Source: a virus
Strand: one strand, 5' to 3'
Virus record (IMG/VR): IMGVR_UViG_3300030331_001818
Location: 1-35,294 of that record
Length of the DNA stretch: 35,294 bases
Shown: piece by piece, positions 1-35,294 of the stretch
How the letters are laid out: every line of letters starts with the position of its first letter
Position numbering within the stretch: position 1 is the first letter of the stretch
Position numbers and translations under genes: made by a program
Notes under the pieces: generated by a model
Seen by the model: only the letters and a program-made list of their open reading frames with translations
The model's database searches: none
Told to the model about the DNA's origin: nothing

Positions 1-30
1 GCCTTTAATCTCTGTTTAAGAGCATTAAAG

Positions 31-56
31 TTTTAATATTTACCCCGATATTAAAA
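31..56. repeat. Perfect 9-bp inverted repeat
   Basis: TTTTAATAT (31-39) and ATATTAAAA (48-56) are exact reverse complements around an 8-base loop TTACCCCG. No T-tract follows on the plus strand, so it is not a typical intrinsic terminator. It could be a protein site or weak hairpin. Confidence 0.5.
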
Positions 57-301
57 TTATAAAGTAATTCCCCCTAAATCTTTTATTTTGTTTTGTTATT
101 AGCGTAAAATGACATCGACAAATGACTATAAAATAAAATGCTAGTAACCTGGAAAGCGTATTTGCAAAAAGCTAAAAAAATTTGACCAAAACGAAAAAAA
201 ATTGACCCCCACCTGGCAAAAAAATTGTTAGTTTCTGTGAGCGGCACACAGCGTATATCGGTATGGAGCCTTCCCCCTCTAATTATCTCATATAAATTTT
301 G

Positions 302-309
302 TATCTTTA
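302..309 (+). promoter_or_regulatory. Bacteroidota-type -7 box (TATCTTTA)
   Basis: TATCTTTA differs from the TAnnTTTG consensus of Bacteroidota promoters at the last base, and lies 12 bases before the ATG at 322. The same TATCTTTG-like box recurs before other genes in this window, which supports it. I see no clear -33 TTG element. Confidence 0.5.
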
Positions 310-321
310 CAAAAAAAAATC

Positions 322-507
322 ATGGAAGGATTAACAATTAAAAATGGTAGGCTAATAAACATGCGTCCTCAGTCTGTGATGGGTATTGAAATGGCCGCTA
401 TGTACAGAAAGCAAATGAAGAAACAATATAAGATAGACTGTATTGCAGATGGAATTGAAAGAGCGAAGATGAGAATGGACGGAGACAAAGATATATACGA
501 AATGTAA
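322..507 (+). CDS. Hypothetical 61-residue protein
   Basis: This 61-residue protein is not a family I recognise. It starts with MEGLTIKNGRLINMRP, is fairly basic, and is rich in Met; its C-terminal half alternates Lys/Arg and Asp/Glu and looks helical. It stands alone between a promoter-like box 12 bases upstream and a strong hairpin terminator 34 bases downstream, so it looks like a separately transcribed single gene. That isolation, and its place before the chaperonin genes, suggests an early or regulatory small protein, but this is inference only. Confidence 0.6.
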   Translation: MEGLTIKNGRLINMRPQSVMGIEMAAMYRKQMKKQYKIDCIADGIERAKMRMDGDKDIYEM

Positions 508-514
508 ACGATTA

Positions 515-534
515 GTTTGTTTGTTTGTTTGTTG
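515..534. repeat. TTTG simple repeat
   Basis: GTTTGTTTGTTTGTTTGTTG is a four-base simple repeat between the stop codon of the first gene and its terminator. It may be slippage-prone; no function is evident. Confidence 0.7.
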
Positions 535-540
535 AGAGAG

Positions 541-570
541 GAGGATAGCATACTGTTATCCTCTTTTTTT
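541..570 (+). terminator. Intrinsic terminator after the first small gene
   Basis: GAGGATAGCA (541-550) pairs with TGTTATCCTC (554-563), a 10-bp stem with one G-U pair and the loop TAC, followed by seven T residues (564-570). It closes the 322-507 transcript. Confidence 0.9.
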
Positions 571-735
571 ATGTCGAGTTATAAACATCTATGTTGTTTT
601 TATGTCAATAATATGTCGATAATAAAAATGTAAGTAATTGATTTTAAATACTTATGTCGATTATGTCGATTTCAAAACGAATCTGTATTCAAAAACTTTT
701 TTAATAGTACGTATATAAATATATATATATGTATG
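571..735. repeat. TGTCGA repeat cluster beside an AT-only tract
   Basis: ATGTCGA occurs at 571-577, 613-619, 654-660 and 663-669, with ATGTCAA at 602-608. The last two form a perfect tandem 9-mer, TTATGTCGA at 652-660 and 661-669. A reverse-complement copy (TCGACA) is at 115-120. An A/T alternating tract follows at about 711-732. Repeats next to an easily melted tract could be operators for a repressor or origin-like iterons. The rest of the 508-805 gap holds only the terminator and the groEL promoter. Confidence 0.55.
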
Positions 736-774
736 AGCTGGTAAAACCTACATACTTTATTAATTATAAGTTTG

Positions 775-782
775 TATATTTG
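775..782 (+). promoter_or_regulatory. Putative -7 box of the groEL-groES operon (TATATTTG)
   Basis: TATATTTG fits TAnnTTTG and lies 23 bases before the groEL ATG at 806. No obvious -33 element or ribosome binding site is seen; the leader is AT-rich, as is usual for genes of Bacteroidota. Confidence 0.5.
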
Positions 783-805
783 CTATAAATTAAATTGAAT
801 TTACT

Positions 806-2434
806 ATGAACCCACAAGCAGGAGGCTACACGCCTAAAGACCTGAGATTTGGAGACTCAGGCAGAACATCACTAATCAAAGGAATCACACAAATCGCTAA
901 CGCTGTAAAATCTACACTAGGCCCAAGAGGTCATACTGTGTTGATAGAATCTCCAAGCCAATCACAAGGCATGACAGTTACCAAAGATGGAGTTACTGTT
1001 GCTCGTTCTGTAAACTTACTACACCCCGTAGAAAATTTAGCAGTCACTATGATGAAGCAAGCAGCAAACAATACTGCAACCTCAGCTGGAGATGGAACTA
1101 CAACTGCGATTGTTTTGACAGAGGCATTAGTAAAAGCTGGTGATGAGTTAATGAAACAGAATGTTAATCGAACAGAAATACTACGTGCAATAAACACAGA
1201 GCTTGACAACATTGTGAAAGAACTGAAAAAGCATTCACAAAAAATTACAAAGCGTAGATTGAAAGACGTTGCTGTTATATCTGCAAACGGAGATAAAGAT
1301 ATAGGAACTATTATATCAGACACGTACAATCAAGTTGGTAAGAATGGAATCGTTACGGTCGAGCGTTCTCAGACAAGTGATACTTATAGTGAAGTTACTA
1401 CAGGCATAAAGGTTGAGAAAGGAATGAACTCTCCTTTGTTTATCAACGACCAAAAGAAAGACGAGTGTATTATGGAAGACGTACACATACTTGTGTGTGA
1501 TAATACAGTTGAAAACATTTTGAATATTGAAGGCATACTGAAACCAATCATTCAACAAAACAAAAGATTACTATTGATTTGTAATGTAAGTGAGAATGTA
1601 TTGAATACTTTGGCAGCAAACGTTGTAAAGAAAAAATTAAATGTATGTCAAATCTCTCCACCACAATTTGGTTACAAACAACAAGAGCTTATGCAAGATA
1701 TTGCTGTGTCAGTGAACGCAAAATATTTTTCAGAAAAAACTGGTGATGATTTAAGCCTGATTACTTTTAATGACTTAGGTCATGCTTCCAAGGTGATAGT
1801 TGGGAGAGACTCTACAGTCATTATCAAAGACCCCGAAGTTACGGATGCTGTAGTAGAGGAAAGAGTAAAACAACTGTGGGACAGTCATAAGTTGGCGACA
1901 AAAAAAGCAGATAAAGATTTTATCTTATCTCGAATAGCATCTTTGACTGGGGGGATTGGTGTGATACATGTCGGTGGTCAAACTGACTTGGAACAAAAAG
2001 AATTATATGACAGAGTAGATGATGCGGTATGTGCTGTACGCTCTGCTTTGACAGAAGGTATACTACCTGGTGGTGGAACGGTTCTATATAGTATAGCCAA
2101 AGAATATGAAAAGCTTTCAGATACCTGCAAAAAAAATTCTCGAAAAATTGCTTACGCAATTTTAGGTAGAGCCTTGAAGGCTCCACTTGAGCAGATACTT
2201 GAGAATGCTGGATTGAATGCAGATGAAATCTATGAAGGTATAATACACCCACGCCACGGGTATGATGTTAAAAATGAAATGTATGGAGACTTGCTTGAAC
2301 TAGGAGTCATTGACCCATTGAAAGTTACCAAGCACGCATTGATGAATGCAGTGTCAGTTGCAACAACCATACTTAGTACTAACGCTATTATAACAATGGC
2401 AAGAACATATGAAGCAAATGCAGCCACTCAATAA
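806..2434 (+). CDS. groEL: Phage-encoded GroEL (60-kDa chaperonin)
   Basis: This is a near full-length GroEL of 542 residues, the ATP-driven ring chaperone that folds client proteins with GroES. Nucleotide-binding motifs are intact: KDGVTVAR (60-67), AGDGTTT (94-100), the GGG loop (422-424) and DPLKVT (503-508). By alignment in my head, the residues equal to E. coli D52, D87 and D398 are D61, D96 and D406, so ATPase activity is expected. In the apical client site, E. coli Y199, Y203 and F204 become M207, L211 and F212: still hydrophobic but different. The C-terminal Gly-Gly-Met tail is absent; the protein ends EANAATQ. It heads an operon with groES, whose start lies inside its last codons. 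The divergent sequence suggests a phage version rather than recent host capture. Confidence 0.97.
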   Translation: MNPQAGGYTPKDLRFGDSGRTSLIKGITQIANAVKSTLGPRGHTVLIESPSQSQGMTVTKDGVTVARSVNLLHPVENLAVTMMKQAANNTATSAGDGTTTAIVLTEALVKAGDELMKQNVNRTEILRAINTELDNIVKELKKHSQKITKRRLKDVAVISANGDKDIGTIISDTYNQVGKNGIVTVERSQTSDTYSEVTTGIKVEKGMNSPLFINDQKKDECIMEDVHILVCDNTVENILNIEGILKPIIQQNKRLLLICNVSENVLNTLAANVVKKKLNVCQISPPQFGYKQQELMQDIAVSVNAKYFSEKTGDDLSLITFNDLGHASKVIVGRDSTVIIKDPEVTDAVVEERVKQLWDSHKLATKKADKDFILSRIASLTGGIGVIHVGGQTDLEQKELYDRVDDAVCAVRSALTEGILPGGGTVLYSIAKEYEKLSDTCKKNSRKIAYAILGRALKAPLEQILENAGLNADEIYEGIIHPRHGYDVKNEMYGDLLELGVIDPLKVTKHALMNAVSVATTILSTNAIITMARTYEANAATQ

Positions 2435-2675
2435 GTATATCGCAGTAGATATAATCGATGAAGAAATAACTACAGACTCAGGATTGTTATTATCAGACAA
2501 AGACAAGGACGCTCTTAGGTATAGAAAAGCCAAAGTAATCAAGCCAGGGACAGAAGTGCAAAACTTAAAAGCTAATGATATTATATATTATGATAGTCGT
2601 AGCGGTTACACTATGCTAATAGACAACAAGCCTTGTACTATTATTTCTGAGAGAGACGTTGTTGTTGTCGTATAG
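2409..2675 (+). CDS. groES: Phage-encoded GroES-like co-chaperonin
   Basis: This 88-residue protein has the length and layout of GroES: MQPLNKYIAVDIID opens the beta-barrel, a flexible segment around residues 21-36 stands where the mobile loop contacts GroEL (E-E-I-T-T-D-S-G-L-L-L), and the end, DNKPCTIISERDVVVVV, matches the closing strand of the family. It would cap the ring made by the upstream GroEL. It overlaps the groEL end by 26 bases if translation begins at 2409, or by 17 bases from the second ATG at 2418, which would suit the usual GroES start better. The order groEL then groES is the reverse of the usual bacterial operon. Its end overlaps the end of the opposing winged-helix gene. 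Confidence 0.9.
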   Translation: MKQMQPLNKYIAVDIIDEEITTDSGLLLSDKDKDALRYRKAKVIKPGTEVQNLKANDIIYYDSRSGYTMLIDNKPCTIISERDVVVVV

Positions 2676-3072
2676 ACTTATTCATTTCTTTTATAAAGTT
2701 TCTATACACTTTATCTGTGTAGGAAACCTTACGTAAAAACATAGGATTAGTTTTAGAACTAGGTATTTCTTCTCCGTTTAGTTTTTTGTATATACTGTTT
2801 ATTACACGCTTTGCTTTGTAAGATAATTCATACAACGCTTTTTGTTTACCAGAACGTTTTCTAAATACTACTATCCACTTCTCTTTCAACAACTTATCGA
2901 ATCTATTTACATTCCAACTTAATAGTTCGTCAAACTCTTGAAACTTATCTTTACTAAAGTAATCTTCGGTGTAGAGAAACAATAACATATCTAGTTCTCC
3001 AGTGGTAAGACCATACTGTGATTTTATCCAATAACGGACAACTCTCCAGTATTTTAAATAATCAAATTGCAT
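2641..3072 (-). CDS. Winged-helix (MarR-like) DNA-binding protein
   Basis: This is the only minus-strand gene found. The 143-residue basic protein has the pattern of a winged helix: YGLTTGELDMLLFLY (about 20-34, first helices), a helix-turn-helix with LSWNVNRFDKLLKEKWIVVF (51-70), then a wing RKRSGKQKALYELSYKAKRV (71-90). The spacing from first helix to wing matches MarR/phage-type transcription factors, though similarity is by pattern only. It could regulate the facing chaperonin operon or the forward gene cluster starting at 3110, whose promoter overlaps its own upstream region. Its 3' end overlaps the 3' end of groES by 35 bases, so convergent transcripts would be complementary there. The lone orientation suggests separate, perhaps early, expression. 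Confidence 0.75.
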   Translation of the reverse strand: MQFDYLKYWRVVRYWIKSQYGLTTGELDMLLFLYTEDYFSKDKFQEFDELLSWNVNRFDKLLKEKWIVVFRKRSGKQKALYELSYKAKRVINSIYKKLNGEEIPSSKTNPMFLRKVSYTDKVYRNFIKEMNKSIRQQQRLSQK

Positions 3073-3085
3073 TTTATTAAATTTG

Positions 3086-3093
3086 TATCTTTG
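3086..3093 (+). promoter_or_regulatory. -7 box of the small basic gene cluster (TATCTTTG)
   Basis: A perfect TATCTTTG lies 16 bases before the ATG at 3110. It lies just upstream of the start of the minus-strand gene; on that strand TATTTTTA at 3101-3094 is one base from the consensus, so the two promoters may overlap and be mutually exclusive. The weak TTG codon at 3083 lies in the box, which argues that translation starts at 3110. Confidence 0.7.
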
Positions 3094-3109
3094 TAAAAAT
3101 AATAAAAAG

Positions 3110-3286
3110 ATGGCAGAAGAAAAAGATTACAATTATTTAAACGAGTATAATAAAAAACTTGCAGAAGCTAAAAAAAGAAAGAAGACTACGAAAATGAAAA
3201 AAAGAAGAAAGATAGCTGGTCTGCAAGGTCTACAATCTTTTGCCTCAACGTATAAACCTAAAAGAAATAAAAATGCCTACAGTTAG
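3110..3286 (+). CDS. Small Lys/Arg-rich protein, first of the basic gene cluster
   Basis: This 58-residue protein starts MAEEKDYNYLNEYNKKLAEA and then becomes extremely basic, with KKRKK and KKRRK runs, ending KPKRNKNAYS. I chose the ATG at 3110 because the upstream TTG in frame lies inside the promoter box. It follows a TATCTTTG box and overlaps the next gene by 14 bases, so it leads a polycistronic cluster of eleven small genes. The charge suggests binding to nucleic acid or to acidic phage protein; no family is recognised. Confidence 0.65.
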   Translation: MAEEKDYNYLNEYNKKLAEAKKRKKTTKMKKRRKIAGLQGLQSFASTYKPKRNKNAYS

Positions 3287-3434
3287 TTATAAGTGCCCAG
3301 ACACTGGGAAAAAAATGAAAAGAAGCTTTCCTTACAATGCAGTTGGAAAAGCACAAGCAGTTGAATTTGCCAAGACAATGGATGGTCAAATGAGTGGAAA
3401 CCCTTCTAAAAAAATGACAGAATCAGGTTATTAA
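3273..3434 (+). CDS. Small protein with YKCPDTGKK motif
   Basis: This 53-residue protein starts at the ATG at 3273 (MPTVSYKCPDTGKKMKRSF). An earlier TTG in frame exists but lies deep in the previous gene. It is basic, with one Cys near the N-terminus and a helical middle (AVGKAQAVEFAKTMDGQM). It overlaps the preceding gene by 14 bases and is followed by the next after three bases, which supports co-translation. I recall similar short phage proteins with a C-P-x-T-G-K-K start, often next to packaged or decoration proteins, but no function is known to me. Confidence 0.6.
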   Translation: MPTVSYKCPDTGKKMKRSFPYNAVGKAQAVEFAKTMDGQMSGNPSKKMTESGY

Positions 3435-3437
3435 ATC

Positions 3438-3596
3438 ATGGCAAAAAAGAAAACTAAAAGAAAAGGAAATAAAATTTGTGCAGCAGGTATAGCTTGGGCA
3501 AAGAGGACTTTTGATAAGTACCCTTCTGCTTACGCTAATATGGCTGCTAGTAAATATTGTAAAGACCCTAATTACGCAAAGGGTTCAAAAAAATAA
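3438..3596 (+). CDS. Small basic protein with YPSAYAN motif
   Basis: The 52-residue protein reads MAKKKTKRKGNKICAAGIAW, then AKRTFDKYPSAYANMAASKY, and ends CKDPNYAKGSKK. The central F-D-x-Y-P-S-A-Y-A-N-x-x-A-S-K-Y-C block with two Cys residues is a pattern I associate with short proteins of unknown role in phages and some large DNA viruses (recalled, not searched). The gene begins three bases after the previous stop and the next gene starts five bases after its stop. It is part of the run of small basic genes. Confidence 0.7.
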   Translation: MAKKKTKRKGNKICAAGIAWAKRTFDKYPSAYANMAASKYCKDPNYAKGSKK

Positions 3597-3601
3597 TTGA
3601 T

Positions 3602-3724
3602 ATGAATAAAAATGCATTAAAAAAAATTGCTGGTGAGCTAAGAAAAGCTTCTGCAATGCACAAAGGCCAAGCGGCAAGAATAGACAAGATGTTAAAATCA
3701 ATGACTCCAAAGAAAAAGAAATGA
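3602..3724 (+). CDS. Very small helical basic protein
   Basis: This 40-residue protein (MNKNALKKIAGELRKASAMH, then KGQAARIDKMLKSMTPKKKK) looks like one long amphipathic helix with a Lys tail. Its stop codon overlaps the next start as ATGA at 3721-3724, a typical sign of translational coupling. That overlap, and the matching style of its neighbours, supports it as a real gene in spite of its length. I do not recognise a family. Confidence 0.6.
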   Translation: MNKNALKKIAGELRKASAMHKGQAARIDKMLKSMTPKKKK

Positions 3725-3837
3725 GCAAGTTAAGTAAAGCACAAAGAAAAATTGCTAGAGCTGCATTTCCTTTTGACAGAATAACTGGTGATGACTTCAA
3801 GGCTCTCAAGTCAAAGAAGAAGAAAAAGAAAAAGTAA
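3721..3837 (+). CDS. Very small protein with ITGDDFKALK motif and Lys tail
   Basis: This 38-residue protein reads MSKLSKAQRKIARAAFPFDR followed by ITGDDFKALKSKKKKKKK. The block L-S-K-x-Q-R-K-I-A plus I-T-G-x-D-F-K-A-L recalls short phage proteins that often sit in such clusters, function unknown (recalled). It overlaps the previous gene by ATGA and the next by TAATG, so it is coupled at both ends. The seven-Lys tail is striking and could bind DNA or an acidic surface. Confidence 0.65.
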   Translation: MSKLSKAQRKIARAAFPFDRITGDDFKALKSKKKKKKK

Positions 3838-4076
3838 TGGGTGAGTTAGCTAAATGGCGTAAACAAAAATGGGTACGCATAGGCACTGATGGAAAAATCA
3901 AAGGCCCTTGCGGAACTAGTAAAAATAAAAAGAACCCTGACAGGTGTTTGCCTTTAGCTAAAGCCAGAAGGTTAAGCAAAAAACAATTAGCAGCAACAGC
4001 AAAAAAGAAAAAACGTAGCGGTGGTAAAAAACAATTTGTTTCAAACACCAAAGCAGCAAAAGTTAGAAACTCATAA
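3837..4076 (+). CDS. Small basic protein with KWVRIGTDGKIKGPCG motif
   Basis: The 79-residue protein opens MGELAKWRKQKWVRIGTDGK, has a GPCG turn (23-26), a second Cys in DRCLPLAKA (35-43), then a basic tail (ATAKKKKRSGGKK). The order K-W-V-x-I-G, P-C-G, C-L-P-x-x-K-A fits a family of short proteins I recall from phages and large DNA viruses, without known function. The Cys pair could bind metal or form a disulphide. It overlaps the preceding gene as TAATG, and is part of the same operon. Confidence 0.75.
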   Translation: MGELAKWRKQKWVRIGTDGKIKGPCGTSKNKKNPDRCLPLAKARRLSKKQLAATAKKKKRSGGKKQFVSNTKAAKVRNS

Positions 4077-4087
4077 ATAAATAAAGT

Positions 4088-4378
4088 GTGGCAGAAAAAA
4101 GTAAAATGTCCTGTAACAAAGTTGTTGCATCCGATAGAGCAGGCAAAAAGAAAATGGTTAAGGCCTGTGAAGGAGGAAAAGAAAAGCTTATTCACTTTGG
4201 AGCAAAAGGATATGGACATAATTATTCAGCAGCTGCAAGGAAAAGCTTTCGAGCACGTCACAAATGTGGACAAGCAAAATCAAAACTAACAGCAAGATAT
4301 TGGGCGTGTAAAAAATTATGGGCAGGAAAAGGTGGCAGCACCAAATCAAGTCCTAAAAATAGACAAGGAAAATATTAG
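4088..4378 (+). CDS. Small basic Cys-containing protein, RHKC...TARYWACK type
   Basis: This 96-residue protein contains LIHFGAKGYGHNYSAAARKS (35-54), FRARHKCG (55-62), and LTARYWACKKLW (67-78). The order [I/V]-x-F-G-x-K-G, R-x-S-F-x-x-R-H, and Y-W-x-x-K-x-x-W matches a family of short proteins of unknown role that I recall in many phages and giant viruses (perhaps DUF5754-like, not checked). Translation appears to start at GTG 4088; ATG 4106 is the alternative and would lose six residues. The two Cys at 61 and 74 plus His could hold a metal. Its stop touches the next promoter box. Confidence 0.75.
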   Translation: MAEKSKMSCNKVVASDRAGKKKMVKACEGGKEKLIHFGAKGYGHNYSAAARKSFRARHKCGQAKSKLTARYWACKKLWAGKGGSTKSSPKNRQGKY

Positions 4379-4386
4379 TATCTTTG
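4379..4386 (+). promoter_or_regulatory. -7 box before the 4408 gene (TATCTTTG)
   Basis: A perfect TATCTTTG begins directly after the stop codon of the preceding gene (4376-4378), and 21 bases before ATG 4408. It could give the second half of the small-gene cluster its own start. Confidence 0.65.
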
Positions 4387-4407
4387 TCAAATAAATATTA
4401 GTGAGTT

Positions 4408-4563
4408 ATGTCAAACTTTATTCAAGAAGTATTTTCAAGGGCAAAGAAAAAGGGTACACTCGGAGATTGCACTGGAAAAAAATTTGGAAGTAAATCTTGT
4501 CCAAAAGGTTCTAAGAAATATAACTTCGCTAAGATGATGCGAAAAATTAACAAGAAAAAATAA
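4408..4563 (+). CDS. Small basic protein with KKKGTLGDC motif
   Basis: This 51-residue protein reads MSNFIQEVFSRAKKKGTLGD, then CTGKKFGSKSCPKGSKKYNF, then AKMMRKINKKK. The pattern A-K-K-K-G-T-x-G followed by K-x-x-x-F-A-x-x-x-R-K-I is one I recall from short phage proteins of unknown role. Two Cys (21 and 31) and many Lys give it the same style as its neighbours. A TATCTTTG box 21 bases upstream suggests it begins a transcript. Confidence 0.65.
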   Translation: MSNFIQEVFSRAKKKGTLGDCTGKKFGSKSCPKGSKKYNFAKMMRKINKKK

Positions 4564-4585
4564 TTAATAATAAAAAATAAATATT

Positions 4586-4801
4586 ATGCCAAGTCACTAT
4601 AAAAAACAAGGATATAATTCAAGATTAGATGAGTCTATAGGAATGAAGCACAGAGGTGCTCACTCTCAATCAATGAAAGACCGTAGAGATGAAAGTAAAG
4701 GTATGGCTAAGAAAATGACTGGTCGTGCTTACAGTGGAGACCATCACATGGATTATCCAGGTAGCGTTCACTCTCACCTCGGCTCATTAATCAGAAAGTA
4801 A
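4586..4801 (+). CDS. Small His/Met/Arg-rich protein
   Basis: The 71-residue protein begins MPSHYKKQGYNSRLDESIGM and has a His-rich C-terminal half (GDHHMDYPGSVHSHLGSLIR). The central repeats of x-S-x-G-M (SIGMKHRG, SKGMAKKM) and the start M-P-x-H-Y-x-K recall short phage proteins that sit near structural genes; no function is known to me. The five His residues in the second half might bind metal. Its stop overlaps the next start as TAATG at 4799-4803. Confidence 0.65.
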   Translation: MPSHYKKQGYNSRLDESIGMKHRGAHSQSMKDRRDESKGMAKKMTGRAYSGDHHMDYPGSVHSHLGSLIRK

Positions 4802-4941
4802 TGGGTAAGTGGTTAGTTAAAGCAGGACTTTGGGTTCAGAACATGTGGAGAAGACTATGTTGTAAATGGAACTGGTTGTTATCTAAGCTTGTTGTGAACG
4901 TGAAGGATTGCCCTGTTGCAGAGTGCTTGTGTAAAAAATAA
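4801..4941 (+). CDS. Small Trp/Cys-rich amphipathic protein
   Basis: This 46-residue protein (MGKWLVKAGLWVQNMWRRLC, then CKWNWLLSKLVVNVKDCPVA, then ECLCKK) has five Trp and five Cys residues, a mostly hydrophobic N-terminal stretch with basic residues, and a Cys cluster DC-x4-C-x-C near the end. It might lie against a membrane. The TAATG overlap with the preceding stop supports translation. No homologue is recognised. Confidence 0.55.
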   Translation: MGKWLVKAGLWVQNMWRRLCCKWNWLLSKLVVNVKDCPVAECLCKK

Positions 4942-4969
4942 AATTGTGAGGAGAAATCTAACAAGAAGA

Positions 4970-5128
4970 ATGCCGAGCAGAGGGCTAGGAGATTCTATAG
5001 AAAAAATAACCAAAGCTACTGGAATAAAATCAGTAGTAGAAAAAGTAAGTAAAGTAACGGGAACTCCATGTGGTTGTGGTGAAAGACGTGATACACTAAA
5101 CAGATTGTTTCCATATAAAAATAAATAA
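4970..5128 (+). CDS. Small protein of the GLGDSIEKITKATGIK type
   Basis: This 52-residue protein starts MPSRGLGDSIEKITKATGIK, contains a Cys pair in PCGCGERRD, and ends LNRLFPYKNK. I recall this arrangement (G-L-G-D-x-I-x-K-I-T-K-A-T-G-I, then C-G-C-x-x-R-x-x-x-L-N-x-x-F-P-Y-K) from many phages of Bacteroidota as a small protein of unknown role near structural genes. ATG 4970 fits the usual start; GTG 4946, in frame with a GAGGAG run near it, would add eight residues. It is the last of the small-gene run. Confidence 0.75.
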   Translation: MPSRGLGDSIEKITKATGIKSVVEKVSKVTGTPCGCGERRDTLNRLFPYKNK

Positions 5129-5130
5129 AT

Positions 5131-5682
5131 ATGTATTCAAAAATTCAAGTAAATACAGCAAACGCTCTGGTAGTAATAGCCAGTGATACAGTTCCTATTC
5201 CTGACCCTAATTCTTTTTCAGGGCAACAATCATCAACTGGTGAAGGCGATGCATCTACGCAAGATAAATTTTCAGACTCAAATGCAAACTTTAACGGTAA
5301 TGTTTTTGTTGGTGCGATTATTTACGATTCTACAGACGTAAGAGCATATCGTGTAACAGCTGTTGATAGTAATACAGTTTTATCAGTTACACCAAGTGTT
5401 GTTGGAGCATCAGGCTCAGTTAACTATAAAATATATAACAAACCAACTTTAGGTTGTGTACTATGGGTAGGTTCTGATATAGATGTAAAACAAGATATAG
5501 CAAATGTTGCAGCTGGAGTTTCAGACCCACGTTTTGTAGACATGGATGTTGTAACTGTAGGAAACAACACTGTTAAGTTTGAAAATGCAAAACTAGGAGA
5601 GTATTTACCAGTACAAGTTTTACAACTAAAAGAATCAGGCACTACAGCAGCATGTAGAGATAAATGTATAGCACTATCATAA
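5131..5682 (+). CDS. Putative virion protein with beta-rich insert
   Basis: This 183-residue protein looks structural. A first segment (MYSKIQVNTANALVVIASDT) and a last segment (GCVLWVGSDIDVKQDIANVA and beyond) appear to be one domain, split at about 35-107 by a beta-rich block: D-x-F-x-D-S-N-A-N-F, then VGAIIYDSTDVRAYRVTAVD, then V-L-S-V-T-P, ending V-N-Y-K-I-Y. A very similar block occurs in the gene at 24580. Such blocks are common inserts in phage head and decoration proteins. It lies three bases after the small-gene cluster and four before the one-helix protein, so it could be co-transcribed with both. Confidence 0.65.
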   Translation: MYSKIQVNTANALVVIASDTVPIPDPNSFSGQQSSTGEGDASTQDKFSDSNANFNGNVFVGAIIYDSTDVRAYRVTAVDSNTVLSVTPSVVGASGSVNYKIYNKPTLGCVLWVGSDIDVKQDIANVAAGVSDPRFVDMDVVTVGNNTVKFENAKLGEYLPVQVLQLKESGTTAACRDKCIALS

Positions 5683-5685
5683 ACT

Positions 5686-5970
5686 ATGGCACAACAGATT
5701 GGAGAAGATACCAAAGTTACTTTAGACCTTAAAACTATCGGTATGATAGTAGGCTTTACTATCTCTCTGTGCAGTATGTATTTTGTGCTGCAAGCTGACA
5801 TAGCTAAAGCTATGGAGTTACCTGCACCCGAAGTTACCAAAACAGAATTTACATATAAAGACCAAATAATTCGTGACGCAATTATGACAACTCAAGAAGA
5901 TGTCAAAGAAATGAAAGCAACGCTTGAAAAACTTGAAGAACGAATATTTGAATTAACGAAAGAAAGATGA
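5686..5970 (+). CDS. One-helix membrane protein with coiled coil
   Basis: This 94-residue protein has one hydrophobic segment at about 17-36 (KTIGMIVGFTISLCSMYFVL) and a C-terminal coiled-coil-like region (ATLEKLEERIFELTKER). It would sit in the inner membrane with the charged helix on one side. It overlaps the next gene by four bases (ATGA at 5967-5970) and opens the region that holds the peptidase and holin, so it could be a lysis regulator, an antiholin or a spanin-like part. Proteins with this layout are common near phage lysis genes. The function is inferred from context only. Confidence 0.65.
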   Translation: MAQQIGEDTKVTLDLKTIGMIVGFTISLCSMYFVLQADIAKAMELPAPEVTKTEFTYKDQIIRDAIMTTQEDVKEMKATLEKLEERIFELTKER

Positions 5971-6305
5971 AACTATGGATAACAATTTTATTGTTAATAC
6001 CAACTCTTGCTTTTTCTCAATCTTATAAAGATGGCTTAGTAGTCATACAATTTTCGGCTGATTTTGTAAAAGCCAATGAAATAGATATAAGCAAACTTGA
6101 AGGAGCTGATATGCTCCGTTTGTATTATACACAACATCCTAAAATTTTTCAAAAAGAAAATATTAAGTATTTACCGACTGTGATATTATTTCACAATGGT
6201 AAAACTATATTACGTGTAGAAAGTGGTATCTCATTGAAGTTACCAGAAAATACATTAGACCGAGTACAGGAACACATAAACAAAATAATAAAACGTAAAT
6301 TTTAG
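5967..6305 (+). CDS. Exported thioredoxin-fold protein lacking CXXC
   Basis: The 112-residue protein has a signal peptide (MKLWITILLLIPTLAFSQ, about 1-18) and a body that fits a thioredoxin fold: strand GLVVIQFSADF (23-33), then YLPTVILFHNGK (68-79) with the cis-Pro at 70, then a helix at the end. No Cys is present in the mature chain; where thioredoxins have WCxxC it has FSADFVKANEI, so it cannot do thiol exchange. A binding or chaperone-like role in the periplasm is more likely. It sits between the one-helix and beta-barrel genes, coupled by ATGA to the former and two bases from the latter, so the three may act together at the cell envelope. Confidence 0.75.
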   Translation: MKLWITILLLIPTLAFSQSYKDGLVVIQFSADFVKANEIDISKLEGADMLRLYYTQHPKIFQKENIKYLPTVILFHNGKTILRVESGISLKLPENTLDRVQEHINKIIKRKF

Positions 6306-6307
6306 AT

Positions 6308-7561
6308 ATGAATAGAAAACAAAAAACAGAAAAGTTTGCATTGAATGCTCTTATGGTTATAGTATTATTTTTACTTGCAGCATTTACATTTAGTTTACAA
6401 GCACAAGTTGTTACTCAAGATAAATTAGTAAAAACTAAAAAATCTTTTTTATCAAAAGTATATGATGATTTTTTACAGTATGGTACCGCATATGTTGCTG
6501 GTAATGTAAACAATCCTTATCAAAAACAATCAATCGATTACGTTGTAAGAACAAACCCTAGCGGTAGTTTATATGATGTGCCTATTGTTCAAGATGCTAC
6601 AGAGTATCACGAGTTTGATTACAGATATGGTTTTGGTATAAGACGTATTGCAAGGTTCGATTATGAAAATAAAGAAAAGGCTTATTATGATGGTACAGAA
6701 AAAAATGTAGCTCTATCTTCTCCTACAGCAGCATTTGATGGATGGGAATATTTATTTCATTGGGAGAAAGAAAGGGAAAGAGGTGAGGTGTTTACAAATC
6801 ACCGATACTTTCTTAGGCATACGGGTAAATATCATATTGCTAAAATCGAATCAAGAGAAGAAGGTAATGTTGGTTTTAAATACAACTCCGCAGAAGTACG
6901 AGCAAGACTTCCGATAGGAAAAAAGTTTAGTATCTCAGCAGGTTTCATTGCACGTTCTCATGACCAAGCTTTTGGTTACAATCCAGTAGAAATATGGCTG
7001 AACGAAACAGATGATGACGGGTATGCTATGAACCCTTGGTACACATTAGGTTTTGAATATGGATATGATGATATTGCATACACACAGCAAGATGAGTTTG
7101 GCAATACAGTTTATGATTGGTACTGGATTGATGAGCAAGGAAACATAGTAGCCGATAGTGATTTAGAGTTTCGTGAGACAGTATTTGCGGACTTGATGAA
7201 CCGATTTAACAGAGAACAATGGGACTTGTTAGACGCATTCGCAGAGGTAGCACCTATTGTCGGAGCAGATTTTTATTTGTACAGACAAAAGTTTTGGCTA
7301 CACAGCTATGCTAATTACATATTACCATATCACAAATATTTCAAAGGTGATGAATCATTCAGTTATCTTAACAGAAACAACTGGGGGTTAGGCGGATTGA
7401 GACAAGATTCTGAATTAGAACAATGGGACGACTATCAGTTCGGTTTGATACTTGGCTGGAACCTCACAAAAAAATTAGGTATTTTTGTAGAAGGAGAATA
7501 TACAAAGTTTTGGGATACTGAAATTTTTAACTCTACAGTAGGATTAAATATTGAGTTATGA
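6308..7561 (+). CDS. Outer-membrane-type beta-barrel protein
   Basis: This 417-residue protein has a signal peptide (hydrophobic core about 15-30, likely cut near QAQ 31-33) and a body rich in Tyr, Trp and Phe with alternating strands and acidic loops, e.g. YHEFDYRYGFGIRRIARFDY and PWYTLGFEYGYDDIAY. The end, LGIFVEGEYTKFWDTEIF plus TVGLNIEL, is like the last strands of outer membrane barrels, although the final residue is Leu, not the usual Phe or Trp. A phage gene for a secreted barrel is unusual; it might alter or block the host surface (superinfection exclusion), or help disrupt the outer membrane at lysis, as suggested by its ATGA overlap with the endolysin gene. A virion role cannot be excluded but the signal peptide argues against it. 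Confidence 0.75.
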   Translation: MNRKQKTEKFALNALMVIVLFLLAAFTFSLQAQVVTQDKLVKTKKSFLSKVYDDFLQYGTAYVAGNVNNPYQKQSIDYVVRTNPSGSLYDVPIVQDATEYHEFDYRYGFGIRRIARFDYENKEKAYYDGTEKNVALSSPTAAFDGWEYLFHWEKERERGEVFTNHRYFLRHTGKYHIAKIESREEGNVGFKYNSAEVRARLPIGKKFSISAGFIARSHDQAFGYNPVEIWLNETDDDGYAMNPWYTLGFEYGYDDIAYTQQDEFGNTVYDWYWIDEQGNIVADSDLEFRETVFADLMNRFNREQWDLLDAFAEVAPIVGADFYLYRQKFWLHSYANYILPYHKYFKGDESFSYLNRNNWGLGGLRQDSELEQWDDYQFGLILGWNLTKKLGIFVEGEYTKFWDTEIFNSTVGLNIEL

Positions 7562-8019
7562 AAATTAGCAGGCATATAACTTATGCTGAAGCTATTCATT
7601 CTAACACTGCAAAAAGAAAAGGTATTGATAATACACCTAATCCGCAGCAGTTAGACACAATGAAAGTTACAGCTGAAAAGATTTTTGAACCACTTCGTGA
7701 ATGGGTAGGCGGGCCTATAAAGGTCAGCTCTTTCTTCAGGTCGCCTGAACTTAACACTGCCATCGGTGGTGTTGCATCTTCTCAACATTGTAAAGGCCAA
7801 GCTTTAGACTTGGATGATGTTTATGGTTACAAAACTAATGCAGAAATGTTTATGTACATACGTGAGCATATAGATTTTGACCAATTGATATGGGAATTCG
7901 GAACTGATGTTTCTCCGAACTGGATACACGTCAGTTATGTAAATAAAGAAGAAAACAGAAAAAGATGTTTGAAAGCTTACAAAGATGAGCAAGGTAAAAC
8001 TAAATATAAAGTAATATGA
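7558..8019 (+). CDS. Peptidase M15 family endolysin
   Basis: This 153-residue protein is a zinc D-Ala-D-Ala-type peptidase of the M15A class that should cut peptidoglycan cross-links. The signature lies at VSSFFRSPELNTAIGG (56-71), SSQHCKGQALDL (74-85) and WIHVSYV (122-128). Probable zinc ligands are H77, D84 and H124, with E113 (IWEFG) as a possible catalytic base. No signal peptide is visible, so export needs the holin encoded next. It is linked by ATGA overlaps to the beta-barrel gene before and the holin gene after, forming a lysis cassette. Confidence 0.92.
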   Translation: MKISRHITYAEAIHSNTAKRKGIDNTPNPQQLDTMKVTAEKIFEPLREWVGGPIKVSSFFRSPELNTAIGGVASSQHCKGQALDLDDVYGYKTNAEMFMYIREHIDFDQLIWEFGTDVSPNWIHVSYVNKEENRKRCLKAYKDEQGKTKYKVI

Positions 8020-8417
8020 AAGAAATATTAGGTAAATTATTTGGAGGAGCAGCTGGAGAAGTAGGAGACAAGTTGACTGGAATGATTGATAAGTTCGTTC
8101 ATACCAAAGATGAGAAAGCTGCTTTTGAAAAAGAAATGACAGCAATGTTTATAAATGCTGAAGCTGAAATAGAAAAAAACATTTCAGAAAGATGGAAGTC
8201 GGATATGACTAGTGACAGTAAATTATCTAAGTCAGTAAGACCATTGGTTTTAATCTTTTTGATTGTGGCTACAATGATATTAATATTTATTGATTCAGGA
8301 TTTATTATCTTTGCAGTAGATGATGAGTGGAAAGAACTACTCAAACTATTACTCATGACTACTGTCGCAGCATATTTTGGTGGTCGTAGTTATGAAAAAG
8401 GAAAAAAAATAAAATAA
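8016..8417 (+). CDS. Holin, 3TM-type
   Basis: The 133-residue protein has a hydrophilic N-terminal half with a coiled-coil character (KDEKAAFEKEMTAMFINAEA), then membrane segments at about 76-100 (two short ones or one bend) and 106-121, and a short basic tail. The block W-K-S-D-M-T-S-D-S-K-L-S-K-x-x-R-P-L before the first segment and A-Y-F-G-G-R-x-Y-E-K after the last are marks of the phage 3TM holin family. It would open the inner membrane to the endolysin made by the gene before it, with which it shares an ATGA overlap. Confidence 0.88.
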   Translation: MKEILGKLFGGAAGEVGDKLTGMIDKFVHTKDEKAAFEKEMTAMFINAEAEIEKNISERWKSDMTSDSKLSKSVRPLVLIFLIVATMILIFIDSGFIIFAVDDEWKELLKLLLMTTVAAYFGGRSYEKGKKIK

Positions 8418-8422
8418 TTTAA

Positions 8423-9145
8423 ATGGCAAAAATAAGCACATACGCTATATCAACTCCTGTTGTTGATGACGATAAGTGGATAGGTACAGACGCAAGTGCT
8501 TTGAAAGAAACAAAAAACTTTACTGCACGTGATGTTGCAATCTATTTAAATAATTTTAACAAAGTAGAATCTGATTCTTTACGATATGTTTTTCAAAACA
8601 AATTGCCAACTGATACACGAAAGCCTGGTTCTATATCATTTAATAGTTCTAGAGGAGACAATGTAGCATTCAGTAGCGTAACTACTTTTATGCTAAGTAA
8701 GTTTACAAAGGCTCTTGTAGATGTTCAGTCTTTTTACCAAGTTCCTTTGGTAAATTCACAAGTATTAATATCGCAGTGTAAGAACACATCTGTCTTCGGA
8801 ATATTTACGTGGGACGCTGCTAATCTTGACGGAACTGAACCAGACTTTTGGAATATAGATTTGACTTATGTAGTGGGCAATGGAAGCTTAGAAAACAATC
8901 AGGATTATTTTATATCTTTGTTGCAGTATAATGTGTCGGCTTCAGGCGGAGACAAAAACTACACAGAAGTGTTCGGTGCACCTCTTACAACATGGACGGT
9001 GAACCATAATTTAGGGAAAAAACCTGCTGTTAGCTGTATAGATACTTCAGGAAATGAAGTTTACGGAATAGTAGATTATATTAATGATAACCAAGTTACA
9101 ATATCATTTAGTGCAGCCACTGGTGGAACGGTAACTTGTAATTAA
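8423..9145 (+). CDS. Tail-fibre or adhesin-like protein
   Basis: This 240-residue protein starts with a block MAKISTYAISTPVVDDDKWI plus GTD...TKNFTARDVAIYLNNF, which recurs in the gene at 14165 and looks like an attachment module. The C-terminal end, TWTVNHNLGKKPAVSC plus D-x-x-G-N-E-V-Y-G-I-V-D-Y-I-N-D-N-Q-V, is the small beta domain often found at the tip of phage fibre proteins. It comes five bases after the holin gene and begins the fibre block. A likely role is in receptor binding or as a fibre base. Similarity is by recalled pattern. Confidence 0.75.
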   Translation: MAKISTYAISTPVVDDDKWIGTDASALKETKNFTARDVAIYLNNFNKVESDSLRYVFQNKLPTDTRKPGSISFNSSRGDNVAFSSVTTFMLSKFTKALVDVQSFYQVPLVNSQVLISQCKNTSVFGIFTWDAANLDGTEPDFWNIDLTYVVGNGSLENNQDYFISLLQYNVSASGGDKNYTEVFGAPLTTWTVNHNLGKKPAVSCIDTSGNEVYGIVDYINDNQVTISFSAATGGTVTCN

Positions 9146-9160
9146 AAAAAAGAAAGAAAA

Positions 9161-11518
9161 ATGGCAATAAATTTTTTAAATGCAGTTAGCATAGCGGGCA
9201 ACTTAGATTTAAACCAGAATCAATTAGTCCAATTTAGAGTTGAAAACTTAACAAGCAATCCAACAGCTACCGCAGGTAGATTATATTATAATTCTACAGA
9301 TGGTAGTTTAAGATATTATAATGGTGACTCCACAGCATGGATTACACTAGATGGAACAGGAGATGTTGATTCGATAGCAGTAGCAAACGGTGCTGCATCG
9401 ACAGGTAATGCGTTGAGTGTTAATTCATCAACTGGAAGTGTAACTATAAGTTCTAGAGCATATGATGGTGGTAGTGATGTAGGTCACGTACCAGTTGGAG
9501 GTTCTGCAACCACATTCCTTAGAGGTGATGGTTCGTGGGCTACTCCAGGTGGAACATATACATCGTGGACTATTAGTGATGGTTCATCTTCTTCAACAGT
9601 AACTGATGGTCAGACTGTAACTATATCAGGTAGTACAGGTATTGATGCTGCTGAATCAAGTAGAACAGTTGCTTTAACATTAGATTTAAACGAGTTAACA
9701 ACAGTTACAGCTGTTTCTTCTGACTTTGTTTCTATTGTTGATGCGACAGACAATTCTACTAAGAAAGCATTAATTAGTGATATTATTTCTTTAACTGGAG
9801 ATATTACCGCTGTAAATGCTTCTACCACAAACAACAGAAAAGGTATCGCAGTAGCAAATGCAGCAGGGCCGATTCCAGAAGTTGGATTAAACATTGTTGG
9901 TCAAACAAATTTAGGTGCAACGCCTTCTGGTTCTGATGAATTAATTATTTACGATGCAGACACTGCAACAAACAAAGCAATTACTGTAACAAATCTTTTA
10001 GCTGCTGCACCACAAGGAGATATAACTGGAGTAACAGGAAGTTCTGGTATCACAGTATCTAGTGGTTCAGGCCCAGTTCCAAATGTATCTGTACTTTATA
10101 CAGGAGCAGGAAACGTTGTTGATGCAGCAGGTGCTGGTTCTACAATTGAAAGTTCAGATAAAATATTATATGAAGATGGTACAGACACAACTGTTAAGGA
10201 AATAGCAATATCAAGTTTAATAGCATTAGCACCACAAGGAGACATTACAGCAGTTGTTGCTGGAACTAAATTAAATGGTGGTGGTACTTCTGGTTCAGTT
10301 ACATTAAACCATGATACTACATCTAGAAGTAATACAACTTCTACTGATACAGTTGGTTCAGGTGGAACGTTTACAAAAATTGATTCTATAACAACAGACG
10401 CTACTGGACACGTTACCGCAGTAAATACTGAAACCATAACAATGGGTGCCTTTGACAACTATGGCTCATGGACGATTGGCGATGGTTCAAACACATCATC
10501 AGTAGGTTCAGGTCAAACAGTGACAATCCAAGGAACTTCAAACGAAGTAGAAGTTTCAGAATCTGGCAGAACTGTTACAGTAGGTTTACCAACTAATGTA
10601 ACTATTGGTGGAGACTTAACAGTTTCAGGTGGAGACATCACATTATCGGGTACAGGAAGAATTCAAGGTATTGACACAGTAACTGCTTCAACAGATGCTG
10701 CTTCTAAAAACTATGTTGACCAGCAATTAGCAGGCTCAGGATTATTAATATTCCAAGGAGGATATAACGCAGCAACTAACACGCCAGACTTAGACAGCAG
10801 TCCAAGTTCAAGTATTAAGAAAGGTTGGTCGTATGTTGTTACTGCTGCTGGTTCATTCTTTAGTGAAACTGTTGAAGTTGGAGATTTACTTATCGCACAA
10901 CAAGATGCACCAACTACTTTGGCAAACTGGGTAACTGTTCAGAACAACATTGGTTTAGCTACAACTACTACACCAGGTATAGCTTCATTCAGTTCAGATA
11001 ACTTTGCAGTAAGTGCAGCAGGTGTTGTAACAGTTAAAAATAACGGTATTATTTTAGGAACTGAAACTACTGGTAATTATACAGCAACAGTAGCAGCAAG
11101 TTCGACTAATAATAGAAAAGGTATTGCAGTTTCAGGTGCTACGGGTGAAGGTCAAGCAGCAGTAGTTGGATTAAATATTACTGGTCAATCAGCTTTAGCT
11201 ACAGTAGCAGCAGATGATGAATTAATCATCTACGATACATCCAGTACTACAAATGTTAAAGTTCCTGTATCAGCAGTTAGAGATAAAATTGTTAATGATA
11301 ACTCTTTCTCTGGTACATTCCCTACATCTGATGCGGCATCGTTCACTGTAAGTCATGGCTTGTCAAGTAAAGATATTATTGTGCAAGTTTACAGAATTTC
11401 AGATGGAGCAACTATATTTGCACAAGTAGAAAGAACTAGTAACTCTGTCGTAACAGTAACTTGTTCATCTGCTCAAACAGCTGATACATTGCAAGTGCTT
11501 TGTACCAAGTGTGTGTAA
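9161..11518 (+). CDS. Tail fibre protein with repeated modules
   Basis: This 785-residue, Ser/Thr/Gly-rich, low-complexity protein is a probable fibre. N-terminus: NLDLNQNQLVQFRVENLTSN then RLYYNSTDGSLRYYNG, a start seen in many fibre genes of aquatic phages. The middle has recurring modules of about 70 residues, each with a D-x-[LV]-x-x-x-D...K...I-x-x-L core followed by P-Q-G-D-I-T and a beta segment. Residues about 482-521 match part of the next gene (GGDITLSGTGRIQG). The C-terminal FTVSHGLSSKDIIVQVYRI, then ...TLQVLCTKCV, is a likely tip domain. It lies between two other fibre genes. It probably forms a trimeric rod that contacts the host surface. Confidence 0.8.
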   Translation: MAINFLNAVSIAGNLDLNQNQLVQFRVENLTSNPTATAGRLYYNSTDGSLRYYNGDSTAWITLDGTGDVDSIAVANGAASTGNALSVNSSTGSVTISSRAYDGGSDVGHVPVGGSATTFLRGDGSWATPGGTYTSWTISDGSSSSTVTDGQTVTISGSTGIDAAESSRTVALTLDLNELTTVTAVSSDFVSIVDATDNSTKKALISDIISLTGDITAVNASTTNNRKGIAVANAAGPIPEVGLNIVGQTNLGATPSGSDELIIYDADTATNKAITVTNLLAAAPQGDITGVTGSSGITVSSGSGPVPNVSVLYTGAGNVVDAAGAGSTIESSDKILYEDGTDTTVKEIAISSLIALAPQGDITAVVAGTKLNGGGTSGSVTLNHDTTSRSNTTSTDTVGSGGTFTKIDSITTDATGHVTAVNTETITMGAFDNYGSWTIGDGSNTSSVGSGQTVTIQGTSNEVEVSESGRTVTVGLPTNVTIGGDLTVSGGDITLSGTGRIQGIDTVTASTDAASKNYVDQQLAGSGLLIFQGGYNAATNTPDLDSSPSSSIKKGWSYVVTAAGSFFSETVEVGDLLIAQQDAPTTLANWVTVQNNIGLATTTTPGIASFSSDNFAVSAAGVVTVKNNGIILGTETTGNYTATVAASSTNNRKGIAVSGATGEGQAAVVGLNITGQSALATVAADDELIIYDTSSTTNVKVPVSAVRDKIVNDNSFSGTFPTSDAASFTVSHGLSSKDIIVQVYRISDGATIFAQVERTSNSVVTVTCSSAQTADTLQVLCTKCV

Positions 11519-11544
11519 GTAGGAGAACTTTAATTAAATAACAT

Positions 11545-13140
11545 ATGGCTATATCTTTTATTGAAGGCGTATCGATTACGGGTACTATATCAACTTCAGG
11601 AAGCATAACAGCAACTAGTAATTCAGCTGTTATACAAACCCCAAGAATTAGTATGGAATCTGATGGTACTTTAGATTGGGGTCAAGCTAGAGACGTTGGT
11701 ACGTTAACATGGGACACAGGCTATGCTTATTTAAAAGGTCAAGCTAGTAAAGGTGTAAAAATTCAAGTAGACAATAGTACAACTGCCTTAACATTTGAAA
11801 CTAACGCTAACGCAACTTTTGCAGGTGATGTAACTGTTGGTGGAGGTGATATAACTTTAAGTGGTACTGGTAGAATACAAGGTGTTGATACGGTTTCTTC
11901 TGGAACAGATGCGGCAAATAAAACATATGTAGACAACCAAATTTCAGGTGTACCACAAGGGACTGTAACTTCGGTTTCAGGCAGTGCTGGAATTACAATA
12001 ACAGGAACTGCTACAACCACTCCTACGGTAAAGATTGATTATGATGGAGGTGACAATGCTATTTTAGTAGCTACGACAGCAACTCCTGTTGCAGGAGATA
12101 CTATTTGGTTTTCGGACGCTAGCGATGATGAAATAAAAAAATCAACTATTTCAAACTTACCATTTGGAAGTGGTGATATGACTTCCTGGAATTTAACAGC
12201 AGATAGTGGTGGAACTGCAACTGTTACAAACGGGGAGACTGTAGACATAGCGGGTGGTACTAATATTAGCACAAGTCGTAGTGGTGAAACTATCACTATT
12301 ACCAACGGTATAACAAACAACAATCAGTTGACAAACGGTGCGGGTTATACCACCAATACTGGTACTGTTACTGGTACTGGTTCAAGTGGCAGAGTAGCTG
12401 TGTGGAGTGGAACATCAGCACTTACTTCAGACTCAGGTATCCTATTTAATACAGGAACTAATGCTTTGACGGTAGGCGGTAATATTATCAGTACAAGTGG
12501 AGACATTACTGTAGGGGGTGGTGATATTTTTTTAGAAGGAACAATAAAAGCTATTTCTAATTCTTCAACTAATGGCATACTATTAATTGGTGATGTAGAT
12601 GGTAATGATGAAATAACTCAGATTGAATTAAAAACACAAGCAGCTATCAATATTCGTTTGACTGATGATACAATAGACTTAAACAGTTCTGCGATAAACT
12701 CACCTTCTAGTAATACTCAGACTTTTTTTAATGGTCAAAACACTAGAAGACAATTAAAAGTAAATAGTAGTTCATCGGCATATAATGGAGAAACAATAGT
12801 TCTTCATAGTGCTTCAACGACAGCAGGTAAAGTTTATGGTAAAAGTAACTTTGCTGCTACTTGGACTGAAGCAGATGCAGATAGTGATATTACAACAAAT
12901 CTTTTGGCTGTAGCAACTGGTAGTACCAGTGCAAACGGTATGTTAACAAGAGGAGTTTTTTATAAAGCCAGTCATGGCTTTACACTTGGTAGACCTTTAT
13001 ATGTTTCTAACACAGCTGGGGTTTTAACCAATACAGCTCCAAGCGGTGCTGGTGATTATGTTCGTGTTGTTGGTTATGCTATTGATAGTTCAAATATATT
13101 CTTTTGTCCAGACAATACATGGGTACAAAACGCTAACTAA
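11545..13140 (+). CDS. Second tail fibre protein with shared modules
   Basis: The 531-residue protein is again Ser/Thr/Gly-rich and built of beta repeats. Residues about 93-132 (VTVGGGDITLSGTGRIQG, then DTV...TDAANKTYVDNQ) match residues about 482-521 of the preceding fibre; a shorter echo (GGDIFLEGTIKA) occurs later. A D-T-I-W-F-S-D...KKSTISNL element matches the recurring module of its neighbours. The C-terminus (SHGFTLGRPLYVSNTAGVLT, then GDYVRVVGYAIDSSNIFFCP) looks like a fibre tip domain. It may be an alternative fibre or a partner of the 9161 product. Confidence 0.78.
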   Translation: MAISFIEGVSITGTISTSGSITATSNSAVIQTPRISMESDGTLDWGQARDVGTLTWDTGYAYLKGQASKGVKIQVDNSTTALTFETNANATFAGDVTVGGGDITLSGTGRIQGVDTVSSGTDAANKTYVDNQISGVPQGTVTSVSGSAGITITGTATTTPTVKIDYDGGDNAILVATTATPVAGDTIWFSDASDDEIKKSTISNLPFGSGDMTSWNLTADSGGTATVTNGETVDIAGGTNISTSRSGETITITNGITNNNQLTNGAGYTTNTGTVTGTGSSGRVAVWSGTSALTSDSGILFNTGTNALTVGGNIISTSGDITVGGGDIFLEGTIKAISNSSTNGILLIGDVDGNDEITQIELKTQAAINIRLTDDTIDLNSSAINSPSSNTQTFFNGQNTRRQLKVNSSSSAYNGETIVLHSASTTAGKVYGKSNFAATWTEADADSDITTNLLAVATGSTSANGMLTRGVFYKASHGFTLGRPLYVSNTAGVLTNTAPSGAGDYVRVVGYAIDSSNIFFCPDNTWVQNAN

Positions 13141-13142
13141 TT

Positions 13143-13832
13143 ATGCCCACAATAAATGCTTCAAAATACGGTTCTATAACTGCTACTAGTACCACGTCTT
13201 GGGCAGGTGTTCGTGATGGCTCCACTGGAATATTTGTAACAAACCAACCAAGCGGTAATCAATTCGCAGCAAAAATAAGTTTTGTATCTGGAGGTAAAGG
13301 AAGCGAGTGGGGTCTAATACGTTCGTATTATGCTTTTGACGTTACAAGCTATCAAACAGGTTTTACTATAACAAACTTAAAATTTAACTTTGATTCTAGC
13401 AACCTTACTTCTACTAATTTTGGCTATGCAATTATCAAATCAACAGCACAAGGAAATGCTAATTCAAATTTATCGACCAGTAGTTGGGACGATATAGATT
13501 TTAGCACATTATATGCTGATGGTTCAGAATCTTATTGGCCTGATAACAACAACATAAATAATATAACCTTGAATTCAGCTGCTATCAGTGCTTTTAGTAC
13601 TGGTTACTTAAAAATTGCTGTAGTTAGCTATGCTGATTATAGTGATGATGAACCTTCTGTTTCTGGACTGAGCGAATCTGCTAGATACAATGCAAGCTAT
13701 ACTCCAAGGATTACTTTCAATGCTACGGCAGCTGGATATGATAATATAGTTACAGGAGTTGAAGGAGCTGATATTGGTACTGTTATAGGAGTCGAGGCGG
13801 CTGATATTGGCACTGTCATTGGAGTTGAGTAA
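13143..13832 (+). CDS. Structural/adhesin protein with C-terminal 11-residue repeats
   Basis: This 229-residue protein has a beta-rich body (e.g. NQFAAKISFVSGGKGSEWGL, then YYAFDVTSYQTGFTITNLKF), with a pattern like a carbohydrate-binding or jelly-roll domain, and ends in two perfectly phased 11-residue repeats plus a partial third (GVEGADIGTVI, GVEAADIGTVI, GVE). It starts two bases after the previous fibre stop. It could be a fibre tip or cell-surface glycan binder; the repeat tail could link to another protein. No specific family is recognised. Confidence 0.65.
   Translation: MPTINASKYGSITATSTTSWAGVRDGSTGIFVTNQPSGNQFAAKISFVSGGKGSEWGLIRSYYAFDVTSYQTGFTITNLKFNFDSSNLTSTNFGYAIIKSTAQGNANSNLSTSSWDDIDFSTLYADGSESYWPDNNNINNITLNSAAISAFSTGYLKIAVVSYADYSDDEPSVSGLSESARYNASYTPRITFNATAAGYDNIVTGVEGADIGTVIGVEAADIGTVIGVE
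13755..13829 (+). repeat. Tandem 33-base repeats at the 3' end of the 13143 gene
   Basis: Two in-frame 33-base units (13755-13787 and 13788-13820) and the first nine bases of a third (13821-13829) encode G-V-E-[GA]-A-D-I-G-T-V-I. They differ at several positions, mostly third codon positions, so the protein repeat is conserved better than the DNA. Confidence 0.85.
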
Positions 13833-13849
13833 TACAATAAAAAAATACT

Positions 13850-13857
13850 TATCTTTG
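13850..13857 (+). promoter_or_regulatory. -7 box before the 13888 gene (TATCTTTG)
   Basis: A perfect TATCTTTG lies 30 bases before ATG 13888. A TTG at 13825-13827 is 22 bases upstream and might serve as a -33 element. It probably starts the transcript that runs into the pre-terminase genes. Confidence 0.65.
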
Positions 13858-13887
13858 TAACATTATAAATATTTAAATTTAATTAAA

Positions 13888-14163
13888 ATGTCAAAAAAAG
13901 AACAAAAACTCAGCACAGAAGAACTTGGTAAATTACAAGTTTTAAACACAAACTTTCAAAACATAAAAATTGAGATAGCAGACTGCGAGGTAAAAAAAGT
14001 TAACTTACTTGCACAATTAAAAGTTTACCGAGACGAGTTTGCAGCAATTGAAAAAGAATTAATAAAAACCTACGGAGACAACGCTAAGATAAATCTTCAA
14101 ACTGGAGAGGTAACACAACCCGAAGAAGAAAACGTAGTTGAGTCTTTAGAAAAAGTAAAATAA
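13888..14163 (+). CDS. Small coiled-coil protein
   Basis: The 91-residue protein is predicted to be a long helical hairpin or coiled coil: LSTEELGKLQVLNTNFQNIK, then LLAQLKVYRDEFAAIEKELI, followed by KTYGDNAKINLQTGEVTQ and an acidic tail. I recall short proteins with this layout (Q-x-x-x-x-x-F, then E-K-Y-G-x-x-x-x-x-x-x-T-G-E) in crAss-like phages near structural genes, without a known role. It has its own promoter box, with a stop only two bases before the next gene. It may be a chaperone or assembly partner for fibres. Confidence 0.65.
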   Translation: MSKKEQKLSTEELGKLQVLNTNFQNIKIEIADCEVKKVNLLAQLKVYRDEFAAIEKELIKTYGDNAKINLQTGEVTQPEEENVVESLEKVK

Positions 14164-14164
14164 T

Positions 14165-14695
14165 ATGGCAAAGATTAGTAACTTAAGCTCTTATCCTCAA
14201 GTAAACACTTTAGACAAAGATGATTACTTGATAATGACTGATAAAGAAAATGCATTGCAGACTAAAAGCGTTTCAATAGAGCAACTGCAAAATTTTTTCG
14301 GAATCAACACTAATACAGCTAAAGCTACTATTTCTTCTGCACAATTACTTACTTCTGCTACAACAAATGTAGATATTATACCCAGCAATCTTTTACTGAG
14401 CAATGAAGTTATAGACATAATAAGTATTATGGTTTATATAAAACCTGGCTCAACAGTTTATGACTTTGGTGGTAACTTAAATGTTAAGATTAACGGAGTT
14501 TCATTTGGAACTATCAGTGCTGCTCAAGCTAATACAGCTACAGATTTGGTACTAAACATTACTGAATTGCCAGGTGCTATAGCACAAAACAGCCCTTTAG
14601 TTTTAGATGGTGGTAGTGCCAATCCAACACAAGGAAACGGAACTATGCAGTTTAATATTTTATATAGAGTGTTGCAGGTAGGTTCTTCATTCTAA
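14165..14695 (+). CDS. Virion protein with fibre-like attachment module
   Basis: This 176-residue protein starts MAKISNLSSYPQVNTLDKDD, then YLIMTD...LQTKSVSIEQLQNF, matching the start of the 8423 gene, and is followed by a beta domain with a compact C-terminus (TMQFNILYRVLQVGSSF). The shared N-terminal block may dock the protein to a tail part or to the capsid. It probably acts as a small fibre, head fibre or decoration. It lies outside the main fibre block, after the coiled-coil gene and before the pre-terminase genes. Confidence 0.65.
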   Translation: MAKISNLSSYPQVNTLDKDDYLIMTDKENALQTKSVSIEQLQNFFGINTNTAKATISSAQLLTSATTNVDIIPSNLLLSNEVIDIISIMVYIKPGSTVYDFGGNLNVKINGVSFGTISAAQANTATDLVLNITELPGAIAQNSPLVLDGGSANPTQGNGTMQFNILYRVLQVGSSF

Positions 14696-14699
14696 TGAA

Positions 14700-14924
14700 A
14701 TGGATATACGCAAATTGTCAATAGGCCCTGACTACAAGTCAGGAGCCATGCATTATTTAATTGGTCAATATGTATTAAACAATAATTATAAAATACATTT
14801 GATAAAGTGGGATGCAAAAACTTCAAATTATTTTATATATATCATACAAGCAAACAAGGTGTTTTTGTGGAAATCATTTTCTGCAACGATGCCTGTATCA
14901 GTTGAATATAATATAAATTTTTAA
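14700..14924 (+). CDS. crAss-like conserved small protein (GPDYKSGAMHY type)
   Basis: The 74-residue protein begins MDIRKLSIGPDYKSGAMHYL and ends FSATMPVSVEYNINF, with alternating hydrophobic residues in the middle that suggest a small beta sheet. I recall closely similar proteins before the terminase genes of crAss-like phages, with unknown function. Its stop overlaps the next start as TAATG at 14922-14926, so these two genes are translationally coupled. It supports the proposed crAss-like affinity of the window. Confidence 0.75.
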   Translation: MDIRKLSIGPDYKSGAMHYLIGQYVLNNNYKIHLIKWDAKTSNYFIYIIQANKVFLWKSFSATMPVSVEYNINF

Positions 14925-15496
14925 TGCAATCCTTATTTGATTTTATTATAACTCCAAAAGATAATCGAAGATATAATAATACAAAAAATATCGAGGACAT
15001 TGAGATTATTACTAGTACTTCTCAAGAAGACCATAGGTTTTCAAATCGTGAAGGTATAGTAGTTAATGTGCCAAAAGGATATTCAGGAGAAATTAAAATA
15101 GGCGATACTTTATTAGTTCATCATAATGTTTTTAAATTTTATTATGACATGAAAGGTCGCCAACGAAGTGGTAGAAGTTTTTTGAAAGACAATACTTTTT
15201 TTGTTGATGAAGACCAGTTTTTCTTATACAAACAAAACGGTAAATGGAAACCGCACAGTAAATATTGTTTTGTAAAACCTATAGATACAGAGGAATCTAT
15301 TATTTATAAGAATACAAAACACGAACCTTTGATAGGTATAATGAAATATGCCAACAAAGAGTTGAATGATTTAGGTGTAGAGAATGGAGATAGAGTTTGT
15401 TTCAAACCAGATACTGAATATGAGTTTATTGTAGATGATGAAAAACTTTATAGAATTATGTCACAAAGTATTACAGGCGTATGGAAAAAAAATTAA
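14924..15496 (+). CDS. crAss-like conserved protein, possibly GroES-like fold
   Basis: This 190-residue protein starts MQSLFDFIITPKDNRRYNNT and carries two halves with a similar rhythm: first EGIVVNVPKGY...IKIGDTLLVHHNVFKFYYD (about 43-75), then GIMKYANKELNDLGVENGDR, VCFKPDTEYEFIVDDEKLYR (137-176). The second half, G-V-x-x-G-D-x-V-x-F then Y-x-x-x-V-D-x-x-x-L-Y-R-I, resembles the end of GroES-type barrels. I recall similar proteins upstream of the terminase in crAss-like phages. The function is not known to me; a barrel-like assembly or chaperone role is a guess. It overlaps the next gene by 16 bases. Confidence 0.7.
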   Translation: MQSLFDFIITPKDNRRYNNTKNIEDIEIITSTSQEDHRFSNREGIVVNVPKGYSGEIKIGDTLLVHHNVFKFYYDMKGRQRSGRSFLKDNTFFVDEDQFFLYKQNGKWKPHSKYCFVKPIDTEESIIYKNTKHEPLIGIMKYANKELNDLGVENGDRVCFKPDTEYEFIVDDEKLYRIMSQSITGVWKKN

Positions 15497-15774
15497 ATTC
15501 AAAACAAATTAAATTAAGAATTATTGCAGCAGGAGAAAAAGCTGTGAATGAATTGATAAAAGTTGCAGGAGAAAAAATCATCAAACATGACCCAGAAGAT
15601 GATTTATCTGCGGACAGATTAAAAAATGCAGCTGCAACAAAAAAATTAGCAGTGTTTGATGCATTTGAAATACTTAACAGAATACAAACAGAAACAGAAA
15701 ATATGAAGTTAGCTGAAAAAGGAATTTTAAAAACTGATACAAAACAAGGCTTTGCAGAAAGAAACTCAAAATAA
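15481..15774 (+). CDS. Conserved pre-terminase protein, small terminase candidate
   Basis: The 97-residue protein is helical. After a basic start, it has IIAAGEKAVNELIKVAGEKI and DDLSADRLKNAAATKKLAVF, then DAFEILNRIQTETENMK. The D-D-L-S-A-D-x-x-K-N-A-A-A-T-K-K block is one I recall from phages of Bacteroidota in the gene right before the large terminase. Position and helical character fit a small terminase subunit, but no DNA-binding motif is proven. It overlaps the previous gene by 16 bases and the large terminase start by 23 bases. Confidence 0.65.
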   Translation: MEKKLNSKQIKLRIIAAGEKAVNELIKVAGEKIIKHDPEDDLSADRLKNAAATKKLAVFDAFEILNRIQTETENMKLAEKGILKTDTKQGFAERNSK

Positions 15775-17998
15775 ATTATATCAAAAGTTATATGACGTAA
15801 TTCCAAAAAACGTTTTATCAAAGAAAAATAAAAACAAAAGTTGGAAATACGGATATGATGAAAAATATGATATTATTATCATTTCCAAAACAGGACAGAT
15901 TGGAGATATAATATCAATCAGTGGTTTAGTTATTGCTTTGCCTTTGAGTCCGCAAAATGGTCGCACACGACCAAAAAATACAAAAGAACAATATTGGGTT
16001 CGTAAAGAATATCCAAAAGCTTTGGCAAAAGTTTCAAGTATATTTACTTGGAATGATATGCCTACAGCTTTCAAAGAATTATGGGTAGATTACATTGAAG
16101 AAGAATTTGAAAGGAGAGAAAAAGGATATTGGTTTTGGAACAATGGTGTGCATACATATATTACTGGTTCACATTACATGTATCTTCAGTGGACTAAAAT
16201 TGACATTGGCTACCCTGATTTTCGAGAAGCCAATAGACTTTTTTATATCTATTGGGAAGCTTGCAAAGCAGATAAACGCAGTTTCGGCATTTGTTATTTA
16301 AAAATAAGACGTTCAGGTTTTTCTTTTATGGGCTCTGAGGAATGTGCTAACATTGCTACTATATCAAAAGATTCTCGTATTGGAATCTTGTCAAAAACTG
16401 GAGCTGATGCAAAAAAAATGTTTACTGATAAAGTAGTTCCTATTACAAACAATTATCCTTTCTTTTTCAAACCAATTCAAGATGGTATGGATAAGCCAAA
16501 AACCGAATTAGCTTTTCGTGTCCCCGCTTCAAAGATTACAAAAAAAAATATGCATCTAGAAGATGAGTTTGAAATGGACGGATTAGACACTACTATTGAC
16601 TGGAAGAATACTGACGACAACTCTTATGATGGAGAAAAGTTATTATTGTTAGTACACGATGAAAGTGGTAAGTGGATAAAGCCTAATGACATTTTGAATA
16701 ACTGGCGTGTAACAAAAACTTGTTTGAGGTTAGGTAGAAAAATCATAGGCAAATGTATGATGGGCTCTACATCAAATGCACTTAGTAAAGGTGGAAGTAG
16801 TTTTAAAAAGCTGTATGAAGATTCAGATATAACAAAACGAAATGCTAATGGTCAAACAAAAAGTGGCCTTTACAGTTTGTTTATACCTATGGAATGGAAT
16901 ATGGAAGGTTTTATTGATAAGTATGGTATGCCTGTACTATCAAACATACAAGAACCTGTCGTTGGTATCGATGATGAAGAAATAAATATTGGTGCAATAG
17001 ATTATTGGAAAAACGAAGTTGATTCACTCAAGCAAGATTCAAATGCTTTGAATGAATTTTACAGACAATTTCCACGTACTGAATCACATGCGTTCAGGGA
17101 CGAAAGCAACCAATCCTTATTCAATCTTACTAAAATATATCAACAAATAGATTATAATGATTCTCTATTGATAGACCAGCATATTAGTGTAGGTAATTTT
17201 AGATGGAAAAATGGTGTTAAAGATACTGAGGTTGTTTTTAGTCCTGATACAAGAGGTAGGTTTAAATTATCCTGGATACCTGAAAAAAATTTAAGAAACA
17301 GGGTTTTAAAAAAGAATGGAATATATTATCCTGGAAATGAACACATTGGTTCGTTTGGTTGTGATAGCTATGATATATCTGGAACTGTTGGAGGTAAAGG
17401 GTCAAATGGAGCTTTGCATGGTATGACAAAGTTTAACATGGATAAAGCTCCAAGTAATACATTTTTTTTAGAATATGTTGCTAGACCACAAACTGCTGAA
17501 ATATTTTTTGAAGAAGTATTGATGGCATGCGTATTTTATGGTATGCCTCTTTTGTGCGAAAACAATAAACCTAGATTACTATATCATTTTAAAAATAGAG
17601 GTTACAGAGGTTTTAGTCTTAATAGACCAGACAAAACATACAACAAACTTTCAAAGACAGAAAAAGAATTAGGAGGCATACCTAATTCAAGTGAAGATGT
17701 AAAACAATCTCATGCAGCGGCAATAGAGTCGTATATTGAAAAGCATGTTGGTCTTGATTTACAAGGTAACTTTAGAAGTAAAGATGAAATGGGAGATATG
17801 ATTTTTACCAGGACTTTAGAAGACTGGGCTAAGTTTGATATAAATAATCGAACTAAATTTGACGCATCAATTAGCTCGGGTTTAGCCATTATGGCAAATC
17901 AAAAACACTTGTATACACCTGTTAAAAAACAATCAAAAATAAGCATTAACTTTGCAAGATATGCTAATAGTGGAATATATAGTGAATTAGTACAATAA
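15752..17998 (+). CDS. Terminase large subunit
   Basis: This 748-residue protein is the motor and nuclease that packages DNA. The N-terminal ATPase shows the adenine/region block PDFREANRLFYIYWEACKAD (155-174), a deviant Walker A (IRRSGFS, 185-191), Walker B with catalytic Glu (LLLLVHDE, 297-304) and a coupling motif MMGSTSN (336-342). A nuclease domain follows, with GCDSYDIS (536-543) as first acidic motif (D538) and other acidic residues to the end. The block ITGSHYMYLQWTKIDIG (137-153) is typical of crAss-like terminases as I recall. The most likely start is TTG 15752, as no ATG lies near; it overlaps the previous gene. Length is slightly above the common range for the family, in keeping with crAss-like versions. 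Confidence 0.93.
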   Translation: MQKETQNKLYQKLYDVIPKNVLSKKNKNKSWKYGYDEKYDIIIISKTGQIGDIISISGLVIALPLSPQNGRTRPKNTKEQYWVRKEYPKALAKVSSIFTWNDMPTAFKELWVDYIEEEFERREKGYWFWNNGVHTYITGSHYMYLQWTKIDIGYPDFREANRLFYIYWEACKADKRSFGICYLKIRRSGFSFMGSEECANIATISKDSRIGILSKTGADAKKMFTDKVVPITNNYPFFFKPIQDGMDKPKTELAFRVPASKITKKNMHLEDEFEMDGLDTTIDWKNTDDNSYDGEKLLLLVHDESGKWIKPNDILNNWRVTKTCLRLGRKIIGKCMMGSTSNALSKGGSSFKKLYEDSDITKRNANGQTKSGLYSLFIPMEWNMEGFIDKYGMPVLSNIQEPVVGIDDEEINIGAIDYWKNEVDSLKQDSNALNEFYRQFPRTESHAFRDESNQSLFNLTKIYQQIDYNDSLLIDQHISVGNFRWKNGVKDTEVVFSPDTRGRFKLSWIPEKNLRNRVLKKNGIYYPGNEHIGSFGCDSYDISGTVGGKGSNGALHGMTKFNMDKAPSNTFFLEYVARPQTAEIFFEEVLMACVFYGMPLLCENNKPRLLYHFKNRGYRGFSLNRPDKTYNKLSKTEKELGGIPNSSEDVKQSHAAAIESYIEKHVGLDLQGNFRSKDEMGDMIFTRTLEDWAKFDINNRTKFDASISSGLAIMANQKHLYTPVKKQSKISINFARYANSGIYSELVQ

Positions 17999-20434
17999 AT
18001 GAAAGATATAAAAATAGATATATCTAACGTAGGGTTCCCTAGCCAGTATGTGTCAGATGCTGAGAAAGCAACTGAGGAGTATGGTCTGATGATTGGACAA
18101 GCCATACAGTACGAGTGGTTTAGAAAAGATTCATCTTCGTGTAGATACTATAGTCGATGGCAAGACTTTAACAGATTGAGGTTGTATGCAAGAGGCGAAC
18201 AACCAATAGCCAAATATAAAAATGAATTAGCAGTTGACGGAGATTTATCGTATTTAAATCTGGATTGGAGTATTATACCTATAATACCAAAGTTTGTAGA
18301 TTTAGTCGTTAATGGTATGAACGATAGAATGTTCAAAGTAAACGCATATGCTCAAGATGCATTATCACAATCAAAGCGAAGTGCTTTTCAGGATATGGTA
18401 GAAGCACAAATGGTTTCAAAAGAATTGTTGACAAAAATTCAAGAGGGTACAGGTGCTAATCCATTTACAATGTCTCCTGATGATTTACCAAACACCGATG
18501 AAGAACTAGCACTCTATATGCAGCTGAATTATAAACCAGCTATTGAGATTGCAGAAGAAGAAGGAATAGATACAATTTTTGCAGAAAATCATTATGATGA
18601 TATAAGAAGAAGATTAGATTATGATTTAACTGTTTTGGGTATGGCATCTGCTAAACACGAGTTCTTACCAGGTGCTGGAGTAGAAATAAAATATGTTGAC
18701 CCTGCAAACTTAATTCACAGTTATACCGAAGACCCACAATATAAAGATTGTTTTTATTGGGGTGAAATAAAAACTGTTGCTATTACTGAGTTAATGAAAA
18801 TTGACCAGTCTTTAACCGAAGATGATTTGAAAGAAATATCACAGTACAGCCAAATGTGGTATGATTATTTTAACCTTTCTCAATATTACGAAAACAATGT
18901 ATTCTATAAAGACACGGTAACTTTACTTTATTTTAATTATAAAACCACTAAGAAGTATGTTTATAAGAAAAAAGTAAATGAAAATGGTGCTACAAAAATT
19001 ATAGAAAAAGATGATAGTTTCAACCCACCAGAAGAAATGATGGAGGAAAACAACTTCAAAAGAATATCTAAAACTATAGATGTATGGTATGATGGTATTA
19101 TGGTTATGGGTACTAACATTATGTTAAAATGGGAGTTGATGGAAAATATGGTAAGACCAAAGTCAGCATCGCAAGCTGCATTACCAAATTATGTTACTAC
19201 TTCTCCTAGAATGTATAAAGGTAGAATCGAATCTTTGACTAGAAGAATGATTCCATTTGCAGATTTGATTCAGCTTACTCATTTAAAACTACAACAAGTT
19301 ATATCAAGAGTTGTGCCTGATGGTGTCTATATTGACGCAGATGGATTGAATGAGGTTGATTTAGGAACGGGTAACGCTTATAATCCAGAGGATGCTTTGA
19401 GATTATATTTTCAAACGGGTAGTGTTGTTGGTAGAAGTTACACTCAAGAAGGAGACTTTAATCAAGGTAAAGTTCCTATTACACAACTTACATCAAATTC
19501 TGGAGCAAGTAAAACACAAATGCTTATCACTAATATGAACAACTATATTAATATGATAAGACAAGTAACAGGATTAAGTGAAGCTAAAGATGGTAGTACA
19601 CCTGACCCGAATGCTCTAGTTGGAATACAAAAACTTGCAGCTCTAAATTCCAACACAGCCACAAGACATATATTAGATGGCTCTTTATATATTTTCAGAA
19701 CACTAGCGGAGGGTCTTTCTTATCGAATGGCTGATATACTTGAGTATGCTGAGTTTAGAGATGAATTCGCAAATCAAATAGGAAAATATAATGTTAGCAT
19801 TTTGGAAGAAATGAATGATTTATATATTTATGATTTTGGGATATTTATTGAAGTTACTCCTGATGCTGAAGAAAAAGCACAGCTTGAACAAAACATTCAA
19901 ATGGCTTTACAAAAAGGAGATATTAATTTAGAGGACGCAATAGATATAAGAGAGATTCATAATTTAAAGCTGGCCAATCAGCTTTTAAAAATGAAGCGTA
20001 AAACCAAAGAAGAAAAAGACAGACAGTTTGAATTACAGAAACAACAGCAACAAGGACAGCTTCAAATGCAATCACAGCAAATGGCTGCTCAAACTGCTAT
20101 GGAAAAAATACAAGCTGAAAGTCAGGCAAAAATGCAGTTGGAACAAGCTAAAGTTGCTTTTGAAATAGAAAGACTTAATGCAGAGGCTCAACTAAAAGGC
20201 ACATTGATGGAGAAAGAGTTTGGTTACAACCAACAGCTTAGAGACATAAGCGAAAGAGGTTTGAAGCAAAGAGAACTTCAAAGAGAAAACGCAAAAGCCA
20301 AAAGAATAAGTCAAGCTAATTCTGAACAATCAAGACTCATAAATCAAAGGAAAAACAATTTACCTCCACAAAGATTTGAGTCTAATGAAGACAGTTTAGA
20401 TGGTTTTGACTTAGCTGAGTTTGAGCCTAGATAA
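17999..20434 (+). CDS. Portal protein
   Basis: This 811-residue protein is the dodecameric ring at the capsid vertex through which DNA moves. It follows the large terminase directly (stop 17996-17998, start 17999) as portals normally do. The central part, with RLRLYARGEQPIAKYKNELA (near 60-79), ...DLIQLTHLKLQQVISRVVPD and ...ITNMNNYINMIRQVTGLSEA, resembles podovirus/crAss-like portals. The C-terminal 150 residues are Gln/Glu/Lys-rich and coiled-coil-like (QLQMQSQQMAAQTAMEKIQA), matching the inner barrel of long portals. Similarity is from memory and position. Confidence 0.88.
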   Translation: MKDIKIDISNVGFPSQYVSDAEKATEEYGLMIGQAIQYEWFRKDSSSCRYYSRWQDFNRLRLYARGEQPIAKYKNELAVDGDLSYLNLDWSIIPIIPKFVDLVVNGMNDRMFKVNAYAQDALSQSKRSAFQDMVEAQMVSKELLTKIQEGTGANPFTMSPDDLPNTDEELALYMQLNYKPAIEIAEEEGIDTIFAENHYDDIRRRLDYDLTVLGMASAKHEFLPGAGVEIKYVDPANLIHSYTEDPQYKDCFYWGEIKTVAITELMKIDQSLTEDDLKEISQYSQMWYDYFNLSQYYENNVFYKDTVTLLYFNYKTTKKYVYKKKVNENGATKIIEKDDSFNPPEEMMEENNFKRISKTIDVWYDGIMVMGTNIMLKWELMENMVRPKSASQAALPNYVTTSPRMYKGRIESLTRRMIPFADLIQLTHLKLQQVISRVVPDGVYIDADGLNEVDLGTGNAYNPEDALRLYFQTGSVVGRSYTQEGDFNQGKVPITQLTSNSGASKTQMLITNMNNYINMIRQVTGLSEAKDGSTPDPNALVGIQKLAALNSNTATRHILDGSLYIFRTLAEGLSYRMADILEYAEFRDEFANQIGKYNVSILEEMNDLYIYDFGIFIEVTPDAEEKAQLEQNIQMALQKGDINLEDAIDIREIHNLKLANQLLKMKRKTKEEKDRQFELQKQQQQGQLQMQSQQMAAQTAMEKIQAESQAKMQLEQAKVAFEIERLNAEAQLKGTLMEKEFGYNQQLRDISERGLKQRELQRENAKAKRISQANSEQSRLINQRKNNLPPQRFESNEDSLDGFDLAEFEPR

Positions 20435-20460
20435 GCTTAAATAAGCATAAAATTAATTAT

Positions 20461-20468
20461 TAACTTTG
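20461..20468 (+). promoter_or_regulatory. -7 box before the scaffold-capsid genes (TAACTTTG)
   Basis: TAACTTTG fits TAnnTTTG and lies 16 bases before ATG 20485. It could give extra transcription of the scaffold and capsid genes, which are needed in large amounts. Confidence 0.6.
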
Positions 20469-20484
20469 TAAAAAATTAAATTAA

Positions 20485-21576
20485 ATGGAATTAAAAGTTA
20501 GAGAAGTAACAGGGGAAGAAAAATCTCCTGCTCAAGTAGAAGAAAAACTACTTAAAGAAAACGAAGAAAAACAAACAGTTCAAGAAGCTGTTTCATCTGA
20601 ACCTGCAAAGGTTGAAGAAAAACCTGTTGTTGAAGAAAAAAAATCTTTAGATGAAAAAGATGTTCTTGAATATTTAAGAAATAGATACGATAAGCCTATT
20701 GAATCTTTTGATGATTTGATGGCAAAGCGAGAGGAGAAGGAAGATTTACCTGAAGATGTCGCTGCGTATTTTAAATATAAGAAGGAAACAGGACGTGGAA
20801 TTCAAGATTATGCAAAGCTGAATCGTGACTTCGATGAAATGAACCCTGATGTGTTGTTGACTGAATATTTTTTAAACAGTGAAGAAGCAGTTGATGAAGA
20901 AGATGTAGAAGCATTGATGGATGATTATGCATATGATTCTGAAATTGATGATGAAAAAACAATTAAAAAAAGAAAGTTAGCAAAGAAAAGAAAAATTGTT
21001 GAAGCTAAGAAATACTTCAATGACCTGAAAGATAAGTACAAGCAACCTCTTGAGTCAAGTAAGGATGCTTTATCTAGCAAGGAAGCTGAAGAATTGAAAC
21101 AGTATAGACAATATGTTGATGATGCGAAGACGCAACAGGAACTACAAAAAAGAAAGTATGACTGGTTTGCGAAAAAAACAGATGAGGTGTTTTCCAACGA
21201 ATTCAAAGGTTTTGAGTTTAAGATAGGTGAAAATAGCGTAATGTATAATCCAGGTGAGACTGAAGAATTAAAAAAATCTCAATCTAATATTATGAACTTT
21301 GTTGATAAATATATAGGTGAAGATGGTTTGATGGCAGATGCTCCTGGGTATCATAGAGCGTTATCATTAGCGATGAACCCTGAAAAGTTTGCTCAGTTCT
21401 TTTATGAGCAGGGTAAAGCTGAAGCAATAGAAAGTGATGCACGTAAAACTAAAAATATAAATATGAAGTTACGTTCAGCACCAGAAGTTGTACAAAAAGG
21501 GGGAACGCAAATTAGAAGTCTTAATAGTGATTCTGGAAACAGACTTACAATTAGGAGTTCACGAATGAGAAAATGA
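20485..21576 (+). CDS. Putative scaffold/capsid assembly protein
   Basis: This 363-residue protein is highly charged, with an acidic, disordered-looking N-terminus rich in Glu/Lys/Val (PAKVEEKPVVEEKKSLDEKD), helical charged middle (TIKKRKLAKKRKIVEAKKYF) and a basic C-terminus (NRLTIRSSRMRK). That composition, and the position between portal and major capsid protein, is what one expects of a scaffold. Sequence alone does not prove it. It follows a TAnnTTTG box and precedes the capsid gene by 29 bases with no terminator between, so the two should be co-transcribed. Confidence 0.72.
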   Translation: MELKVREVTGEEKSPAQVEEKLLKENEEKQTVQEAVSSEPAKVEEKPVVEEKKSLDEKDVLEYLRNRYDKPIESFDDLMAKREEKEDLPEDVAAYFKYKKETGRGIQDYAKLNRDFDEMNPDVLLTEYFLNSEEAVDEEDVEALMDDYAYDSEIDDEKTIKKRKLAKKRKIVEAKKYFNDLKDKYKQPLESSKDALSSKEAEELKQYRQYVDDAKTQQELQKRKYDWFAKKTDEVFSNEFKGFEFKIGENSVMYNPGETEELKKSQSNIMNFVDKYIGEDGLMADAPGYHRALSLAMNPEKFAQFFYEQGKAEAIESDARKTKNINMKLRSAPEVVQKGGTQIRSLNSDSGNRLTIRSSRMRK

Positions 21577-21605
21577 TTTATTAAACTTAAAAAAAATTAA
21601 AAATT

Positions 21606-23054
21606 ATGCCAGGAAGTATTGAAACAGGTGGCTTGTTAAATTTTCAGTTGCAGCCAAGTGCTCAACAGATTACAACAACCACTAATTATATCAATAACTT
21701 CGATTTCTTAAGTACTTATCTACCAGATACGTATGAAAAAGAATTCGAGCGTTATGGTAACAGAACGATTTCATCATTCTTAAGAATGGTGGGAGCAGAA
21801 ATGCCTTCTAACTCAGATAAAGTAATCTGGGCGGAGCAAGGTAGATTACACGTAAAATATACAGGAGTAACTTCTGGTGCAGCAGCAGCTCAAAACACTG
21901 CTACATGGACTGTACCAGCAGCTCAAATAGTACCAGCTACTCAGCCTCAAACAGGTGTAGCAGGTGGTATTGCAATTAGAATTGGACACACAGTTATGAT
22001 TTCTGATGCAACTCCAGGTTCTACATTTAGCAACAAAGCTGTTGTAACAGCTGTAAACTATGCTAACAGAACTTTTGACGTTGCTTATTACGAAGCAGGT
22101 GGTCAAACTATGGGAGCAGGTGTTGCTTGTGATGTATTTATTTATGGTTCAGAATTTAAAAAAGGTCAAGTTGGAATGCCAGAAACTTTAATCTCTGATG
22201 ACACTATATTCAGTTGTTCACCAATTATCTTAAAAGATACTTACAAAGTGAACGGTTCGGATATGGCTCAAATCGGTTGGGTTGAAATTTCAGGTGAAGA
22301 CGGAGCTAATGGGTATCTATGGTATCTAAAGTCTGAGCACGACACTAGATTACGTTTTGACGATTATCTAGAAACAGCTATGGTAGAAGCAGTTCCAGCG
22401 GAAGCAGGTTCTGGTGCAGATGCAAATAATGCAGGTATCTCAGGTAACAAAGGTACTGATGGTATCTTCCATGTTGTTGGAACAAGAGGAAACGTATGGT
22501 CAGGTGGTAACCCAACTGTTTTATCTGATTTTGATGAAATTATCGAAAGATTAGATAAGCAAGGTTCTATTGAAGAAAATGTATTATTCTTGAACAGACA
22601 GTTTGGTTTTGACATTGATGATATGTTAGCTTCACAAAACTCATATGGTAACGGTGGTTCTTCTTATGGTCTATTTGACAATGACGAAGAAATGGCGTTA
22701 AATTTAGGTTTCAGAGGTTTCCGTAGAGGATATGACTTCTACAAGTCTGACTGGAAATATCTAAATGACCCAACAATGAGAGGTGGACTAGTTGGTGGAG
22801 CAATCAATGGATTGATGGTACCAGCAGGTTCAACAACTGTATACGACCAAATTTTAGGTAGAAATGCTAAGAGACCATTTTTACATGTTAGATATAGAGC
22901 TTCAGAAACTGAAGACAGAAGATATAAAACATGGATTACTGGAGGAGCAGGAGGAGCAATGACATCAGACATTGATGTGATGTCAGTAAACTTCTTATCT
23001 GAAAGATGTGTATGTACTATGGGTGCAAATAACTTCTTCTTATTTAAGTCATAA
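21606..23054 (+). CDS. Major capsid protein
   Basis: The 482-residue protein has a Gln/Thr-rich N-arm (NFQLQPSAQQITTTTNYINN), then YEKEFERYGNRTISSFLRMV and WAEQGRLHVKY (75-85), a pattern I recall from crAss-like capsids. An Ala/Val-rich insert-like region with IRIGHTVMISDATPGSTFSN follows, then FLNRQFGFDIDDMLAS and a C-terminal P-domain-like stretch. It lies after the scaffold and ends right before a strong terminator, typical of a highly expressed capsid gene. Many copies would form the HK97-fold shell. Confidence 0.88.
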   Translation: MPGSIETGGLLNFQLQPSAQQITTTTNYINNFDFLSTYLPDTYEKEFERYGNRTISSFLRMVGAEMPSNSDKVIWAEQGRLHVKYTGVTSGAAAAQNTATWTVPAAQIVPATQPQTGVAGGIAIRIGHTVMISDATPGSTFSNKAVVTAVNYANRTFDVAYYEAGGQTMGAGVACDVFIYGSEFKKGQVGMPETLISDDTIFSCSPIILKDTYKVNGSDMAQIGWVEISGEDGANGYLWYLKSEHDTRLRFDDYLETAMVEAVPAEAGSGADANNAGISGNKGTDGIFHVVGTRGNVWSGGNPTVLSDFDEIIERLDKQGSIEENVLFLNRQFGFDIDDMLASQNSYGNGGSSYGLFDNDEEMALNLGFRGFRRGYDFYKSDWKYLNDPTMRGGLVGGAINGLMVPAGSTTVYDQILGRNAKRPFLHVRYRASETEDRRYKTWITGGAGGAMTSDIDVMSVNFLSERCVCTMGANNFFLFKS

Positions 23055-23070
23055 GAAGATAAATATTAAG

Positions 23071-23098
23071 GGGAGGGGTTCGCTCCTCCCTTTTTTTT
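23071..23098 (+). terminator. UUCG-loop terminator after the capsid gene
   Basis: GGGAGGGG (23071-23078) pairs with CGCTCCTCCC's last eight bases CTCCTCCC (23083-23090), including one G-U pair, around a TTCG tetraloop (23079-23082), followed by eight T residues (23091-23098). It is GC-rich in an AT-rich genome and should be strong. Confidence 0.93.
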
Positions 23099-23119
23099 AA
23101 TCTAATAAAATCTAATAAA

Positions 23120-23857
23120 ATGAAAAATAAAAAAACTTATAAAACAGAGACATATGTCTTAACAAACGGTGAAACACCGTTATCCTTTATGTTAGCGTCT
23201 CATCACAATAAAAGAAACAGTTTACTTTATTGGGACGAAGAAAAACAACTCAATCGAGAATTGTGCTACGCTAGCAATCAAAAATCAATATTTGTTGATG
23301 AGCAAGATGGTAATAAAACTTTAAAACCAATTGTTTTTGAAGATGGAATGTTAGTGGTTCCAAAAACTAATCCAGTATTACAACAATTTTTAGAATTTCA
23401 CCCTGGCTATAATAAAATATATCGTAAGGTTGATACAGAGATGGATGCACAGCAAGAAGTGGAAGTATTGAATGCACAAGTAGATGCATTAGTAGAAGCT
23501 AAAACTTTATCTATACCTCAGCTAGAAACTGTTTCTCGTGTTCTTTTCAATGTTGATGTAAGCAAAATTACTACAGCTGAATTAAAAAGAGACGTATTAG
23601 TATATGCTAAAAATGAACCTGAAAACTTTTTAAACGTTCTGAATGACCCTATGCTTAAATTAATGGCAGAGGTTCAAAGTTTTTTTGATGAAGGAAAGTT
23701 AATGATGAAAAAACAAAATGTTCACTTTAACACTAAGAGTAATAAAAAACGTATGATGACTGTTCCTTTTGGTGAAGACAGAAATGAAATGATTGCACAC
23801 TACCTTAAATCTGACGAAGGTATTGATACATTAAAGTTTTTAAAAGCTATTAAATAA
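23120..23857 (+). CDS. Hypothetical head-associated protein
   Basis: This 245-residue soluble protein has a mixed fold: a beta-rich N-terminus (TYVLTNGETPLSFMLASHHN, KSIFVDEQDG, LKPIVFEDGMLVVPK) and a helical C-terminus (SIPQLETVSRVLFNVD, FLNVLNDPMLKLMAEVQSFF) ending LKSDEGIDTLKFLKAI. I do not recognise a family. It lies between two terminators, after the capsid gene (23071-23098) and before the 23885 hairpin, with no clear TAnnTTTG box of its own. Upstream, ATCTAATAAA is doubled. The position suggests a head or connector role, or an internal protein. Confidence 0.65.
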   Translation: MKNKKTYKTETYVLTNGETPLSFMLASHHNKRNSLLYWDEEKQLNRELCYASNQKSIFVDEQDGNKTLKPIVFEDGMLVVPKTNPVLQQFLEFHPGYNKIYRKVDTEMDAQQEVEVLNAQVDALVEAKTLSIPQLETVSRVLFNVDVSKITTAELKRDVLVYAKNEPENFLNVLNDPMLKLMAEVQSFFDEGKLMMKKQNVHFNTKSNKKRMMTVPFGEDRNEMIAHYLKSDEGIDTLKFLKAIK

Positions 23858-23884
23858 TCGATGTGTGGGCACACATTTTCAAAG

Positions 23885-23915
23885 AGAGACTGCTTAAAAC
23901 AGTCTCTTTTTTTTT
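23885..23915 (+). terminator. Intrinsic terminator after the 23120 gene
   Basis: AGAGACTG (23885-23892) and CAGTCTCT (23900-23907) form a perfect 8-bp stem with a CTTAAAA loop, followed by eight T residues (23908-23915). The next promoter box begins only four bases later. Confidence 0.92.
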
Positions 23916-23918
23916 AGT

Positions 23919-23926
23919 TATCTTTG
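23919..23926 (+). promoter_or_regulatory. -7 box before the paralogue trio (TATCTTTG)
   Basis: A perfect TATCTTTG directly after the terminator T-tract, 30 bases before ATG 23957. It should drive the three paralogous genes up to the terminator at 25239. Confidence 0.75.
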
Positions 23927-23932
23927 TACTTT

Positions 23933-23966
23933 ATTAACCTAATTTTATTATTCATTATGGAAAAAT
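23933..23966 (+). repeat. Leader/start direct repeat, copy 1
   Basis: This 34-base stretch, which covers the leader and first codons of the 23957 gene, is repeated at 24267-24300 with one mismatch (C or T at position 21). It marks a duplication of gene plus leader, or a conserved translation signal. No Shine-Dalgarno is visible in it. Confidence 0.9.
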
Positions 23967-24265
23967 ATTTTACAGTAAAAATGTCAAATGCAAATGTTGG
24001 AAATTTTATGATTTCATGCAACGACATTAAAGGGATAGAACAAAACTCAACTACAGTTGTAAGAATCTTTTATGGAAATGCAAGGTCTATAGATATTGAG
24101 CATTCAGCTGTGGCATCAGGAAATGTTGAACCAAGAAGTCTTATAAACAGTGCTGTAGAAGAAGCTCTTTCTACTGACTGGAGAGAAGTTGACCGTGTAG
24201 TTGACTGTTCATTTGTTGCCGCATCAGGTGCACAAGCAGTTTGGCTATCTGTAGGACAAAACTAA
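23957..24265 (+). CDS. Small virion-type protein, paralogue 1
   Basis: This 102-residue protein starts MEKYFTVKMSNANVGNFMIS and has the order IKGIEQNSTTVVRIFYGNAR, then SLINSAVEEALSTDWREVDR. The next gene has the matching order LKLVSQTSTTVVKLFYNGGR, then ALQNSVQDAVKAALATGWTN, so these are paralogues. The start is ATG 23957, since the in-frame TTG upstream lies in the promoter box. The fold looks like a beta sheet with one helix. Because the trio is in the head-to-tail region and under a strong promoter, decoration or head-completion roles are likely, but unproven. Confidence 0.75.
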   Translation: MEKYFTVKMSNANVGNFMISCNDIKGIEQNSTTVVRIFYGNARSIDIEHSAVASGNVEPRSLINSAVEEALSTDWREVDRVVDCSFVAASGAQAVWLSVGQN

Positions 24266-24266
24266 T

Positions 24267-24300
24267 ATTAACCTAATTTTATTATTTATTATGGAAAAAT
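24267..24300 (+). repeat. Leader/start direct repeat, copy 2
   Basis: Second copy of the 34-base leader repeat (first copy 23933-23966), with one mismatch. It includes the ATG and first three codons of the 24291 gene. Confidence 0.9.
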
Positions 24301-24578
24301 TTTTAAAAATAAATGTCGCAAGTGCTGGAGGCCCAACGCAGCTGGTAGCTTTGCATGATTTAAAACTAGTTTCACAAACTAGTACTACTGTTGTTAAACT
24401 TTTTTACAACGGTGGGAGAATAACAACTATAACTTGGCCTAATGGTGAAGCATTCCCTGCATTACAGAATTCTGTTCAAGATGCAGTAAAAGCAGCTTTA
24501 GCAACTGGCTGGACAAATGTATGTTATCCTTATTTAGCTAAAAAAGATGGATATGTTGATTCAATAACAACAGCTTAA
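24291..24578 (+). CDS. Small virion-type protein, paralogue 2
   Basis: This 95-residue protein (MEKFLKINVASAGGPTQLVA, then LHDLKLVSQTSTTVVKLFYN) is a paralogue of the upstream gene and, more loosely, of the outer parts of the next gene. Shared points are the M-E-K-[FY] start, S-T-T-V-V-[KR]-[LI]-F-Y and a helix with N-S-[AV]...A-[LV]...A-L-[SA]-T-x-W. It follows a copied 34-base leader and its stop lies one base before the next start, so all three genes form one operon. The function is unknown; it may be a head decoration or completion protein. Confidence 0.75.
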   Translation: MEKFLKINVASAGGPTQLVALHDLKLVSQTSTTVVKLFYNGGRITTITWPNGEAFPALQNSVQDAVKAALATGWTNVCYPYLAKKDGYVDSITTA

Positions 24579-24579
24579 A

Positions 24580-25212
24580 ATGTATATGAAAATGGAAAAA
24601 TTCTTAGAAGTAGATGTAGCAAGACAACTTATTAGTAGCCAAGCTACAGATGATGGCACCGCCTCTGGTAATGGGCCAAATGTATTAAATGACTCAGGAC
24701 AAACATTTACGACTAGCGTTGCTGTTGGTGACTGGGTTTATGTATATGCAGTGAATGGTACGCCACAAGCGTCACCACACTTATATCAAATAGCTGGAAT
24801 AACTAGTAACACTGAGCTTGCTTTAACACCAAAAGGTGCTACAGCTGGGCAGGGTACTGGAGTTGTAGCTCAAGGAGATTATTATATATACTCTAACACA
24901 GTAGTTGACAACAAAATGGTAGGTGTTTCAGATGTAATTACAGCTAGAGAAAACACTCCTGACGCAGCAAATCTTAAATTAAACTTGTTATATAACAGAG
25001 ATAATCCTCAATTACAAGTACAATTTGTATTTGCTAATAATGGAGCTAATGATGTCTCTGCTGATATGATGAACGGATATAATGCAGCGGTTGAAAATTT
25101 ATATCATCAAACATGGCCAAATGCAAGTGCTAAGTGGGAAGATAAAATGACTTCAGCAGGTGTAGCGAGTAAAGCTTATAAAATTTTAAGTGTAGAGAAA
25201 ATCGCACCATAA
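24580..25212 (+). CDS. Virion-type protein, paralogue 3 with beta-rich insert
   Basis: This 210-residue protein is a longer member of the trio. Its outer parts (MEKFLEVDVARQLI near the start; then VGVSDVITARENT, LKLNLLYNRD, MNGYNAAVENLYHQTWPN) match the order of the two previous genes, while about residues 20-110 are an insert of beta type: DSGQTFTTSVAVGDWVYVYA, LYQIAGITSNTELALTP, GDYYIYS. That insert is alike to the one in the 5131 gene. By comparison with its siblings, the true start could be ATG 24592 rather than 24580. It ends the operon before a strong hairpin. Capsid decoration is possible. Confidence 0.72.
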   Translation: MYMKMEKFLEVDVARQLISSQATDDGTASGNGPNVLNDSGQTFTTSVAVGDWVYVYAVNGTPQASPHLYQIAGITSNTELALTPKGATAGQGTGVVAQGDYYIYSNTVVDNKMVGVSDVITARENTPDAANLKLNLLYNRDNPQLQVQFVFANNGANDVSADMMNGYNAAVENLYHQTWPNASAKWEDKMTSAGVASKAYKILSVEKIAP

Positions 25213-25238
25213 AATAACTTAAACTCCCCAAGATTAAG

Positions 25239-25273
25239 AGAGGTTACTAAAAAAAAGTAACCTCTTTTTTTTT
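25239..25273 (+). terminator. Intrinsic terminator after the paralogue trio
   Basis: AGAGGTTACT (25239-25248) pairs perfectly with AGTAACCTCT (25256-25265) over ten bases, loop seven A, followed by eight T residues (25266-25273). The next promoter box starts four bases after it. Confidence 0.94.
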
Positions 25274-25276
25274 ACT

Positions 25277-25284
25277 TATCTTTG
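25277..25284 (+). promoter_or_regulatory. -7 box of the connector/tail operon (TATCTTTG)
   Basis: A perfect TATCTTTG immediately after the terminator, 15 bases before ATG 25300. It is likely to drive the ring, stabilisation and companion genes. Confidence 0.75.
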
Positions 25285-25299
25285 TAGAAAGAATATAAT

Positions 25300-26022
25300 A
25301 TGATTAACTCTGTTAGAAATACTGTATTAGCTGTTCTTAATAAAAATAACTACGGCTATCTTTCGCCTAGCGATTTTAATTTATACGCAAAGCAAGCACA
25401 ACTAGATTTGTTTGAAGATTTGTTTTATGAATACAATTATCAAATTGTAAAAGAAAACGTAAGACAATCAGGTACAGGATATGCAAATATATCTAAAGGC
25501 ATACAAGAGGTAATAGATTTGTTTTCAACAACAGCAACTTTAGCAAACCCTGCTCCAGGTACAAATGTATATACTATGCCAGCTGATTATTATTTAATTA
25601 ATAAAGTATTGTGTTTTGATACAGCTGCTGCTTTTACAGGTGAAGCAGAACGTGTCAGTCATTCTAAAATCACATTACTTAATAATTCTTATTTAACAGC
25701 ACCAACTACTACTTATCCAGCTTACACTACAGAGGGAAGTTCAATGACAGTATTTCCTAATACAATAAATCAAAATGGACAAGTACAAGCACAATACATA
25801 CGCTATCCACTTGACCCTGTTTGGACGTTCTTACAAATTACGGGAGGAGAGCCAGTATTTGATGGAAGTAACTCAGCGTTTCAAGATTTTGAGTTATCAA
25901 ATGATTATGAAACAGATTTAACAATGAAAATATTACAGTATGCAGGTGTTTCAATCAGAGAAGCCTCTGTTGTACAGTATGCAAACACAGCAGAAATTAA
26001 CCAAGAAAGCTCAGAAAAATAA
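25300..26022 (+). CDS. crAss-like connector (ring) protein 1
   Basis: The 240-residue protein starts MINSVRNTVLAVLNKNNYGY, then LSPSDFNLYAKQAQLDLFED, and has YTMPADYYLINKVLCF, QAQYIRYPLDPVWTFLQI and a helical end DLTMKILQYAGVSIREASVV. I recall this set from a neck/ring protein of crAss-like and related phages, located between capsid genes and the stabilisation protein. It should sit below the portal and join the head to the tail. Its stop overlaps the next start (TAATG at 26020-26024), so the two ring genes are coupled. Confidence 0.78.
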   Translation: MINSVRNTVLAVLNKNNYGYLSPSDFNLYAKQAQLDLFEDLFYEYNYQIVKENVRQSGTGYANISKGIQEVIDLFSTTATLANPAPGTNVYTMPADYYLINKVLCFDTAAAFTGEAERVSHSKITLLNNSYLTAPTTTYPAYTTEGSSMTVFPNTINQNGQVQAQYIRYPLDPVWTFLQITGGEPVFDGSNSAFQDFELSNDYETDLTMKILQYAGVSIREASVVQYANTAEINQESSEK

Positions 26023-26945
26023 TGTCTTATTTAAACGGATACCAATATTACACAAATTCAGGAAATTCACCACAAGATGCAAATTGGGGTAATTATCAGT
26101 TCGTGAGTCTTGACGACATCATTACTAACTTTTTATTAATGTATGATGGAAACCATTCTTTAGTCAACAACGAAGAAAGATATAAAATTAGATTTCATGC
26201 AAAACGTGCTATACAAGAATTAAATTATGATGCATTCAAAGAGGTAAAAGCATTAGAGTTAAACGTGGGAGAAGATTTACGATTTGTTCTTCCGCCTGAT
26301 TATGTCAATTGGGTTCGTGTATCTATGTATAAAGATGGAGTTTTAAGACCATTGACTGAAAACATACAAATTAATAGTGCGGCTGGATATTTACAAGATA
26401 GTGATAACAATATTTTATTTGACCAATTCGGTAATATATTACAACCTGAATTTGCTACCATAGATGTAGACAGATTAAAAGGAACAGATAAGACCATGTA
26501 CTTAAATCAAGGACATGCTTTTGATGGACTGATGGGTTGGAATTATAATGGATGTTGGTACTTTGATTTTCCTATAGGAGGGCATTATGGTTTGAATACA
26601 GAAACAGCCAATGCTAATCCTACTTTTAACATTAATAAAAAAGCGGGTACTATTACTTTTAGTTCAAACATAAAAGAAGAACTTTGTATTTTAGAATACA
26701 TATCCGATGGTATGGAGGGTGGTATTGATGCAGATGTAACGGTAAACAAGCTGTTTGAAGAATATGTTTATGCTTACATACAGTATGCAATATTAAATGC
26801 TAAAATCGGTGTTCAAGAATATATTGTAAACAGAGCTCGAAAAAACAAAGCGGCTTTGTTACGAAATGCCAAGATAAGACTGAGCAACATTCACCCAGGC
26901 AGGCTATTAATGAACATGAGAGGTAAAGACAAGTGGATAAAATAA
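26022..26945 (+). CDS. crAss-like connector (ring) / tail tubular-like protein 2
   Basis: This 307-residue protein has VSLDDIITNFLLMYDGNHSL, then RFHAKRAIQELNYDAFKEVK and LPPDYVNWVRVSMYKDGVLR, in the order I recall for the second ring protein (gp4 of P22 / tail tubular A-like) of crAss-like phages. C-terminal EEYVYAYIQYAILNAKIGVQ, then ARKNKAALLRNAKIRLSNIH, forms helices and a basic end. It would form a ring between portal and tail. It overlaps the previous gene and comes one base before the stabilisation protein. Confidence 0.8.
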   Translation: MSYLNGYQYYTNSGNSPQDANWGNYQFVSLDDIITNFLLMYDGNHSLVNNEERYKIRFHAKRAIQELNYDAFKEVKALELNVGEDLRFVLPPDYVNWVRVSMYKDGVLRPLTENIQINSAAGYLQDSDNNILFDQFGNILQPEFATIDVDRLKGTDKTMYLNQGHAFDGLMGWNYNGCWYFDFPIGGHYGLNTETANANPTFNINKKAGTITFSSNIKEELCILEYISDGMEGGIDADVTVNKLFEEYVYAYIQYAILNAKIGVQEYIVNRARKNKAALLRNAKIRLSNIHPGRLLMNMRGKDKWIK

Positions 26946-26946
26946 C

Positions 26947-29900
26947 ATGGCTAAAACAACAAGAAATTTTATACAAGGCAGAATGAATAAAAGCGTTGAT
27001 GAACGATTAGTTCCTCAAGGCGAATATATTGATGCTTTAAATGTAAGACTTGGTTCAACTGAAAACTCAGAAATAGGTTCAGTTGAAAACTCAAAGGGTA
27101 ACACGCTTTTAGTTACACCAGAGTTTCCCTCTGGCACAAGCCACGCATGGCAATGTATAGGTGCGTTTGCTGATGAAGCTAATGAAACTATCTACTGGTT
27201 TGTTCACGCAGATTTAGTTAGTATTGGAGCTACGACCAAACTTGATATGATAGTGTCTTATAATAAATTCACACAAGTCGTAACTAACCACGTTGTTAGT
27301 ATTGATGATGGCGGTGGTGTACAAACAACTTTAAATTTTAGTGACACTCATTTAATTAACGGAATAAATAAAGTAGAAAACTTATTGTTTTTTACTGACA
27401 ATTTGAACCCGCCAAGATTCATTGATGTAGATAAAAACTATCCTGACCCTATTGGTAATATTGACCAGTTTTCCGCAGAAAGTATATTGGTTGTTAAAAA
27501 ACCTCCTGTTGCTGCTCCAGCAATTAGATTATTTAACACTACACAAAGTGAAACATATCTAGATGAAAGATTTATTTGTTTTGCGTATAGATATAAATAT
27601 GCAAACAATGAATACTCTGCTACATCACAATTTTCTTTACCAGCATTTACTCCTGAACAATTTAATTTAAGTCTTGACAGTGGCTTAAATGAAGGAATGA
27701 TAAATGCTTTTAACACAGCAGAAATTACATATAACACTGGCGGTTCTTTAGTAACTGAAATACAATTGTTATTTAAAGAATCAACAAACAACATAGTAAA
27801 AATTATCGAATCGTTCAATAAGGCAGAATTAGGTTTGGGTGACAACAATGATGAAACTTTTATTTTTGACAATAGCAAAATATTTACCATACTACCAGAT
27901 TCAGAAATTTTAAGACTTTATGATAACGTTCCTTTATTAGCCAAAGCTCAAACTGTTATGGGTAACAGACTAATGTATGGGAATTATTTTGAGGGTTATG
28001 ATTTAGTTGACTCAAATAATAATCCTATACAATTTAACTATGAAGCAAGTTTACAAGCGACAGATATTAATGAAACAATTCTTACACCAGTTTTATCTAC
28101 TGGTACTTACCAAATAGATTGTACAACAGGTAGTTCACCAGTTACTACAACATCAGCTGATGCTGTTATGGGTGTGTTTCTAACAGAAGACGGAACTGCT
28201 TCTGGAGTTCCTATTCCTTTGAAAAGCGGGAACGTACTTGATTTTGATTTTAATTTTATACATAATCAATTTACTGGTGATATAAGCGGAAGTTTTAGTC
28301 CACCAACAGCAACCACTCCATTAACTAATTTAGCATTTACATTTGTATTACCACGTGATTACACTTCTGCTTCTGACTTGGCTACAAGCTCAGAGTTTGT
28401 GTCTTTCATGGGTTCTCCAACTAATATAAAACCTTTAGCACAAAGTAATACTGGTAACACGGTAAGCGATAGATTTAATAGTTTAATGCCATCAGGTTTG
28501 GCTGGTGCGTCTGGTGGTTCTACTACCACTTTAGAAAAATGTTGGAGTGGTACAAAAGATATATTCTGTACAGGAAACACAAGTTTGTTTGACACTGCAT
28601 TTGCAACATTTGCTATCGGCACTAGTTCTACCAATCAAGCTTTTTTAAGTATTCAGCTTATGGCTGTTGCATATGTAGACACTTGTCCTCAAACTGGAGG
28701 AGCAACTGCAACTCAAATATGTTATGAATATTTAAAATTTTCTGGAGCTCAAGCATCTTTTAAAACTTTAAATAATCCACCTAGTTTAAAAAGTAATCGA
28801 AACTATGAAGTGGCTATTGTTTATATGGATGAGTTCAATAGAAGTAGTACACCAATAGTTAGTCCTAACAATGCAGTTGCTGTACCATGTGTGAATGCCG
28901 TTACGAAAAACCAAATTAAAGTAGAGATACCTGTAGCTATGCATCCTCCACAATGGGCGGTTAAATACAAGTTTTGTGTACAGCCTGATAGAAGTGGCTA
29001 TAACACTGTTTATACTAATTTATTTTTTAATGACCCGAAGACAGCAAGAATATGGTGCTTGCTTGAAGGAGAGAATGCACAAAAGGTAGAAAAAGGTGAT
29101 AGACTTATTGTAAAAAGAGATAGTTCAGGCCCTGTAACATCTTGCGTTTATGCAACTGTTTTAGAAAAAGAAGTAAAGATAGATGATTTTATTACTGTAC
29201 CTATACCTGGTTCAAGTGAAAATGCAGTTGTGCCAGCTGGTGCGTATATGGCTATTACACCAAGAGATTTTTCAGCAGCTTTAGACCCTGATGCAGTATT
29301 CAATCCTGGAACCGATGGTATGCTAGCATTTGGTAATGGTAATACAAATTTTTCTAATCCATCTAAAGATAGCAGTTTCGGGCCACAAGTAGCCTATTTG
29401 CTTTCTACCGAAGTAAATTCATCTCCAACTACATCAGACCCACAATTTGCAGACGTTCCTGTTCCTCAAGGAAGTGTTATAAATATGAATTTTAGGTTTG
29501 CAAGATTAGGCCCTGGTGATGGAAATAAAAATTGTGAAAGAGTTATATATGATTTAGAGTTGACTGGATTAGTTGCACAAAACTCTTACGAAAATATGTA
29601 CGATTGGTTTGAAGGTGATAACATTGAATCATTATTAAATACAGGTTTATGGGAAGTCGGTGACTCTGGGTCAGACGGTAATTTTGTTTATGACGATTCT
29701 TTATATTATGGGGGTGCATTGAATAGTGTTTTTCAAGTGGCATCTGCTGCTGCTGGTGGCTTTGGTCAGTTTGTAAAAACTTTTAACATGAGATTTTTCA
29801 GAATGAACAACCCCGCAGGAAATGCAAGTACAAGTAATGCTTTGGGAGTTGTAGTAAGAGGTGGTCGTGCATGTGGGGGAACAGAAAAAAGAAGAAGTAG

Positions 29901-32649
29901 AATTACAATGTCTATTCAGGTATTTACTAGTGAAAATACTTTAGTGTTTGAAACAGAGCCACTAGATGCAGCTCCTGGGATATTTTTTGAAGGCTCTGAT
30001 ACATTTGATATAACTGGAGGCTTTCATCAATCTGGAAGTTCTGCTGGTGACCAAAATCAAACAGGAACACTACCTGGAATAGTCACTATAGCTGCATCAA
30101 ATTGTTTTACTTTTGGAAATGGTGTAGAAAGTAATAAGATAAGAGATTCTATATCAGGAAAAGATTTTAATTTGGGTAATAGAGTATATGGTGCCACTGA
30201 ACAAATATATAAAAGAGCTCATAGATTTGCAGACATAACTTACAGTGGTATTTATAATGACGAATCAAACATAAATAAACTTAATGAATTTAACTTAGGA
30301 CTTGTAAACTTTAAATTGTGTGAAGATATTTATGGGCCTATAGAAGTTTTGTCAGGGAGAAAAACTGATGTTCTTACTTTACAAGAAGATAAAATATCAT
30401 ATGTATTAGCAGGTAAAAATTTATTGTCAGATGCCACAGGTGGTAGTGCACTAACTTCTGTCCCTGAAGTTTTAGGGACACAAATATCTAGGATAGAAAA
30501 ATATGGTATTAGTAATAATCCAGAAAGTTTTACAGAATGGGGTGCGGACAAGTTTTTTACTGATGCAAAAAGAGGAGCTGTAATACAATTAAAAGGTGGT
30601 AGTGCACAAGACGAAAGACTTGGTGTTGTATCCGAAGTAGGTATGCGTGGCTATTTTAGAGATTTATTTAATGAATCTCTTAGGTTTCAAAAAATTGGTG
30701 GGTTTGACCCTTACATGAATGAATATGTTTTAAGTTTTAACAACACAAAACTACCATTAGAAGATGCGGTCTATGCGTGTGGTATGTCTAATACTTTACA
30801 AGTTGTTGCTGGTACAGATGAAACAGTAAAATATCAACTCACTGAAGTTTCAGGTAATGCACGTTTGAATTATGCTTTTGGCGATGGTAGTGGAAGCACA
30901 ACAGAAATAAAAGCTGAATGGGTAGATGGTTCTGGAGTTACTCAAACCGCTACTAGTGGGCCTGTAAGTACGGATGGTTTTATTACAATTGTTAGAGATG
31001 TACCTTCTATTACACTAGTTACTATTACACTTATACAAACAGCGGGTAATCAGTTTGTGACTTTGACGCAAGATTGTCCATTGTCAAACACTTTAAATAT
31101 AGTTCAAGTTTGTGTAACAAATGACGATGAAAACACGTTGTCTTCTTTCAATCAATATTTTTGGAATACTTTTTCAGGAACACCAACACCGCCATTTTAC
31201 ACTAGTCCAACATTTACGTCTGCTACAACCTCAACATTTGTTGATTTTGCTGAAGGAAGTTCATCGCCAGTTGTTTCGCAGTATTCAATACAAACAGGAC
31301 AAACAGGGCAAAGTGGTTTTCCACCAACTGGCTCGTATGTTACATTATTGTCAAACCAAATATCTCCAGCTAATTTTACGTTTGATTTAGCTAATGATAA
31401 ATTTAAGTTTTTAAATAGTAATACTTTGTATAATAACACCGCAGCTGACATCACCAGTTTATTAAACTTGGCTACAAATGCCACGCCTATAACAGAAGAA
31501 GTTGCAGGAGTTAAATACAGTGCACAGTTTATTAGACCAGCTTCTAATACTACATATTTATATTTAATTTGGGATTATAGAAGTGTGCAAGCTACAAACT
31601 TAAGTTATCAGGTTGGTACTGGAGACTTTGCTGCTGATACTTTTGCGGCATGTTGTGTCAACACACCAGCTCCGTACTTCTTAGATGGTGCAACATTATC
31701 TAGTTCAAATGTAGTTTACGCATCAGCTCAACAATCAGTACCTGCTAATGATGGGTATTATAGTGATGGAACTGTTGTAAGACTACAAAAACTAGGATTA
31801 CTTCAAAACATAATTCCTTGCTTGTGTGGTGTTTCATGTGGAAATGTAGGTATCAATTGGAAAACTACCTTAACGGCTGTTTTAAAATCTAGACATACTT
31901 TTACGTCAAACGGTGCAGTTATAGTAAGGTTTATTCCATTTGATATGCCTGTTGGTATTAAAGTTACATATGACGGTGTAATATATAATAAATGGTCGTC
32001 AAGTATTTTTGGTGATGTCGCTCCAAACAGTTTGAATACACCAGTATTTTTAGGAGACTCAAATCAAGGAACACCTCCTTCTGCTGGCAACTATGCTGTT
32101 CTTGAACTAAATTCGTTGTCTCAATATCAAATTGTTCCAAATACAACACAGTTTGTTTCTGTAGGTTCAGGACAAATCAAGACTACAGCTGCAAACCCTG
32201 GTGTTTGTACTATAGTAGTTCCAGCAACTAACCCAGCAATACAATATTTGGATATTGAAGTATATAATTTAATAAGCAACAATGATGGTCTTTCTAAAAC
32301 ATTTAGTGTTGAGTGTCCTGCTAATTTAGTATCATTTACTTCAAGTGATGTTACTAGAAGCACTGCAACATCGGGTGGTGGTGCATGTTTAGACCCTAAT
32401 GACGCTAGAAGTTTATTCCGTCAACCAAACATACCAGCTCAAGCTATTATATCAGTAAACGACCAAATTTATGCAAACAACAATGGAGATTTAGCTGTTA
32501 ACACAGACCCTACTTCACCTGGTTATGGCAACAGAGCTTTTAGTGCTGGTGGATGGATAAGAGTAGAACAACAAGCTAACGGAGTAACAGCAATACTGTT
32601 AAGTGATGAAAGTATAGTAACCCAGGTAGCTACAGTTTGTGCACCATAA
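26947..32649 (+). CDS. Large tail stabilisation protein (P22 gp10-like)
   Basis: This 1900-residue protein is the largest in the window. Its N-terminus has FIQGRMNKSVDERLVPQGEY (8-27), then a block N-V-R-L-G-S-x-E-N-S-E-I-G-S-V-E-N, which is the signature start of the stabilisation proteins of crAss-like and related podoviruses. Later parts are Cys-containing beta domains, including one with FGDGSGSTTEIKAEWVDGSG (residues near 1315-1335) that resembles an Ig/PKD-type insert. It probably plugs and lengthens the tail tube under the ring proteins and carries surface domains. Compared with P22 gp10 (about 470 residues) it is very long. The next gene encodes a part I recall at the end of similar proteins. 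Confidence 0.85.
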   Translation: MAKTTRNFIQGRMNKSVDERLVPQGEYIDALNVRLGSTENSEIGSVENSKGNTLLVTPEFPSGTSHAWQCIGAFADEANETIYWFVHADLVSIGATTKLDMIVSYNKFTQVVTNHVVSIDDGGGVQTTLNFSDTHLINGINKVENLLFFTDNLNPPRFIDVDKNYPDPIGNIDQFSAESILVVKKPPVAAPAIRLFNTTQSETYLDERFICFAYRYKYANNEYSATSQFSLPAFTPEQFNLSLDSGLNEGMINAFNTAEITYNTGGSLVTEIQLLFKESTNNIVKIIESFNKAELGLGDNNDETFIFDNSKIFTILPDSEILRLYDNVPLLAKAQTVMGNRLMYGNYFEGYDLVDSNNNPIQFNYEASLQATDINETILTPVLSTGTYQIDCTTGSSPVTTTSADAVMGVFLTEDGTASGVPIPLKSGNVLDFDFNFIHNQFTGDISGSFSPPTATTPLTNLAFTFVLPRDYTSASDLATSSEFVSFMGSPTNIKPLAQSNTGNTVSDRFNSLMPSGLAGASGGSTTTLEKCWSGTKDIFCTGNTSLFDTAFATFAIGTSSTNQAFLSIQLMAVAYVDTCPQTGGATATQICYEYLKFSGAQASFKTLNNPPSLKSNRNYEVAIVYMDEFNRSSTPIVSPNNAVAVPCVNAVTKNQIKVEIPVAMHPPQWAVKYKFCVQPDRSGYNTVYTNLFFNDPKTARIWCLLEGENAQKVEKGDRLIVKRDSSGPVTSCVYATVLEKEVKIDDFITVPIPGSSENAVVPAGAYMAITPRDFSAALDPDAVFNPGTDGMLAFGNGNTNFSNPSKDSSFGPQVAYLLSTEVNSSPTTSDPQFADVPVPQGSVINMNFRFARLGPGDGNKNCERVIYDLELTGLVAQNSYENMYDWFEGDNIESLLNTGLWEVGDSGSDGNFVYDDSLYYGGALNSVFQVASAAAGGFGQFVKTFNMRFFRMNNPAGNASTSNALGVVVRGGRACGGTEKRRSRITMSIQVFTSENTLVFETEPLDAAPGIFFEGSDTFDITGGFHQSGSSAGDQNQTGTLPGIVTIAASNCFTFGNGVESNKIRDSISGKDFNLGNRVYGATEQIYKRAHRFADITYSGIYNDESNINKLNEFNLGLVNFKLCEDIYGPIEVLSGRKTDVLTLQEDKISYVLAGKNLLSDATGGSALTSVPEVLGTQISRIEKYGISNNPESFTEWGADKFFTDAKRGAVIQLKGGSAQDERLGVVSEVGMRGYFRDLFNESLRFQKIGGFDPYMNEYVLSFNNTKLPLEDAVYACGMSNTLQVVAGTDETVKYQLTEVSGNARLNYAFGDGSGSTTEIKAEWVDGSGVTQTATSGPVSTDGFITIVRDVPSITLVTITLIQTAGNQFVTLTQDCPLSNTLNIVQVCVTNDDENTLSSFNQYFWNTFSGTPTPPFYTSPTFTSATTSTFVDFAEGSSSPVVSQYSIQTGQTGQSGFPPTGSYVTLLSNQISPANFTFDLANDKFKFLNSNTLYNNTAADITSLLNLATNATPITEEVAGVKYSAQFIRPASNTTYLYLIWDYRSVQATNLSYQVGTGDFAADTFAACCVNTPAPYFLDGATLSSSNVVYASAQQSVPANDGYYSDGTVVRLQKLGLLQNIIPCLCGVSCGNVGINWKTTLTAVLKSRHTFTSNGAVIVRFIPFDMPVGIKVTYDGVIYNKWSSSIFGDVAPNSLNTPVFLGDSNQGTPPSAGNYAVLELNSLSQYQIVPNTTQFVSVGSGQIKTTAANPGVCTIVVPATNPAIQYLDIEVYNLISNNDGLSKTFSVECPANLVSFTSSDVTRSTATSGGGACLDPNDARSLFRQPNIPAQAIISVNDQIYANNNGDLAVNTDPTSPGYGNRAFSAGGWIRVEQQANGVTAILLSDESIVTQVATVCAP

Positions 32650-32660
32650 AATAATTAAAT

Positions 32661-33482
32661 ATGCCTTTTAGTAATCAAACAATAACATATAGTGAATCAG
32701 TATCAGGCTGGCCATCTTTTTATTCTTTTATACCAGAACAAATATTAGGTATGAACGGCAGATTATATACTTTTAAAAATGGCAAACTGTTTGAACACAA
32801 CTCTGATGTTGCACCACGTAACAACTATTATGGTACACAATTCAATTCTACCATAACAAGCGTATTTAATGAAGCACCTTTAGAAAATAAAATTTTTAAA
32901 ACAATAGGCATACAATCTGATGACCATTGGTCAGCAATTGTTTCTTCAGACATTCAAACAACAGGTTTTATTACTGATTCATTTTTTGAACAAAAAGAAG
33001 GAGCATGGTATGCGTATTTAAGAAACAATGAAGCAAACCCTGTTAGTGGTGAGTTTCCTTTACGTTCTGTTCAGGGTATAGGTATACAATCAGTAAGAAC
33101 AGGAGTCGGTACAAACAACTGTGTTATTACTTTCCCAGCCGATGTTCCTCTACCGTCTGGTATTATGCCAGGTAGTTTGACTACCACAAATGGTGATGTA
33201 GTCTTTTTTACGGTAGCACCTTTTAACACAGTTATGACTCCTAGTTCTACTGGTCAAGTTTTATCTGTAGACAGAGCAAATAATCAAATAACTTTAGATA
33301 ATACAGCTGGAACCGCTTTACCTGCTAGTGGTACAGATGCTTATATATTTATTGTAAAGAATTCTATAGCTGAATCACACGGTATTCTAGGCCATTATGC
33401 TGAGTTTAAACTAACAAATAGCAATACAGCCTCTGTAGAGCTCTTTGCGGTCGATTCAGACATCATGAAAAGTTTCCCTTAA
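32661..33482 (+). CDS. Stabilisation protein companion (C-terminal part as separate gene?)
   Basis: This 273-residue protein has SGWPSFYSFIPEQILGMNGR, then YTFKNGKLFEHNSD and RNNYYGTQFNSTITSVFNEA, PLENKIFKTIGIQSDDHWSA. I recall this sequence style as the last part of crAss-like stabilisation proteins. Here it stands as a separate gene 11 bases after the 1900-residue gene, so the large protein may be split into two chains, or this may be a free partner. A beta block at about residues 155-235 (GDVVFFTVAPFNTVMTPSST, ...ASGTDAYIFIVKNS) resembles the inserts in other virion genes. It belongs to the tail. Confidence 0.78.
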   Translation: MPFSNQTITYSESVSGWPSFYSFIPEQILGMNGRLYTFKNGKLFEHNSDVAPRNNYYGTQFNSTITSVFNEAPLENKIFKTIGIQSDDHWSAIVSSDIQTTGFITDSFFEQKEGAWYAYLRNNEANPVSGEFPLRSVQGIGIQSVRTGVGTNNCVITFPADVPLPSGIMPGSLTTTNGDVVFFTVAPFNTVMTPSSTGQVLSVDRANNQITLDNTAGTALPASGTDAYIFIVKNSIAESHGILGHYAEFKLTNSNTASVELFAVDSDIMKSFP

Positions 33483-33488
33483 AATTAG

Positions 33489-33496
33489 TATCTTTG
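33489..33496 (+). promoter_or_regulatory. -7 box before the 33511 gene (TATCTTTG)
   Basis: A perfect TATCTTTG six bases after the previous stop and 14 bases before ATG 33511. It should start transcription of the cupin-like and internal virion protein genes. Confidence 0.7.
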
Positions 33497-33510
33497 TGAT
33501 AATTATTTAG

Positions 33511-34050
33511 ATGAGCAGTAAAGAAACTTTGATAGCTGAACAAGTTTTGAGTGGTATTCCACAATTGACTGGAATAATGTGGGATAAAATAAAAACCTTT
33601 CAAGCAAACTTAAACAGTGTCGAAGGTTGTATGAATCACGAATCTGGTACTGAACAAAGTGATGAATTGAAAAAAAATTTACCTTTGAAACAGCATTTAG
33701 AAGGTGGTATATATACAAGGGAACTTTTTATGCCAAAGGGTAGTGTTGTTGTGAGTATGATACATAAACAAAGCCACCCTACATTTGTTTTGAAAGGAGT
33801 GTTCTCTTATTTAGATGATAAAGGTGTAGTGAGGGTAGTGAAAGCACCTCATAAAATTTTTACTCAAGTGGGAGCACAAAGAGTTTTTTATGTACACGAA
33901 GACACAATTATATGTGGGGTGTACAAGACAAACGCTAAAAGTTTTTTAGAAGCAGAAGCGGATGTTTACACAAATGATTATAACGACCTTCCAAAAAAGG
34001 TTATAAAAGAAATAAAAAAAATATGGCAGGAGCAGCAACAGCAGTTATAA
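33511..34050 (+). CDS. Cupin-like phage protein
   Basis: The 179-residue protein has a core of short strands that fits a cupin barrel: GGIYTRELFMPKGSVVVSMI (64-83), HKQSHPTFVLKGVFSYLDDK (84-103), HKIFTQVGAQRVFYVHEDTI (112-131). The two His of the first motif (H84, H88) are present, and HED in the last. Similar cupin-like proteins are common in podovirus structural regions, role unclear; perhaps virion assembly or fibre attachment. It has its own promoter box and its C-terminal Gln-rich end (IWQEQQQQL) overlaps the next gene by 28 bases. Confidence 0.72.
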   Translation: MSSKETLIAEQVLSGIPQLTGIMWDKIKTFQANLNSVEGCMNHESGTEQSDELKKNLPLKQHLEGGIYTRELFMPKGSVVVSMIHKQSHPTFVLKGVFSYLDDKGVVRVVKAPHKIFTQVGAQRVFYVHEDTIICGVYKTNAKSFLEAEADVYTNDYNDLPKKVIKEIKKIWQEQQQQL

Positions 34051-34958
34051 CTGGAGTCGGTTTACTTTTATCAGCCACAGGCATGGGTATGAATTTTGCC
34101 GCTGCTGGACGAGCAAGGAGAGCTCAAGCAGATGCAGAATTTGATGCACAAAACGCCTTAAAAAAAGCTAGAAAAAAACTTAACGTAAACTTTTACGAAA
34201 ATTTATCTATCAATAAGGAAGCTTATGAATTAGAAAGAGAGGCTTTACTTTCTGCTGGTGCACAAGCAACAGCGGCAGGTGCAGAAAGCGAGAGAGGTGC
34301 AGCTGCTGTAGCAGGTAGAGTGTTGGCAGCTCAAAACCAAGCTCAAGCTCAACAAAGGGTTGCAATGAGTAAAGAACAAAAAGCACTCGATACTTTAGTT
34401 GCAAGAGAAGATTCAAGATTAAGAGATATAGGTGTACAGTTAGATTTAGAAGAAGTCGCTGGTGCACAAGTAGCTGCGGGTAGGGCAGAGCAACAAGCTG
34501 GCCAGTTTCAAGCAGCAGCAATGCAGGGAATAATAGATACAACTAAAGCAGGATTGGCGTTTGGAGACGCTTTAGGTCAAGTGAAAGCATCTAGAGGTGG
34601 TGACCTTGCAGAAATAAATTCAAGGTTTGATGATAAAAGCGGTTTATTTAGACGTGCTGACGTGGAAGGTACTATGGAAGAAAACTTCAATAAATTTCTA
34701 GAAACTGACGCAGGTAAAGAATTAGGTTTGAACCCTGATGATTTTACAAAAACATTTGAGATAAGAACCCGACCAGCTTTAGATGATGAAGGCAACTCAC
34801 AAATAAGTGGTCAAGTAGCATTTGAAGATGCTTTCAGAAAACAATTAACGCCACAGGGAATCAAAGCGTTTGAAGATTATTTAAAAGAGATAGCCAGAGG
34901 TGTAGATACAAGTGGTCTTCAACCATCATCATCTTTTGTTGTAAGCCCTTCAAACTAA
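34023..34958 (+). CDS. Putative internal virion (DNA ejection) protein
   Basis: This 311-residue protein opens with a hydrophobic, Gly/Ala-rich segment (AVITGVGLLLSATGMGMNFA, about 7-26), then long Ala/Gln-rich helices (AAAVAGRVLAAQNQAQAQQR, AGRAEQQAGQFQAAAMQG) and a charged C-terminus. Such a one-segment start plus Ala/Gln coiled region is typical of T7 gp14-like and P22 gp7/gp20-like ejection proteins, which travel in the capsid and form a channel in the host envelope. The family is not proven. It overlaps the cupin-like gene by 28 bases and precedes another long helical protein. Confidence 0.7.
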   Translation: MAGAATAVITGVGLLLSATGMGMNFAAAGRARRAQADAEFDAQNALKKARKKLNVNFYENLSINKEAYELEREALLSAGAQATAAGAESERGAAAVAGRVLAAQNQAQAQQRVAMSKEQKALDTLVAREDSRLRDIGVQLDLEEVAGAQVAAGRAEQQAGQFQAAAMQGIIDTTKAGLAFGDALGQVKASRGGDLAEINSRFDDKSGLFRRADVEGTMEENFNKFLETDAGKELGLNPDDFTKTFEIRTRPALDDEGNSQISGQVAFEDAFRKQLTPQGIKAFEDYLKEIARGVDTSGLQPSSSFVVSPSN

Positions 34959-34970
34959 CAATAAATAACT

Positions 34971-35294
34971 ATGGCAAAAACATATTACGGATACGCACAA
35001 AGAGAAGTTTCATCATCAGTAGATTGGAGCGGGGTTGCTCGAAAATTTACCAACATGCTGGAAATGGAACAAGCTGCAAGAGAAGCTGACCAAGCAGCAT
35101 TAGACCAAGCAAATACTGAATTAGCTACAACCTTACAAAGTGCTCCAAACGGGGAAACACAAGAGCTTCATAATTATATGTTAGACTTTGCAAACAATGC
35201 GTCTAACTATCAGCTTTTACTCAAACGTTCTGTTGATAACGGCAATATGAGTAAAAAACAATATACAAATGCCGTAAACAATTTAATGGCTGGG
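34971..35294 (+). CDS. Putative internal virion protein, cut by the window end
   Basis: Only the first 108 codons are in the window; no stop is reached. The visible start is MAKTYYGYAQREVSSSVDWS, then GVARKFTNMLEMEQAAREAD, followed by an acidic/Gln-rich helix (QAALDQANTELATTLQSAPN) and more helices. The W-x-G-V-x-x-K-x-x-x-M-L pattern and helical nature are common in large internal virion or ejection proteins. It begins 12 bases after the preceding probable ejection gene, so the two are likely expressed together. Confidence 0.6.
   Translation, partial: MAKTYYGYAQREVSSSVDWSGVARKFTNMLEMEQAAREADQAALDQANTELATTLQSAPNGETQELHNYMLDFANNASNYQLLLKRSVDNGNMSKKQYTNAVNNLMAG

Follow-up and report, generated by a model that had tools for sequence, protein, structure and literature searches.

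A phage-type groEL gene followed by its own groES was found in the window, by which we mean the whole stretch of DNA analysed (35,294 bases, the entire IMG/VR record IMGVR_UViG_3300030331_001818, a linear fragment). Leaving the number of rings aside, the two genes very probably constitute a genuine phage operon, in which a phage GroEL and a phage GroES lid expressed from a host-type promoter would form a private folding cage. The chaperonin pair is a long-standing trait of a phage lineage, and its GroEL belongs to a phage-specific clade. As judged from its residues, the machine could be a single ring whose contact with the lid has been retuned, a reading to which we give nearly an even chance. 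The features of the window are listed in Table 1.

Table 1. Positions of the chaperonin genes, their flanking elements and two marker genes in the window
Feature	Position	Strand	Evidence or remark
Second TAnnTTTG copy, TAAGTTTG	767-774	+	Directly before the box at 775..782
Bacteroidota-type -7 box, TATATTTG (TAnnTTTG)	775..782	+	23 nt upstream of groEL start codon
groEL, 542-aa group I chaperonin without C-terminal GGM tail	806..2434 (ATG 806, TAA 2434)	+	Pfam, PHROGs, NCBIfam, key residues, predicted structure, dN/dS
groES, 88-aa co-chaperonin, mobile loop GLLLS	2409..2675 (ATG 2409, TAG 2675)	+	Pfam Cpn10, PHROG, predicted structure, position downstream of groEL
groEL/groES overlap, different frames	2409..2434	+	26 nt, or 17 nt with the start at ATG 2418; not a lineage-wide trait
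Convergent ORF, 143 aa, possible winged-helix regulator	2641..3072	-	Overlaps groES 3' end by 35 nt; weak MarR/SarA-like similarity
Terminase large subunit, genome-placing marker	15752..17998	+	PHROG 6681, 5.7e-174
Portal protein, genome-placing marker	17999..20434	+	PHROG 6547, 4e-131

A sequence-only reading of the window had described a groEL with intact ATP motifs and an overlapping groES behind it. Both reading frames were recovered, and the ATP-site and catalytic residues are intact in the window and almost without exception invariant in the lineage. The Cpn60 domain of the window GroEL is full-length, with equatorial, intermediate and apical parts (Pfam Cpn60_TCP1, PF00118, 1e-61 over positions 1-488 of 490; PHROG groEL, 3e-132). 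G32, D52, D87 (of GDGTTT) and D398 in E. coli numbering are present in the window and invariant in all 46 of the lineage representatives that were used for residue and promoter counts. GroES matched Pfam Cpn10 (1.7e-9, 38 bits against a cut-off of 21.1) and the groES PHROG (2e-15). Structures were modelled with AlphaFold from lineage alignments. The GroEL model superimposed on solved GroEL structures with Z values of 42-43 over 511-516 residues, and the GroES model (pLDDT 90.6) gave a Z value of 11.6 with Cpn10 structures and 9.2 with T4 gp31. GroES keeps the Cpn10 fold together with a hydrophobic mobile-loop tripeptide. For this gene an alternative start at ATG 2418, yielding 85 aa, is the one used by most relatives.

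The sequences had also been called divergent, and the NCBIfam scores indicate the same for both proteins. The window GroEL reached 446.6 bits with the GroEL equivalog TIGR02348, below its cut-off of 582.1, and is therefore filed under the superfamily rather than as an equivalog of cellular GroEL, while two broader NCBIfam GroEL subfamily models were passed. GroES stayed under every NCBIfam GroES cut-off. Purifying selection acts on both genes: when the window was compared with relatives whose GroEL is 79-90% identical, dN/dS was 0.05-0.09 for groEL and 0.04-0.19 for groES outside the overlap. Among related phage groEL genes, possible decay or assembly errors were seen in two cases, an in-frame TAA in one and a split over two frames in another (G006:C1:50112-51719 and G015:C1:19652-21386; records of L192 and L231).

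Gene order was compared between 80 bacterial loci and a lineage set of 77 loci, made up of 75 IMG/VR loci obtained by scanning, the GenBank podovirus MW202828 (complete, 60.85 kb) and the window. Gene order is reportedly tied to GroEL phylogeny (Marine et al. 2017). In bacteria, groES was located near groEL in 77/80 loci and always came first (77/77), so that the reversed order, which the sequence-only reading had set against bacterial operons, is real. In the lineage, 76 of the 77 loci have groES behind groEL, both on one strand, and the remaining locus is cut by its contig end. The two genes are inherited together. The same reading had proposed a search for this order in related phage genomes, and besides the lineage it was present in Elemovirus and Panino. 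Its notion of a phage-adapted operon stands in part. The operon is complete, under selection and ordered unlike those of bacteria; the overlap does not hold up as an adaptation, as spacing within the lineage ranges from overlaps to +2.2 kb, which rules out a functional role of the overlap as a lineage trait. An overlap of the form seen in the window recurs in few loci beyond its nearest relatives. In seven loci (L010, L023, L052, L054, L067, L069 and L072) groEL and groES are separated by one to four unrelated ORFs, and in L072 a 2.2-kb gap holds four ORFs of 117-273 aa. The junction seems to tolerate insertions while gene order stays intact.

The convergent ORF accompanies the pair. A homologue was present downstream of groES in 75/75 readable loci, with the exact 35-nt tail-to-tail overlap in 45 of them, and Elemovirus and Panino likewise have a homologue downstream of groES. 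The likeness of its product to MarR/SarA winged-helix proteins is weak (best E 0.16). With groEL, groES, this regulator-like ORF and a podovirus background with a P22-like portal, the window holds a cassette of the Elemovirus type.

Upstream of groEL, a TAnnTTTG motif, which we take to be the Bacteroidota -7 promoter box, occurred within 120 nt in 43 of the 46 representatives, compared with 3.6 expected from shuffling, mostly at 24-42 nt before the ATG. This enrichment argues for an operon promoter and for a Bacteroidota host; the host of the window phage is probably a member of that phylum. A scan for sigma-70-type promoters returned no more sites than shuffled sequences, and such a scan is uninformative for Bacteroidota.

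The source genome is a fragment of a podovirus of about 60 kb, related to Elemovirus and Pervagoviridae. It was placed beside Elemovirus because of its terminase, which is 74% identical to that of MW202828 and 48% to that of Elemovirus, and its portal protein, with 71% identity to MW202828, 44% to Elemovirus and 35% to Calle. A related terminase was found in 14/15 contigs of 52-68 kb, all picked for carrying a lineage GroEL, and a GroEL was seen in 7/17 contigs picked by terminase, most of them partial. In one record of 51,291 bases (G001, record of L176) the terminase is 91% identical to that of the window and groEL was not found within the 51 kb; the record may be incomplete or the operon may have been lost. 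No tRNAs were found in the window. The 1900-residue protein encoded at 26947-32649 on the plus strand matched PHROG 14478, a virion structural protein, over residues 6-1547 (8.7e-215), and the product of the next gene (32661-33482) weakly matched part of the same family.

GroEL trees were computed under LG+C20 with 92 and 52 rows. Lineage GroEL formed a clade with 100/100 support and was joined at 100/99 by Elemovirus and Panino, which likewise are groEL-first phages. The flavobacterial phages Calle, phi14:2 and immuto joined next. Several branches are long, those of Elemovirus and Panino among them, which makes the branching order on the flavophage side less certain. Comparison with Bacteroidota and known phage GroELs had been proposed by the sequence-only reading as a check for a recent host capture, that is, the uptake of a host groES-groEL operon that was later rearranged within the phage. 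Other phages have captured a cellular groEL, since DAC20 and a 735-kb phage sit among Bacteroidota in the trees. For the lineage, grouping with Flavobacteriaceae and grouping with all Bacteroidota cells were both rejected (AU p=0.003), and among the sampled cellular GroELs none was more than 37% identical. A search of a bacterial genome collection with the window GroEL gave no prophage or host match and no close relative. Recent capture is rejected by the AU tests, and we regard it as highly improbable.

The columns that form the ring-ring interface of bacterial GroEL behaved differently from the remainder of the protein. The list of ring-contact residues was assembled from what we take to be general knowledge of GroEL, supplemented from PMC5653362. 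Internal diversity was similar in the two groups, with a mean column entropy of 1.05 bits in bacteria and 1.11 in the lineage. At the eight ring-ring contact columns, mean entropy was 3.12 bits in the lineage versus 1.38 in bacteria, and 0 of 1000 conservation-matched draws were as extreme. The alignment around these sites is essentially gapless and anchored. Sequence comparison thus indicates that constraint has been lost at the contact columns, and drift on long branches was rejected as an insufficient cause given the conservation-matched columns. When six contacts were scored, 75/80 bacteria kept 6/6 and lineage members mostly 0-2, numbers that are not independent because the sequences are related. 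The window keeps 0/6, where equally conserved columns would predict 3.46 (P=0.007). The single-ring E. coli mutant SR1 carries R452E, E461A, S463A and V464A (PMC5653362), and the first of these four, R452E, is present in the window.

Other phage GroELs were scored in the same manner. For elemo, Calle, phi14:2, Panino, immuto and Vibrio phage YC, each taken alone, contact loss was within expectation. Phage GroELs near cellular ones (Vibrio phage 2.275.O, the 735-kb phage and DAC20) kept six of six contacts. Vibrio phages K364, 207E48.1 and SD25 kept 1-2 of 6, below the expectation from divergence (loci of this Vibrio, 735-kb and DAC20 set: L078, L079, L080, L082, L087 and L088). Long-diverged phage GroELs of the latter type may represent independent losses of the double ring.

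A normal double ring could persist in the lineage through other contacts, the loss of the known sites then having no effect on ring number. The chaperonin of phage EL, which is 22% identical to GroEL, assembles into double rings through in-register 1:1 contacts unlike those of GroEL, where two rings of seven subunits meet in a staggered manner, and replacement contacts at other residues would be invisible in the tested columns. Against a double ring stand the absence from the window of all six bacterial contact residues, the SR1 mutation R452E and the wide variation of the contact sites within the lineage, where, as expected if contacts were lost rather than swapped, mean entropy reached the 3.12 bits given above. 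We consider a persisting double ring a serious alternative, with somewhat less than an even chance.

The groove that receives the lid is altered as well. Among the 46 representatives, L234E occurred in 46, V264A in 45, V263A in 44 and Y203L in 43, while L237 and N265 of the lid-binding helices are kept. In E. coli GroEL, the mobile-loop tripeptide of GroES is touched by L234, L237 and V264 (PMC3514286). The loop itself differs: lineage GroES has Gly followed by L-L/I-L/M and bacterial GroES Gly followed by I-I/V-I/L, the typical forms being G-L-L-L-S and G-I-I-I-P. A lid that is held in the E. coli manner might bind the altered groove (L234E, V263A, V264A) less tightly or not at all. A shortened GroES segment past the mobile loop was considered as a phage-specific, gp31-like trait and dropped, as GroES of Nitrospirae, Sulfurovum and Helicobacter is equally short there.

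The groove changes also bear on whether the two proteins are partners. Like T4 gp31, phage GroES might serve the GroEL of the host, and phage GroEL might act as a lid-free holdase like the chaperonins of EL, OBP and AR9; lid-free phage chaperonins are known, and two of the three loop-touching E. coli residues are changed (L234E, V264A). If the two functions were unlinked, groES would not be expected to follow groEL in all readable lineage loci. The mobile loop of GroES is specific to the lineage (LLL-S versus III-P), as would be expected of a partner changing along with the groove. Separate roles for the two proteins therefore appear unlikely.

With phage GroEL and phage GroES taken as partners, the proposed mechanism would proceed as follows. 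The host-type promoter upstream of groEL would drive transcription of groEL and then groES. The phage GroEL ring would capture unfolded phage proteins, among which the sequence-only reading had suggested the capsid, fibre and 1900-residue proteins as candidates, and use ATP, and phage GroES would cap the ring. The resulting folding cage would be independent of that of the host. An engineered single-ring GroEL stalled with normal GroES and worked once its grip on GroES was weakened (PMC5575113). Because the engineered ring needs a weakened grip, the groove and contact changes together fit a machine made of one ring that contacts its lid more softly, as far as residues can suggest it. In evolutionary terms, the lineage may have given up the double ring for a single-ring GroEL with its own lid, the grip of which was retuned (L234E, V264A; LLL loop) so that the lid could depart with no second ring to signal its release. 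We hold this scenario tentatively and somewhat short of an even chance.

The sequence-only reading had started from the premise that phage GroEL is known from some large phages. That premise is out of date, because phage GroEL-GroES pairs have already been published, and 248 phage records matched the window GroEL, among them phages of Flavobacterium, Cellulophaga and Maribacter with genomes of 60-77 kb. Phages with homologues of both GroEL and GroES are treated as established in a passage of PMC7185714 that cites Marine et al. 2017. GroEL was reported in 2017 from 36 environmental Bacteroidetes phage genomes akin to Cellulophaga phi38:1 (PMC5332604), Cpn10 counts among the core proteins of Pervagoviridae (PMC8776804), and the Panino paper names both GroEL and GroES (PMC11590407). 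Elemovirus records are annotated with groEL and then groES. The phage pair and the groEL-first order are accordingly known, and the combined signature at the ring contacts and the lid groove is the new part. A complete private chaperonin is a stable inherited trait of widespread Bacteroidota podoviruses of about 60 kb rather than an oddity of giant phages, and the gene order of the lineage is absent from the sampled bacteria. Work on the cycle of a lidded GroEL without a second ring has so far drawn on mitochondria and engineered E. coli mutants. If the single-ring prediction is true, the lineage would offer many natural answers to how such a cycle runs, and a natural parallel both to mitochondrial Hsp60 and to the engineered single-ring GroEL that needs a weakened lid contact.

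Compared with the E. coli GroEL-GroES system, the window shares the fold, the ATP site and a lid-type co-chaperonin. It differs in that E. coli has groES first and in that the window GroEL is 33% identical, lacks the GGM tail and has altered ring contacts and an altered lid groove. The chaperonins of EL, OBP and AR9 are likewise phage-encoded; those of OBP and AR9 consist of one seven-subunit ring, and that of EL separates into single rings. Unlike the window pair, they come from giant phages, work without a co-chaperonin and are far more distant from bacterial GroEL, the EL protein being 27% identical to the window GroEL over part of its length. Pervagoviridae (Cellulophaga phages Calle and phi38:1, about 73 kb) and Bacteroidetes phage group 2 (Nishimura et al. 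2017) resemble the window in having GroEL and Cpn10, a related portal (35%) and flavobacterial hosts, but their genes are arranged as groES, a small ORF and groEL. Panino, a Maribacter phage of 77 kb (L092), has groEL before groES, belongs to the same clade and carries E at the L234 position, whereas its GroEL is 35% identical, a small ORF separates the two genes and its genome is rich in tRNAs. Most similar in layout is Elemovirus (Flavobacterium phages vB_FspP_elemoA-F, podoviruses of about 60 kb; L085), in which groEL and groES lie in this order on one strand, almost abutting, next to a homologous convergent ORF. Its terminase (48%) and portal (44%) are related to those of the window and its GroEL falls in the same phage clade, but that GroEL is 34% identical and keeps L234, and the surrounding genes are different.
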